From the NCBI GenBank assembly GCA_900110395.1, contig FODP01000001.1, positions 434,001-498,000 of the forward strand: a DNA stretch of 64,000 nt, read 5' to 3'. Shown here one piece after another: positions 1 to 64,000 of the stretch. The position numbers were made by a program, and so were the translations under genes. This DNA is from Rhodospirillales bacterium URHD0017 (GTDB lineage Bacteria > Pseudomonadota > Alphaproteobacteria > Reyranellales > Reyranellaceae). A model generated the notes under the pieces. That model saw nothing but the letters and a program-made list of their open reading frames with translations. It was not told where the DNA came from and made no database searches. Numbering within the stretch: position 1 is the first letter of the stretch; the number at the start of each line of letters is the position of its first letter.

Positions 1-8033: not shown

Positions 8034-8768
8034 ATGAGGATCGTTTCTTGGAACTGCAATATGGCGCTCGATCGCAAGGTCGACGTGCTGCTCGATCTGG
8101 CTCCGGACATCGCCGTGGTCTGCGAATGTGCCGAGCCGGAACGGCTGCGGCTGCGTTCGAAGGCGTCATGGATGCAGGGCGAGCCGGTGTGGATCGGCCG
8201 AAATCCGCACAAGGGCCTGGCGGTGTTCGCCTTCAATGGTTATGCGGTGAAGTTGGCGGAGTCCTATCACCCCTCCCTGCGTTACATCGCGCCGGTCCAC
8301 GTCGATGGCCCGACCCCGTGCAACCTGCTGGCGGTGTGGGCGCAGAACGCCAGCGCCGGCAGCATCCGCAAGCACCAGCTCGGGCCGCTGCGGCGCGGGC
8401 TCACGCGCTACAGGAGCTTTTTGGGCGAACGGCCGGCGGTGATCGCAGGCGATCTCAACAGCAACACGATCTGGGACAAGCCCGGCTGGCGCATCAACCA
8501 TTCGACCAAGGTCCGCATCCTCGAGAAGAGCTTCGGGCTGGTCAGCGCCTATCACGCGATCCGCGGCGAGGCGCACGGCCAGGAGAGCGAGCCCACACTG
8601 TACTGGCGCGACCGCACCAAGGACGGGCCGACCTATCACATCGATTATGTCTTCCTGCCGAGCGCCTGGATCGGCAAAGTGAGCCATCTCAGCGTCGGCG
8701 CCTTCGAGACCTGGTGCGGGGCAGGGTTAAGCGACCATGTGCCGGTGGTGGTCGATGTCGAGGTCTGA
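8034..8768 (+). CDS. Endonuclease/exonuclease/phosphatase family protein
   Basis: 244 residues with the EEP signature in order: IVSWNCN (about 3-9), an acidic metal ligand in VCECAEPE, AGDLNSN (about 138-144), YHIDYVF (about 201-207) and SDHVPVV (about 233-239). These are the Asn, Asp/Asn, Asp and His residues of the Mg-dependent phosphodiester hydrolase site. No signal peptide, so cytoplasmic. The substrate could be nucleic acid or a phosphoester. It is divergent from the ArsR gene and shares its operator-like site. Confidence 0.85.
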   Translation: MRIVSWNCNMALDRKVDVLLDLAPDIAVVCECAEPERLRLRSKASWMQGEPVWIGRNPHKGLAVFAFNGYAVKLAESYHPSLRYIAPVHVDGPTPCNLLAVWAQNASAGSIRKHQLGPLRRGLTRYRSFLGERPAVIAGDLNSNTIWDKPGWRINHSTKVRILEKSFGLVSAYHAIRGEAHGQESEPTLYWRDRTKDGPTYHIDYVFLPSAWIGKVSHLSVGAFETWCGAGLSDHVPVVVDVEV

Positions 8769-8784
8769 GTTTGGGGGTTAAGTG

Positions 8785-9153
8785 ATGGTGAAGAAGGTCT
8801 TCGTGTCTGCCGTGATCGCATTGGCTGCCGCCGCCTGCCAAACCCAGCAGAATCAACCGCAGCCCGACGTCTGGACGGCCAACTACAACGTGCCGTTCGA
8901 CGTCATGGTGGCCTGCCTCGCCGCGCCGCCACCGCCGGCGTACCAGGTCTACGCGCCGGGCTATCCGGAGGCGGGAAAGGCAAGAATCGTGTTCATTCCC
9001 GCCAACACGCCGCAGGCGAGGTCGGAGTACATCGTGCTGCAGATGGTGGGCAACGTCAGCATGGTGAGCTGGAAGCGCTTCGGCAGCATCCGCGGCCTCG
9101 ACTGGCTCGACGGTGAGGCTCGCAAGCGCGCCGACGCCTGCGCGGGGATGTGA
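8785..9153 (+). CDS. Small lipoprotein of unknown function
   Basis: 122 residues. A lipoprotein signal (AVIALAAAACQ, lipidated Cys at about 17) is followed by a Gln/Pro-rich linker and an unrecognised domain of about 90 residues. An upstream GTG overlaps the ATG (GTGATG), but the ATG at 8785 suits the signal peptide and has GGGGG a few bases upstream. The 3' end overlaps the convergent mepA reading frame by 98 bases. Confidence 0.65.
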   Translation: MVKKVFVSAVIALAAAACQTQQNQPQPDVWTANYNVPFDVMVACLAAPPPPAYQVYAPGYPEAGKARIVFIPANTPQARSEYIVLQMVGNVSMVSWKRFGSIRGLDWLDGEARKRADACAGM

Positions 9154-9991
9154 AAAGTCTTGAGGGGGCGTGCAGCACCGCCTGGCACGCCGCCGGCAGC
9201 TTCGGCCGGTATGGCGGCTGCGGCGTGCCCGGCGGCGGCAGACGCACCGGCGGCCTGGTGAACCAGATGTCGAGCTGCTCGCCGCAGCCGTCGTCGGCGT
9301 AGTAGCCCGCCTGGGCCTGGCACTGCGGATTGCCGGGCGGGCAGTACAGGCGGACATGGAAGTGCTCGTCATGGCCGGCCCAGACAACGATCTTGTTCAG
9401 CCACGCGCGGTTGCCGGTCACGGTCTGGCAGAGCCGCTGCTTGATCCACTTGTTGGCGAAGATGCGATCGACTCCCGGCGAGGTCGCGGCCAGTCGCAGC
9501 AGCGCCACGTGCTGGTCGGTGAACACCGTGTCGTCGATGCCGTCGTCGGCGGCGCGCACCAGCGAGCGCAGCCGCGGGTTCTCGCGGTCGGCCGGCGCGC
9601 GACGAGCGCCGGGCTGGCGCTCGAACCAGATGTCGACGTCGAGGCCCGTCTGATGGCTGGCATGTCCGCTCGGCGCCGGCCCGCCGCGCGGCTGGCCGAT
9701 ATCGCCGATATAGAGTGGCGCCTGCCCGGCGGCGCGCACCTGCTCGCTGAGGCGCTTGACGAAGTCGAGGGTGGCGGGCTGGCCCCAGTAGCGGTTGCGG
9801 CTGATGCGGATGGCCTCGTAGCCCGGCCCGTCGAGTGGCAGCGCCTGCGCGCCCTGCAGGCAACCGGCGGTGTAAAAGCCGATGGATTGCGTTGGCCCAG
9901 GGGCAGGGGTTGTCACCTGGCCCCATTCCTGCGCCATGGCGGCGAAGGTCGAGAGCATCGCCGCGAGCAGCGAAACCACGAAACGCGTCAT
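9056..9991 (-). CDS. mepA: Penicillin-insensitive murein endopeptidase
   Basis: 311 residues. A signal peptide (to about AMA-QEW, residue 20) sends it to the periplasm, where MepA cuts D,D cross-links of peptidoglycan. The LAS-type zinc site is visible: SGHASHQTGLDVD (His 110, His 113 and Asp 118-120) and the distal HDEHFHVRLYC (about 207-217). After the usual family end near PAACQAVLHAP the frame continues for about 34 Arg-rich residues, antisense to the lipoprotein gene, which suggests a lost stop codon. The ATG at 9991 gives the signal peptide; an upstream ATG at 10030 overlaps the divergent gene. Confidence 0.85.
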   Translation of the reverse strand: MTRFVVSLLAAMLSTFAAMAQEWGQVTTPAPGPTQSIGFYTAGCLQGAQALPLDGPGYEAIRISRNRYWGQPATLDFVKRLSEQVRAAGQAPLYIGDIGQPRGGPAPSGHASHQTGLDVDIWFERQPGARRAPADRENPRLRSLVRAADDGIDDTVFTDQHVALLRLAATSPGVDRIFANKWIKQRLCQTVTGNRAWLNKIVVWAGHDEHFHVRLYCPPGNPQCQAQAGYYADDGCGEQLDIWFTRPPVRLPPPGTPQPPYRPKLPAACQAVLHAPSRLFTSPRRRRRACEPHRRASRGRGCCRSASSSPC

Positions 9992-10028
9992 CTTGTTGGC
10001 ACGATACCCGCCCGCTAAGACTTTGCCC

Positions 10029-10832
10029 ATGGCCGACTACGCCAACATCAAGCTCGAACGCGACGGCGCCGTTGCGCGCCTGATGCTGAACCGGCCGGAG
10101 CGGCGCAACGCGCTCACCCACGCCATGATGCTGGAGCTCGAGGACGCCTTTGCCCGATTGCGCCAGGACAATCGCTGCCGAGCCTTGGTGATCCGCGGCG
10201 CCGGCGGGCATTTCTGTGCTGGCGGCGATCTTGATGCCATGGCCGACATGCCGCCAAAGCCCACGAACGGCGCTGCCGATCCGCTGCTCGCGGCCTATCG
10301 CCAGTTCGGCGATGCCCTGCTGGCGCTGAACGAGCTGCCGCAGGTCACGATCTCGATCGTCGAAGGCTCCGCAGTGGGCGGCGGCTTCGGCATGGCGTGC
10401 TGCTCGGACGTCGTCATCCTGCATGAGACCGCGGGCTTCGGCATGCCCGAGCCCAAGGTCGGATTCATCCCCTCGCAGATCATTCCCTTCGTGGTGCGCC
10501 GCGTCGGCGAGGGGGCGGCGCGCGACCTCGCCGTCACCGGCCGCGTGATCGACGCAAGGGAAGCGCAGCGTCTGGGCATCGGTCGCCACTTCTGCGCCAA
10601 CACCGCCGAGATCAACCGGACGCTGAAGGCCGTGCTCGACGACGTGCTGCGGCTGGAGCCCGAGGCGGTCGCTGCCGTCAAGCGTCTGGTGCAGAGCTGC
10701 GCTACAAGAGATGATCGCGCCGTGCTCGATGCTGCGGCCGAAAGCCTGGTCGGTCTGCTGCGCCGCCCGCAGGCGGCGGAGGGCATCCGGCATTTCATGG
10801 CCAAGACATTGCCGCCGTGGGCCAAGGAATAG
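10029..10832 (+). CDS. Enoyl-CoA hydratase/isomerase family protein
   Basis: 267 residues, crotonase fold. ALVIRGAGGHFCAGGDLDAM (about 55-75) forms the oxyanion hole, and IVEGSAVGGGFGMACCSDVVI (about 114-134) the second half. At the two catalytic Glu positions of hydratases it has Gly-rich sequence and E in MPEPKVGF, so hydratase activity is plausible but not certain. It is followed 13 bases later by the TauD-type dioxygenase and probably shares its transcript. Confidence 0.8.
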   Translation: MADYANIKLERDGAVARLMLNRPERRNALTHAMMLELEDAFARLRQDNRCRALVIRGAGGHFCAGGDLDAMADMPPKPTNGAADPLLAAYRQFGDALLALNELPQVTISIVEGSAVGGGFGMACCSDVVILHETAGFGMPEPKVGFIPSQIIPFVVRRVGEGAARDLAVTGRVIDAREAQRLGIGRHFCANTAEINRTLKAVLDDVLRLEPEAVAAVKRLVQSCATRDDRAVLDAAAESLVGLLRRPQAAEGIRHFMAKTLPPWAKE

Positions 10833-10845
10833 GGTAGGAACGACG

Positions 10846-11682
10846 ATGCGTAACTATCGCCACATCGAGGTCAGGCCGATTGCCGGCGCCCTTGGCGCCG
10901 AGCTGTACGGTGTCGACATGTCGCGCGATCTCGAGGACGACGTGGTTGCCGAGGTGCGACAAGCCTTCCTCGACCATCTCGTGATCTTCCTGCGCGACCA
11001 GAAGGTGACGCCGCAGCAGAACGTGGCCTTCGCCCGCAAGTTCGGCGAGCTGATCAAGTACCCACAGCTCGACGGCCTGCCCGAGGCGCCGTTCATCACG
11101 CCGGTGGTCAAGCTCGAGAACGAGCGCCACAACTTCGGCGGCCTCTGGCACTCCGACACCACCTACCTCGAGATTCCGCCGATGGGCAGCATGCTGCTGG
11201 CGCGCGAGGTTCCGCCGTATGGCGGTGACACCGTGTTCGCCAATCAGTACATGGCCTACGAGGCGCTGTCGGACGGGCTGAAGGCGACGCTCGACGGGCT
11301 GATCGGGGTCAGCAGCTCGACCAAGGCCGAGGTCAGCAAGACGCGCGAGGACCGCCTGAAGGCGGCCGGCAAGGAGACCAAGCCGCTGGCGGCCGAGCAT
11401 CCCGTCGTGCGCACGCATCCCGAGACCGGCCGCAAGGCGCTCTACACTTCGAGCGCGCACACGTCCCACATCAAGGGATGGACCGAGCGAGAGAGCCTGG
11501 CGCTGCTGGAGTTCCTGTGGGAGCACCAGGTCCGGCCCGAATTCACCTGCCGCTTCCGCTGGGAGACCGGCTCGCTCGCCTTCTGGGACAACCGCTGCGC
11601 GATGCACAACGCCATCAACGACTATCACGGTCATCGGCGGGTCATGCATCGGATCACGCTGGCGGGGGACAAGCCGAAATAG
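10846..11682 (+). CDS. TauD/TfdA family Fe(II)/2-oxoglutarate dioxygenase
   Basis: 278 residues. LWHSDTTYLEIPP (about 102-114) gives the His-X-Asp pair, and HGHRRVMHRITLAG (about 261-274) the distal His and the Arg that binds 2-oxoglutarate. These enzymes hydroxylate taurine, sulfonates, phenoxyacetates or similar compounds. The ATG at 10846 follows GTAGGAACG; the open frame upstream runs antisense-free into the previous gene but lacks family similarity. Substrate unknown; the enoyl-CoA hydratase next door hints at catabolism. Confidence 0.85.
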   Translation: MRNYRHIEVRPIAGALGAELYGVDMSRDLEDDVVAEVRQAFLDHLVIFLRDQKVTPQQNVAFARKFGELIKYPQLDGLPEAPFITPVVKLENERHNFGGLWHSDTTYLEIPPMGSMLLAREVPPYGGDTVFANQYMAYEALSDGLKATLDGLIGVSSSTKAEVSKTREDRLKAAGKETKPLAAEHPVVRTHPETGRKALYTSSAHTSHIKGWTERESLALLEFLWEHQVRPEFTCRFRWETGSLAFWDNRCAMHNAINDYHGHRRVMHRITLAGDKPK

Positions 11683-11695
11683 CTACGTCTCTTTC

Positions 11696-11716
11696 CTCCC
11701 CGTCTTATGGGGAGGA
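11696..11716. repeat. Short GC-rich hairpin
   Basis: CCTCCCC-GTCTTAT-GGGGAGG, a perfect seven-base-pair stem between the dioxygenase stop and the CNNM gene. There is no T-run after it, so it is more like a REP-type hairpin than an intrinsic terminator. Only this copy was noticed in the window. Confidence 0.5.
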
Positions 11717-11753
11717 ATGGCGCGTGGAGCGTCGGTTCTTCGGAGAAAAGACC

Positions 11754-13070
11754 ATGTCCGACTTCGGCGGCCTGCTGGCCGTTTTCGTTCTCGTCATCGC
11801 CAACGGCTTCTTTGTCGCCGCCGAGTTCTCGCTCGTCGCCGTGCGCCGCAGCCGGGTGATGGAGCTGGTCGCCGCCAAGCGGATGAATGCCAAGGCTTTG
11901 GAACACGCGCTCGACAACCTCGATGCCAACCTCGCGGCCACCCAGCTCGGCATCACCATCTCGTCGCTCGCGCTCGGCTGGGTCGGCGAACCCGCGATCG
12001 CCCATCTGCTCGAGGCCCCTCTGGGTCGCGTCGCTGGATCATTTGCTGGCATCAGCGCTTATGCCATCGCCGTCGCACTCTCGTTCATCATCATCACCGC
12101 CCTGCACATCGTGCTGGGCGAGCTCGCGCCCAAAAGCCTCGCCCTGCAGCGCAGCGAAGGCACGGCGCTTTGGATCGTCCGGCCGCTCGGCCTGTTCCGC
12201 TGGCTGCTGAGCCCGGCGATCACCGTGCTGAACGGTCTCGGCAATCTCGTCCTGCGCCTCTTTGGCCTCAGGCCGGGCTCCGGGGAAGAGTCGCTGCACT
12301 CGGCCAGCGAGCTGAAGCTGATCGTCGCCGAAAGCCAGGACGCCGGACTGCTGCAGCAGGCGCAGGAGGAGATCGTCGTGCGGACGCTCGACATCGGCAA
12401 TCGGGCGATCGGCGAGATCATGACGCCGCGAACCGAGGTCGACTGGATCGACATCGACGACGATCGCGACGCCGTGCGCCGGATGGTGCTCGAAAGCAGG
12501 CACGGCGAATTGCTGGTGGCACGCGGCAGCATCGACGAGGTCGTGGGCGTGGTCGCCAAGAAGGATCTTTTGGGCCAGGTCCTCGCGGGCCAGGAGCTCG
12601 ACCCGGCCGCGGCCGTGGGCGTGCCGCTGCTGATCCACGAGGGCGTGCCGATCTTCAAGGTGCTGGAACTCTTCAAGAAGACACCAGTGCGGCTGGCCGT
12701 CGTGGTCGACGAGTATGGCGGCCTCGAAGGCATCGTCACCTCAGCCGACCTGCTGGAGGCCCTGGCAGGCGACCTGGCCGACGACGAGGGCGAGGCGCCC
12801 GACATCGTCGAGCGCGCCGACGGTTCGCTGCTGATCGACGGCATGGCGCCGGTCCACGGCGTTCTAGGCCGTCTCGGCCTCAGCCTTCGGCCGCATCACT
12901 CGGGCTTCCACACCATCGCCGGCTTCGTGCTGGCCGAGCTCGGCCGGTTGCCCGCGACCGGCGATTCGTTCAACTACGACGGCTGGCGCTTCGAAGTCGT
13001 CGACATGGACGGCCGGCGCATCGACAAGCTGCTGGTCAAGCGTGAAGCGCCGGATGCTCAGATGGGGTGA
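11754..13070 (+). CDS. CNNM/CorC (hemolysin C) family membrane protein
   Basis: 438 residues in the standard order: DUF21/CNNM membrane domain (about 1-185, with four hydrophobic segments and NGFFVAAEFSLVAVRRSR near 19-36), two CBS domains (about 210-335; IMTPRTEVDWI and VVVDEYGGLEGIVTSADLLEAL), then the CorC_HlyC domain (about 350-430; LPATGDSFNYDGWRFEVVDM). Such proteins are thought to move or regulate Mg2+ or Co2+. The ATG at 11754 begins the membrane domain. The 3' end overlaps the convergent metG by 35 bases. Confidence 0.9.
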   Translation: MSDFGGLLAVFVLVIANGFFVAAEFSLVAVRRSRVMELVAAKRMNAKALEHALDNLDANLAATQLGITISSLALGWVGEPAIAHLLEAPLGRVAGSFAGISAYAIAVALSFIIITALHIVLGELAPKSLALQRSEGTALWIVRPLGLFRWLLSPAITVLNGLGNLVLRLFGLRPGSGEESLHSASELKLIVAESQDAGLLQQAQEEIVVRTLDIGNRAIGEIMTPRTEVDWIDIDDDRDAVRRMVLESRHGELLVARGSIDEVVGVVAKKDLLGQVLAGQELDPAAAVGVPLLIHEGVPIFKVLELFKKTPVRLAVVVDEYGGLEGIVTSADLLEALAGDLADDEGEAPDIVERADGSLLIDGMAPVHGVLGRLGLSLRPHHSGFHTIAGFVLAELGRLPATGDSFNYDGWRFEVVDMDGRRIDKLLVKREAPDAQMG

Positions 13071-14693
13071 TCTTGGGGAACAGCAGGGGCGGGACGGCGA
13101 TGCGCCGGCCGGCAGGAATCGCCGAAAGCGCATCCTGTGGCCAGGGCACGCTGCCGACCTCCTCGCCCAGGCTGCACAGGACCTTTTCGGCACTCGACGG
13201 AATGAAAGGCCAGGCGGCGAGGGCCGATACGCGCACGAGGTTGATGCCCGCGTTGATGATCGTCGCCGCCCGTGCGCTGTCGTCCCTGATGGCGGACCAC
13301 GGTGCCGCTTCCGCGAGATAGGCGTTCGCCAGCCGCCAGATCGCGCGGACTTCGTCGGCGGCCTTGCGCAGCGCCAGGCTTTCATGATGGCGGCGCAGCT
13401 GCGCCAGATGCTCGTCGAGTGCGCCGGCAAGCCGATGCTCGAGCGGACCGAGCCGGCCGGCCTCGGGCACGACGCCGCCAAAGCGCGCGTCTGCGAAGGC
13501 CAGGCAGCGGTTGACGAGATTGCCGAAAACGTCGGCCAGATCCTTGTTCACGCCGTCGACGAAGCGGGCGAGGGTGAAGTCGCTATCGGCGGTCTCGGGC
13601 GCGTTTGCCGCCAGCCACCACCGCCAGGTATCGGCTGGCAGCAGGGCGAGCGCGGTGTCGGTGAAGATGCCGTGGCCGGCGCTGGTCGAGAACTTGCCGC
13701 CTTCGAAGGTCAGCCAGTTGAAGCCCTTGATGGTATCCACGAGCTTGAATGGCAGGCCCGACCCCAGCAGCGTCGCCGGGAAGCTGACGGCATGGAAGGG
13801 CACGTTGTCCTTGGCAAGGAACTGCACGTAAGTCACGTCCTCGCCGCTCTGCCACCAGTCGCGCCAGTCCCGCCCCGGCGCCGCCTCGCTCCACTCGACG
13901 GCGGCGGCGATGTAGCCGATGGGGGCATCAAACCACACATAGAAGACCTTGTCCTCGAAGCCTGCCTTGGGCACCGGCACGCCCCAGTCCAGGTCTCGGG
14001 TGATGCACGGTCGCGCAGGCCTTCGTCGAGCCACTTCTGGGCGATCGAACGCACGAGCGGGGGCCAGTCACGCCGGGTCGCCAGCCAGTCGCGCAATCGG
14101 CCGTTGAACGCCGAGAGCTTCAGGAACAGATGGCGGCTTGCGCGGAACTCGACGTCGGTCGCGCCGGATATCGCCGACCGCGGCGAGTGAAGGTCCTCGG
14201 GGTCGAGGAGCGTGGTGCAACTCTCGCATTGGTCGCCGCGCGCGTTGGCATGGCCGCAGTGCGGGCAGGTGCCGGCGACGTAGCGGTCGGGCAGGAAACG
14301 CCTGTCGGTGGGTGAGTAGGCCTGCAGGATCGTGCGGTCCTCGATGAAGCCCGCCTTGTCCAGTTGCCGGAAGATGTTTTGGGTCAGTTGCCGGTTGGCA
14401 ACGTTGGACGTGCGAGAGAAGTGGTCGAACGAGAGACCGAACCGGCGATAGATGTCGGCCTGCACCGCATGCTGGCGCGCGCAATAGTCGGCTACTGGGA
14501 CGCCGGCGGCATGGGCTGCCAGCTCGACGGGCGTGCCATGCTCGTCGGTGCCGCACAGGAACAGGACGTCATGGCCGGTCTGCCGACGAAAGCGCGCATG
14601 GATGTCGGCCGGCAGAAGCGAGCCGGCGAGATTGCCGAGATGCTTCACGCCGTTGACGTAAGGCAGCGCGCTGGTGACTAAAAACTTGCTCAT
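13036..14693 (-). CDS. metG: Methionyl-tRNA synthetase, reading frame broken by one missing base
   Basis: Charges tRNA-Met with methionine. Seen: SALPYVNGVKHLGNLAG (HIGH region, about 8-24), a two-pair zinc knuckle (CPHCG...CESC), WFDAPIGYIAA, and KFSTS in place of KMSKS. The protein would be about 552 residues, usual for the short bacterial form. Near 14007-14011 the frame changes: the upstream part runs EGLRDR then turns to nonsense, while the downstream part resumes CITRDLDWGVPVP in another frame. One base is missing. As metG is essential, this is a sequencing error, or a second copy exists elsewhere, or the gene is newly dead. The start at 14693 follows GGAGAG. Confidence 0.85.
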
Positions 14694-14724
14694 GGGACTC
14701 TCCGTCGTGTCGTATCTGGACATG

Positions 14725-14748
14725 AAAAAGCCCTTCGCGAGGAAGGGC
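14725..14748 (-). terminator. Intrinsic terminator in the metG leader
   Basis: On the minus strand: GCCCTTC, a five-base loop, GAAGGGC, then five T. The run ends 31 bases before the metG ATG, so it lies inside the leader and not at the end of a gene. That position is typical of attenuation. A segment in the leader ORF (14806-14812, CCCCTTC on the minus strand) could pair with the 3' half (GAAGGG) and prevent the hairpin. Confidence 0.7.
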
Positions 14749-14782
14749 CGGAGAGACCGATCGGGCGTCTAATGCCCGCGCG

Positions 14783-14854
14783 TCAGCGTTCCGCCCCGTC
14801 CTGTTGAAGGGGCCGGCGCATTCGCGCGAAGGCGGTGCCACGTTGGTTGGTCAT
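14783..14854 (-). CDS. Possible 23-residue leader peptide upstream of metG
   Basis: ATG at 14854 to TGA at 14783-14785: MTNQRGTAFARMRRPLQQ followed by five more residues. The predicted transcription start falls on or next to the A of this ATG, so it could be translated from a leaderless message. Translation through it would cover the CCCCTTC segment that competes with the terminator. It has only two Met codons, so a classical Met-codon attenuator is not obvious. Existence as a peptide is inference. Confidence 0.4.
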   Translation of the reverse strand: MTNQRGTAFARMRRPLQQDGAER

Positions 14855-14860
14855 GTCTCG

Positions 14861-14889
14861 AATATGGTGTCGCACTGGCGGCGCGTCAA
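14861..14889 (-). promoter_or_regulatory. Sigma-70-type promoter for the metG leader
   Basis: On the minus strand: TTGACG (14889-14884), 17 bases, CATATT (14866-14861). The -35 and the spacing are near ideal. The expected start point is about 14854, at the first base of the leader ORF, some 160 bases before metG. Confidence 0.55.
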
Positions 14890-14920
14890 CGCACTCGAGG
14901 GACGGCCGCCAATCGGCCAA

Positions 14921-15610
14921 TTACATGACAAGCGCGACCGGTCGCACCGGCGAGGCCGTGCCGCCGCGCATCTTGAGCGGCAGGCACACGAACAGGAACT
15001 CCTTGCCCGCGAGCTTGTCGAGATTGCAGAGCTGCTGGACCATGCAGATGCCCTTCTTCAGCCAGATCTCGTGGGTCGGCCACCACCACTGGTGCGGGTC
15101 GTCCATGCCGATGAGGTCGGTGGCGAAGATCGTGATGTCGCGGTCGACCAGCCATTGTGCCGTATCGGTCGGCACGAACGGTCGCTCCATGATGAAGCCG
15201 GGCTTCTGCCAGTCCTTGTCGACCCCGGTCCAGCAGATGGTCGCGGTGCCACTGCCGATCTTCTGGCCGGATTTCTTCTCTGCGGCCTCGAGGTCGGCGA
15301 TGGTGATCGCCTCGCCATTCTTGCGGTGGGTGAGGTCCAGCAGATGTCCGGGCAGGATCATCTGGTCGAGAGGAACCTCGTCGACGGTCTTGCCGTGCTC
15401 GTCGAAGTGGCGCGGCGCATCGATATGCGTGCCGCAATGCTCGGGCATCAGGATCATCTTGCCTTCGGTGGCGAGCTTGCCGCCGGTGATCTTGCGGGTG
15501 TGCTCGAAGGTCTCCAGAGGCCAGAAGGCGCAGCAATTGGCGCCGAGATTCGGCATGTTGTTGTAGTACTCGTGGCCGAGATCGATGATCTCCTTGTAAT
15601 ATGTCTTCAT
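14921..15610 (-). CDS. Cyclase/kynurenine formamidase-type metal-dependent hydrolase
   Basis: 229 residues with the family motif HCGTHIDAPRHF (about 58-69; His-X-Gly-Thr-His-X-Asp-X-Pro-X-His), which binds zinc or manganese. ATDLIG and PTHEIWLKKG further on fit the fold. Members hydrolyse amides or esters (N-formylkynurenine, isatin, some cyclic products). The ATG at 15610 begins the domain directly. It is divergent from an amino-acid-type ABC importer and probably acts on what that importer brings in (inference). Confidence 0.8.
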   Translation of the reverse strand: MKTYYKEIIDLGHEYYNNMPNLGANCCAFWPLETFEHTRKITGGKLATEGKMILMPEHCGTHIDAPRHFDEHGKTVDEVPLDQMILPGHLLDLTHRKNGEAITIADLEAAEKKSGQKIGSGTATICWTGVDKDWQKPGFIMERPFVPTDTAQWLVDRDITIFATDLIGMDDPHQWWWPTHEIWLKKGICMVQQLCNLDKLAGKEFLFVCLPLKMRGGTASPVRPVALVM

Positions 15611-15653
15611 CGCCTGACGCCTCCCTGTTGCCGCCACGGGCTCACACGTCGTG

Positions 15654-15772
15654 TTGTGCAGACTGCGCAAATAATACGCACAACGCGCTGGTCTCCCGGG
15701 CTTCCGAACCGACGGCTATGTGACTGTCGTGCAACTCGTGCACTTGCATGCAATCCACGGATTGCGGTGCAA
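15654..15772. promoter_or_regulatory. Cluster of TTGC/GCAA dyads in the cyclase-importer divergent promoter
   Basis: The 315-base gap between the cyclase gene and the importer gene holds several inverted pairs: TTGTGC (15654-15659) with GCACAA (15678-15683), TGCAA (15730) with TTGCA (15744), TTGCATGCAA (15744-15753), and TTGC-GGT-GCAA (15762-15772). Similar dyads stand upstream of the RutA-like gene at 21495-21528. They look like operators for one regulator. Nothing else was recognised in this gap. Confidence 0.45.
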
Positions 15773-15925
15773 CCGGCGTGCCAGACAAGGCGGTGCGCCG
15801 GCGCGCTCCAGCGGCTGCTTGGCCTGCAACTTGCTTCATCGAACGTACGGGATGTTTCGGCGACGCGACCAGCGAGCCGTCAGTTCAAGGGATGGAAAAC
15901 AACACAGAAATCAGAGGAGAAGGCG

Positions 15926-16801
15926 ATGGCTCGATCGAGGATGCTTTTTGCCGTTGCAGTGGCGCTGAGCAGTTCGGCCCTGATGCTGGGGGCGGTTCCG
16001 ACAGCGCACGCCGCCGACCCGCCAAAATGCGAGCCGGACAAGCTCGCGGCCAAGTATCCCGGCCTCGTCGGCAAGAAGCTGATCATCGGCCAGGACGGTG
16101 AGAGTCCGCCCTACAGCTTCCGCGACCCCAAGGACTTCAACACCATCATCGGCGCCGATGCCGACATGGCGCGCGCCGCCTTCAAGTGCATCGGCGTCCC
16201 ATTCGAGTTCAAGCTGGGCGGCTGGTCCGGCCTGCTGCCGGCAGTCATCGCCGGGCAGGCCGACATCATGTGGGACAACCTCTACTACACGGCCGAGCGC
16301 GCCAAGCAGGTCGACTACGTCGTCTACATGATCGCCGGCACCGGCTCCCTGGTGAAGAAGGGCAATCCCAAGAAGATCACCGGCATGGAAAGCACCTGCG
16401 GCCTCACCGCGACGGCCGGGCTGGGGACGGTCGAGGAGGCGGCGTTTCGTGACCAGAGCGAGAAGTGCAAGGCCGCCGGCAAGGCGGCGATCAACATCAT
16501 GACCTATCCCGACATTCCGGCCGGCACCCGCCTCATCCAGAACGACCGGGCCGACATCCTGCTGAGCGACCTCGCCATGGTCGACCAGCTCGCGGCGAGC
16601 AACCCGACGGTCTTCGAGCGCGGCTTCAAGGTGATCAGCGATTTCAAGATCGGGGTCGCCATGAAGAAGGGCAACGAGGACCTTCTCAAGGCACTGGCCG
16701 ACGCGCTCACCGTGCTGCAGGCCGAGGGCACCCAGAAGAAGATCTACGAGCAGTACAAGCTCGATCCCGCGCTCATGCTGCCGATCGCGATCCAGCGCTG
16801 A
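15926..16801 (+). CDS. Amino-acid-type ABC importer, periplasmic binding protein (SBP family 3)
   Basis: 291 residues. Signal peptide to AHA-AD (about 29), then a type II solute-binding fold: KLIIGQDGESPPYSF, GADADMARAAFKCIG and GGWSGLLPAVIAGQADIMWDN (about 104-124), matching the HisJ/GlnH-like family 3. An AGGAGAAGG ribosome binding site precedes the ATG. It should capture a small polar compound in the periplasm and hand it to the fused permease-ATPase that follows 51 bases downstream. Confidence 0.88.
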   Translation: MARSRMLFAVAVALSSSALMLGAVPTAHAADPPKCEPDKLAAKYPGLVGKKLIIGQDGESPPYSFRDPKDFNTIIGADADMARAAFKCIGVPFEFKLGGWSGLLPAVIAGQADIMWDNLYYTAERAKQVDYVVYMIAGTGSLVKKGNPKKITGMESTCGLTATAGLGTVEEAAFRDQSEKCKAAGKAAINIMTYPDIPAGTRLIQNDRADILLSDLAMVDQLAASNPTVFERGFKVISDFKIGVAMKKGNEDLLKALADALTVLQAEGTQKKIYEQYKLDPALMLPIAIQR

Positions 16802-16852
16802 AGACGGCCTGAGGGGGAGCAATTCGTTGGCGGTCCGGCAGGGCGGCGCGTC

Positions 16853-18664
16853 GTGAAAGGCCGGCTCGTACATTCCGTCGTGCCGCTCTGTCTTGTCGTG
16901 CTGTTCATCCTGGGCTGCGACAGCCGCAGCGGCGGGCAGGGCACCGGCGGCGCGACGTTGTCCCAGCTCGCCGGCGGTGCGGCCGCCGACGAGAGCCAGG
17001 CCGGCTGGCTGGGCGAGCTTCTGGGCTACGTCGTGCTTCCCTTCCTCTGGGAAGGCGCCCTGCTGGCCGTGCAGATCTCCGCGCTGGCCATGGTCGGCGG
17101 TGTCTTCCTCGGCCTCGGCCTGGCGTTGATGCGCCTGTCGGCGCACGCGCCGATCCGGGCCTTCGCCTGGGTCTACATCTGGTTCGTGCGCGGCACGCCC
17201 CAGCTCCTGCAGCTGGTCTTCCTCTACGATGCCCTGCCCGGGATCGGCATCAAGCTCGATACCTTCACGACAGCGGTCATCGGTTTTGCCCTGAACGAGG
17301 CGGCATTCAGCGCCGAGATCATTCGCGGCGGCATCCTGTCGGTCAACCGCAACCAGACGGTCGCGGCGGCCTCGCTCGGCATGGGGCCGCTGCTGGCGCT
17401 GCGCCGCATCATCCTGCCGCAAGCCATGCGCGCCATCTTGCCCGGCATGGCCAACGACACGATCGGCATGATCAAGGGCACCTCCATTGCCTCGGTGATC
17501 TTCGTCAACGAGCTGACCTTCCGCAGCCAGCAGATCGTCGGCCAGAACTTCAAGTTCTTCACCGTCTTCGCCGCGGCCGGCATCATCTACCTGATGTTGA
17601 CCAGCGCCATCTCGCTGGCCCAGACCGCGCTGGAGCGGCGCTTCAACCACGAGCTCGAGCCATCGGCCGGCAGTGCATCGAGTTGGAAGCGATTCCTGGG
17701 TTGGGGATCGTCCTGGCTGCCGGGACGAATCGCCACCAAGGCCGCTCAGCCCGCTGCCGTCGACGCTACGCCGGCTCCCGCGGCGCCGCGGCCCGAGACG
17801 GCAGCCGAACGGTCGGCGCACGGGCTCCTCTGGCGCGAGCACCTGCTGGCAGCGAATGCCCCGCAGGACGGCGACGAGGGCCGGCCCTTCGTCGTCTGCT
17901 ACAACGTCTGCAAGTCCTATGGCGGCCGCGAGGTTCTGCGGAACCTCGATCTCACGGTGAAGCGCGGCGAGGTGGTGACGATCATCGGTCCCAGCGGCTC
18001 GGGCAAGAGCACGCTGCTTCGCCTCATCAATCACCTCGAGCATGTCGACTGGGGCGACATCCAGGTCGACGGCCGCTATGTCGGCTACGAGAAGTCCGGC
18101 GGCTCGATGCGTCCGATCCGCGATCTCGCCAGGGCGCGAGCCGATGCGCGCATCGGCATGGTGTTCCAGCACTTCAACCTGTTCAACCACCTCACTGCGG
18201 CCCAGAACATCAGCGAGGCGCCGATCCAGGTCTATCGCCAGGACCCAGGGAAGGCGCACGATCTCGCGCTCAGCCTGCTGGCCAGCGTAGGCCTCGGCCG
18301 CCATGCCGATCATCTGCCGCACCGGCTTTCCGGCGGCCAGCAGCAGCGCGTCGCCATCGCCCGGGCGCTCGCCATCTCGCCGCGCCTGATGCTGTTCGAC
18401 GAGCCGACCTCGGCGCTCGACCCGGAGCTGGTCGGCGAGGTGCTGGCGGTGATCCGCCGGCTGGCCGAGGCGGGCATGACGATGATCGTCGTTACTCACG
18501 AGATCCGCTTTGCGCGCGAGGTCGCCGACCGCGTGGTGTTCATGGACGAGGGGACGATCGTCGAGCAGGGCACGCCGGCCGAGGTGCTCGACAATCCGAA
18601 GGAGGAGCGCACCCAGCGCTTCCTGCGCATGGTCGAGCGCGAGGAGACGGCCGCCGATGCCTGA
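16853..18664 (+). CDS. Fused ABC permease and ATP-binding protein, amino-acid type
   Basis: 603 residues joining two normally separate subunits. Residues 50-275 are a HisMQ-type permease ([31 protein letters not shown], and the EAA-like loop [20 protein letters not shown]). Residues 276-345 are an Ala/Pro-rich linker. Residues 345-600 are the ATPase: Walker [10 protein letters not shown] (about 382-390), signature [15 protein letters not shown], Walker [14 protein letters not shown]. The GTG at 16853 precedes a membrane-inserting N-terminus. Two copies of one polypeptide would form the complete pump. Substrate unknown. Confidence 0.88.
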
Positions 18665-18677
18665 GGCCGGGGGTGTC

Positions 18678-19340
18678 CTAGAAGGTCGGCGGTGTGTTGA
18701 CCCAGATCACGCGACAGCTTCGCCGTCCGCTGGCGCCGTAGGAATGGGGCAGGTCGGAGCGGAAGAAGAAGCTGCCGCCCTCGGCAATGACGTAGGTCTT
18801 GCCGCCGACGACCAGCTTCAGCTCGCCCTCGAGGACGTAGCCGACCTCCTCGCCGTCATGCTCGAAGGGGCCGCACATCTTGCGGTTGGCGGCGAGGGTG
18901 ATGACGAAGCCCTCGAGCAACCTCGTGTTGGCGAAGGGCACCAGATTCTCGGCGATACTGCCGTCGCCCTCGACGATGCCGCTGCCTGCCTGGCTTGGCC
19001 GTTCGCCGGGCTTGTAGACCACGCAGGGTTGCTCGTCGGCCTCCGCCAGCAGGGCGGCGACGCTGATGTCGAGCGCGCGGCACAGCCGGTGAAGCGTGGT
19101 GAGCGAAGGGTTCGCGCGGTCGTTCTCGATCCGCGAGAGCAGGCTGGCCGAGCATGCCGCGCCCCTGGCGAGATCGTGCAGGGTGAGCTGCTTGATGCGA
19201 CGGAAGTAGCGCAGGCGGCGGCCGATGGCAGGAAGATCGTCCGCCGGACGAGCCGCCGTGTCGGGAGGCGCACGGCGCGTCGAAGCCCTCGGTGGCACGG
19301 CCCGAGGCTTCACGACAAGGGCGGATCGGCTCGACGCCAT
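18678..19340 (-). CDS. XRE-type regulator with C-terminal cupin domain
   Basis: 220 residues. A disordered Arg/Pro-rich tail (1-40) leads to a helix-turn-helix of the XRE type (IGRRLRYFRRIKQLTLHDLA then SASLLSRIENDRANPSLTTLHRL, about 40-95) and a cupin_2 domain (about 130-215; GEEVGYVLEGELKLVVG and GGSFFFRSDLPHSYGA). Such proteins sense a small catabolic ligand in the cupin. It is divergent from the PuuE-like gene, and the likely local regulator of the cluster. The ATG at 19340 is the first in frame without overlapping the divergent gene. Confidence 0.85.
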   Translation of the reverse strand: MASSRSALVVKPRAVPPRASTRRAPPDTAARPADDLPAIGRRLRYFRRIKQLTLHDLARGAACSASLLSRIENDRANPSLTTLHRLCRALDISVAALLAEADEQPCVVYKPGERPSQAGSGIVEGDGSIAENLVPFANTRLLEGFVITLAANRKMCGPFEHDGEEVGYVLEGELKLVVGGKTYVIAEGGSFFFRSDLPHSYGASGRRSCRVIWVNTPPTF

Positions 19341-19436
19341 TCTAAAGGATTCTCCTGTGGCCACTTTTGCCGCGTCCATACCCACTCTTGGAAGCAAACT
19401 CAATCGACTCCTTCCCCGTAACCGAGGTTGAGCGAT

Positions 19437-20366
19437 ATGCAACTGATGCCCGATGACGCAGAGCGTGACTTCGTCGGCTACGGCGCCACGCCGCCCGATC
19501 CGCGCTGGCCCGGCGGCGCCCGGGTGGCGATCAACATCAACCTCAACTACGAGGCCGGCGGCGAGCACAGCCTGCTCGAGGGCGATTCCGCTTCCGAGGG
19601 CATGCTGACCGATATCGGCTTTCCCGCCTACGAGGGCGTGCGCAGCCCGATGGTGGAATCGGTGTTCGAGTACGGCAGCCGCTGCGGCGTCTGGCGGCTG
19701 CTCCGCATCTTTGCCCGCTTCGGCGTTCCGATGAGCATCCTCGCCGTCGTGCGGGCTCTGGAACGCAATCCGGAAGTGGCGCGTGCCATGGTCGAGGCCG
19801 GCCACGAGATTGTCAGCCACGGCTATCGCTGGATCGACTATCACCACGTTCCCGAGGCGGTCGAGCGAGAGCACATCGCCAAGGCGGTGACAGGGCTGAC
19901 GCAGCTGACCGGCAGCCGTCCGCTGGGGTGGATGACCGGGCGCCCTGGCCCCAACACGCGACGCCTGCTGGCCGAGCATGGCGGCTTCCTTTACGACCGC
20001 GATTCACTTGGCGACGAACTGCCCTACTGGGTGGCCGTCGCCGGGCAGCCCCATCTCATCGTGCCCTATTCGTTCGAGACGAACGACAATCGCTTCGACC
20101 AGAACCATGGATTCAGCAAGGCCGACGATTTCTTCGCCTACCTGAAGGACGGCTTCGACTTGCTCTACGAGGAGGGTGCCGATCAGCCGAAGCTGATGTC
20201 GATCGCCATCCACGACCGGCTGGTCGGCCGGCCGGCGCGCGCCGTCGGCCTCATCCGCTTCCTCGAGTATGTGCGCAGCCGCGACAAGGTCTGGTTCTGC
20301 CGGGGCATCGACGTCGCGCGCCACTGGCGCCAGTACTTTCCGCCGCCGGCCGCCTTGCGGGTGTGA
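19437..20366 (+). CDS. Polysaccharide deacetylase family protein (PuuE/allantoinase-like)
   Basis: 309 residues. The pattern of PuuE-type cyclic amide hydrolases is seen: VAININLNYEAGGEHS (about 30-45), EYGSRCGVWRLLRIF (about 77-91), AGHEIVSHGYRWIDY (about 121-135) and GWMTGRPGPNTR (about 161-172). This subgroup hydrolyses allantoin-like or other amide C-N bonds rather than sugars. The ATG at 19437 is preceded by GAGG nine bases upstream; a TTG at 19428 is an alternative. It is divergent from the regulator and convergent with the RutA-like gene. Confidence 0.82.
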   Translation: MQLMPDDAERDFVGYGATPPDPRWPGGARVAININLNYEAGGEHSLLEGDSASEGMLTDIGFPAYEGVRSPMVESVFEYGSRCGVWRLLRIFARFGVPMSILAVVRALERNPEVARAMVEAGHEIVSHGYRWIDYHHVPEAVEREHIAKAVTGLTQLTGSRPLGWMTGRPGPNTRRLLAEHGGFLYDRDSLGDELPYWVAVAGQPHLIVPYSFETNDNRFDQNHGFSKADDFFAYLKDGFDLLYEEGADQPKLMSIAIHDRLVGRPARAVGLIRFLEYVRSRDKVWFCRGIDVARHWRQYFPPPAALRV

Positions 20367-20381
20367 CCGCGCCGCCCGCAG

Positions 20382-21446
20382 TCAGGCTACCAGCTTGTGG
20401 TCCTGGTACTTGCGCAGCGGCAGGACGTGATCGATGACCTTTTGCAGGTCGTTCTCGTAGTCGGGGAAGATGAAGCAGACGCCGGCGATGCCGCTTTCGA
20501 CCAGGCCGTCGAGATAGGCCGCCACGGTGGCGTAGGAGCCGGCGACATAAGGGATCGCCATGAAGGTCTGGACCGCGAGATCCTTGTAGGTGGCGCGCGA
20601 GAAATCCTGCCCGGCGTTGCCCGACCACTCGTTCAGGGCGGCGCGATCGCTTGTCTCGATGAAGTGGTCGCGCAACGCAAAGGCCGCTTCGTCGGTCTCT
20701 TCTGCGATCACCGTCAGCAGCACATAGGCGCCGACAGTCTTGCCGTGGGGCCGGGCCGCCGCTTCCAGCTTCTGGTTCAGGCGGGCGAGGTCGGCCAGGC
20801 TGTCGTCCTGGCCGCCCAGGAAGCTGTAGTCGGCATGCTCGGCCGTGAACTGGATGCCGCGGTCGGACTGGCCGGCGCAGACGATCGGGATGGTGCGCGA
20901 CGGCTGCGGCAGCGACTTGCAGTCCTCGAGCTTGAAGAAACGGCCGTCGTGCGACGTGCGGCCTGTGCCCCACAGCTTGCGCAGCACCTCGAGGTATTCC
21001 GCCGCATAGTCGTAGCGGTAGCTGAAATACTCGTCTCCGCGCCACAGGCCCATCTGCAGGTATTCGAACTTGTTCCAGCCCGAGACGATGTTGACGCCGA
21101 ACCGGCCGTTGCTGATGTCGTCGATCGTCGTGGTCATCTTGGCGATGACCGCCGGGTGAATGGTGGGGATGGCGACCGAGGCGTAGAGCTCGATCCGCGA
21201 CGTCACCGCCGCGACCGCCGACATCAGCGAGAAGGATTCGAGGGAATAGTCCCAGTGGTTGGTGACGCCCCCGAAGCCGCGCCATTTTACCATGGAGAGC
21301 AGGAAGTCGAACCCCGCAGCCTCGGCGATCAGGGAGTTCTTCTTGTTGAGTTCCCAGGTCGGGAAATACTGGGGCGGCGCCTCGGTCGACATGATGCCGC
21401 CACCTTTGGCATTGGGGAGGAAGATTCCGAGCTCGAGGGCACGCAT
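20382..21446 (-). CDS. RutA-like flavin-dependent monooxygenase (LLM class)
   Basis: 354 residues, (beta/alpha)8 luciferase-like fold. The order of motifs follows RutA, the pyrimidine monooxygenase: LGIFLPNAKGG, FPTWELNKKNSLIAEAAGFD, LSMVKWRGFGG, NHWDYSLESFSLMSA, GRFGVNIVSGWNKFEYLQMG, SYRYDYAAEYLEVLRKLWGTG and IPIVCAGQSDRG. RutA opens uracil with FMN and O2. The other rut genes are absent here, so the substrate is probably a related N-heterocycle or amide, not uracil itself. The ATG at 21446 aligns with the family start. Confidence 0.82.
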   Translation of the reverse strand: MRALELGIFLPNAKGGGIMSTEAPPQYFPTWELNKKNSLIAEAAGFDFLLSMVKWRGFGGVTNHWDYSLESFSLMSAVAAVTSRIELYASVAIPTIHPAVIAKMTTTIDDISNGRFGVNIVSGWNKFEYLQMGLWRGDEYFSYRYDYAAEYLEVLRKLWGTGRTSHDGRFFKLEDCKSLPQPSRTIPIVCAGQSDRGIQFTAEHADYSFLGGQDDSLADLARLNQKLEAAARPHGKTVGAYVLLTVIAEETDEAAFALRDHFIETSDRAALNEWSGNAGQDFSRATYKDLAVQTFMAIPYVAGSYATVAAYLDGLVESGIAGVCFIFPDYENDLQKVIDHVLPLRKYQDHKLVA

Positions 21447-21494
21447 GATCGGGCAACAATCTTTCGCAAGTTGAGCGGCAATCGCCGGAAGCTG

Positions 21495-21528
21495 TGCAAG
21501 GACCTTGCCAATGTGCAAACGAGTTGCA
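21495..21528. promoter_or_regulatory. TGCAA/TTGCA dyads upstream of the RutA-like gene
   Basis: Two dyads: GCAAG-GAC-CTTGC (21496-21508, perfect) and TGCAA-ACGAG-TTGCA (21514-21528, perfect five-base arms). They lie 50-80 bases upstream of the ATG at 21446 on the minus strand. The half-sites match those at 15654-15772, which suggests one regulator for both promoters. Confidence 0.45.
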
Positions 21529-21611
21529 TGAAGATCAAAAAGTAGGCGTTCGGCCACGACGCGTGCAGACGCGCGCGTCCTGGAAGCGCGGCCGCCCCGG
21601 GTGGGCTTGGA

Positions 21612-22907
21612 TCAGAACGCCAGCAGGTTGTCGCGGAAGAGCTTGTGCGGATAGCCGTCGCGGATCAGGCCGCGGCGCTTCAGGGCGGGAGCAAGGCCAT
21701 CGGTAATCTCGCTGATGGTGCGGCGAGTCACGCCGTCGGTGATCATGAAGCCGTCGCCGCCCATTTCCTGCGCCGCCTCGCCCATTTCGGCGGCGACGCT
21801 GTCGGGCGTGCCGACGAAATCGATGCCGCCGCTCGCCGGATCGGTCACCATCTCGCGCAGCGTTTCCTTGCCGGTGCCACTCGTCAGCAGCGTGGTGAGG
21901 CCGCGCGAGGCGTTGGTCTGGACGGCGCCCAGCGGCTCGTCGAGGGGAAATCGGGAGAAATCCACGCCGCTCAGGAAGGAGAGCCGCGCCAGACCGGCCT
22001 GCAGGTCGCCGGCGCGCGCCGCATCGGCGCGCTCCTTCCTGGCCTTGGCGTCTCCCATGGTCTCGCCAAGCACGACGCTCATCGAAAACATCACCTTGCA
22101 ATCGTCGGGATTGCGACCGTGCCCTGCCATGCGGATGCGCACGTCATCCCGGTAGCGCTTCGCCTCCGCCGGGCCGCGGGCCACGGCGACGATGGTGTCG
22201 GCATGCTTCGAGGCGAAGGCACGCCCGGCGGGCGACAGGCCGGCCTGGCAGATCACCGGCCGGCGTTGCGGGCCGGGCGGCATGTTGAGCGGGCCGCGCG
22301 ACTTGAAATACTTGCCGACGAAGTCGATGGGATGGACCTTGCGGTAATCGGCATACATGCCGCTTTCCGGGTCGGCCACGACGGCGCCCGGCTCCCACGA
22401 CTGCCAGAGCTTGTCGACGACCTGGATCCACTCGTCGGCGATCTCGTAGCGCAGGTCATGTTCATGATGGCGCTCGAGACCGAAATTCTGCGCCGTCCGG
22501 TCGTTGTGCGCTGTCACGAGATTGAGCCCGACCCGGCCCTTGGTCAGGTGATCCAGGGTCGCGCCCAGACGCGCCGCCAGGTAGGGCGGGTAGAAGCCCG
22601 TGGTCATGGTGGCGACGATGCCGAGATAGCTCGAGCCCTGTGCCAGCAAGGGCACCAGCGGCATCGGATCGTGCTTGGGAACTGTCGAGGCGTTGTGCAG
22701 GTACCATTCCGGCGAGCCCTGGTAGGCATCAGGCACGAACGAGCCGTCTTCGATCATCACATAGTCGAAGCAGGCGCGTTCCATCGCCCGCACGAGGTCG
22801 ATGTAGATGTCGGGCTGCATGTAGTCGGTGCCGATCGTCCCCGACCATGGCTGGTTCCACGCATGTACCGAATAGCCCCGGCCGATGAACCAGCCCATGT
22901 GAAACAT
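21612..22907 (-). CDS. NtaA/SnaA/DszA-type flavin-dependent monooxygenase (LLM class)
   Basis: 431 residues, typical length for the NtaA/SnaA/SoxA/DszA family. Seen: an N-terminal WNQPWSG, MERACFDYVMIEDGSFVPD (about 41-59), TMTTGFYPPYLAARLGATLDHLTKGRVGLNLVTAHND (about 99-135) and VICQAGLSPAGRAFASKHAD (about 220). These enzymes use reduced flavin from a separate reductase to oxidise chelators, sulfones or heterocycles. No flavin reductase is seen nearby. The ATG at 22907 aligns with the family start. Stands upstream of, and in the same direction as, the RutA-like gene. Confidence 0.85.
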   Translation of the reverse strand: MFHMGWFIGRGYSVHAWNQPWSGTIGTDYMQPDIYIDLVRAMERACFDYVMIEDGSFVPDAYQGSPEWYLHNASTVPKHDPMPLVPLLAQGSSYLGIVATMTTGFYPPYLAARLGATLDHLTKGRVGLNLVTAHNDRTAQNFGLERHHEHDLRYEIADEWIQVVDKLWQSWEPGAVVADPESGMYADYRKVHPIDFVGKYFKSRGPLNMPPGPQRRPVICQAGLSPAGRAFASKHADTIVAVARGPAEAKRYRDDVRIRMAGHGRNPDDCKVMFSMSVVLGETMGDAKARKERADAARAGDLQAGLARLSFLSGVDFSRFPLDEPLGAVQTNASRGLTTLLTSGTGKETLREMVTDPASGGIDFVGTPDSVAAEMGEAAQEMGGDGFMITDGVTRRTISEITDGLAPALKRRGLIRDGYPHKLFRDNLLAF

Positions 22908-22946
22908 TGATCAACCTCGATCGGAAAGCCGCCCGGCTTGCGGTTT

Positions 22947-22962
22947 CCATGCGGTAGCATGG
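22947..22962. repeat. Small palindrome between penicillin acylase and NtaA-like genes
   Basis: CCATGC-GGTA-GCATGG, perfect six-base arms, 30 bases after the stop of the penicillin acylase gene and 40 before the NtaA-like ATG (minus strand). It could be an operator or a weak terminator stem; there is no T-run. Confidence 0.4.
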
Positions 22963-22992
22963 AGCATGCCATCGCCGAAGCGATGCGCCTTG

Positions 22993-25434
22993 CTATCGAG
23001 TGGGCGGCGCCAACGTTATCGTGCCCACGGCGCTGCGGCCGAGCTCGGCGCGGCTGCCGGCGATCTCGATGTAGCTCAGGCTCTGCCAGCGCTGGACGAA
23101 GTTGCGGGCCCACGGCGACAGCATGTTGCCCGACTGGCCGAGCGGCATGGCGAAGCGGCTGTTGTCGAGGTCGCTGAAGTCGTAGACGCCGCGATAGCCT
23201 GCGCCATGGATGGCCTCGAACGGCCGGCTGCCGCGGTAGGAGGGCTGGGCCCGGTTCAGTGTCTGCGCCCCGCCGTCGGAGGGGAAGCGCACGGAGGCGA
23301 TGTCGCGCAGGAGCGGCACGGCGTCGAACAGTGGATGGCGATGAGCGGCGTCGTGCTCGATGCCCCATTGCCAGCTCTCGATGTCCGGCCCCTGCCGGCG
23401 GCTGATCCAGGCGAGCGCGCGATCGAGCGCCAACGCAATGGCGTCGTCGCAAGTCTCGGTCTGGCGCGTGCCGCCGTCGTCGCACCAGCCCGGCTTCTCC
23501 GCGATGATGCGCAGCATCAGCGGCACGTCCGGCGTCGCCATCGACTGGAAGAGCTCTTCGCCCAGCTCGTCGGCCAGGATGCCGCGCTGCAGTTCCCAGA
23601 TCCACGCCGTGTAGATCAAGGGCTCGGGACGGCTCGCCAGCATGAAGCGATTCCAGCTCTTCAGCATGGCGTGCGCCCTGGCGGCGCGCGCATTGCGCGG
23701 CGCCCCCTTCAGCAGCACCGGCAGCATGTCGTCGGCGTCGAGCGTGCGGTTGTCGGCCTGCATGACGATCATGCCGTAGACCGGGTGGCGCTCGACCTCG
23801 CGCAGGAGCTGGTTGGCGCGGCGCTGGCGATAGGGATCGCCCCAGTCGCGGCTGATGAAGTGCCGATAGTCGTCAGGCACCAGGCGGGCGTTGGCGTTGA
23901 CGATGATACCGCTCGGCGGATTGTAGAGCCGCGGCAACTCGTCGAACGGCACGAAACCCGCCCAGTCGAACTCCGACGTCCAGCCCGGCACCGGCATCGA
24001 GCCGTCGCCCTTGCGCCGGATCGGCACGCGGGCGGGCGCTATCAGCCCGACGTTACCCGCGGTGTCGGCATAGACCATGTTCTGCATCGGCGAGACGATG
24101 CGCCGGGCGGCGGCCTGGAACTCTTCCCAGTTCTGCGCCAACCCGAGGCGGCCGAAGCCCTCGGCCGAGGTGTCGGCGCCGTCCAGCGCCGTCGCCTGCA
24201 GGGCGAGCACGTGGCCTTGGGGGGTGAGGTCTTCGTTGCCGGCGCGCCGGATGAAGTCGTCGATCACCGGGCCGTGCCGCGTCTCGCGCACGCGCATGGT
24301 GATCGGCTCGCCCCAGCGCACGTTGATCGTCTCCTCGCGTACGGTGAACGGGCGCGGGCCGTCGGGCGTGATGTAGCGGTTGGGATCGGTCGGATCGACG
24401 CGCTCGATGAAGAGGTCCTGGCTGTCGAGATTGGTGGTGGTGAAGCCCCAGCCGATCGTGCCGTTGTGACCCAACACGACGGCCGGCGAGCCGGGCGAGG
24501 TTGCGCCGCGGATGTCGAAGCCCGGCCCCACCAGCCGCGCCAGGTACCAGGTGCCGGGAAAACCCAGCGCGAGGTGTGGATCGTTGGCGAGCAGGGGCTT
24601 GTCGGAAACCGAATGGGCGCCCGACAGCACCCATTCGTTGGAGGCCTCGCGCTTGCGCGTGGCGATGTTGTCGGTTTCGCGATAGAGCCGGTCGAGGTCG
24701 GTGCGCTTCAGCGCCTCGGTGGCCATCGAGAGCGTGGCGTCTTGGCTGTCGCCGACCGGTTCGATCAGGAACTTCACCGTGTCCGTGCCGATCTTGCGCG
24801 CCAGCCGGAGCCGCAGCAGCTCGGCGCGCCAGTTGCCGTCGAGGCCGAGCGCCATCAGCTTGGCCCACACCAGCGAATCGGCCGCCCGCCACGGCTCGGG
24901 CTTGTAGGAGCCGCCCGACAGCAGCTTGATCAACGTGAGCTCGAGGCCGAACTGCTGATCGTCGTCGTTGATCCAGGCATTAACGCCGGCGGCATAGGCG
25001 TCGATGATGCCGCGCATGCCGGGCGACAGCGCGTTCAGGCTCTCGGTCGCGCGACGATAGAGGCCAAGCCCGCGCATGGTGCGGTCGGTGTCGATCAGGC
25101 CAGAGCCGATTAGGCGCGGCGGCAACAGCTCCGACAGCCGGCCCTGGCCCAGCCGGCGCAAAAGCTCCATCTGCCAGAAGCGGTCCTGGGCGTGGACGTA
25201 GCCGAGGCCGAAGGCGGCATCCTCGAGCGAGCCCGCGATGATGTGCGGCACCGCGTTCTTGTCGCGCAGGATCTCGACCGGTGCCTTGAGGCCCGCGGCT
25301 TCGATATGGCCGCTGTACGACGGCAGCGCCCCGCGCACCTGGAAGAAGGCGCCGGTCAGGAACACCAGGATCGCAAGCGCAGTGCCGGCCACGACCTTCG
25401 CGAGGCCAGCGGCGAGCCGGGCAAGCCGCCGCAC
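22993..25434 (-). CDS. Penicillin acylase (penicillin amidase) family protein
   Basis: 813 residues, made as a precursor. A signal/anchor helix (about 8-30) leads to the periplasm. The N-terminal domain has RDKNAVPHIIAGSLEDAAFGLGYVHAQDRFWQMEL (about 58-92). The Ntn nucleophile is the Ser of SNEWVLSG (about 265), where self-cleavage would free the beta chain; ANDPHL and GHNGTIGWGFTTTN (about 285-335) follow as in the family. Members cleave amides of beta-lactams or acyl-homoserine lactones. It lies three bases after the CaiB-type gene. Confidence 0.87.
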   Translation of the reverse strand: MRRLARLAAGLAKVVAGTALAILVFLTGAFFQVRGALPSYSGHIEAAGLKAPVEILRDKNAVPHIIAGSLEDAAFGLGYVHAQDRFWQMELLRRLGQGRLSELLPPRLIGSGLIDTDRTMRGLGLYRRATESLNALSPGMRGIIDAYAAGVNAWINDDDQQFGLELTLIKLLSGGSYKPEPWRAADSLVWAKLMALGLDGNWRAELLRLRLARKIGTDTVKFLIEPVGDSQDATLSMATEALKRTDLDRLYRETDNIATRKREASNEWVLSGAHSVSDKPLLANDPHLALGFPGTWYLARLVGPGFDIRGATSPGSPAVVLGHNGTIGWGFTTTNLDSQDLFIERVDPTDPNRYITPDGPRPFTVREETINVRWGEPITMRVRETRHGPVIDDFIRRAGNEDLTPQGHVLALQATALDGADTSAEGFGRLGLAQNWEEFQAAARRIVSPMQNMVYADTAGNVGLIAPARVPIRRKGDGSMPVPGWTSEFDWAGFVPFDELPRLYNPPSGIIVNANARLVPDDYRHFISRDWGDPYRQRRANQLLREVERHPVYGMIVMQADNRTLDADDMLPVLLKGAPRNARAARAHAMLKSWNRFMLASRPEPLIYTAWIWELQRGILADELGEELFQSMATPDVPLMLRIIAEKPGWCDDGGTRQTETCDDAIALALDRALAWISRRQGPDIESWQWGIEHDAAHRHPLFDAVPLLRDIASVRFPSDGGAQTLNRAQPSYRGSRPFEAIHGAGYRGVYDFSDLDNSRFAMPLGQSGNMLSPWARNFVQRWQSLSYIEIAGSRAELGRSAVGTITLAPPTR

Positions 25435-25437
25435 TGA

Positions 25438-26595
25438 CTAGCCGCCGAGGAAGGAGAGGATGGCGTCGCGGTCGCTGTCGAGGTCGGGCGCCGGGCGCCG
25501 CGTCTTGGGATCGACGAAGGCCGACATCTTCAGCGGGTTGCCGGCGAGCTTCAGCGTGCCGCCGCTGCCGTCGGGCGCCTCGACCAGCATGTTGCGCGCC
25601 GCCACCTGCGGATGCTCCAGCGCCTGCTTGATGTTGTTGATCGGCCCGCACGGTATGCCGGCCTTGCCGATGACGGCCAGCCAATACGCCGTGGTGTGGC
25701 CCTTCAGCACCGATTCGATCTCGCGCTCGAGCTTGCCGTGATGCTTCTGCCGCAACGCGTTGGTCTTGTAGTTGGGGTCGGTCGCCATGTCGGAGCGGCC
25801 CAGCGCTTCGCAGGTCTTGACGAACAGGCCGTCGTTGCCGGCGGCAATGATGATGGAGCCATCCGATGTGGCGAACGCCTGGAACGGCGTGATGGTCGGA
25901 TGGCGCGCCCCGAGCGGGCCGGGGACTTCGCCTTCGACCGTGTAGCGCATGACGGCGTTCTCGAGCAGCGCGATCTGGCAGTCGAACATGGCGATGTCGA
26001 CCTTGGTCGATTCGCCGGTCTTGAGGCGATGCACCAGCGCGGCGTTGACCGCGACCGCGGTGAACAGGCCGGCGCCGACATCGCCGATCGACATGCCGAC
26101 GCGTGCCGGCGGCTGGCCCTCGTTGCCGGTGATGCTCATGATGCCGCCCATGCCCTGGACCACCATGTCGTAGGCGGGATCCTTGGAGTTGGGGCCGGTG
26201 TGGCCGAAGCCCGAGGCCGAAGCGTAGATCAGCTTGGGATACTTCTTGTGCAGCGTATCCCAGCCGTAGCCCAGCTTCTCCATCGTGCCGGGGCGGAAGT
26301 TCTCGACGATCACGTCCGCCTTCTCGAGCAGTTTCTCGAAGGTCTTGCGGTCGGCCTCGGCCTTGAGGTCGAGGGCGATGCTTTCCTTGCCGCGGTTGAC
26401 CGAGGCGAAGTAGGTCGACTTGCCGTTGACGAACGGGCCGTAGGCCCGCGCATCGTCACCGCCCTTGGGCGGCTCGACCTTGATCACCCGCGCACCCATC
26501 TCGGCCATCAGCAGGGTGCAGTAGGGGCCGGCCAGGATGCGCGACAGATCGACGACGACGACGCCCGACAACGGGCCCTTGGTAGCTTGGGTCAT
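25438..26595 (-). CDS. CaiB/BaiF family CoA transferase
   Basis: 385 residues, class III CoA transferase. Seen: GVVVVDLSRILAGPYCTLLMAEMGARVIKVEPPKGGDDAR (about 10-50), NRGKESIALDLK (about 68-79) and the catalytic Asp in AYDMVVQGMGG (about 141-151). Such enzymes move CoA between short carboxylic acids. Its stop is three bases from the penicillin acylase start, so the two are co-transcribed. The substrate cannot be told. Confidence 0.88.
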   Translation of the reverse strand: MTQATKGPLSGVVVVDLSRILAGPYCTLLMAEMGARVIKVEPPKGGDDARAYGPFVNGKSTYFASVNRGKESIALDLKAEADRKTFEKLLEKADVIVENFRPGTMEKLGYGWDTLHKKYPKLIYASASGFGHTGPNSKDPAYDMVVQGMGGIMSITGNEGQPPARVGMSIGDVGAGLFTAVAVNAALVHRLKTGESTKVDIAMFDCQIALLENAVMRYTVEGEVPGPLGARHPTITPFQAFATSDGSIIIAAGNDGLFVKTCEALGRSDMATDPNYKTNALRQKHHGKLEREIESVLKGHTTAYWLAVIGKAGIPCGPINNIKQALEHPQVAARNMLVEAPDGSGGTLKLAGNPLKMSAFVDPKTRRPAPDLDSDRDAILSFLGG

Positions 26596-26697
26596 GCAGG
26601 GTTCTTAGCCAGTGGCCCGCCGCGAATCCAGCCGGCCATTTCACCGCACCGGACGCCGGGCATTCCGCGGCGTTCCGCTCGGCAGCGATTCTTGCCA

Positions 26698-26723
26698 GAC
26701 CGCGGGCCTCCAGGCCCGCGGTC
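26698..26723. terminator. Very stable GC hairpin downstream of the EamA gene
   Basis: Perfect 12-base arms (GACCGCGGGCCT and AGGCCCGCGGTC) separated by two bases, ten bases after the stop of the minus-strand EamA gene. There is no T-run on either side, so termination would be of the U-less kind; it may instead protect the mRNA 3' end. The remaining 130-base gap before the CaiB gene shows nothing else. Confidence 0.55.
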
Positions 26724-26732
26724 CGGCGAGAC

Positions 26733-27611
26733 TTAGCGTGCCGCTCTTCGTGAATCGAGCCATACGTTCGCCGCTGCGGCGCCGATCACGATGACGCCGC
26801 CAAGCAGCGTCAGGTCATCCGGCTTTTCGCCATCGAACAGCCATACCCAGACGGGCCCCAGGACCAGCTCGAGCAGGCCGAGCAGGGCGGCCTGTCCGGC
26901 CGGGATGCGCTTCAGGCTCGCCATGTAAAGCAGCAGGCCGCCGGCGAGCTGGCCGGGGCTGAGCGCCAGGAGCCAGGGTATCTGCTGCCAGGTGACATTG
27001 GCCGGCTCCGCGAAGGGCAGGGCGACCACGGCCGAGATCACGCCCGCCAGCCAGATCGCCGGCGCCATGCCGACGTCGCGGCGATGGCGCACCACGACAT
27101 AGTTGCCGCTCATGCACAGCACGACGATGAACGCCACGGCCATGCCGGCGAGGGCACCGCCCCGCATGGAACCGGCCACGCTGATGGCCAGCCCGCATAC
27201 TGCGGCAGCCATGGTGAGGACCGTGTGACCGTGTATCGGTTCGCCGAGAAAAAGGCGGGCCAGCAGCGCGGTGATGAACGGGGTGGCGCCGAACACAAGC
27301 AGCACGTTGGCGACGGGCGCCAGGCCGAGCGCAAGGATGAAGCTGACGAAACTTCCGGCAAGCAAGACGGCGCTCGCGAGCAACGCCAGGCCGGCGTTGC
27401 GGATATCGACCAGCACGCCACGGCGCTGCAGCAAAAGTAGTGGCAACATTGAGGCAACCAGGAACGCCGATCGCCAGAACGACACGTCCCATGCGGGCAG
27501 TTCGATGTGGCGCACGATGACGCCAGCCGTACTGAAGATCGTTGCGGCGCCAACGGCACAGGCGATGCCGACCGCAGCGGTGGAACTCCGGGAAGTGGCG
27601 CGCGTTTTCAT
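26733..27611 (-). CDS. EamA/DMT family transporter
   Basis: 292 residues, ten predicted membrane segments in two EamA repeats, with the usual GATPFITALLARLFLGEP near the end of the first repeat (about 102-119) and LLELVLGPVWVWLFDGEKP near the end of the second. DMT transporters export amino acids or other metabolites. The ATG at 27611 shares its bases with an ATG of the divergent hydrolase gene; a start at 27653 is less likely. Substrate unknown. Confidence 0.8.
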   Translation of the reverse strand: MKTRATSRSSTAAVGIACAVGAATIFSTAGVIVRHIELPAWDVSFWRSAFLVASMLPLLLLQRRGVLVDIRNAGLALLASAVLLAGSFVSFILALGLAPVANVLLVFGATPFITALLARLFLGEPIHGHTVLTMAAAVCGLAISVAGSMRGGALAGMAVAFIVVLCMSGNYVVVRHRRDVGMAPAIWLAGVISAVVALPFAEPANVTWQQIPWLLALSPGQLAGGLLLYMASLKRIPAGQAALLGLLELVLGPVWVWLFDGEKPDDLTLLGGVIVIGAAAANVWLDSRRAAR

Positions 27612-27639
27612 GGCAAGAAATGGTGAATACGGACCAGAC

Positions 27640-28632
27640 GTGCCCCCGTCCATCGATTCCCTAGACCTGCCGCCGTTTCGGCCGCGCTTCCCCTGGTGGA
27701 GCGCGGACCTCCAGACGATCGCCGTGCTGCTCGGGACCTATCAGTCCGACCTGTCGCCGCACACCAGCGAACGCATGTGCTTTTGCCTGGCAGATCGCAG
27801 CGGCGACATCCTGGTGGCCATGCTCGATCGTCCCGCCGTGCCGAAAGCGGAGTGCCCCCTGGTGGTCCTCGTGCACGGTCTTACCGGTTGCGAGAACAGC
27901 TCTCACGTCCTGAACGCGGCGCGCCATCTTCTCGATCGCGGCTATCGTGTGCTGCGCTTGAACCTGCGCGGCTGCGGCGCCTCGCGTCCGCATTGTCGTG
28001 AGCACTATCACATCGGGCGGACCGCCGACTTCCGGAGCGTGCTGTCGCAACTGCCCGACGAGCTGACCGGCAACGGCGTGGTCGCGGTCGGCTATTCGAT
28101 GGGCGGCGCCATGCTGCTGAAATATCTCGGGGAGGAGGGCGCATTCTCGCCCCTGCGCGCTGCCGCCACGATCTGCGCGCCACTCGATCTGGTGCAGACC
28201 TGCGAGCACATGCAACGGCCGCGCAACTGGCTCTATCACAGCTACATACTGGCCGATCTCAAGAAGGAGACGCTGGGCCAAGGCGGCAGGCTGTCGGACG
28301 AGGAGCGCGAGATCGTGCGGGCGGCACGCACCGTCCGCGAATACGACGATCGTTTCATCTCGCCGCGCTACGGTTTCCGCGGCGCCGACGACTATTATGA
28401 ACTGTGCACGCCGCTCTCCTACATGCCGGAGATCCGTGTGCCCACCCTGGTGCTGGCGGCAAGCGACGATCCGTGGATCCCGGCCGGCTACTATCGGGAC
28501 TTCAAGTGGTCCGACAATCCCTCACTCCTGTCGGTGATGGCCGAGGGTGGCGGGCATCTCGGCTTCCATTCGGCAGACAGCGACCGGCCGTGGTGCGATA
28601 CGGTATTGGAGAAATTCCTGGAGCGGGTCTGA
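27640..28632 (+). CDS. YheT family alpha/beta hydrolase, first of a tandem pair
   Basis: 330 residues. Seen: LPPFRPRFPWWSADLQTI at the N-terminus, LVHGLTG oxyanion loop, the nucleophile in VAVGYSMGGAMLLKYLGEEG (about 145-164), and an acid/His pair in AASDDPWIPAGYY and GGGHLGFHS. The GTG at 27640 was chosen because the paralogue downstream begins at the same relative place; an in-frame ATG at 27610 overlaps the divergent EamA start codon. YheT-type enzymes are esterases of unclear substrate. Confidence 0.82.
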   Translation: MPPSIDSLDLPPFRPRFPWWSADLQTIAVLLGTYQSDLSPHTSERMCFCLADRSGDILVAMLDRPAVPKAECPLVVLVHGLTGCENSSHVLNAARHLLDRGYRVLRLNLRGCGASRPHCREHYHIGRTADFRSVLSQLPDELTGNGVVAVGYSMGGAMLLKYLGEEGAFSPLRAAATICAPLDLVQTCEHMQRPRNWLYHSYILADLKKETLGQGGRLSDEEREIVRAARTVREYDDRFISPRYGFRGADDYYELCTPLSYMPEIRVPTLVLAASDDPWIPAGYYRDFKWSDNPSLLSVMAEGGGHLGFHSADSDRPWCDTVLEKFLERV

Positions 28633-28645
28633 TAAGCTCCCGGGC

Positions 28646-29623
28646 GTGAGCCGACCCGACCTGCCGCCGTTCCAGCCGCGCTTCCCCTGGTGGAGCAGCG
28701 ACCTGCAGACGATAGCGAACCGCCTGCGCCGCCCCGATACGCTCGCGCCACACACCAGCGAACGGCTGAAGTTTCCTTTGCCCGACGGTACGGGCGACAC
28801 GCTGCTGGCGAGCCTCGATCGGCCGGCAACGCCGCGTGCCGGCGCACCGCTGGCCATTCTCATCCACGGCCTGACCGGAGCGGAGGACAGCCGGTACATC
28901 TTCAGCATGGCCCGTCTGTTGCTCGATGGAGGCAGCCGTGTGCTGCGACTGAACCTGCGCGGCGCGGGGCCGTCGCGCGCCGTCTGCGGCCAACACTACT
29001 ATGCCGGCCGTAGTGAGGATTTTCGTGCCCTCCTGTCGGTGTTGCCGACGGAGCTGACGGCCGATGGCCTGGTCGCTGTCGGCTACTCGCTGGGCGGTGC
29101 CATGCTGCTGAAATACCTCGGCGAGGAGGGCAAGGCGGCACCCCTGCTTGCGGCCGCCAGCGTGTCGGCACCGATCGACCTTGCCGTCACCTGCCGCTAC
29201 ATGATGCGGCCGCGCAACCGGCTCTATCACCGCTACATCCTCGATACGATGAAAGTCGAAGCGACGGGCGAAGGTGCCGTCGTCTCCACGGCCGAACGCG
29301 CCGCCATCATGGGCGCGCGCACGGTCTGGGACTACGACGACGTTTTCATCGCGCCACGCTACGGCTTCGCCAGCGCCGCGGACTACTACGAGCGTTGCCG
29401 GCCCACACGCTTCATGGGCGGCATCGGCATCCCGACCCTGGTGCTGGCAGCTTTCGACGATCCCTGGATACCGGGAACGCTCTATCGGGCGTATGATTGG
29501 TCCGCGAACTCGTCGCTCACGCCGGTGCTGACCGACCGTGGTGGCCATGTCGGCTTCCATGGCATCGGCGACCGCCAGCCGTGGAGCGACCTCGTGGTAG
29601 CGAGGTTCTTCGACCATGGGTGA
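28646..29623 (+). CDS. YheT family alpha/beta hydrolase, second of a tandem pair
   Basis: 325 residues, clearly a duplicate of the gene just before it: LPPFQPRFPWWSSDLQTI, LIHGLTGAEDS, VAVGYSLGGAMLLKYLGEEG, MMRPRNRLYHRYIL and GGHVGFHG all have counterparts there. Nucleophile Ser in GYSLGG, acid in AFDDPWIPG, His in GGHVGFH. GTG start at 28646, 14 bases after the first copy. The two copies have diverged in the cap region, which suggests different substrates. Confidence 0.85.
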   Translation: MSRPDLPPFQPRFPWWSSDLQTIANRLRRPDTLAPHTSERLKFPLPDGTGDTLLASLDRPATPRAGAPLAILIHGLTGAEDSRYIFSMARLLLDGGSRVLRLNLRGAGPSRAVCGQHYYAGRSEDFRALLSVLPTELTADGLVAVGYSLGGAMLLKYLGEEGKAAPLLAAASVSAPIDLAVTCRYMMRPRNRLYHRYILDTMKVEATGEGAVVSTAERAAIMGARTVWDYDDVFIAPRYGFASAADYYERCRPTRFMGGIGIPTLVLAAFDDPWIPGTLYRAYDWSANSSLTPVLTDRGGHVGFHGIGDRQPWSDLVVARFFDHG

Positions 29624-29753
29624 CCAGATGGCAATGATCGTCGGCGTGGCCTGCTCGCTGGTCGCGCTCGTGCTCGCGTGGCGCGCTTATCGCGGTGCCG
29701 CAACCGAGGATGAGGAGCGCAAACGGGAGAAGCGGGAGCGCGACGGCCGCTAA
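29616..29753 (+). CDS. Small single-span membrane protein
   Basis: 45 residues: MGDQMAMIVGVACSLVALVL continues into AWRAYRGAATEDEE and a highly charged Lys/Arg/Glu tail. One membrane helix (about 6-23) with the charged end probably cytoplasmic. It overlaps the end of the second YheT gene by eight bases; an internal ATG at 29628 lies after that stop and is an alternative start. Function unknown, but translational coupling to the hydrolase is likely. Confidence 0.5.
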   Translation: MGDQMAMIVGVACSLVALVLAWRAYRGAATEDEERKREKRERDGR

Positions 29754-29762
29754 CGGCAAACG

Positions 29763-31267
<1,505 letters not shown>

Positions 31268-31277
31268 TTATAGCGGC

Positions 31278-31709
31278 TCAGGCCGCCGGAAGGCGACGGC
31301 GATAATAGGCATTGGGTCGCACCCCGTCGGCCATGTAGCCGCAGAAGCCTGCCGCCAGCACGGCCTCGGCCCACAGGTCCACGGCCAGCGGCCAGCCCGC
31401 CTGGCTCCACAGCGCGACGGCGAGGCGATAGGCGATCCAGGCGATGAAGCCTGCGCTTGCGACCAGCGGCGTCGCCGGCAGGCGCAGCAGGGTCATGATC
31501 ACGAAAATGGCGGACCAGATGCCGGCGAAGGCGACGGCGATCATGTACCGGACGCCGATCAGGCGGAGGTGGTCGAAGTCGAGGAGCGCGCCGCCTATGG
31601 CCACGACACAGACCACGGCAGCCGCGAGCACGACCCAGAGCAAGGCGCCGCCCAGCCGCGCCTCGGGCCGCATCGTCAGTTCCTGCTCGGTCATGTCCCG
31701 CCAGGCCAT
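31278..31709 (-). CDS. Four-helix membrane protein of unknown function
   Basis: 143 residues with four hydrophobic segments (near 22-42, 50-72, 80-98 and 108-126) and a short C-terminal GVRPNAYYRRRLP that recalls DUF2569-type proteins. It could equally start at internal Met 6 or 13. It lies 19 bases upstream of hemB on the same strand and may share its promoter. No function can be offered. Confidence 0.6.
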   Translation of the reverse strand: MAWRDMTEQELTMRPEARLGGALLWVVLAAAVVCVVAIGGALLDFDHLRLIGVRYMIAVAFAGIWSAIFVIMTLLRLPATPLVASAGFIAWIAYRLAVALWSQAGWPLAVDLWAEAVLAAGFCGYMADGVRPNAYYRRRLPAA

Positions 31710-31767
31710 GGTGACAGCATACCCGTTTCATTGACTGGCTAGGACCCCCCGATATGATCCGCCGCGC

Positions 31768-32907
31768 ATGGATTTCACCCTCACCGACGACCAGCGGGCC
31801 TTCCGCGACACGGCACGGCAATTCGCGACCGAGCGCATGCTGCCCGAGGCGGCGCGCTGGGATTCCGAGAAGATCTTTCCCGAGGACGTCCTGCGCGAGG
31901 CGGCCGCCCTGGGCTTCGGCGGCATCTATGTGCGCGACGACGTCGGCGGCAGCGGGCTGTCGCGGCTCGACGCGGCGCTGATCATGGAGGAGCTGGCGGC
32001 CGCTTGTCCCAGCACGGCGGCCTACATCTCGATCCACAACATGGCCGCCTGGATGATCGACGGCTTCGCTGACGACGAGCAGCGCCGGCGCTTCCTGCCC
32101 AAGCTCTGCTCGATGGAGCATTTCGCCAGCTACTGCCTGACCGAGCCCGGCGCCGGCTCGGATGCCGCGGGTCTCTCGACGCGGGCCGAGCTGGCCGGCG
32201 ACCACTACGTCGTGAACGGCACCAAAGCCTTCATCTCGGGCGGCGGACGCAGCGACGTCTACGTGGTCATGCTGCGCACGGGCGGGAAGGGCGCGGGCGG
32301 CATCTCGACCCTTGTGGTCGAGAACGGCACGCCGGGCATGTCCTTCGGCAAACAGGAGCAGAAGCTCGGCTGGAACAGCCAGCCCACCGCCGCGGTGATC
32401 TTCGAGAACTGCAAGGTGCCGGTCGCCAACCGACTGGGCCCGGAGGGTCACGGCTTCAAGATCGCCATGGCAGGGCTGGACGGCGGGCGCATCAATATCG
32501 GCGCCTGTTCGCTGGGCGGCGCGCGCGCCTGCCTGGAGACGGCGTCGCGCTATGTCGTCGAGCGCAAGCAGTTCGGCAAGCCGATCGCCGACTTCCAGGC
32601 GACGCAGTTCAAGCTCGCCGATATGGCCACCGAGCTCGACGCAGCACGTCTCCTGATCTGGCGGGCCGCCGCATTTCTCGACGCCAAGTCGCCGGAAGCG
32701 ACGCAGGCCGCCGCCATGGGCAAGCGCTTCGCCACCGACGTGGGCTTCAGGGTCGTCAACGAGGCGCTGCAACTGCATGGCGGATACGGCTACTTGAAGG
32801 ACTTTCCCATCGAGCGCTATCTCCGCGACCTGCGCGTGCATCAGATCCTGGAAGGAACCAACGAGATCATGCGCGTGATCATTTCGCGCAGGCTGCTGAT
32901 GGGGTAG
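31768..32907 (+). CDS. Acyl-CoA dehydrogenase (isobutyryl-CoA dehydrogenase-like)
   Basis: 379 residues. FAD and substrate signatures: [19 protein letters not shown] (about 125-143), [10 protein letters not shown] (about 153-162), [22 protein letters not shown] (about 268-289) and [35 protein letters not shown], which holds the catalytic Glu (about 364). Genes for 3-hydroxyisobutyryl-CoA hydrolase and 3-hydroxyisobutyrate dehydrogenase follow, so the substrate is most likely isobutyryl-CoA in valine breakdown. Confidence 0.88.
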
Positions 32908-32926
32908 GCACATTGGTAGTCTCATG

Positions 32927-32960
32927 GCCTTAAAGGTCCCTCGCTTCGCTCGGGATGACA
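32927..32960. repeat. Palindromic intergenic repeat, half copy B
   Basis: Only the right arm is present: GGCCTTAAAGGTCCCTCGC followed by TTCGCTCGGGATGACA. It matches the right arms of copies A and C. It lies in the 68-base gap of the valine operon, 16 bases before the hydrolase ATG. Confidence 0.75.
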
Positions 32961-32975
32961 GTCTTGGGAGTATCG

Positions 32976-34043
32976 ATGTCAGAGTCTGAAATCCTGTTCG
33001 AAATCAAAGACGGCCTTGGCGTGATCACGCTCAATCGGCCCAAGGCGCTGAACGCGCTGTCGTATGGCATGATCCTGGAGATAGAGAAGGTCATCCCGCA
33101 GTGGGAGAAGGACCCGGCGGTCAAGGCCGTGATCGTGCGCGGCGCCGGCGACCGCGCTTTCTGCGCCGGCGGCGATGTCATCGGCCTCTACCGCGAGATG
33201 AAGGACAATCCCAAGGGGACGCTGCGCCGCGACTTCTTCTACGACGAATACGTCGTCAATCGCCGCATCTACCGCTACGCCAAGCCGTGGATCTCGCTGA
33301 TCGACGGCTTCGATATGGGGGGCGGCGTCGGTCTCTCGGCACACGGTTCACATTCGGTGGCGAGCGAGAAGTTTCTGTTCGCCATGCCGGAGACCACCAT
33401 AGGTCTCTTTCCCGACGTCGGTGGCGGCTATTTCCTGACGCGCCTGCAAGGCGCACTGGGCACCTTCCTGGCGCTCACCAGCCATCGCCTGAAGGCGGCC
33501 GACGCGTTGTGGGCGGGCATCGTCGATGCCCATGTGCCGAGCGCCAGGATGGGCGAGCTTCAGGCCGCTCTTGCCGCGGCCGATCTCTCGGGGCCTGACG
33601 CTAACCGCAAGGTCGATGCCGTGATCGCACGCTTCGCGGCGGACGCCGGCATGCCCACGCTGCCGGCCCTGATGCCCGACATCGATCGCTGTTTCTCGGC
33701 GGACTCCGTTGGCGAGATCGTGGCCAAGCTCAGGAAGCAGCCCGGCGAATGGGCGCAGAAGCAGCTCGCGGCACTTCTCAAGCTGTCGCCGCTGTCGATG
33801 GCGATCACGCTGGAGCAGCTCAAGCGCTGCGCCAACCGGTCGTTCGAGGACACGATGACCATCGAGTACCGCATGGCCCAGGCGTGCATGCGGCCCGACC
33901 ACGATTTCTTCGAGGGCGTGCGCGCCCTCCTGGTCGACAAGGACGAGAAGCCGAAATGGAACCCGCCGACCATCGAAGGCGTGACGCGCGAGATGGTCGA
34001 GGCGCACTTCAAGCCGGTCGCGAACGATCTGTTCTTCGATTGA
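32976..34043 (+). CDS. 3-hydroxyisobutyryl-CoA hydrolase (crotonase superfamily)
   Basis: 355 residues, longer than hydratases, as in the HIBCH group. Seen: ITLNRPKALNALSYGMI (about 17-33), AFCAGGDVIGLYREM (about 60-74), IDGFDMGGGVGLSAHGSHSVASE (about 107-129; oxyanion hole) and the catalytic pair region AMPETTIGLFPDVGGGYFLTR (about 134-154). It frees 3-hydroxyisobutyrate from its CoA thioester in valine breakdown. An earlier ATG at 32955 sits at the edge of the palindromic repeat; 32976 fits the family start better. Confidence 0.88.
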   Translation: MSESEILFEIKDGLGVITLNRPKALNALSYGMILEIEKVIPQWEKDPAVKAVIVRGAGDRAFCAGGDVIGLYREMKDNPKGTLRRDFFYDEYVVNRRIYRYAKPWISLIDGFDMGGGVGLSAHGSHSVASEKFLFAMPETTIGLFPDVGGGYFLTRLQGALGTFLALTSHRLKAADALWAGIVDAHVPSARMGELQAALAAADLSGPDANRKVDAVIARFAADAGMPTLPALMPDIDRCFSADSVGEIVAKLRKQPGEWAQKQLAALLKLSPLSMAITLEQLKRCANRSFEDTMTIEYRMAQACMRPDHDFFEGVRALLVDKDEKPKWNPPTIEGVTREMVEAHFKPVANDLFFD

Positions 34044-34056
34044 AAGGGAGGATGAC

Positions 34057-34938
34057 ATGGCGAAGATCGCCTTCATCGGTCTTGGCAACATGGGCGGCCC
34101 GATGGCCGCCAACCTGGTCAAGGGCCAGCATCAGGTAACGGCGTTCGACCTGTCGGCAGCGGCCCTCGGCGGCGCCGTCGAGAAGGGCGCCAGGAAGGCG
34201 GCCTCGGCCGCCGAAGCCGTGAAGGGCGCCGAGATCGTGGTCACCATGCTGCCGGCTGGTCGCCACGTGCGCGGCGTCTACGAGAACGACGTGTTGCCCA
34301 ACGTTGCCAAGGGCACGCTGCTGATCGACTGCTCGACCATCGACGTCGACAGCGCCCGCCATGTCGGCGAGCTGGCGGCCAAGGCCGGGCTGGAGATGGT
34401 CGATGCGCCGGTTTCGGGCGGCGTCGGTGGCGCCACGGCCGGCACGCTCACCTTCATGGTCGGCGGCAGCGACGGCGGTTTCGCCAAGGCGCGGCCGATC
34501 CTCGAGAAGATGGGCAAGAACATCGTGCACACCGGCCCGATGGGCGCGGGGCAGGCGGCCAAGATCTGCAACAACATGATCCTCGGCATCACCATGATCG
34601 GCGTCGCCGAAGGCTTCCTGCTGGGCAAGCGCCTGGGACTGGACGTGCAGAAGCTGTTCGACATCGTGTCGACGTCGTCCGGCAGCTGCTGGGCGGTGAA
34701 CAACTACCTGCCGCTGCCCGGTCCGGTCCCGACATCGCCGGCGAACCGCGACTACCAGGCGGGCTTCACGGCCGACAACATGCTGAAGGACCTGAAGCTT
34801 GCCCAGCAGGCGGCGCAGACCTCGGGCGCCAGCACGCCGATGGGCGCGGAGGCCGCTCAGCTCTTCAACATGTTCGTCAACGCCGGCGGCGGCGCCAAGG
34901 ACTTCTCGGGTATCATCAAGATGCTTGAAGGAAAGTAA
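34057..34938 (+). CDS. mmsB: 3-hydroxyisobutyrate dehydrogenase
   Basis: 293 residues. IAFIGLGNMGGPMAANLVKG (about 3-22) is the NAD-binding start; DAPVSGGVGGATAGTLTFMVGG (about 115-136) is the substrate signature; the catalytic Lys lies in GAGQAAKICNNM (about 163-174). It oxidises 3-hydroxyisobutyrate to methylmalonate semialdehyde. GGGAGG stands before the ATG. Directly downstream of the CoA hydrolase (13 bases), it completes three consecutive steps of valine breakdown. Confidence 0.92.
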   Translation: MAKIAFIGLGNMGGPMAANLVKGQHQVTAFDLSAAALGGAVEKGARKAASAAEAVKGAEIVVTMLPAGRHVRGVYENDVLPNVAKGTLLIDCSTIDVDSARHVGELAAKAGLEMVDAPVSGGVGGATAGTLTFMVGGSDGGFAKARPILEKMGKNIVHTGPMGAGQAAKICNNMILGITMIGVAEGFLLGKRLGLDVQKLFDIVSTSSGSCWAVNNYLPLPGPVPTSPANRDYQAGFTADNMLKDLKLAQQAAQTSGASTPMGAEAAQLFNMFVNAGGGAKDFSGIIKMLEGK

Positions 34939-34941
34939 TCC

Positions 34942-35622
34942 ATGATCACGCTCTACGACCTGGTGTTCCAGGACGACCGCCGCCCCAGCCCGTTCTGCTG
35001 GCGCGCCAAGTTTGCCCTGAAGCACAAGGGCCTGGGCTGGCGTGACGAGCCGGTCGGCTTCACCGAGAAGCAGAAGATCGCCTTCGCCCAGTCGCAGACC
35101 CTGCCGGTCATCCATGACGGGCCCAATGTGGTGAAGGACAGCTGGGCGATCGCGCAGCATCTCGATGGCGCCTATCCGGAGAAGCCGCTGTTCGGCCCGG
35201 CGCGCGATCATGCGCATTTCGTCGCCTCGTGGGTCGACACTGCCGTGCACCCGGCGCTGTTCCCGCTCTTGGTCGGCGATCTCTACGCGCGCGTGCGGCC
35301 GGTCGATCAGCCCTATTTCCTCGACTCGCGCGGCAAGCGGCTGGGCACCAGCGACTTTGCAGGCTTCCAGGCCAAGGCGCGCGAGCAGGGCATGGCCGCT
35401 TTCCGCGCCGTCCTGGAGCCGGCGCGACGCGTGCTGAAGGAGCAGCCTTTCCTGAGCGGCGAGCAGCCCGCCTATCCTGATTACGCGCTGGCCGGCGCCT
35501 TCCTGTGGGCGCGCGTCGCCACACCGCTGGTGCTGCTCGAAGCCGACGACCCGGTCCACGCCTGGCGCGACCGCATGCTCGACCTGTTCGACGGCATGGG
35601 CCGCAAGGCCAAGACTGCATGA
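34942..35622 (+). CDS. Glutathione S-transferase family protein
   Basis: 226 residues. Thioredoxin-like N-terminal domain (LYDLVFQDDRRPSPFCWRAKFALKHKG, about 4-30; TLPVIHDG with the cis-Pro and KDSWAIAQHLDGAYP near 66-78), then a helical C-terminal domain. The layout with SPFCWR in place of the usual Ser/Cys start recalls LigE/LigF-like bacterial enzymes. It begins three bases after mmsB and overlaps the HAD gene by four bases, so it is within the same unit. Confidence 0.8.
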   Translation: MITLYDLVFQDDRRPSPFCWRAKFALKHKGLGWRDEPVGFTEKQKIAFAQSQTLPVIHDGPNVVKDSWAIAQHLDGAYPEKPLFGPARDHAHFVASWVDTAVHPALFPLLVGDLYARVRPVDQPYFLDSRGKRLGTSDFAGFQAKAREQGMAAFRAVLEPARRVLKEQPFLSGEQPAYPDYALAGAFLWARVATPLVLLEADDPVHAWRDRMLDLFDGMGRKAKTA

Positions 35623-36233
35623 AGTATGACGCCGTCATCTTCGACCTGCTGACGGCGCTGATCGATTCCTGGACCTTGTGGAACGACGTCGCGGGCTCGC
35701 CCGACGACGGCATGAAATGGCGCCGGCGCTATCTCGAGATCACATACGGCTGCGGCCCTTACAGACCCTATGAAGCGCTCGTACGCGAGGCGGCGCGCGA
35801 TGTCGGCCTGCCGGAGAGCCTTGGCGGCGCACTGGAGCGCCGTTGGAGCGAGCTGACACCTTGGCCCGAAGCGCATGGCATTCTGACCGCGATCCCGGTG
35901 CCGCTCGCCGTCGCCACCAACTGCTCGGTGCGCCTGGGCCGGCAGGCGGCCGATCGTGTCGGCGTAGCGTTCAAGGTTGTGGTCACGGCCGAGAGCGCGG
36001 GCTTCTACAAGCCGCGGCCCGAACCTTATCGCGCCGTGCTCGCGGCACTCGGTACTGCGCCCGAGCGCACGCTGTTCGTCGCAGGCTCGGCATCCGACGT
36101 GCCAGGCGCCAAGGGCGTCGGCATGCCGGTGTTCTGGCATAACCGTATCGGCCTTCCGCCACGCGACGATGCCAGGCCCGATCACCTCGAACCCACCCTC
36201 GACAAGCTGGCCGACCTGTTTGCCCGGAACTAA
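35619..36233 (+). CDS. HAD family hydrolase, haloacid dehalogenase type
   Basis: 204 residues. Motif I FDLLTALID with the nucleophile Asp at about 9, motif II ATNCS (about 99), Lys in FYKPRPEPY (about 128) and motif IV FVAGSASDVPGA (about 149-160). The cap is small and helical. That matches class II 2-haloacid dehalogenases and similar phosphatases. The ATG overlaps the GST stop. The substrate is unknown. Confidence 0.78.
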   Translation: MKYDAVIFDLLTALIDSWTLWNDVAGSPDDGMKWRRRYLEITYGCGPYRPYEALVREAARDVGLPESLGGALERRWSELTPWPEAHGILTAIPVPLAVATNCSVRLGRQAADRVGVAFKVVVTAESAGFYKPRPEPYRAVLAALGTAPERTLFVAGSASDVPGAKGVGMPVFWHNRIGLPPRDDARPDHLEPTLDKLADLFARN

Positions 36234-36260
36234 GGTGCCGGCGAAAACAGGAGGGCGCAC

Positions 36261-36746
36261 GTGGCCGAAGTCACCCCATTCAGGCCCGAGGAGCACCGTT
36301 TTGGACCGACGCACTGGTTCGAGGACCTCAAGGTCGGGCAGAAATTCTATATAAACTCGCGGACCCAGACCGAATCGATGTTCGCCGCCTTCCAGCTGGC
36401 GAGCGGCGACAACCATCCGATTCACTACGACCGCGAGTACTGCCGGGCGCGTGGTCATCGCGACATGCTGGCCCATGGCCTGCAGGTCGCGATCCAGGGC
36501 GCCGCTGGGGCGGGCATCTTCCCGCATGTGATCGGCGATTCGCTGATCGGTTTCCTGGAGCAGTCGTCACGCTTCCTGAAACCGGTCTATTGCGGCGACA
36601 CGCTCTATCCCATGCTCGAAGTGAGCGAGCTCAAGGCCGGCCGGACCACGGGCGTGGTGACCATGAAGCTCACCATCCACAATCAGTCCGGCACGCTGGT
36701 ATGCGACGGCGAACACAAGTACCTTGTGAAGAAGCGGCCGCAGTAG
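36261..36746 (+). CDS. MaoC family dehydratase
   Basis: 161 residues, single hot-dog domain. The hydratase motif is seen as ASGDNHPIHYDREYC (about 46-60; Asp and His catalytic), followed by ARGHRDMLAHGLQV (about 61-74). It would add water to, or remove it from, a short acyl-CoA. GTG start at 36261 with AGGAGGG nine bases before. Confidence 0.82.
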   Translation: MAEVTPFRPEEHRFGPTHWFEDLKVGQKFYINSRTQTESMFAAFQLASGDNHPIHYDREYCRARGHRDMLAHGLQVAIQGAAGAGIFPHVIGDSLIGFLEQSSRFLKPVYCGDTLYPMLEVSELKAGRTTGVVTMKLTIHNQSGTLVCDGEHKYLVKKRPQ

Positions 36747-36761
36747 GCCAGAGGAGCGCAC

Positions 36762-37046
36762 ATGCTCGGCGTCATCGCAAAGCTCACCATCAAGCCCGGC
36801 ACCAACGCCGACTTCGAGGCGACGATGAAGGCCTTGCAGGCCAAGGTCCGGTCCGACGAGCCCGGCAACAAGCTCTACGCGCTGCACAAGACGGCCGACG
36901 TTAACGTCTACGTCATGTTGGAGCGTTACGACGACCAGGGGGCGCTGGAAGCCCATCGGGCTGCGCCGCACTTCAAGGAACTGGGCCGCAAGCTCGGCGA
37001 CTATCTCGCCGGCCGGCCCGATATCCAAGTGATGCAGGAGCTCTGA
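36762..37046 (+). CDS. Antibiotic biosynthesis monooxygenase (ABM) domain protein
   Basis: 94 residues, the size of a YgiN-like single domain: MLGVIAKLTIKPGTNADFEA at the start, VYVMLERYDDQGALEAHRAAPHFKEL (about 50-75). Many such small proteins oxidise quinols or degrade haem; others have no known activity. GAGGAGC precedes the ATG, 15 bases after the MaoC stop. Confidence 0.78.
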   Translation: MLGVIAKLTIKPGTNADFEATMKALQAKVRSDEPGNKLYALHKTADVNVYVMLERYDDQGALEAHRAAPHFKELGRKLGDYLAGRPDIQVMQEL

Positions 37047-37072
37047 CGCCGGTCACGGTGTCGTTGGGGAAC

Positions 37073-38140
37073 ATGGACGGCGTCATCCATCGCCATACCA
37101 AGCCCGGCACGGCCCCCGGCACGCTCGCCGGGCGCGCGCCCGTGCCGGACGAGGCGCTCGACTTCACCCTGGTCGAGTACACCTCCGAGGACGTGCAGGT
37201 GCTGCATGGCGTCGAGGTCGACGAGTGCCGCTTCCATCTCGGCACGCCTGGCCACACCTGGATCGACGTCGCAGGCCGGCCCAGCTCCGACATGCTGCGC
37301 GACCTCGGCATGGCCTTCAACCTGCATCCGCTGGCGCTCGAGGACGTGTTCCACGCCCACCAGAGAAGCAAGCTCGACCTCTACGAGGGGCAGGGCTTCA
37401 TCGTGCTGAACGATCCGGTGTACGAGGATGGCGTGCTGAACGTGCGCCAGGTCAGCATCTTCTTCGGCGACAACTACGTGATCTCCTTCCACGATCACAA
37501 GATCGATATCTTCAAGCCGGTGCGCGATCGCGTGCAGACCGCCGGCTCGAGGCTGCGCACCTTCGGCATCGACTACCTGGTCTATGCCCTGGTCGACCTC
37601 GTGGTCGACCGCAAGTTTCCCCTCATCGAGGCGGTGTCGACGCACCTGGAAGAGCTCGAGGACGAGGCGCTGGAGCGCCCGACCAACGACACGCTCTATC
37701 ACATCCACCAGGCGCGGCGCGCGCTGGTGACCTTTCACAGGCTGCAATGGGCGGAACGCGAGACGGTGCTGGCGCTGATGCGGCCGGAAGTGCCGTTCAT
37801 CATGCCCGAAACGCGTACCTATCTGCGCGACTGCTTCGACCATGCCGTGGCGGTGCTTGACCTCGTCGAGAGCTACCGCGAAATGACCAATGGCCTGATG
37901 GAAGTATACCTCATGCATGCGTCCAACCGCATGGCCGAGGTGATGAAGACGATGGCCATCATCACCGTCTTCTTTATGCCCTTGTCGTTTCTGGCGGGCA
38001 TCTACGGCATGAACTTCGACCGCGACGCCGGCAACATGCCCGAGCTCGGCTGGAGGTACGGTTATCCCTTCTTCTGGGTCATGGTCGTCGTGATCGTGGT
38101 CGGATTGTTCATCTGGCTGAAGCGCAAGCGCTGGATATGA
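37073..38140 (+). CDS. corA: CorA family magnesium/cobalt transporter
   Basis: 355 residues: a cytoplasmic N-terminal domain with long helices, then two C-terminal membrane helices. The pore signature YGMNF is seen in FLAGIYGMNFDRDAGN (about 303-318). The ATG at 37073 was chosen; a GTG at 37058 would add five residues. The stop overlaps the next GST-like gene by four bases. Confidence 0.9.
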   Translation: MDGVIHRHTKPGTAPGTLAGRAPVPDEALDFTLVEYTSEDVQVLHGVEVDECRFHLGTPGHTWIDVAGRPSSDMLRDLGMAFNLHPLALEDVFHAHQRSKLDLYEGQGFIVLNDPVYEDGVLNVRQVSIFFGDNYVISFHDHKIDIFKPVRDRVQTAGSRLRTFGIDYLVYALVDLVVDRKFPLIEAVSTHLEELEDEALERPTNDTLYHIHQARRALVTFHRLQWAERETVLALMRPEVPFIMPETRTYLRDCFDHAVAVLDLVESYREMTNGLMEVYLMHASNRMAEVMKTMAIITVFFMPLSFLAGIYGMNFDRDAGNMPELGWRYGYPFFWVMVVVIVVGLFIWLKRKRWI

Positions 38141-39120
38141 CCTATCGGATCTTCGGCTCCGAGCTCTCGCCCTATTCGGTGAAGGTGCGCTCGTACTTCC
38201 GCTTCAAGGACCTGCCGCACGACTGGATCCCGCGTTCGCCGGCTGTCCAGGCCGAGTTCCAGAAATACGCCAAGCTGCCGCTGGTGCCGCTGGTCGTGAC
38301 GCCGGACGGCGAGGGCATCCAGGATTCGACGCCCATCATCGAGCGCTTCGAAGCGGCCCAGCCGTCGCTGGTGCCCGAAGATCCTGCGCTCGCCTTCCTC
38401 TCCGCGCTGCTCGAGGAGTATGGCGACGAGTGGGGCAACAAGTGGATGTTCCATTATCGCTGGCGCTACCAGGCCGACGTCTGGTCGACCGCCGAACGCA
38501 TCGCCCGGCAGATGATGGAAGGGCAGGGCGCGCTCGCCGTGGCCCAGGCCCGCGCTGCCGTCGCCGAGCGCATGACCGGGCGGATCGGCTTCGTCGGCTC
38601 CAATCCGACGACCGAGCCCACGATCGAGGGCTCGTTCAAGCACGCGCTGGCCCTCATCGAGGCGCATCTGCAGACGCGGCCCTACATGCTGGGCGGCCGG
38701 CCGGCGATGGCCGACTTCGGCCTGTGGGGCCAGTTCTACGAGTTGGCGACCGATCCCACGCCCGGCGCCATCATGCGGGGCGCCGCGCCAAAGGTGATGG
38801 CCTGGGTACAGCGCATGCTGACGCCGAAGAACGAAGGGCCGTTCGAAGCCTGGCCGGCACTGGCGCCGACCTTGATGCCGCTCCTGAAGGAAGAAGTCGC
38901 GGGCCTGTTCCTGCCCTGGTCAACGGCGAACGCGGCGGCCATTGCGGCAGGTCAGAAGAGCTTCGAGATGACGCTGGGCGGCGCGTCGTGGGTGCAGGAG
39001 CCGCAGAAGTACCATGCGCGCTCCCTCGCGGAGATTCGTCGCAAATATGCGACGCCAAAGGGGGTGCCCGGCCTCGACGCGATCCTGACGGAAAGCGGCT
39101 GCCTGAAATTCCTGAGCTAG
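38137..39120 (+). CDS. Glutathione S-transferase-like protein, long form
   Basis: 327 residues, longer than usual GSTs. Thioredoxin-like domain (FGSELSPYSVKVRSYFRFKDL, about 5-25; QDSTPIIERFEA about 64-75) and a helical domain with RPYMLGGRPAMADFGLWGQF (about 180-199). The last 90 residues form an extra tail unlike standard GSTs. Translationally coupled to corA. Its stop overlaps the convergent TSUP gene by four bases. Confidence 0.72.
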   Translation: MTYRIFGSELSPYSVKVRSYFRFKDLPHDWIPRSPAVQAEFQKYAKLPLVPLVVTPDGEGIQDSTPIIERFEAAQPSLVPEDPALAFLSALLEEYGDEWGNKWMFHYRWRYQADVWSTAERIARQMMEGQGALAVAQARAAVAERMTGRIGFVGSNPTTEPTIEGSFKHALALIEAHLQTRPYMLGGRPAMADFGLWGQFYELATDPTPGAIMRGAAPKVMAWVQRMLTPKNEGPFEAWPALAPTLMPLLKEEVAGLFLPWSTANAAAIAAGQKSFEMTLGGASWVQEPQKYHARSLAEIRRKYATPKGVPGLDAILTESGCLKFLS

Positions 39121-39863
39121 CGCAGCGACGTGACGATCAGCGTCAATCCCGAAAGACCGAGCAGCACCAGCACGAGCTGGCGGAAGACCGCGTCATTGAC
39201 CCGACCGTAGAGCATCAGGCCGAGCCGTGCCCCGACCAGGCTGGTCGGCACGGTAAGGATCGCCCATACGAGGAACATGCGGTCAAGCAGGCCAGCGACC
39301 GCTGCCGCGAGCAGGGCGGTGGCCAGCACGGCCATGTTGAACGGTTGGTTGACGCCGCGCTGCTCGTTCTTGTTCCACCCGCGCAGCTGCACCCAGATGG
39401 TGAGTGCAGGTCCGCTGACACTGGCCAGACCGCCCGTGACGCCGCCGACGAAGCCCACCGCCGCATCGGCCGGGCGGCCGCCGCCCGTGATGACGGGCGG
39501 ACGGCGCACGAAGCCCATCCAGGCGCTGTAGAAGATCAGCAGGATGCCGACCCCAAGCTTCAGCGGCTGAACCTGCACCTGTTCCAATAGTGACGTCCCG
39601 ATGGGCACGCCCAAAAGCCCGGCGGCGAGGAAGGGCCAGAGGCGCGGCCAGCGCACGCCGCTCCAGATCGAGCGCAGCGCCTGCAGATGGCCCGCGACGG
39701 AGCAGATGGCAACCAGCGGTGCCGCGGTCACCGGCGACATGGCCTGCAGCCAGAAGCCCAGCGCCATCAGGGCATAGCCGGTGCCGGTGAGGCCATTGAC
39801 GAATCCCGCCACCAGGGCGCCGGCGACAACGAGTGCGATGTCGCCGGCCGGCGGGAAAGGCAC
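39117..39863 (-). CDS. TSUP (TauE/SafE) family membrane transporter
   Basis: 248 residues with seven or eight membrane segments in two repeats. AGFVNGLTGTGYALMALGF (about 19-37) and VGGVTGGLASVSGPALTIW (about 138-156) are the repeated Gly-rich signatures. TSUP proteins move sulfoacetate, sulfite or other organic anions. It starts one base after the stop of glutaryl-CoA dehydrogenase and so is in that transcript. Confidence 0.82.
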   Translation of the reverse strand: MPFPPAGDIALVVAGALVAGFVNGLTGTGYALMALGFWLQAMSPVTAAPLVAICSVAGHLQALRSIWSGVRWPRLWPFLAAGLLGVPIGTSLLEQVQVQPLKLGVGILLIFYSAWMGFVRRPPVITGGGRPADAAVGFVGGVTGGLASVSGPALTIWVQLRGWNKNEQRGVNQPFNMAVLATALLAAAVAGLLDRMFLVWAILTVPTSLVGARLGLMLYGRVNDAVFRQLVLVLLGLSGLTLIVTSLR

Positions 39864-39864
39864 A

Positions 39865-41097
39865 TCAGGCTCCGGTGAAGGCCTGGATGCCGGTCATGGC
39901 GCGGCCGAGGATCAGCGCGTGCACGTCGTGCGTGCCCTCGTAGGTATTGACCGCCTCGAGGTTCATGACGTGGCGGATCACATGGTACTCGTCCGACACG
40001 CCGTTGCCGCCATGCATGTCGCGGGCGACACGGGCGATGTCGAGCGCCTTGCCGCAGTTGTTGCGCTTGATCAGGGAGATCATCTCCGGCTGGGCGTGGC
40101 CGGCATCCTTGAGGCGGCCGACGCGCAGGCAGGCCTGCAGGCCGAGCGCGATCTCGGTCTGCATGTCGGCGAGCTTCTTCTGGATCAGCTGGTTGGCGGC
40201 GAGCGGCCGGCCGAACTGCTTGCGGTCGAGCGTGTAGTTGCGCGCCTGCTTCCAGCAGAACTCGGCGGCGCCCATGGCGCCCCAGGCGATGCCGTAGCGC
40301 GCGTTGTTGAGGCAGCCGAAGGGACCACCGAGGCCCGAGACGTTGGGCATCATGTTCTCGACCGGCACGAACACCTCGTCGAGCATGATGGCGCCGGTCA
40401 CCGAGGCGCGGAGCGAGAACTTGCCCTCGATCTTGGGCGTCTCGAGGCCCTTCCAGCCGCGCTCCAGGATGAAGCCGCGGATGGCGCCGCCGTCGAGCTT
40501 GGCCCAGATCACCAGCACGTCGGCGATCGGCGAGTTGGTGATCCACATCTTGGAGCCCGACAGGCTGTAGCCGCCGGGCACGGTCACGGCGCGGGTCTTC
40601 ATGCCGCCGGGATCGGAGCCGTGGTCGGGCTCGGTGAGGCCGAAGCAGCCGACCCACTCGCCGGTGGCGAGCTTGGGCAGGTACTTCAGACGCTGCTCCT
40701 CGCTGCCGTAGGCGTAGATCGGATGCATGACCAGCGAGGACTGCACGCTCATCGCCGAGCGGTAACCCGAATCGACGCGCTCGACCTCGCGCGCTACCAG
40801 CCCGTAGCTCGTGTAGTTGGCGGCCGCACAGCCGTACTTCTCGGGCAGGGTCGAGCCGAGCAGCCCGAGCGCGCCGAACTCGTTCATGATCTCGCGGTGG
40901 AACTTCTCGTGGCGGTTGGCCTCGAGCACGCGGCTCATCAGCTTGTCCTGGCAGTAGTCGCGCGCGACATCGCGGATCGCGACCTCCTCCTCGGTGAGCT
41001 GGTCGTCGAGGAAGAACGGGTCCTCCCAGTCGAACGGCTTGGCGTCGGCGCTGATGCCCTTGGCGGCGCTTTTCATCGGTGTGGCGGCGGTGGCCAT
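39865..41097 (-). CDS. gcdH: Glutaryl-CoA dehydrogenase-like acyl-CoA dehydrogenase
   Basis: 410 residues. Seen: [18 protein letters not shown] (about 25-42), [20 protein letters not shown] (about 147-166), [19 protein letters not shown] (about 219-237) and [39 protein letters not shown], which holds the catalytic Glu in TYEGTHD (about 388). The Arg in SLRAS and the TYEGTHDVH end fit GCDH, which converts glutaryl-CoA to crotonyl-CoA in lysine and tryptophan breakdown. The ATG at 41097 was chosen over an upstream frame that lacks similarity. Confidence 0.87.
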
Positions 41098-41185
41098 GTC
41101 TGCTCCTGGCGTTGTCCGCCGGGTCTTATCAGGCAGTGCCGGCCGCGCCAACAAGCGCGGGCGAGAAATAGCGCGCCCTCTAAGG

Positions 41186-42001
41186 TCAGGCAGACGTGCC
41201 CGCGCCGCTGCGGCCCGTGAGAGCCCTGAAAATCTCCAGACTAAGGCGGCCAAAGGTCTCGGAGGCCCGCAATTCCACGGTCCGCGGCCGCGGCAGGTCG
41301 ACCTTGAGATCTGCCGCGATGCGGCCGGGGCGCGGCGACATGATCACCACGCGATCGGACAGGAAGATCGCCTCGGGGATCGAATGGGTGACGAACAGCA
41401 CGGTCTTGCGCGCCTCGCGGGCAAGGTCGCGCTCGCCCCAGATTCGTAAAAGCTCGAGCGCCATGTCGTCGCGGGTCATGGCGTCGAGCGCGCCGAACGG
41501 TTCGTCCATCAGGAGAAGGGGAGGGTCGAGCAGCAGGGCCCGGCACAGCGCGGCGCGCTGCTGCATGCCGCCCGACAGCTCGCGCGGCAGCTTGTCGCCG
41601 AAGCCGCTCAGGCCGGCCATGTCCAGAAGCTGCTGCGCGCGGCCCTGCAAGGCGCCGGCGTCCTGGCCGGCAAGCTCGGCCGGCAGCAGCACGTTCTGCA
41701 GGATCGAGCGCCATTTCAGCAGGATCGGCGCCTGGAAGACCATGCCGATGTCGGGAATGGGCTCGCGCACGGCGCGGCCGGCGACCGTCACCGTGCCGAC
41801 AGCGGCGGGCCTCAGGCCCGCCACGATGCGCAGCAGCGTGGACTTGCCGCAACCGCTCGGCCCCACCAGCGAGACGAATTCGCCGGCGCCAACGGACAGC
41901 GAGATGCCGGCGAGCGCCTCGACCGGGCCGCTCGCCGCCTCGTATGTCATGCCGACCCGGTCGAGGCCGATCAGTTCCTTGTTCACAACGATCACTGTCA
42001 C
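41186..42001 (-). CDS. ABC importer ATP-binding protein, SsuB/TauB type
   Basis: 271 residues. Walker [10 protein letters not shown] (about 48-56), signature [19 protein letters not shown] (about 140-158), Walker [13 protein letters not shown] (about 161-172) and His in [15 protein letters not shown]. The SsuB/TauB/ThiZ group imports sulfonates, taurine or pyrimidine precursors. The GTG at 42001 lies within the palindromic repeat; GTG codons at 41995 and 41986 are alternatives. Last gene of the permease-binding protein-ATPase unit. Confidence 0.87.
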
Positions 42002-42064
42002 CCCGAGCGAAGCGAGGGGCCTTTAAGGCAACAGGAAAGGTCCCTCGCTGCGCTCGGGATGACA
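41996..42064. repeat. Palindromic intergenic repeat, copy C
   Basis: Both arms present: TGTCACCCCGAGCGAAGCGA then GGGGCCTTT on the left, AGGTCCCTCGC then TGCGCTCGGGATGACA on the right. It fills most of the 97-base gap between the binding protein and ATPase genes of one operon, and its left end overlaps the ATPase start codon. Confidence 0.85.
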
Positions 42065-42098
42065 GCGAGGGCTGTATCAGACATCAGGACGCCAGGGG

Positions 42099-43085
42099 CT
42101 ACTTGGGCATCTCGACCTTGGGCAGGAACTCGGCCGTGAACACGTCCTTGCACTCGACCTTCTTCGGCAGGCCCATGTAGGTGTTCACGAGGTCGACCGA
42201 GTCGCACATCTTCTTCTCGTCGATCCAGCCGATGCCGTTCTTGGCGTAGCGCTCGGTCTTCATCAGGTCGAGCCCGATCAGCATGTTGGGCGTCATGACC
42301 TCGACATCGACCTCGGGCACGCGCTTCTTCAGGATATCCATCCCAGCCTTGGGATCGGCCATGACGTCGCGCCAGCCCATGTAGGAGGCTTCGAGGAAGG
42401 CCTTCAGCACGGCGGGACGTTCTTTCATCGTCTTGGCGCTGGCGATGATCGACATCGAGTACATGTCGAAGCCGAAATCGGCCCACGGCATCATGACGAC
42501 GTTGCCCTTGCCGGCAGCCTTCTCGTAGAGCGGCAGGCCGGTCGAGTAGTCGCCGACGCCGTCCATGCGCTTCTCGGCGACAGCGGCCGGCTTGGCGGCC
42601 GGCTCGATATTGACCCAGGTGACCTTGGAGGCATCGATGCCGTTGACCTTGGCGAAGGCCGGGAACATCTGGCGCTGGCTGTCGCCCGGCGGGGCGCCCA
42701 GCGTCGCACCTTCGAGATCCTTGGGTTTGGTGAGCGGCTTGCTCTTGAGGCTGAAGACGTTGAGCGGCGTCTTGTCGAACACCATGCCGACCGTCTTGAT
42801 CGTGGTGCCGCGGCCGACCGAGGCGATCACGACGGCCGCGTCGGCCAGTCCGGCATCGGCGCGGCCGGTGTCGACCTTGGCGATAGCATCGCCCGAGCCC
42901 TTGGAGTTCTCCAGCGTCACGTCGAGGCCCTTGGCCTTGTAGTAGCCCTTGTCGAGCGCCACCCAGTAGGCGGCGTGGTCGCCGACCGCGAACCAGTTCA
43001 ATGCGAAGGTGAACTTCTCCTGCGCCGCAGCGCTGCCGCCTCCGGCCAGCAGGGCCGCAAGCGCCAATGACAATGTCCTCTTCAT
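42099..43085 (-). CDS. ABC importer periplasmic binding protein, NMT1/THI5-SsuA-like
   Basis: 328 residues. Signal peptide (ALAALLAGGGSAAAQ, cut at about 22), then FALNWFAVGDHAAYWVALDKGYYKAKGLDV (about 27-56), the start of the NMT1/THI5-like fold, and KGSGDAIAKVDTGRADAGLADAAVV. These proteins bind sulfonates, taurine, pyrimidines or riboflavin precursors. 28 bases after the permease gene. Confidence 0.85.
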   Translation of the reverse strand: MKRTLSLALAALLAGGGSAAAQEKFTFALNWFAVGDHAAYWVALDKGYYKAKGLDVTLENSKGSGDAIAKVDTGRADAGLADAAVVIASVGRGTTIKTVGMVFDKTPLNVFSLKSKPLTKPKDLEGATLGAPPGDSQRQMFPAFAKVNGIDASKVTWVNIEPAAKPAAVAEKRMDGVGDYSTGLPLYEKAAGKGNVVMMPWADFGFDMYSMSIIASAKTMKERPAVLKAFLEASYMGWRDVMADPKAGMDILKKRVPEVDVEVMTPNMLIGLDLMKTERYAKNGIGWIDEKKMCDSVDLVNTYMGLPKKVECKDVFTAEFLPKVEMPK

Positions 43086-43113
43086 GATCTGCTCCCTGTT
43101 ACCCTTCCCCGAT

Positions 43114-43881
43114 TCAGTCGATACCCTCGGCCCACGGCGCCCACAACTGCGCCGCCAGCACGACGAGGCCGTACAGCACCAGCCCCACGACGGAAATCCA
43201 GATCAGCGCGGCGAACGCCACCGAGGTGTTCATACTGCTCTGGGTGGTGACGATGACGTAGCCCAGGCCCTTCTGCGAGGCGACGAACTCGCCGACGATG
43301 GCGCCGACAACGGCGGCCGTGGCCGTGATCTTGAGCGCGCTCAGGATGTAGGGCAGGGCGTTGGGAATGCGGATCTTGGCGAAGATCTTCCATTTCGGCG
43401 CGTTGAACACGCGCCCGAGATCGAGCATGTCGGCCTCGACCTGGCTCAGGCCCACCGCCGTGTTGATCACCACCGGGAAGAAGCCGATCAACGCGCCCAT
43501 CAGCATGTTGGGGAAGATGCCGTAGCCCATCCAGATCAGGAACAGCGGCGCGATCGCCACCTTGGGCAGGGTGTTCACGAATACCAGGAAAGGAACCAGC
43601 GCATTGGCGATCAGCGGCGACCAGGCGATCGCCACGCCCAGCGCAACGCCGACGCCGGCCGCCAGGAAGAACGCGCCGATGATCTCCAGCGTCGTGACCC
43701 AGATGTGCTGCGTCCAGGCCGTGTCGCCGTGCCACAGCGCGTTCCACACCGCGAGTGGAGAGGGCAGAAGATACTCACGGATACCGCCCGCACTGACGGC
43801 GAGCTGCCAGCTCGCGAGCAGGAACGCGAACAGCGCGACGGTCGGCCAGTATTGGCGAAGCAAAGGCTGGAATTTGATCAT
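43114..43881 (-). CDS. ABC importer permease, SsuC/TauC type
   Basis: 255 residues, six membrane segments, with the BPD_transp_1 EAA loop seen as GRVFNAPKWKIFAKIRIPNALPYILSALKI (about 155-184). First gene of the three-gene importer. The ATG at 43881 is followed at once by the membrane domain; the upstream in-frame Met at 43905 adds eight unlikely residues. The 83-base gap to the divergent isomerase gene should hold both promoters. Confidence 0.86.
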   Translation of the reverse strand: MIKFQPLLRQYWPTVALFAFLLASWQLAVSAGGIREYLLPSPLAVWNALWHGDTAWTQHIWVTTLEIIGAFFLAAGVGVALGVAIAWSPLIANALVPFLVFVNTLPKVAIAPLFLIWMGYGIFPNMLMGALIGFFPVVINTAVGLSQVEADMLDLGRVFNAPKWKIFAKIRIPNALPYILSALKITATAAVVGAIVGEFVASQKGLGYVIVTTQSSMNTSVAFAALIWISVVGLVLYGLVVLAAQLWAPWAEGID

Positions 43882-43964
43882 GCGCAGCCGCACATTCGGG
43901 CACACTGGCGAAGCACCTGAAAACCGTCAAGCCGAGGATCAACGTTAGAGTTGAAGGAACACTA

Positions 43965-44783
43965 GTGAAGCTGTCTCTCTGCAACGAGGTGATCCGCGAG
44001 CTTTCCTTCGAGCGTCAGTGTGCGTTGGCGGCGCGCCTCGGCTATCGCGGACTCGAGCTGGCGCCGTTCACCTTCGGCGACGATGCCTGGCGCATGCCGG
44101 CCGCCAAACGCGCCGAGATCCGCAAGGTCTGCGCCGACAATGATCTCGAGGTGAGCGGTCTGCACTGGCTGCTCGCCGCGCCGGCCGGCCTGTCTATCAC
44201 CAGCGCCGATCGCGCGGTGTGGCAGAAGAGTGTCGACGTCCTGCGCGCCTCGGTCGACCTGTGCGCCGAGCTGGGCGGCGCGTACCTGGTGCACGGCTCG
44301 CCGGCGCACCGGCGCGTGGCGACATCGGACGATGCGTCGCGCGCGGAGGAGGCATGGACGTTGGCCGGCGAGCAGGCTGCCTTGGCCAAGGTCGCCTACT
44401 GCATCGAGCCGCTGGCCCGGCCCGATTGCAATTTCGTCAATACGCTGGCGGAAGGGGCCGAGATCGTGCGCCGGATCGGCAATCCGGCGCTGCGCATCAT
44501 GGTCGATACGCTGGCCGCGAGCCTGATGGAGCCCGAACCGGTAGCCGACGCCATCCGGCGCTGGATGACGAGCGGGCTGGTCGCCCATGTCCAGTTCAAC
44601 GATCGCAACCGGCGCGGTCCGGGGCAGGGTGACGACAGGTTCGGACCCGTCGTGAAGGCCTTGCGCGAAACCGGCTATCGCGGCTGGATCGCCATGGAGC
44701 CCTTCGTCTATGAACCCGACGGGCCAACTTGCGCCGCGCGCATGATCGGCTACGTCGCTGGCCTGCTGGAGTCATGTGCATGA
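43965..44783 (+). CDS. Sugar phosphate isomerase/epimerase (AP-endonuclease-2-like TIM barrel)
   Basis: 272 residues. LSLCNEVIRELSFERQCALAARLGYRGLEL (about 3-32) starts the barrel; metal ligands are plausible at CIEPLAR (Glu, about 146), IMVDTLAA (Asp, about 184), VAHVQFNDRNRRGPGQGDDRF (His, about 207) and IAMEPFVYEP (Glu, about 244). It would isomerise a sugar or keto acid. GTG start at 43965 after a GAAGGA site. First of a run of coupled genes. Confidence 0.82.
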   Translation: MKLSLCNEVIRELSFERQCALAARLGYRGLELAPFTFGDDAWRMPAAKRAEIRKVCADNDLEVSGLHWLLAAPAGLSITSADRAVWQKSVDVLRASVDLCAELGGAYLVHGSPAHRRVATSDDASRAEEAWTLAGEQAALAKVAYCIEPLARPDCNFVNTLAEGAEIVRRIGNPALRIMVDTLAASLMEPEPVADAIRRWMTSGLVAHVQFNDRNRRGPGQGDDRFGPVVKALRETGYRGWIAMEPFVYEPDGPTCAARMIGYVAGLLESCA

Positions 44784-46192
44784 AGGTGAAGCTGGAGGAT
44801 GTCGAGCGCTTCGAGCGGCACGTGAAGATGCGGCTCGCCTTCCGCTTCGGCGTGATCACCGTCACCGACGCCACGCAAGCCGTGATCAGGGTGCGCATTT
44901 CGCTGCCCGACGGGCGGACGAGCCAAGGCGTCGCGGCGGAAGCGCTGGCCGCCAAGTGGTTCGAGAAGAGCCCGGCCTTCACCGACGAGCAGAATCTCGA
45001 TCAGCTCCGCCAGGCTCTGGATCTCGCGATCGAGCTCTATCGCGCACAAGGCTTCGACAGGCCGTTCGATCTGTTCGCCGGCACCTACGTCGAGCAGCAC
45101 AAGCGCGGCGCCGCCCTTGGACTCAACCCGCTGGTGGCGTCGTTTGGGCCGGCATTGCTCGACCGGGCCATCCTCGACGCGCTGGGCCGGACGACCGGCC
45201 AGTCCTTCGCCACCATGATCGCGCGCAACGTCCCCGGCATCCGCACGACCTTGCTGACCCCGGACATCGCCGACGCCGATCTCGGCCCGTTCCTGTCCGG
45301 CCTCGTGCCGGCGCCTGGCATCGAGGTGCGCCATACGGTTGGCCTGGTCGACCCGCTGACCGCCGCCGACCGGCCGGCGGCGGAGCGCGTGAACGACGGA
45401 CTGCCGGAAACCCTCGAGGAGGTCGTGTCCTACTATCGCGGCCGCTACTACAAGCTGAAGGTCGGCGGCGACATCAAGGCCGATCTGGAGCGGCTCGGCC
45501 GCATCGCCGCCGTGCTCGACGCCGGGGCCGGCGACTATCGCACGACCCTCGACGGCAACGAGCAGTACGACGACGTCGAGGGCATCGTCGAGCTGTGGCG
45601 CAAGGTCGAGGAGACGCCGGCCTTGGCCAGGCTCGCCAAGTCGACCCTGTTCATCGAGCAGCCGATCAAGCGGGCGGTCGCCCTGTCGCGGTCGGTCGAA
45701 CCGCTGGCCCGACATCGCGCCGTCATCATCGACGAATCGGACGGCGAGCTGTCGGCTTTCCCGAGGGCGCTGGAGCTCGGCTATGCCGGTGTCTCGAGCA
45801 AGAACTGCAAAGGCTTCTACAAGTCGATCCTGAACGCCGCGCGCGTCGCCAGGCTCGGCGCCGGCCATTTCATGTCGGCCGAGGATCTCACGACCTGGCC
45901 GGGCGTCAGTGTGCAGCAGGATCTGGCGCTGGTCTCGCTGCTGGGGTTGGGCCACGTCGAGCGCAACGCCCATCACTTCATCGACGGCATGGGTTTCGCG
46001 CCCGAGCGCGAGCAGCATGCGTTCGTGGCGGCCCATCCTGATCTTTACGAGAAGAAGGACGGCGCGCCCGCCCGCCTCAAGGCGATCGGCGGCAAGCTGG
46101 CACTGAGGTCCCTGAACGTCCCGGGTTTCGCGGTCGGTGCCGAGATGGACTTCAAGTCGATGAGGGCGATGACCGAGGGAGCTTCGACATGA
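44780..46192 (+). CDS. Enolase-superfamily enzyme (mandelate racemase/dehydratase-like)
   Basis: About 470 residues (ATG at 44780, or 44774 for two more). Catalytic features of the superfamily are seen in order: YYKLKVGGD (Lys-X-Lys base, about 233), TLDGNEQYDD (Asp ligand, about 264), LFIEQPI (Glu ligand, about 299) and VIIDESDGE (Asp ligand region, about 325). It would abstract a proton next to a carboxylate, as in acid-sugar dehydration. It overlaps the upstream TIM-barrel gene and the downstream epimerase gene by four bases each. Confidence 0.82.
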   Translation: MKVKLEDVERFERHVKMRLAFRFGVITVTDATQAVIRVRISLPDGRTSQGVAAEALAAKWFEKSPAFTDEQNLDQLRQALDLAIELYRAQGFDRPFDLFAGTYVEQHKRGAALGLNPLVASFGPALLDRAILDALGRTTGQSFATMIARNVPGIRTTLLTPDIADADLGPFLSGLVPAPGIEVRHTVGLVDPLTAADRPAAERVNDGLPETLEEVVSYYRGRYYKLKVGGDIKADLERLGRIAAVLDAGAGDYRTTLDGNEQYDDVEGIVELWRKVEETPALARLAKSTLFIEQPIKRAVALSRSVEPLARHRAVIIDESDGELSAFPRALELGYAGVSSKNCKGFYKSILNAARVARLGAGHFMSAEDLTTWPGVSVQQDLALVSLLGLGHVERNAHHFIDGMGFAPEREQHAFVAAHPDLYEKKDGAPARLKAIGGKLALRSLNVPGFAVGAEMDFKSMRAMTEGAST

Positions 46193-47214
46193 CACTGCCC
46201 GCCCGTTTCGACGACGTCGAAGCCGTCGAGGATTTCATGACGACACCCTCCGACGCGCTGATCGCCGATCTTGCCCGCATCCCCGGTGACATCTTGGTGC
46301 TGGGTGTCGGCGGCAAGATGGGTCCGACGCTGGCGCGCCTCGCCAAGCGCGCGGCGCCCGGCAAACGGGTGATGGGCGTGGCGCGCTTCAGCGAGCCCGG
46401 TGTCCGCGAGGCGCTGGTCAAGGCCGGCGTGGAACCGGTGGTCGCTGATCTGCTCGATCGGGCTCAGCTCGAGAAGCTGCCGAAGGCCCCCAACATTGTC
46501 TTCATGGCCGGCCGCAAGTTCGGCGCCGCCGGGGATGTGCCGCTCACCTGGGCGATGAACGTGCAGGTGCCGGCGATGGTCGCCGAGGTATTCAAGGAGT
46601 CGCGCATCGTCGCGTTCTCGACGGGCTGCGTCTATCCGTTCGTGCCGGTGGAGAGCGGCGGCGCCAGCGAGGACACGGCCCCGGTGCCGCCGCCCGGCGA
46701 CTATGCCGTCACCTGCGCCGGCCGCGAACGCATGTTCGAGTATTTTTCGGCAAAGTACGGCACGCCGGGTCGTTTGTTCCGCCTCAACTACGCCATCGAC
46801 ATGCGTTACGGCGTCTTGCACGACATCGGCCGCAAGGTGCGCGATGGCGAGACGATCGATCTGTCGACGGGCCACGTCAACGTGATCTGGCAGGGCGACG
46901 CGAATACGGTGGCGCTGCGCTGCCTCGCCCACGCCACGACGCCCACCACGCCGATCAACGTCACGGGACCCGAGACCATCGAGGTCCGGTGGGCAGCCGG
47001 CGAGTTCGGCAAGCTTTTGGGTAAATCGCCCAGGTTCACCGGCACACCGGCAGCGACGGGCTGGCTGAACGATTCGCGACGCATGGTGAAGGAGTTCGGC
47101 CCGCCCTCCGTGCCGCTGGCCACAATGATCGACTGGACGGCAGACTGGCTCGCCCGCGACATGGCCACGATCAACAAGCCCACGCACTACGAGGTGCGCG
47201 ATGGCAAGTATTGA
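46189..47214 (+). CDS. NAD-dependent epimerase/dehydratase family protein
   Basis: 341 residues, extended SDR fold. The nucleotide site reads VLGVGGKMGPTLARLAKRAA (about 34-53). A Ser/Thr-Tyr-Lys triad is not in its classic form; FSTGCVYPFVP (about 143-153) and NYAIDMRYG match the family. It has no clear YxxxK, so activity may be altered. ATG overlaps the enolase-type gene; it overlaps the next GNAT gene by 14 bases. Confidence 0.78.
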   Translation: MTLPARFDDVEAVEDFMTTPSDALIADLARIPGDILVLGVGGKMGPTLARLAKRAAPGKRVMGVARFSEPGVREALVKAGVEPVVADLLDRAQLEKLPKAPNIVFMAGRKFGAAGDVPLTWAMNVQVPAMVAEVFKESRIVAFSTGCVYPFVPVESGGASEDTAPVPPPGDYAVTCAGRERMFEYFSAKYGTPGRLFRLNYAIDMRYGVLHDIGRKVRDGETIDLSTGHVNVIWQGDANTVALRCLAHATTPTTPINVTGPETIEVRWAAGEFGKLLGKSPRFTGTPAATGWLNDSRRMVKEFGPPSVPLATMIDWTADWLARDMATINKPTHYEVRDGKY

Positions 47215-48070
47215 GTCGTTGGACGTCCGGCCGATCGATGCTGCACACAGCGATGCGGTCTGGCCTTTGTCCATCGAGGCGGGCTGGAACCAGAACGTCG
47301 CCGACTGGCGCTTCATGCTGGGTGCGGGCCGCGGCTTCGGTTGCGTCGGGCCGGACGGTAGCTGGCAGGCAAGCTCGCTGGTCCTGCCGCTCGGCCAGAA
47401 GCTCGCGTGGATCAGCATGGTGCTGGTCACCCGGGATCGGCGGCGGGGCGGCGTCGGCACGGGCCTGCTGAAGCATTGCATCGAGGAGGTGCGGTCGGCC
47501 GGCGCGGTCGCCGGCCTCGATGCGACGGAGCTGGGTCGCCCGATCTATCTGCCTCTGGGTTTCCGCGACCTCTACGCGATCGCGCGCTGGCACTTCGATG
47601 ACACCAGGGGCGCGGCCATTTCGCCTCCCCCCGGCGTCTCCCTGCGGCCGCTCACGGCGGCCGACCTGCCCAGGCTTGCTCTTTACGATCGACCGCTGAC
47701 AGGCATGGAGCGGCCGGCGATCCTGGCCCATCTGGCTTTGCGCCAGCCCAGCCGTGCCTGGATCGCCGAGGACGTTGGCAAGAAGATCGTCGGCTTCGTC
47801 CTGGGCCGCGAGGGCAGGATGGCGACGTCGCTCGGTCCGGCAGTGGCCGACGACGAGGCCATCGCCTTGGCTCTGATCGCCAAGGCGGCGGAATCGGCGC
47901 CGGGCCCGTTCATCATCGACGTGCCGGTGGCGCATCGCGCCGTACGCGCCTGGCTCAAGGGTCAGGGAGCGACGACGCCGCGCGGCTACATGCGTATGAC
48001 CCTGGGCGAGGCGAAGGGCCTCGGCGACCCCTCTCACGTGTTTGCTCTCGCCGGCCCCGAACTTGGGTAG
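47201..48070 (+). CDS. GNAT family N-acetyltransferase
   Basis: 289 residues, about twice a single GNAT domain. The acetyl-CoA loop is seen as VTRDRRRGGVGTGLLKHCIEE (about 76-96); the second half (about 145-285) contains a degenerate GNAT-like domain (SLRPLTAADLPRLALYDRP). Coupled with the sugar-acid genes, which suggests it may protect or modify an intermediate (inference). Acceptor unknown. Confidence 0.78.
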   Translation: MASIESLDVRPIDAAHSDAVWPLSIEAGWNQNVADWRFMLGAGRGFGCVGPDGSWQASSLVLPLGQKLAWISMVLVTRDRRRGGVGTGLLKHCIEEVRSAGAVAGLDATELGRPIYLPLGFRDLYAIARWHFDDTRGAAISPPPGVSLRPLTAADLPRLALYDRPLTGMERPAILAHLALRQPSRAWIAEDVGKKIVGFVLGREGRMATSLGPAVADDEAIALALIAKAAESAPGPFIIDVPVAHRAVRAWLKGQGATTPRGYMRMTLGEAKGLGDPSHVFALAGPELG

Positions 48071-48079
48071 GATGGTGAC

Positions 48080-49153
48080 ATGACCCCAGACAAGACTCTC
48101 CATTGGCGCGATCTGCCGCCGCCGGTCCTCGCCCTGCTGCGGCAGGGCTCGGTCATCCCCGCCCATCCGCTGGCGCTCGGACCCGACCGCAAGTTCGACA
48201 AGCAGTCGCAGCGGGCGATCAGCCGCTACTATGTCGATGCTGGTTCGGGCGGCCTCGCGGTCGGTGTTCATTCGACGCAGTTTGCGATCCGCGACGTCGG
48301 GCTCTATCGCCCGGTTCTCGAGCTCGCCATCGAGACGGCGCGCGAGTGGACCGACCGTCCGCTGGTGATGATCGCGGGCGCCGTCGGCAAGACGGCCCAG
48401 GCCGTCGAGGAGGCGCGTACGGCGCGGTCGCTCGGCTACCACGCCGTCCTGCTGTCCCTGGCGGCGCTGAAAGGCGCCAGCGAAGACGAGTTGATCGAGC
48501 ATTGCACGGCCATCGCCAAGGAGATGCCGCTGATCGGCTTCTACCTGCAGACGGCAGTGGGTGGCATCCCCTTGTCGCGTGCCTTCTGGGCGCGCTTCGC
48601 GGCCATCGACAATGTCGTGGCGATCAAGGTGGCGCCGTTCAACCGCTATCGCACGCTCGACGTCGCGGTCGGCATCGCCCAGGCCCACGCCGAGGATCGC
48701 ATCACGCTCTACACCGGCAACGACGACCACATCGTCGCTGATCTCGTGACGCCGATGGTGGTGCGCACCGGCAACCGCGAAGTGACCCTGCGCTTCCACG
48801 GCGGGCTGCTCGGCCATTGGAGCGTGTGGACGCGCGGAGCGGTCGAGATGCTGGAACGGCTGAAGGTCTCGGTATCGGCTGGCGCCATCCCACCGCAGGT
48901 GCTGGCGCTCGATTCCTTCGTCACCGACTGCAACTCTGTCGTGTTCGACGTCGACCACGACTTCGCGGGCTGCATCCCGGGCTGTCACGAGATCCTGCGG
49001 CGCCAAGGGCTGATGACCTCGATCGAGTGCCTCGATCCGCACGAGACACTGAGCCCGGGCCAGAGCGCGGGTATCGATCGCCTCTACGCTACTTATCCCG
49101 AGCTGAACGACGACGCCTTCGTTGCGGCAAACCTCGAGCGCTGGCGGAACTGA
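48080..49153 (+). CDS. Dihydrodipicolinate synthase family aldolase
   Basis: 357 residues, longer than DapA (about 290). The Schiff-base Lys is seen in NVVAIKVAPFNRYRTLDVAVG (about 175-195), and GVHSTQFAI and LYTGNDDHIVADLVTP fit the family barrel. The tail of about 60 residues carries several cysteines. Such enzymes add or remove pyruvate from aldehydes and would be the ring- or chain-cutting step of the sugar-acid path (inference). Starts nine bases after the GNAT stop. Confidence 0.82.
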   Translation: MTPDKTLHWRDLPPPVLALLRQGSVIPAHPLALGPDRKFDKQSQRAISRYYVDAGSGGLAVGVHSTQFAIRDVGLYRPVLELAIETAREWTDRPLVMIAGAVGKTAQAVEEARTARSLGYHAVLLSLAALKGASEDELIEHCTAIAKEMPLIGFYLQTAVGGIPLSRAFWARFAAIDNVVAIKVAPFNRYRTLDVAVGIAQAHAEDRITLYTGNDDHIVADLVTPMVVRTGNREVTLRFHGGLLGHWSVWTRGAVEMLERLKVSVSAGAIPPQVLALDSFVTDCNSVVFDVDHDFAGCIPGCHEILRRQGLMTSIECLDPHETLSPGQSAGIDRLYATYPELNDDAFVAANLERWRN

Positions 49154-49154
49154 G

Positions 49155-50468
49155 GTGGACGATCTCTTTGCCAGCCACGACGCGCTCGCGGTCGGGCAAC
49201 TCGTCAAGACAGGCAAGATCGGCGTCCGCGAGCTGCTCGACGGCACGCTGACAAGGCTTCGTGCCCTGAACCGATCGCTGAACGCGATCACCGATTTCCA
49301 TGACGGCCCTCTGCTCGAGAAATCGGCTGCGATGGCGGGGAAGGGGCCGTTCGAAGGCGTGCCCTTCGTGGTCAAGCAGCTCATGGCCGATTGCGCCGGC
49401 ACGCCGACCACCCTGGGTTCGCGCTTCTTCGCAAAGCAACCGGTCGCTGCCGCCGATAGCGCCGCCGTGACGCGCGCGCGGCGGGCCGGGCTGGTGATCG
49501 TTGGCCGCACCAATACCAGCGAATTCGGCCTGGCGCCGACGACCGAGCCGGAATTCGGCGGTGCCACGCTCAATCCCTGGCGCAAGGGTCTGTCGCCGGG
49601 CGGGTCGTCGGGCGGTTCGGCGGCGGTCGTGGCGGCCCGTGGCCTGCCGATGGCGCATGCCACGGACGGTGGCGGCTCGATTCGGATTCCGGCCGCGCTG
49701 TGCGGTCTGTTCGGGCTGAAACCCTCGCGTGGTCGGGTCAGCCTGGCGCCGATCGGCGAGACGCTGGCCGGCGCCGGGGCGCAGCATTGCGTGTCGATCT
49801 CGGTGCGCGACAGTGCGGCTTTGCTCGATGCTCTTGCCGGCAGCGAGCCTGGCGATCCCTATACCGCGCCGGCCGCCGGTTCGTTCCTGGCGGCGACGCA
49901 GCGCACGCCGGGCAGACTGCGCGTAGCGTTCATGCGCAAGCCGGTCGGCGGCCCGCCCCTCGATCCCGTGCTGGTGGCCGCCGTCGAGCGGACGGCGACG
50001 CTGCTCGAAGGGCTGGGCCATCAGGTCGAGGAAGCTGCGCCCGACTATGACTCCGCGGCGACCGGCGAGGCGCTGGGCACGAAGAAGGCGCCGAGCTGGC
50101 GCCCCGTGCGGTGGAACGTCTGGACGGCACGGATGTAATCATGAGCGCCGATCTCGCGGCCATGTTCGGCGGCTTGCCGGGTCACCGGCTCCAGTTCGTC
50201 CGGCCCGGGCACGCGGCCGTTGGCGCGGATCTGAATGTTGGTCCAGGTGTTGGCCGCCATGATCGTGGTCGCCTTTACTTCTGTCTGCAATGCCGCCGGC
50301 GTGCCGGCGATGTCGATGCCTCTGGCCTGGACGGAGGATGGCCTGCCGATCGGCCTGCAGTTCATCGGCCGCTTCGGGGCCGAGGAGATGCTATTCTCCC
50401 TGGCGGCGGAACTCGAACGCGCCCAGCCGTGGCGTGACCGCAAACCAGCCGGGGGAGCACTCGCATGA
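49155..50468 (+). pseudogene. Amidase signature family gene, broken by an internal inversion and deletion
   Basis: The GTG at 49155 starts a good amidase: VKQLMADCAGTPTTLGSRFF (catalytic Lys, about 76), SPGGSSGGSAAVVAARG (Ser-cisSer-Ser region, about 150-166). The plus-strand frame stops at 50138 after about 327 residues. The C-terminal part resumes in another frame at about 50271 ([20 protein letters not shown] to 50468). Between these the middle of the enzyme lies on the opposite strand (50081-50270), and about 40 residues around the usual DVLLTP motif are gone. The product cannot be active. Confidence 0.85.
50081..50270 (-). other. Inverted amidase segment
   Basis: Read on the minus strand this piece gives [19 protein letters not shown], then ELEPVTRQAAEHGREIGAHD and YIRAVQTFHRTGRQLGAFF, the middle of an amidase, with no stop. 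On the plus strand the same bases give nonsense. Short imperfect inverted repeats lie at the two junctions: GAAGAAGGCG at 50081-50090 and CGCCTTTACTTC at 50270-50281. Confidence 0.85.
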
Positions 50469-50905
50469 GCAACTGGATGCGCACGATCCTTATCGGATTC
50501 ATCGCCGGCGCCGTAGGCGTCCTGATCTTCCACCAGTTCGGTTTCTGGCTCGCCACCGAACTGGGCTGGGCCAGGTCGCGGATCTACAACATGCAGCCGG
50601 TGCCGCCGTGGGGTGTGCCGACCATCGTTTCGGCCGCCTTCTGGGGCGGCCTGTGGGGCATCCTGGCTGCGTTCGTCGTGCCACGCCTGCCGGGTGCGCT
50701 CGGCGGCGTGCTGGGCTGGGTGCTGTTCGCCGCCATCATCGTCACGCTGGTCAACTGGTTCGTCGTGCTGCCGATCAAGGGCGCGCCCATGGGCGGGGGC
50801 TTCCGCATGCCTGGCGTCGTGGTGGTGCCGATCGTCTACGGGTTTTGGGGGCTCGGCATGTGGCTGATCGCGCGCGGGACGCGAACCGCGTTGAGTTGGC
50901 GCTGA
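50465..50905 (+). CDS. Four-helix membrane protein of unknown function
   Basis: 146 residues with four hydrophobic segments (near 5-25, 55-75, 80-102 and 118-138). Polar residues between helices 1 and 2 include [20 protein letters not shown]. It starts four bases before the end of the broken amidase frame. No family could be named with confidence. Confidence 0.6.
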
Positions 50906-50915
50906 AGGAGGAAAC

Positions 50916-51752
50916 ATGAAGATCGTCGACGCCCAGGTGCACATCTGGGCGGCCAGCACGCCTGAGCGTCCGTGGCCGGCGCGCGCCGAGCCGCATCGCG
51001 CGCCGCTCGGCAAGGAAGAGCTATTGGCCGAGATGGACAACGCCGGCGTCGATGGCGTCGTCATCGTGCCGCCGTCGTGGGAAGGCGATCGCAATGACGT
51101 CGCGCTCGACGCCACGGCGAGCCATCCCGACCGCTTCTGCATCATGGGCCGTCTCGATCCCGACGCGCCGGGCGCGCGGGACCAGATCGCCGGCTGGAGG
51201 AAGCAGAGGGGCATGATGGGCATGCGCTTCACCTTCCACACCGAGGTTCTGCGCAAGCCGCTGCTTGATGGCCGCTTCGACTGGGTATGGGGCGAGATGG
51301 AGAAGGCGGGCATTCCCGCCATGGTCCTGTTCCACCACGAATACATGCACCTCGCCGACAAGGTTGCCGAGCGCTACCCCGGCCTGCGCCTGGTGCTCGA
51401 CCATCTCGGACTGAAGAGCGCGAAGGACGTCAGCGAAGAAACCAACTTCGCCACTCTCGACAAGGTGCTGGCGCTCGCCAAGCGGCCCAATGTGGCAGCC
51501 AAGGTCTCGGCGATGCCGTGCTACGCCGCCGACAAGAACTACCCGTTCCGCTCCGTGCATCCCTACATCCGCCGCGTCTTCGACGCCTATGGTCCCAAGC
51601 GCACGTTCTGGGGGACCGACTGGTCCCGTTTGCCCTGCAGCTATCGCCAGGGCGTCACCATGTTCACCGAAGAGATGCCATGGCTCAGGGGTGACGACCT
51701 CGAATGGCTCATGGGCCGCGGCATCTGCGAATGGATCGGATGGAGGAATTGA
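50916..51752 (+). CDS. Amidohydrolase family (amidohydrolase_2) TIM-barrel hydrolase
   Basis: 278 residues. IVDAQVHIWAA (about 3-13) is the metal start motif; VLFHHEYMHL (about 136-145), LVLDHLGLK (about 162-170) and FWGTDWSRLP (about 231-240) supply His and Asp ligands. This group includes 2-pyrone-4,6-dicarboxylate lactonase and related carboxylate lactone hydrolases. GGAGG precedes the ATG. The stop overlaps the start of the Bug receptor gene by one base, so the receptor probably brings in its substrate (inference). Confidence 0.82.
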   Translation: MKIVDAQVHIWAASTPERPWPARAEPHRAPLGKEELLAEMDNAGVDGVVIVPPSWEGDRNDVALDATASHPDRFCIMGRLDPDAPGARDQIAGWRKQRGMMGMRFTFHTEVLRKPLLDGRFDWVWGEMEKAGIPAMVLFHHEYMHLADKVAERYPGLRLVLDHLGLKSAKDVSEETNFATLDKVLALAKRPNVAAKVSAMPCYAADKNYPFRSVHPYIRRVFDAYGPKRTFWGTDWSRLPCSYRQGVTMFTEEMPWLRGDDLEWLMGRGICEWIGWRN

Positions 51753-52714
51753 TGCGTCGGCGTAGTGTCCTGCTTGGTGCCGCGGCGGCAGGTCTTGCCG
51801 CGCCGGCTCTGGCGCAACAGTTCCCCTCGAAACCAGTGCGTATCGTCGTGCCCTACACGGCGGGTGGCGGCGCCGACACGACGGCACGCCTGATCGGCCC
51901 CAAGCTGCAGGAAGCGCTCGGCCAGACGGTGGTGATCGACAACAAGCCGGGGGCCGGCGGCACGATCGGCGACGACGCCGTTGCCAAGGCGGCACCGGAT
52001 GGTCACACGCTGCTGATCGGCGCCTTCGCGCACGCCGTCAATCCGTCGCTGATGGCCAAGATGCCGTTCCGCACGCCCGACGACTTCGCGCCGGTCTCGC
52101 TTCTGGTCACGGTGCCGGAGCTGCTCGTGGTGACGCCGACTTTTCCTGCCAAGACGGTCGCGGAGCTGGTGGCGATGGCCAAGGCTGAGCCGGGGAAGCT
52201 GTCCTACGCCTCGTCGGGCAACGGCAGCGCCCAGCACCTAGCCGCCGAACTCTTCAAGCTGCGCACCGGCACCGACATCCAGCACGTGCCCTACAAGGGT
52301 GGCAGCCTGGCCGTGGCCGACGTCGCGGCCGGCCACGTGCCGTTCTATTTCGGCAACATGAGCGCGGCGCTGCCGCAGGCGCGCGCCGGGCGGGTGAGGG
52401 CGCTTGCCGTCACCAGCCCTCAGCGCTCGCCCGCGGCGCCGGAGGTTCCAACCCTGGCCGAGGCCGGCGTCAGCGGCTGCGAGATCTCGGAATGGAACGC
52501 CCTGCTTGCGCCTGCGGGTACGCCGCCGGCGACCATCGAGCGCCTTCATGCCGAAGTCGCGAAGATCCTGGCCACCGACGAGATCAAGGCCAAGTTCGCC
52601 GATCTCGGCGCCCAGCCGATCGGCTCGACGCCCCCCGAGCTCACCGCCTTCCTGCGCGGCGAAATGGCGAAATGGGCAGAGGTCGTGAAGGTTGCCAACG
52701 TCAAGATCGAGTAG
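51752..52714 (+). CDS. Bug/TctC family periplasmic binding protein
   Basis: 320 residues. Tat/Sec-like signal (RRRSVLLGAAAAGLAAPALAQ, in two parts RRRSVLLGAA and AAGLAAPALAQ), then the Bug core FPSKPVRIVVPYTAGGGADT (about 24-43), ARLIGPKLQEALGQTVVIDN and GAGGTIGDDAVAKAAPDG. Such receptors bind carboxylates for tripartite (TTT) importers; the membrane genes tctA and tctB are not seen here, which is common for Bug proteins. Confidence 0.88.
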   Translation: MRRRSVLLGAAAAGLAAPALAQQFPSKPVRIVVPYTAGGGADTTARLIGPKLQEALGQTVVIDNKPGAGGTIGDDAVAKAAPDGHTLLIGAFAHAVNPSLMAKMPFRTPDDFAPVSLLVTVPELLVVTPTFPAKTVAELVAMAKAEPGKLSYASSGNGSAQHLAAELFKLRTGTDIQHVPYKGGSLAVADVAAGHVPFYFGNMSAALPQARAGRVRALAVTSPQRSPAAPEVPTLAEAGVSGCEISEWNALLAPAGTPPATIERLHAEVAKILATDEIKAKFADLGAQPIGSTPPELTAFLRGEMAKWAEVVKVANVKIE

Positions 52715-52779
52715 CGCCTTGAAACAGCCGGCGGTCCGTCACCATGTTCCTGCAGCGTTCGGATCGCATGGAGGCTGTA

Positions 52780-52971
52780 ATGCTTGGAACCAAGCGGACG
52801 ATTCCATTCTGGCGGGCCAAGCGTCCGCTGCTGGTGCTGGAGAGGGCGCTCGCACAGTTGCGGCGGCTCGCCGAACCCCCGGTGATGAGCGAACCTGCGC
52901 TGGCCCATGCGCGCGTGCGCGGCCGCCTTGCGGCGGAAGCCAAGAAGAAGGGGCGCTTCTCGGAGGGCTGA
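52780..52971 (+). CDS. Small basic protein of unknown function
   Basis: 63 residues: MLGTKRTIPFWRAKRPLLVL and a helical, Lys/Arg-rich tail ending KKKGRFSEG. GGAGG lies five bases before the ATG at 52780, which decides this start over the ATG at 52744. No family recognised. Convergent with the selenoprotein operon, 36 bases from its end. Confidence 0.45.
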   Translation: MLGTKRTIPFWRAKRPLLVLERALAQLRRLAEPPVMSEPALAHARVRGRLAAEAKKKGRFSEG

Positions 52972-53007
52972 AAGCCTCGGCGCTGCCCAACGTGCAACCG
53001 ATAATTG

Positions 53008-53979
53008 TCAGAGGGCGCGCGTCACCGTCTCCGAGCCGCCGCCCCAGATCGGCAGGTAGGTCATCTTGTAGCCGGCGCCGCCCGTGAGAATGGGGTGAAT
53101 GGCGTCGGCCGAGCGCGCGATGCCTTGTCCCTGGTCGAACATGTAGCGCTGCACGCGCGAAAGATTCCAGCCGTCGTGGCGTGCGATCTTTTCGGCCATT
53201 TCCAGCGGCAGCAGGAAGACCTGCTCGCCACGCTCGTTCTTGCGATGCACGCTCGACATGACGACGCCGGCGCGCATGCCTTCGACGATCGGCGAGAGGA
53301 TGGCTTCGGGCGTGGCGCCTTCGCCGTCGCCCGGCAGCACTTCAGCCGTGCCGGAGATGCCCATCACCGTGATGGCGCTGGCATCGGTGCCAAGACCGCG
53401 GCGCGCGGTGAGCGTGGGGAAGGGGCCGTCGTTGCGCTCGGCGAAGCAGAACGTGTACTTGCCGGGCTGGCCCATGGTCGCCATGTCGCCGGTCTCGGCG
53501 CGGGCGCCGCCAATGTTGCGGATGCAGAGTTGCAGCGCACGGCCGATGCTGGCGTTGGCGCGGTTGCCCGGGCCCAGGCAGTTGGTGCCGGCGTTGATGC
53601 CGAGCTTGCGCGCGATCGGGCCGTGCACGCAGAGCGCCACACAGGCCGTCCCAGTAGTGGTGGCGATGCCCAGAAGGTTGAAGTCGGGTTCGAGGATCGC
53701 CTTTGCCGCGGCGAGGACCACCGGCAGTTCGGGTGGCTGGCAGCCGGCAATGACGCACTGATAGGCAACGGCGTCGGGTGTGATGTCGCCGAACATGGGC
53801 GGCATCATGCCGTGTGACTTGGCGCGGCTGACGACGCCGGCCACCATCGCCTCGAGTCGCCGCCGCGTCGGGGGCACCAGCGGCAGGCCATCCGACAACT
53901 CGGCGTCGGTCAGGATCTGCTGCGCTTTCTCCCAGCTCGTCGCGTCATCGACGACAGGCCAGCCGCACCAGTCGGTCAT
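53008..53979 (-). CDS. Uncharacterised companion of the UGSC selenoprotein, paralogue 2
   Basis: 323 residues, no signal peptide. It is a clear relative of the gene upstream: SDGLPLVPPT, CVIAGCQPPELPVV, GTNCLGPGNRANASIGRALQ (about 131-150), MGQPGKYTFCFAERNDGPFP. Four cysteines are shared with the paralogue (about 80, 113, 134 and 178), which points to a metal site or thiol chemistry. It lacks the Cys at the INCGSNC position, having Ala. Starts within the stop of paralogue 1 (ATGA). Function unknown; the operon suggests work with the selenoprotein. Confidence 0.75.
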   Translation of the reverse strand: MTDWCGWPVVDDATSWEKAQQILTDAELSDGLPLVPPTRRRLEAMVAGVVSRAKSHGMMPPMFGDITPDAVAYQCVIAGCQPPELPVVLAAAKAILEPDFNLLGIATTTGTACVALCVHGPIARKLGINAGTNCLGPGNRANASIGRALQLCIRNIGGARAETGDMATMGQPGKYTFCFAERNDGPFPTLTARRGLGTDASAITVMGISGTAEVLPGDGEGATPEAILSPIVEGMRAGVVMSSVHRKNERGEQVFLLPLEMAEKIARHDGWNLSRVQRYMFDQGQGIARSADAIHPILTGGAGYKMTYLPIWGGGSETVTRAL

Positions 53980-55013
53980 CCGGCGATGCGGACGCAGGCG
54001 ACCGTCGTGCCGCCGAACGACGGGATGAAGGCCGAGTGCTTGCCCGGGCCGCCGGCCACGGTGATGTGGATGTCGGCGGCCGAGCGGCCGATGGTGAACC
54101 AGTCGCCATCCGGCTTGTGGCCGGTGCTGCTGTAGGTGTCCTGGTTTTCCTTGGAGATGCGCGAGACATGGATGCGCGAGCGCTTGAACAGCTCCTCGCG
54201 GATGCTCTCTATGGTGTAGCCGTCGCGCTTCAGGGTCTGGGCATGCTCAGGTCCGATGATCATCAGCATCGGACCCTTGCCGTAGACGGTGTTGGCGCCC
54301 GGCGTCGACATGGAGCCGGCGAAGGTGGTCAACAAGCCGTCACCGGTCGTGCTGCCGTGGTCGTTGAGATTGTGCGGACCTTCGCCCGACATCACCGTCA
54401 CCACGCTGTCGGTCGCAGCGAAACCGCGCTGCACGTGGTAGGGCGTCCAAGGGTTCTCTTCCTCGTTCTCGCCGAAGCAGAAGGTGAACTTGGCGGGATT
54501 GCCCTGGGTCGAGCGGTCCATCTCGCCGGGCTTGGCGCCGGCGATGTTGAGCAGCATCAGGCCGAGCGCGCGGCCGATGGTGGCGTTGGCCTGCCAGCCC
54601 TGGCCGAAGCAGTTCGAGCCGCAATTGATGTTGAGCTGCTTGCGGATCGGGCCGCTCACCATGACAACGGGTGCGCACGAGTGCGTCGTCGCCAGCGAGC
54701 CGTGCAGATTGTACTCGGGGTCGAGCACGCCGCGCAGCGCCGCGGTCACCACAGGGAAGTACTCCGGCTTGCAGCCTGCCATCACCGCGTTGGCCGCCAT
54801 GCTTTGCAAGGTCGGCACGACTTGGCGCGGCGGCACTGGCGGGATCGGCCGGTTGTCGCCGCGCACGGTCGCGACGAACCTCGCCACCTTCTCCTCGGTC
54901 GGGACGTAGAGCGGCATGCCGTCGCTCCAGCCCTGCTCGGTGGCAAAGTCGTTGAAGGCCTCGACATCCATGTCGCCGATGTCGATCACTTCCTGCTCGG
55001 CGATGTCCTTCAT
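53976..55013 (-). CDS. Uncharacterised companion of the UGSC selenoprotein, paralogue 1
   Basis: 345 residues, soluble. Seen: WSDGMPLYVPT (about 29-39), VMAGCKPEYFPVV (about 77-89), SCAPVVMVSGPIRKQLNI (about 112-129), NCGSNCFGQGWQANATIGRAL (cysteines 131 and 135) and NPAKFTFCFGENEE (about 172-185). Five cysteines stand at or near positions shared with paralogue 2. No known fold was recognised. The ATG overlaps the stop of the selenoprotein gene (AAATGAAGG), so ribosomes that pass the UGA can go straight on to it. Confidence 0.75.
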   Translation of the reverse strand: MKDIAEQEVIDIGDMDVEAFNDFATEQGWSDGMPLYVPTEEKVARFVATVRGDNRPIPPVPPRQVVPTLQSMAANAVMAGCKPEYFPVVTAALRGVLDPEYNLHGSLATTHSCAPVVMVSGPIRKQLNINCGSNCFGQGWQANATIGRALGLMLLNIAGAKPGEMDRSTQGNPAKFTFCFGENEEENPWTPYHVQRGFAATDSVVTVMSGEGPHNLNDHGSTTGDGLLTTFAGSMSTPGANTVYGKGPMLMIIGPEHAQTLKRDGYTIESIREELFKRSRIHVSRISKENQDTYSSTGHKPDGDWFTIGRSAADIHITVAGGPGKHSAFIPSFGGTTVACVRIAG

Positions 55014-55528
55014 TTGCCCGTTGCCTCGGTCAGTCCCTTGGTTGCCGCTTCGATGCGCTCGCGCAGTTCGTCGGCGTTCAGGCCGCCGATGGGATGCTTC
55101 ACGACGATCAGCCGGGGTTCGACCTTACGGGCCTTGGCTTGCGCCAGAACCAGCGGCTTGAACGTCTCAGTGGCGATCACGTAGGCCGTGATGCCGCGCT
55201 TCTCGAGTTCGATGCTGTCGTGGAAACTCCACGATGAACAGCTTCCTCAATCCGCTATGGCTAGCAGCGCCCCTCGGTAGTTGGCGGCGACCTTCTCGAG
55301 CACGTCGGCCGGCGCCGGCTGGCTGGCGCTGTTCTTCGACAGGAAATCGATATTGTCGATCTGGCGCGTGGCGCCGAGCTTCTCGCGGATGCCGGCCAGC
55401 AGCTCGCGGGCGTTGGGCTTGGAGTTCGACACGAGCGCGATGGCATCGGTCGCCCAGTTGACGGGCTTGAGGGTGACTTTCTCGGCCGAGGTAGCGGAAA
55501 TGCCGAAGCTCGGATTGACGATACGCAT
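55010..55528 (-). CDS. UGSC-containing selenoprotein, in-frame TGA read as selenocysteine
   Basis: 172 residues if the TGA at 55247-55249 is read as selenocysteine (residue 94). Ordinary gene calling stops there and reports 93 residues. The frame runs on for 78 more: GSCSSWSFHDSIELEKRGIT, then AYVIATETFKPLVLAQAKAR and so on to TGA at 55010. ADUGSC followed by a short helix and Glu-Lys-Arg-Gly-Ile is the hallmark of the UGSC family known from bacterial selenoproteome surveys. Sec94 and Cys97 form a UxxC redox pair. GAGGAG lies eight bases before the ATG. It follows the thioredoxin-reductase-like gene by 12 bases and overlaps the next gene. Confidence 0.9.
55214..55242 (-). promoter_or_regulatory. 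Bacterial SECIS-like hairpin after the UGA
   Basis: In the mRNA, four bases after UGA: GCUGU, bulge UCAU, CGUGG, loop AGUUU, CCACG, ACAGC. The apical loop begins 18 bases after the UGA, has G in its second place and a GU pair of bases, and the upper stem has five pairs: all as expected for a bacterial SECIS bound by SelB. The U in the bulge recalls the E. coli fdhF element. Confidence 0.8.
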
Positions 55529-55540
55529 AGCGGGTACTCC

Positions 55541-56434
55541 TCAGTTCGTCTTCAGGGCCGTCACGATGGCTTGGCCGGCGCGTCTGCCGTCGGCGATGGC
55601 GTCGGCGAGATAGTGCCGCGCGCCAGCCCGCACGTCACCCGCGGCGAACACCGTGGCTGCCGACGTGCGGCCCCCTTCGTCGACCACGATATTCCCGGTG
55701 GCGTCGCGTGCAAGCGTTTCCGGCAGAAATTCCGCTGCGGGAGACTGGCCGACATAGACGAACACCGCGCTGGCCGGAATGCTCTTCCGCGCGCAGCTGG
55801 TCTCGACGACGACGAACTGCAGGCCGTCGCTGCCTTCGAGCGCGACGATGCGACCGTCAAGGTGATGCACGCCGTCGGGCAGCGATGCCGCCGGCTTGCC
55901 GATCATGGTGACGTCGCCGGCCACGACCTGTAGTTCGGCGGCTTCGCGCGGCGCCCAGCCCTCGGTGCCGGCGACGACGACCGGCCGGCCGGCATAGAGC
56001 GGACCATCGCACGACGCGCAATGGGAGAGACCTCGGCCGTCATACTCGGCTTCCTCGGCCAGACCGAGCGTGCCCTTGCTGAGGCCGGTGGCGATCACCA
56101 CGGCGCGGCCGGTGTGTTGCTCGCCCTCGGCGGTCTCGACCGTCCACGGGCCCACGTCGGCGCCAGGGCCGGTGAGCTTCACGACTTCGCCGAAGCCCAG
56201 CTCGACGCCGGCCTCCGTCGCCTCGTCGGTCAGCTGCGAGGCGATCTGCGGACCGTCGGCGTGACCCCCATCGGCGCTGGCGACCTCATGCAACTCGGCG
56301 AGATTGATGAGGGCGCCACCTGGCGCGAGCTTGTCGAGGCAGAGTACCTTCAGCCCGGCCCGCGCGGCGCCGGTGGCTGCGGTGAGACCAGCCGGGCCCG
56401 CGCCAATCACGATGACATCGAAGGAAGTGCTCAT
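55541..56434 (-). CDS. Thioredoxin-reductase-like FAD flavoprotein
   Basis: 297 residues. FAD site VIGAGPAGLTAATGAARAG (about 9-27), redox-active CASC at 139-142 in GLSHCASCDGPLYAG, and the second FAD motif TVFAAGDVRAGARHYLADAI (about 258-277). The NADPH motif is degenerate (AGTEGWAPREAAEL in place of GGGxxAxEEA) and no HRR follows, so the electron donor may not be NADPH. First gene of the operon, it is the obvious reductant for the selenoprotein (inference). The 149-base gap to the divergent DUF2235 gene should hold the promoter. Confidence 0.85.
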   Translation of the reverse strand: MSTSFDVIVIGAGPAGLTAATGAARAGLKVLCLDKLAPGGALINLAELHEVASADGGHADGPQIASQLTDEATEAGVELGFGEVVKLTGPGADVGPWTVETAEGEQHTGRAVVIATGLSKGTLGLAEEAEYDGRGLSHCASCDGPLYAGRPVVVAGTEGWAPREAAELQVVAGDVTMIGKPAASLPDGVHHLDGRIVALEGSDGLQFVVVETSCARKSIPASAVFVYVGQSPAAEFLPETLARDATGNIVVDEGGRTSAATVFAAGDVRAGARHYLADAIADGRRAGQAIVTALKTN

Positions 56435-56583
56435 GGCGGCACTAATCGCGGTTTGGGGCGGGAGTGCAAGGGGCCGGGAATGTGAGTTTCGCCACAGTTT
56501 CCTGTTGCCCTTGTCGCTATTGGGGTAACAGCGGCTATTGCGACCAGTGCTGACACTCTAACTTGAGAGAGAAGGAGGCGGCG

Positions 56584-57873
56584 GTGTCCGACGCTATGGT
56601 CCGCTGCACAAACCATCCGCTTCCGCCTGCCCACAAGCTGCGGAGCAGCTCGCACGCAGGGAACACCGCAATGCGCCCGCGAATTGGGCGCCGGCGAATT
56701 GTCGTTCTCATGGAAGGAAGTGGCAGTTCGTTCGACTCCGCCCCATCGAACGTCACTCGAACGCTTGAGTCGATCGCGCTCGGCCCAACGTCCAAAGACG
56801 ACTTCGAGCAGTGGGCGATCTGGGACCATGGTGTTGGGACACGACTGCGTAACATTGACGACAAGGAAATCGAACGTGCATTCAAAGGGATCGATCGACG
56901 CTATCTGAAGGTCCTGCCGCCGCCTCAACGCCCCCCGCTGGTGCTCGCTTCGTTGGCAAAGGTCGCCGGTCTGGCATTCGGCGCCGGGCTGGCCGCCAAT
57001 GTTACCGAAGCTGTGGAGGCGCTGGTTTGCCTCTACGAGCCGCTGGACGAACTGTTTCTGTTGGGCTTCAGTCGCGGCGCCTTCACCGTGCGGGTGCTGG
57101 CGGCTCTGCTCTGGCGCTTTGGACTGCCCCAGCCGGGGACAGACGTACGCCGTTGGGTTCACGAGCGACTGGCAGAGATGCAGTGCGAACCGACGTTCGA
57201 TCCGAGCCGACGTTTCCCGGTACAAACGCACTTCCTCGGACTATGGGATACGGTGAAGTCTTACGGCTTCATCCGCCCTGTTCGCTTCTTCCACCTTCGT
57301 CACAACCCTGGCGTCTTCAACGTTCGGCATGCCTTGGCGCTGGATGAGAAGCGATCCTCGTTTCAATGCACGACGTGGGGCGGCCTTGATCGCGACCTGA
57401 ACCAGCGCGACGGACGCCGGCCCTGCAGCCCGCGTGCATGGAAGCCCGAACCGAATGCCCAACAGACGGTCAAGGAAGTGTGGTTCCGCGGTTGCCATTC
57501 CGACATCGGCGGTGGCAGTCGCGAACGCCAAAATGCAGAAATCACTCTGCGCTGGATGCTGCGCGAGGCCCGGGATTGCGGGCTGGTTCTCAAGATGGAG
57601 GGTGATGCCCTTGTGGCCAGCCCCGATCCCTGTCGGCCAATCACGCCGACCGAGTCCTGGAACTGGTGGTGGCGTCGGGCCGACCGCGTCCCCCGCTGGG
57701 AAATCAGCAACGACTTTTCTCCGGCGCGTTTGCACTTCGCATGGCATCACACCGGCTCACGTCAACCCGGCGAAATGCTCCGGGGAGGAACCGTGGCTTT
57801 TCATGAAACCACCGGCGTCAGAATTGATGGGAGCGCCGGCACCCTGACGTCGAAGATCACTGCCCCTGAGTAG
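56584..57873 (+). CDS. DUF2235 family alpha/beta hydrolase (Tle1-like)
   Basis: 429 residues. Seen: IVVLMEGSGSSFDS near the start, FLLGFSRGAFTVRVLAALL (about 155-173; nucleophile Ser in GFSRGA), HFLGLWDTVKS (about 215-225) and VWFRGCHSDIGGG (about 298-310), all typical of DUF2235, the domain of Tle1 type VI phospholipase effectors. No VgrG, PAAR or immunity-like gene adjoins it, so it is probably a solitary enzyme. AAGGAGG before the GTG at 56584 decides the start. Codon use looks less GC-biased than its neighbours, hinting at transfer. Confidence 0.8.
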   Translation: MSDAMVRCTNHPLPPAHKLRSSSHAGNTAMRPRIGRRRIVVLMEGSGSSFDSAPSNVTRTLESIALGPTSKDDFEQWAIWDHGVGTRLRNIDDKEIERAFKGIDRRYLKVLPPPQRPPLVLASLAKVAGLAFGAGLAANVTEAVEALVCLYEPLDELFLLGFSRGAFTVRVLAALLWRFGLPQPGTDVRRWVHERLAEMQCEPTFDPSRRFPVQTHFLGLWDTVKSYGFIRPVRFFHLRHNPGVFNVRHALALDEKRSSFQCTTWGGLDRDLNQRDGRRPCSPRAWKPEPNAQQTVKEVWFRGCHSDIGGGSRERQNAEITLRWMLREARDCGLVLKMEGDALVASPDPCRPITPTESWNWWWRRADRVPRWEISNDFSPARLHFAWHHTGSRQPGEMLRGGTVAFHETTGVRIDGSAGTLTSKITAPE

Positions 57874-57946
57874 GTGCGGACCAACCTTGCGCTCACCAAC
57901 CTGTGTTCGACGACGAAGTGCAAGCGGCTTGACGCCAACGAGCCGC

Positions 57947-57967
57947 ATACCTAGTTATGCTAGGTAT
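57947..57967. promoter_or_regulatory. PadR operator candidate overlapping the padR start and promoter
   Basis: Perfect dyad ATACCTAG-TTATG-CTAGGTAT. It covers the -10 region of a likely promoter (TTGACG at 57929-57934, 17 bases, TAGTTA at 57952-57957) and ends on the ATG at 57966. PadR proteins often repress their own genes from such a site. Confidence 0.7.
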
Positions 57968-58295
57968 GGAAGCGGAAATGCTCAAAGGGCACCTCGATGC
58001 CATTGTGCTGGCCGCGCTGGAGGCGGGACCGGCGCACGGCTACGCCATCATCGAGACCATCAAGCAGCGCAGCGCCGGTACGTTCGATCTGCCGGAGGGC
58101 ACGGTCTATCCGGCGCTGCATCGGCTCGAGCAGGCGGGGCTGCTGTCCAGTGCCTGGATGACGCCGCCCAACGGGCGTCGCCGCCGCGTCTACTCGCTCA
58201 CCAAGGCTGGGGCTTCGGCGCTCGGTGAGCGCCGCAAGGCCTGGGGCCGCTTCTCTCAGGCGGTCGACACGGCGTTGGGAGGAGGGCGCGCATGA
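57966..58295 (+). CDS. PadR family transcriptional regulator
   Basis: 109 residues. Winged helix of the PadR type: LKGHLDAIVLAALEAGPAHG (about 6-25), YAIIETIKQRSAGTFDLPEG, TVYPALHRLEQAGLLSS (about 46-62) and GRRRRVYSLTKAGASAL wing. The ATG at 57966 would be at the 5' end of the transcript from the predicted promoter (leaderless); 57957 and 57975 are alternatives. It overlaps the next gene by four bases. In PadR-HAAS pairs the regulator controls the adjoining membrane protein. Confidence 0.85.
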   Translation: MEAEMLKGHLDAIVLAALEAGPAHGYAIIETIKQRSAGTFDLPEGTVYPALHRLEQAGLLSSAWMTPPNGRRRRVYSLTKAGASALGERRKAWGRFSQAVDTALGGGRA

Positions 58296-58903
58296 CCAGT
58301 GTGATCGATGACTACGTCTCTGCTCTGCGCCGTGAACTCGATTTCGATCCCGCGTTGGCCCGGCGCCTGGCGAGCGAAGTCGAGGATCATCTGCGTAATG
58401 CCGCGGAAGCCGATCCGGCTTGGCCGTCGCCCGATGCCGAACGTCGCGCCGTCGAACGCTTCGGTCTTGGCCGCGAGATCGCCGCGCAATTCGCTGTAGA
58501 CGCCGTCGATCGCCAGGCGCGCCGCGCCTGGATCACGCTTGCCGTCACGGTCGTCGTTACCTTCGTCGCCATGCGCCTGCGCGTGATCTGGTTGGACGAC
58601 GATGTTCTCGCCCTGGCGCCGCTGATCGACCGCTATGCCTTCATCGCCGCGCTCACAGTCGGTGTCGTCGCCTGGTTCGCGTTTCGCCGGTCACTTGCCG
58701 CACTCGCGATCTGCCTGAGTGGCCTCGTGGCCTCCATTTGCGCGGGCATCGTGCGCGCCGACCTGTTTACCAGCGGCGCGCCAGTCCACGTGCTGCTGTC
58801 GGCGGCCAGCGAGATCGCCCTGGTCGGGGTGCTGTCGTTCCATGTCATCGGATTGGGCCGGCGGCTCAGGCGCACGGCAGTGCTGCGGAGGGCGGGTCAA
58901 TGA
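58292..58903 (+). CDS. Membrane protein with N-terminal HAAS-like domain
   Basis: 203 residues. An N-terminal helical domain of about 75 residues (IDDYVSALRRELDFDPALARRLASEVEDHL, then ERRAVERFGLGREIAAQF) resembles the HAAS/permease-prefix domain that often accompanies PadR regulators. Four or five membrane segments follow. Translationally coupled to padR and to the next gene (ATGA both sides). Function unknown. Confidence 0.7.
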   Translation: MTSVIDDYVSALRRELDFDPALARRLASEVEDHLRNAAEADPAWPSPDAERRAVERFGLGREIAAQFAVDAVDRQARRAWITLAVTVVVTFVAMRLRVIWLDDDVLALAPLIDRYAFIAALTVGVVAWFAFRRSLAALAICLSGLVASICAGIVRADLFTSGAPVHVLLSAASEIALVGVLSFHVIGLGRRLRRTAVLRRAGQ

Positions 58904-59499
58904 ACGGATGGCGCCTGGTTGGCACCTTGTCGCTGCTTCTCGGCGTGATGACGCTGTACTTCGTGGCGAGCCACGGCTGGGACATGGAAGGCGTGCGGCT
59001 GGCGATTCGTGCCACGGCGCGCACCTCCTTGGTTCTGTTTGCGCTCGCCTTCACCGCCAGCGCCTTGGTCGAGCTGGCGCCGTCTGGGGCGACGTGCTGG
59101 CAACGCCGCAACCGGCGCTACCTCGGCGTCTCCTTCGCGGTCTCGCACTTCATCCATCTCGGCGTGATCCTCGCGTTGGCCGCCCTCGACCGCGAGCTGT
59201 TCTGGAGGCTCACCAACGTCACGACCATCGTGCTGGCCGGCGCCGCCTACCTGTTCATCGCCGCAATGACGGCGACCTCCTTCGACCGCACGGCCGCCTG
59301 GCTCGGCCCGCGCAAGTGGCGGCTGCTGCACCTGATCGGCGGCTGGTACATCTGGATCAGCTTCGCTGTCGCCGTCGGCAAGCGCGTGCCGCTCGACAGT
59401 TTCTATTGGCCGATGGCCGTCCTCGTCCTGGCGATCGCCGTCGTGCGATTGGTCGCCATCTTCCGGCGCAGTCGTCGCCTGGAACGAATGGCGCACTGA
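58900..59499 (+). CDS. Ferric-reductase-like (MsrQ-type) membrane protein
   Basis: 199 residues, about six membrane helices. Possible haem-ligand His residues: SHFIHLGVILALAALDRELF (about 82-101) and KWRLLHLIGGWYIWISFA (about 140-157). This arrangement recalls the ferric-reductase-like transmembrane domain of MsrQ/YedZ, but the partner MsrP is not seen here. Third gene of the PadR unit. Confidence 0.68.
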   Translation: MNGWRLVGTLSLLLGVMTLYFVASHGWDMEGVRLAIRATARTSLVLFALAFTASALVELAPSGATCWQRRNRRYLGVSFAVSHFIHLGVILALAALDRELFWRLTNVTTIVLAGAAYLFIAAMTATSFDRTAAWLGPRKWRLLHLIGGWYIWISFAVAVGKRVPLDSFYWPMAVLVLAIAVVRLVAIFRRSRRLERMAH

Positions 59500-59673
59500 A
59501 GCGCCCAAGCAAGGCTGTCTCCCGAGCCCTGCATTCCTGCTGATCATGGTCCGCAACTTGCACGCAGGTTCCCTGCGGCCGTCCACGCATTTCCTGCCGC
59601 GGCTGGTGGATAGTTCGCTTGCATGGGCAAGCGGAAGCGTCGTAGGTCGAAGGGCAGGGAAAAAACAACAGAC

Positions 59674-60588
<915 letters not shown>

Positions 60589-60592
60589 AACC

Positions 60593-62014
60593 ATGGCATC
60601 GCGTCTGCCCAACATGTTGAAGGACGCGGCCCTCACCGCCCTGGTCGCCGCCGCTCTCGGCTTCTTCATCGTGGGCTTCCGCACCCTCGACGTCGGCTCG
60701 CGCACCGGGCTCGGCTTCGAATACGAGTTCGTCGATCTCGCCGTCGCCGTCGTCGTCATCTTCTTCGGGCGCGTTGGCCTCTCGCTCGCCTCCAGCGGAC
60801 TGCGTTGGCCGGCCATCGCCCTCGGGGTCGTGATGATCGGGGCCGGCGTATCGCCCATGAAGTTGCCGTCGGGCTTCCTGCACTGGTTCGTGGCGCTGGG
60901 CGGCGTCTTGCTGGTGATCCGCGCCGTCTGGCCCTGGGCCGACCAGGCAATCCATGCGGCGGCGCGAACCCCGACCGGCCGCGTGGTCGACAAGATCGGC
61001 AGCGAGTGGCTGGGCTGGCTCCTGCTGGGGCTCGCCATCGTCATGCCGTTCACGCCTTTCGCCGACCAGAAGACCATGGATCTCGGGGTGCTGATCCTGA
61101 CCTACGTGATGCTGGGCTGGGGGCTCAACATCGTGGTTGGCCTGGCAGGCCTGCTCGACCTCGGCTACGTCGCCTTCTACGCCGTCGGCGCCTATGCCTA
61201 TGCGCTGCTCGCCACCGAGCATGGCCTGGGCTTCTGGGTGGTGCTGCCGCTCGCCGGCATGTTCTCCGCGAGCTTCGGCATCCTGCTCGGCTTTCCCGTG
61301 CTGCGCCTGCGCGGCGACTACCTCGCCATCGTCACCCTGGGCTTCGGCGAGATCATCCGCCTGGTGCTGCTGAACTGGTTCGACCTCACCAACGGCCCGG
61401 CCGGCATCGGCTCGATCCCGGGACCGACCTTGTTCGGCGCCGTCTTCGCCGAGACGGCGCCGCCCGGCGGCACGACCGTGTCGGAAATGCTGGGCATTCC
61501 CTTCAGCGGCATCCATCGCCTGATCTTCCTCTACTACCTGATCCTCTTCCTGGCGCTGATCACCAATCTCTTCACCCAGCGGATGCGCCGCCTGCCGGTG
61601 GGGCGCGCCTGGGAAGCGCTGCGCGAGGACGAGACCGCCTGCAAGGCGCTCGGCATCAATCCGACCAACACCAAGCTCACAGCCTTTGCCGTCGGCGCCA
61701 TGTTTGCGGGCTTCGCCGGCTCCTTCTTCGCCGCCAAGCAGCGCTTCATCAGCCCCGAAAGCTTCACCTTCATCGAATCGGCGATCATCCTCGCCATCGT
61801 CGTGCTGGGCGGCATGGGCAGCCAAATTGGCGTCGTGTTGGCGGCCGTCCTGCTGATCGGCCTGCCGGAGTGGTTTCGCGAGCTCGGCAACTACCGCATG
61901 CTGGCCTTCGGGCTCGCCATGGTCCTGATCATGGTGTTCAGGCCGCGCGGCCTGATCGGCCACCGCGAGCCGTCGATCCGCCTGCATCCCGTCGCCTCGG
62001 CCGGTAGCGGATGA
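60593..62014 (+). CDS. livM: Branched-chain amino acid ABC importer, permease LivM
   Basis: 473 residues with an N-terminal extension of about 100 residues holding three membrane helices, then the LivM core (DLGVLILTYVMLGWGLNIVVGLAGLLDLGYVAF, about 161-193; RLRGDYLAIVTLGFGEIIRL; VGRAWEALREDETACKALGIN about 341-361, the coupling loop). Follows livH by four bases and overlaps livG by four. Confidence 0.93.
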   Translation: MASRLPNMLKDAALTALVAAALGFFIVGFRTLDVGSRTGLGFEYEFVDLAVAVVVIFFGRVGLSLASSGLRWPAIALGVVMIGAGVSPMKLPSGFLHWFVALGGVLLVIRAVWPWADQAIHAAARTPTGRVVDKIGSEWLGWLLLGLAIVMPFTPFADQKTMDLGVLILTYVMLGWGLNIVVGLAGLLDLGYVAFYAVGAYAYALLATEHGLGFWVVLPLAGMFSASFGILLGFPVLRLRGDYLAIVTLGFGEIIRLVLLNWFDLTNGPAGIGSIPGPTLFGAVFAETAPPGGTTVSEMLGIPFSGIHRLIFLYYLILFLALITNLFTQRMRRLPVGRAWEALREDETACKALGINPTNTKLTAFAVGAMFAGFAGSFFAAKQRFISPESFTFIESAIILAIVVLGGMGSQIGVVLAAVLLIGLPEWFRELGNYRMLAFGLAMVLIMVFRPRGLIGHREPSIRLHPVASAGSG

Positions 62015-62823
62015 ACGGAGCCGCCCCCCTGATCGAGGTCGAGCACCTCACGATGCGTTTCGGCGGCCTTATAGCCATCGACGACGTCTCCTTCGCCGGC
62101 CGGCCACGCGAGATCACCGCCATCATCGGGCCCAACGGCGCGGGCAAGACCACGGTCTTCAACTGCATCACTGGCTTCTACAAGCCGACGGTCGGCCGGC
62201 TGACCTTGCGCGGCGAGCGCGAGTATCTGCTGGAGCGCATGCTTGGCCACGAGATCGGCCAGCGCGCCCGCGTGGCGCGCACGTTCCAGAACATCCGCCT
62301 GTTCCCGGCCATGACGGTGCTGGAGAACCTGCTGGTGGCGCAGCACAACAAGCTGATGTTGGCTTCGGGCTACAGCGTCTTCGGCCTGTTCGGGCTCCGT
62401 CGCTATCGCGCTGCCGAGGAGGCGGCGATCGGCCTGGCGCGCACCTGGCTCGAACGCATCGGCCTGGTGCCCGACGCCGACCGCCCGGCGGGCGAGCTGC
62501 CGTACGGCGCGCAGCGGCGACTGGAGATCGCCCGCGCCATGTGCACCGAGCCGCGGCTGCTCTGCCTCGACGAGCCGGCGGCCGGCCTCAATCCCCGCGA
62601 GTCGGCAGAACTCAACCAGCTCCTCGTGTCGATCCGCGATCGCGACGGCATCGGCGTGTTGCTGATCGAGCATGACATGAGCGTCGTCATGAACATTTCC
62701 GACCACGTCGTCGTGCTCGACTACGGCCGCAAGATCGCCGAGGGAGCGCCCGCCGACGTGCAGCGCGATCCCGCCGTGATCCGCGCCTATCTCGGCACTG
62801 ACGAGGAGGCGATCGGTGACTGA
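62011..62823 (+). CDS. livG: Branched-chain amino acid ABC importer, ATPase LivG
   Basis: 270 residues. Walker A GPNGAGKTT (about 38-46), signature region LPYGAQRRLEIARAMCTEP (about 168-186; LPYGAQ form is usual in LivG), Walker B LLCLDEPAAGLNP (about 188-200), His in IEHDMSVVM. Overlaps livM and livF by short stretches, which shows one transcript. Confidence 0.93.
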   Translation: MNGAAPLIEVEHLTMRFGGLIAIDDVSFAGRPREITAIIGPNGAGKTTVFNCITGFYKPTVGRLTLRGEREYLLERMLGHEIGQRARVARTFQNIRLFPAMTVLENLLVAQHNKLMLASGYSVFGLFGLRRYRAAEEAAIGLARTWLERIGLVPDADRPAGELPYGAQRRLEIARAMCTEPRLLCLDEPAAGLNPRESAELNQLLVSIRDRDGIGVLLIEHDMSVVMNISDHVVVLDYGRKIAEGAPADVQRDPAVIRAYLGTDEEAIGD

Positions 62824-63541
62824 CGCCATGCTCGCCGTTCGAGGCGTGGCGACCTTCTACGGCGCCATCCAGGCCCTGCATGGCGTCGATCTCGACGTGG
62901 CCAAGGGCGAGATCGTGACCCTGATCGGCGCCAATGGCGCGGGCAAGTCGACGCTACTGATGACGATCTGTGGCAACCCACGCGCACGTGCCGGCACGAT
63001 CACCCTCGACGGCGATGACATTACCGGCCTGCCGACCCACGAGATCGTGCGGCGCGGCGTGGCGCAGGTCCCCGAGGGCCGGCGCATCTTTCCGCGCATG
63101 AGTGTGTTCGAGAACCTGCAGATGGGCGCGACGCTCGCCGATCCGGCGCACTTCACACATGACCTCGAGCGCGTCTTCGCCATGTTTCCGCGGCTCGGCG
63201 AGCGGCGCGACCAGCGTGGCGGTACGTTGTCGGGTGGCGAACAGCAGATGCTGGCGATCGGGCGCGCCCTGATGAGCCGGCCGCGCCTGCTGCTGCTCGA
63301 CGAGCCTTCGCTTGGCCTCGCACCGCTGATCGTGCGGCAGATCTTCGAGGCGATCGGGCGTATCGCGCGCGAAGAGGGGGTGACGATCTTCCTGGTCGAG
63401 CAGAACGCCTTCCATGCGTTGCGGCTCGCCGATCGCGGCTATGTCCTGGCCAACGGCCGCGTGCGGCTGAGCGGCACGGGTCGGGAACTGCTGGCCAACG
63501 CCGAGGTCCGGGCGGCCTATCTCGAGGGTGGGCACGCATGA
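62816..63541 (+). CDS. livF: Branched-chain amino acid ABC importer, ATPase LivF
   Basis: 241 residues. Walker A GANGAGKST (about 38-46), VPEGRRIFPRMSVFENLQMG (about 85-104), signature LSGGEQQMLAIGRALMSRP (about 138-156), Walker B LLLLDEPSLGLAP (about 158-170). GTG start at 62816; an ATG at 62828 is possible. The GTG overlaps the livG end by eight bases. Confidence 0.93.
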   Translation: MTDAMLAVRGVATFYGAIQALHGVDLDVAKGEIVTLIGANGAGKSTLLMTICGNPRARAGTITLDGDDITGLPTHEIVRRGVAQVPEGRRIFPRMSVFENLQMGATLADPAHFTHDLERVFAMFPRLGERRDQRGGTLSGGEQQMLAIGRALMSRPRLLLLDEPSLGLAPLIVRQIFEAIGRIAREEGVTIFLVEQNAFHALRLADRGYVLANGRVRLSGTGRELLANAEVRAAYLEGGHA

Positions 63542-63900
63542 GCCCGCTCGACACCTTCCTGATCGCCTGGTTCGGCGATTCGCTGGGCATCATCCTGCTG
63601 TTCAACCTGGTCATCGTGGCGCCCGGCGCCTTCGCCGCCGGGCACGCGGTCGCCATCACCTGGCGGCCGTGGGGCCTGATCGTCTTCTACAGCGCGCTGC
63701 TGTCCCTGCTGGCGCGGTTTCTGGAATATGCGCTGGCCGGTGGCGAGATGTGGTCGGTGGGCGGCTTCCTGCTGGGCTGGGCGGTGCAACTGGCGGCGGC
63801 CGCCTTCGCCTGGCGTCTGACCTATTCGCGGCAGATGGTCCGCCAGTATCCCTGGCTCTACCGGCGCAAAGGCTTGCTGGGGTGGGAGGAGCGGCACTAA
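63538..63900 (+). CDS. DUF6867-type small membrane protein of a liv operon
   Basis: 120 residues with three hydrophobic segments and a C-terminal cytoplasmic YSRQMVRQYPWLYRRKGLLGW. Such genes are found downstream of livF in many alphaproteobacterial liv operons and are named DUF6867; an accessory role in the importer is likely but unproved. Overlaps livF by four bases. Confidence 0.75.
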   Translation: MSPLDTFLIAWFGDSLGIILLFNLVIVAPGAFAAGHAVAITWRPWGLIVFYSALLSLLARFLEYALAGGEMWSVGGFLLGWAVQLAAAAFAWRLTYSRQMVRQYPWLYRRKGLLGWEERH

Positions 63901-63968
63901 TCTGCAACCCATGCTCCACGCCCGTGGAGACCAGGGGTGACCTTTCGGGGTGAACAAGGAGGCTTGAT

Positions 63969-64000
63969 ATGAAGAAAATCTACGGCGCGTTGGCCGTTGC
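63969..64000 (+). CDS. Start of a probable liv-type periplasmic binding protein gene
   Basis: Only 11 codons lie in the window: MKKIYGALAVA, the start of a signal peptide. AAGGAGG precedes the ATG. Its place after livHMGF and the DUF6867-type gene makes a LivK-like binding protein the likely product. Confidence 0.6.
   Translation, partial: MKKIYGALAV

What the first reader, a model, noticed from the sequence alone, without database searches (positions are those of the whole stretch)
55010..55528. Selenoprotein hidden by an in-frame TGA: a UGSC family member
The sequence shows an open frame of 93 codons, TGA, then 78 more codons in the same frame without a stop, encoding Gly-Ser-Cys and a family-like continuation. 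Established knowledge: UGSC-containing proteins are a bacterial selenoprotein family, with Sec at exactly this place. Inference: the TGA is decoded as selenocysteine. Automated annotation would cut the protein in half and lose the catalytic residue.
Basis: partly seen in the sequence, partly recalled or inferred. Interest (0 to 1): 0.95.

Follow-up and report, generated by a model that had tools for sequence, protein, structure and literature searches.

The report
UGSC selenoprotein with obligate unnamed partner
The "stop" codon inside this small bacterial gene almost certainly encodes the rare amino acid selenocysteine, making the gene a member of a known selenoprotein family of unknown function, and its relatives are found only in genomes that also carry an unnamed partner protein, usually encoded next door, which points to a two-protein enzyme.

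Summary
Confirmed, on the minus strand. Window 55528->55010 encodes 172 residues with in-frame UGA at codon 94 (55249-55247) in DUGSC. It matches Pfam UGSC (PF24696, E=4.5e-35). The genome has selA, selB, tRNA-Sec and selD. Evidence for Sec: UGSC occurs in 64/64 genomes of the order, every listed copy with exactly one TGA; across 387 alphaproteobacterial genomes, 38/38 with a TGA form have selA; Cys replaces Sec in relatives (haloarchaea, Streptomyces); the half after the UGA is under stronger purifying selection; SECIS loop G23-U24 is in 67/67 unfused Sec genes and 0/42 Cys genes. New here: UGSC sits beside a ~340-residue family with no Pfam or NCBIfam model. Both families occur in exactly the same 41 of 387 genomes and are sometimes fused. 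The window operon is TrxR-like > UGSC > partner A > partner B. The UGSC model is Rossmann-like; its Sec aligns with the UxxC Sec of PrdB/GrdB reductases (weak, P about 1e-4). Likely mechanism (inferred): the Sec/Cys pair does redox or nucleophilic catalysis on a substrate held with the partner, with TrxR-like re-reduction. The family is known; the obligate partnership is the added value.

The parts
55010..55528 (-). UGSC family selenoprotein gene, 172 codons with Sec at 94, stop TGA
   Evidence: translation; PF24696 E=4.5e-35; conserved TGA
55247..55249 (-). in-frame UGA decoded as selenocysteine (codon 94, motif D-U-G-S-C)
55218..55234 (-). bacterial SECIS hairpin: 7-bp stem (nt 16-22 with 26-32 counted from U of UGA), 3-nt loop GUU with G23-U24 at 55227-55226
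   Evidence: fold; 85/86 Sec genes against 7/42 Cys genes; synonymous-recoding control; G23U24 in 67/67 unfused Sec against 0/42 Cys genes; bSECIS model in PMC13188914 and G23/U24 in PMC8659212
55541..56434 (-). TrxR-like flavoprotein gene (CASC redox motif), first gene of the operon, 12 bp before UGSC
   Evidence: TIGR01292 E=1.1e-50 (172 bits, below its cut-off of 343); Pyr_redox_2; retained beside UGSC in 17 of 20 window-type orthologous loci
53976..55013 (-). partner A, 345 aa, no Pfam or NCBIfam model; ATG overlaps the UGSC stop (ATGA)
53008..53979 (-). partner B, 323 aa, paralogue of partner A (31% identity, E=9e-45); ATG overlaps the partner A stop
55537..55542 (-). Shine-Dalgarno-like GAGGAG, 8 nt before the UGSC ATG, overlapping the stop of the TrxR-like gene
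   Evidence: sequence

Best explanation
The gene is a UGSC-family selenoprotein: UGA 94 is decoded as selenocysteine by the genome's own SelA/SelB/SelC/SelD through a SECIS hairpin whose loop begins 19 nt after the UGA (shown by comparative evidence; about 97% sure). It is one subunit of a conserved module: UGSC plus a ~340-aa partner of an unmodelled family, here in an operon with a TrxR-like flavoprotein and a second partner copy (co-occurrence and linkage shown; physical complex inferred, about 80%). Mechanism inferred, about 45%: the Sec sits at the end of a beta strand and the start of a helix of a Rossmann-like domain, next to the Cys of U-G-S-C. The selenolate attacks or reduces a small organic substrate held between UGSC and the partner, a Sec-Cys selenenylsulfide forms, and the TrxR-like protein (or general thioredoxin in modules that lack it) re-reduces it, in the manner of the PrdB/GrdB reductases. 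The substrate is unknown; neighbours point to catabolism of organic acids or CoA thioesters. The confidence given is for the Sec decoding and the UGSC/partner module, not for the chemistry.
For: Family match; Sec machinery selA/selB/selC/selD; conserved TGA in 64/64 genomes of the order; 38/38 TGA-form genomes have selA against 28 of the other 349; both UGSC genomes without selA have only non-TGA forms, with Cys at the Sec position; 46 further loci found with a Cys pattern in named genomes; purifying selection after the UGA; SECIS. Module: partner beside UGSC in all loci examined but L070 and in 46/46 named loci; identical set of 41/387 genomes; fusions. Mechanism: UGSC model pLDDT 86.6; UGSC aligned to PrdB/GRDB-type selenoproteins with Sec on Sec, P=1.2e-4 and 4.9e-5 with more sequences, controls P=0.23; TrxR-like gene in the operon; catabolic neighbours.
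Against: No direct evidence of Sec incorporation or of a physical complex. The link to PrdB/GrdB is weak (HHalign probability 55-68%) and PF07355 does not match UGSC itself. Many modules lack the TrxR-like gene. The window protein scores 111.9 bits against NCBIfam's equivalog cut-off of 125. The overall folding energy of the window's SECIS is not exceptional among synonymous recodings (35% fold at least as well); it is the hairpin position and the loop GU that stand out across the family.
Confidence: 0.9

Rival explanations
1. The TGA is a true stop: a 93-aa product or a decayed gene.
For: Automated ORF calling ends there.
Against: TGA at the same place in every listed copy in 64 genomes; the second half is better conserved than the first; Cys at the position in relatives; selA always present with the TGA form.
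Confidence: 0.01
2. UGA is read as another amino acid (suppression or code change).
For: UGA is in frame.
Against: TGA ends all four genes of the operon; SelB, tRNA-Sec and a SECIS loop are present; the replacement in relatives is Cys.
Confidence: 0.02
3. UGSC is a general thiol/selenol antioxidant with a thioredoxin fold, as PMC2398784 guessed, and the partner is only a neighbour.
For: UxxC motif; a TrxR-like gene in the operon.
Against: Alternating strand/helix order in the model, with no thioredoxin among the 50 best matches; identical phyletic set and fusions with the partner; catabolic neighbourhoods.
Confidence: 0.15
4. Same module, but Sec/Cys acts as a nucleophile or metal ligand in a non-redox reaction (lyase, hydrolase or transferase), not as a reductase.
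For: A nucleophile at a strand-to-helix turn is common in Rossmann-like enzymes (own knowledge); neighbours include CoA-transferase, lyase and amidohydrolase genes; G319 and G444 copies have lost the second Cys (CGSS).
Against: The second Cys is otherwise nearly invariant; a TrxR-like gene is retained in two module types.
Confidence: 0.3

Closest known systems
UGSC-containing selenoprotein family (Pfam PF24696; NCBIfam NF041046; PMC2398784, PMC13188914)
   Same: Sequence match over the whole protein, UGSC motif, UGA at the motif, Cys forms exist
   Different: Window type is a divergent Sec-only branch (DUGSCSSWSFHD) below the NCBIfam equivalog cut-off, in an operon with a TrxR-like gene and two partner genes
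PrdB / GrdB selenoproteins (PF07355, TIGR04483), D-proline and glycine reductase
   Same: UxxC Sec motif; profile alignment puts Sec on Sec
   Different: PF07355 does not match UGSC; the partner shows no relation to PrdB-like proteins; many hosts are aerobes, unlike clostridia (own knowledge)
UGSC/'Unknown_1' fusion of PMC2398784
   Same: UGSC fused to a second domain with conserved Cys; the fused partner seen here (L076, L081, L096, L101-L117) is probably that domain
   Different: Its supplementary alignment could not be read, so identity is inferred; here the partner is shown to be obligate and mostly a separate gene

Membership tests
UGSC family (PF24696) | score above the Pfam cut-off over the full domain | tested here: met
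   121.8 bits against 25, residues 3-167
UGSC family (PF24696) | U/C-G-S-C motif | tested here: met
   DUGSC at residues 93-97
UGSC equivalog NF041046 | score above the NCBIfam curated cut-off of 125 bits | tested here: not met
   111.9 bits; own-genome paralogues 128, 121, 107 and 45 bits. Filed under the wider Pfam family, not under this equivalog
bacterial selenoprotein gene | in-frame UGA with Sec machinery in the genome | tested here: met
bacterial selenoprotein gene | bSECIS: 3-9 nt loop, 4-16 bp stem, G in the first two loop positions, 16-37 nt from UGA, MFE <= -7.5 | tested here: met
   3-nt loop, 7-bp stem, G first, 19 nt, -16.6 kcal/mol; model from PMC13188914
bacterial selenoprotein gene | Sec shown in the protein (75Se or MS) | not testable with these tools
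   experiment needed
GrdB/PrdB (PF07355) | match to the family profile | tested here: not met
   no PF07355 match up to E=0.01; only a weak profile-profile similarity. Not filed as a member
thioredoxin fold | Trx fold | tested here: inconclusive
   model is alternating strand/helix, Rossmann-like; no Trx among the listed matches

The most novel reading that the evidence does not exclude
UGSC plus the unmodelled partner is an uncharacterised, widespread two-subunit enzyme of bacteria and haloarchaea, a distant mechanistic cousin of proline/glycine reductase that works in aerobes, with a dedicated TrxR-like electron donor in some lineages.
Probability: 0.35. Interest if true: 0.8.

Novelty: new member of a known kind. 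Interest (0 to 1): 0.5.

Why it matters
UGSC is one of the most abundant selenoproteins in ocean and freshwater samples (PMC2398784) and its function is uncharacterised (PMC13188914). The obligate partner family, unmodelled in Pfam and NCBIfam, turns 'a selenoprotein of unknown function' into a defined two-protein (here four-gene) system that can be expressed, purified and assayed. Standard gene calling cuts this gene at codon 93 and loses the Sec motif.

Tried and rejected
True stop/pseudogene and code change: rejected. Thioredoxin fold: not supported by the model, no Trx among the listed structure matches. Partner and UGSC against PDB sequences: nothing significant. Relation of the partner to PrdB-like proteins or to UGSC: none seen. 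The genome-contig scan used a Cys pattern, so it fetched Cys forms. Haft and Tolstoy 2025 (PMC12013261), which may discuss selenoprotein neighbourhoods, is not held, so priority for the partner linkage is not established. In the tree L142 was labelled Sec without a check of its motif; the tree needs about 5 Sec/Cys changes, 3 forced by supported branches.

Full report
Observation. The frame is real and lies on the minus strand: ATG 55528, TGA 55249-55247 as codon 94, stop 55012-55010, 172 residues. The joined protein matches Pfam UGSC, PF24696, E=4.5e-35, and NCBIfam NF041046 at 111.9 bits, below that model's equivalog cut-off of 125.

Sec machinery. The genome (8.18 Mb, 62 contigs, 99.6% complete) has tRNA-Sec (71.5 bits; ARAGORN tRNA-SeC, anticodon TCA), selA (565 bits), selB (449 bits against 242) and selD (377 bits). 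selA, selB and selC are adjacent on contig C21, beside formate dehydrogenase-like genes.

Conservation of the UGA. All 64 genomes searched in the order carry UGSC, and every listed copy has exactly one TGA inside. In 387 alphaproteobacterial genomes 41 have UGSC and 66 have selA. I compared the two lists by hand: all 38 genomes with a TGA form have selA, against 28 of the other 349. The two UGSC genomes without selA (G337, G366) have only non-TGA forms, with Cys at the Sec position (NCGSC, GCGLC). G269 has selA and only a Cys form; G319 and G444 have both forms. A scan of named genomes with a Cys pattern found 46 loci, including Streptomyces, Embleya, Nonomuraea, Natrinema, Natrialba, Halorubrum, Bradyrhizobium, Methylobacterium and Bacteroidota. 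Between the window gene and ten orthologues, dN is 0.16-0.42 before the UGA and 0.02-0.25 after it, with dS 0.43-2.32. A tree of 101 UGSC sequences needs about five Sec/Cys changes, three forced by supported branches.

SECIS. The 50 nt from the UGA fold into a hairpin with a 7-bp stem and loop GUU. This meets the bSECIS model of PMC13188914. The loop places G23-U24 where PMC8659212 names G23 and U24 in the apical loop of the E. coli element; the U17 of that element is C17 here. A hairpin of this kind is present in 85 of 86 Sec genes and 7 of 42 Cys genes, and in 25% of synonymous recodings of the Sec genes. G23-U24 is in 67 of 67 unfused Sec genes and 0 of 42 Cys genes. Caveats: Cys genes come partly from other lineages, sequences are related, and the window's folding energy alone is ordinary among its recodings (35% fold at least as well). 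Fused-type genes carry a similar hairpin with the loop bases shifted by about one. The genome's own formate dehydrogenase-like frame on C21 shows an in-frame TGA followed by a comparable hairpin.

The operon. The gene order on the minus strand is TrxR-like (55541-56434), UGSC, partner A (53976-55013), partner B (53008-53979), with a 12-bp gap and two ATGA overlaps. The TrxR-like protein has a CASC motif and matches TIGR01292 at 172 bits, below the cut-off of 343, so it is TrxR-like and not a proven thioredoxin reductase. Partners A and B are 31% identical and match no Pfam or NCBIfam family; a scan of 72 members of the family gives no shared Pfam match and no NCBIfam match at all.

Obligate partnership. 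A partner gene lies beside UGSC in every locus examined except L070 and in 46 of 46 named loci. A profile of the partner finds exactly the same 41 of 387 genomes as the UGSC profile (lists compared by hand). In 17 of 20 window-type orthologous loci the TrxR-like gene is present too. A second type is a UGSC-partner fusion of about 560 residues with a Sec, mostly in the motif UGSCTPA; 19 such loci (L081, L096, L101-L117), ten of them with a TrxR-like gene, and the own genome has one on contig C37. The window's genome thus has five UGSC genes, all with one TGA. PMC2398784 reported a UGSC/'Unknown_1' fusion; that this is the same partner is inference, as its supplement was not readable.

Structure and possible mechanism. 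The UGSC model (pLDDT 86.6, pTM 0.80) alternates strand and helix, with Sec94 directly after strand 86-92 and before helix 95-110. Matches are generic Rossmann-like or flavodoxin-like folds, not a thioredoxin fold as PMC2398784 guessed. A natural fusion (L076) is modelled with pLDDT 89.3 and pTM 0.91. Comparing UGSC with PrdB/GRDB-type selenoproteins of related genomes aligns Sec with Sec (hhalign P=1.2e-4, probability 55%; P=4.9e-5, probability 68% with more sequences, controls 0.23). This is a hint of distant kinship, not membership. Neighbours of UGSC modules include CoA-transferase III, 3-hydroxyacyl-CoA dehydrogenase, beta-keto acid cleavage enzyme, enoyl-CoA hydratase, amidohydrolases, and TctC and dicarboxylate transporters, which suggests a catabolic role. 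The redox or nucleophilic mechanism, the physical complex and the electron donor are inferred.

Known or new. The family, its Sec and its Cys forms are known (PMC2398784, PMC13188914). The obligate, unmodelled partner with identical phyletic range is not in the papers I could read; Haft and Tolstoy 2025 was not available. The organism is probably a Reyranella relative (own inference, not tested).

Noticed in passing
L193 (G000:C15:87449-87667): A PrdB/GRDB-like gene with an in-frame TGA in LLVPVUPAC, a further probable selenoprotein in this genome (TIGR04483 103 bits, below its cut-off of 300).
   Followed up: partly
G000:C21 (L018, L087): Formate dehydrogenase alpha-like frame with an in-frame TGA and a SECIS-like hairpin, next to selA-selB-selC.
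   Followed up: partly
G167:C19, G138:C73, G349:C14, G109:C1, G387:C446: In these genomes a UGSC gene lies within about 10 kb of selA.
   Followed up: no
L144, L145, L151: Cys-form UGSC plus partner in haloarchaea (Natrinema plasmid, Natrialba, Halorubrum), with CoA-transferase and lyase genes near the Natrinema copy.
   Followed up: partly
G296:C109:140079-141098: Partner frame with one in-frame TAG: decayed gene, sequencing error or recoding.
   Followed up: no
L082, L086: Cys-form copies with CGSS that lack the second Cys, in genomes that also keep Sec copies.
   Followed up: no
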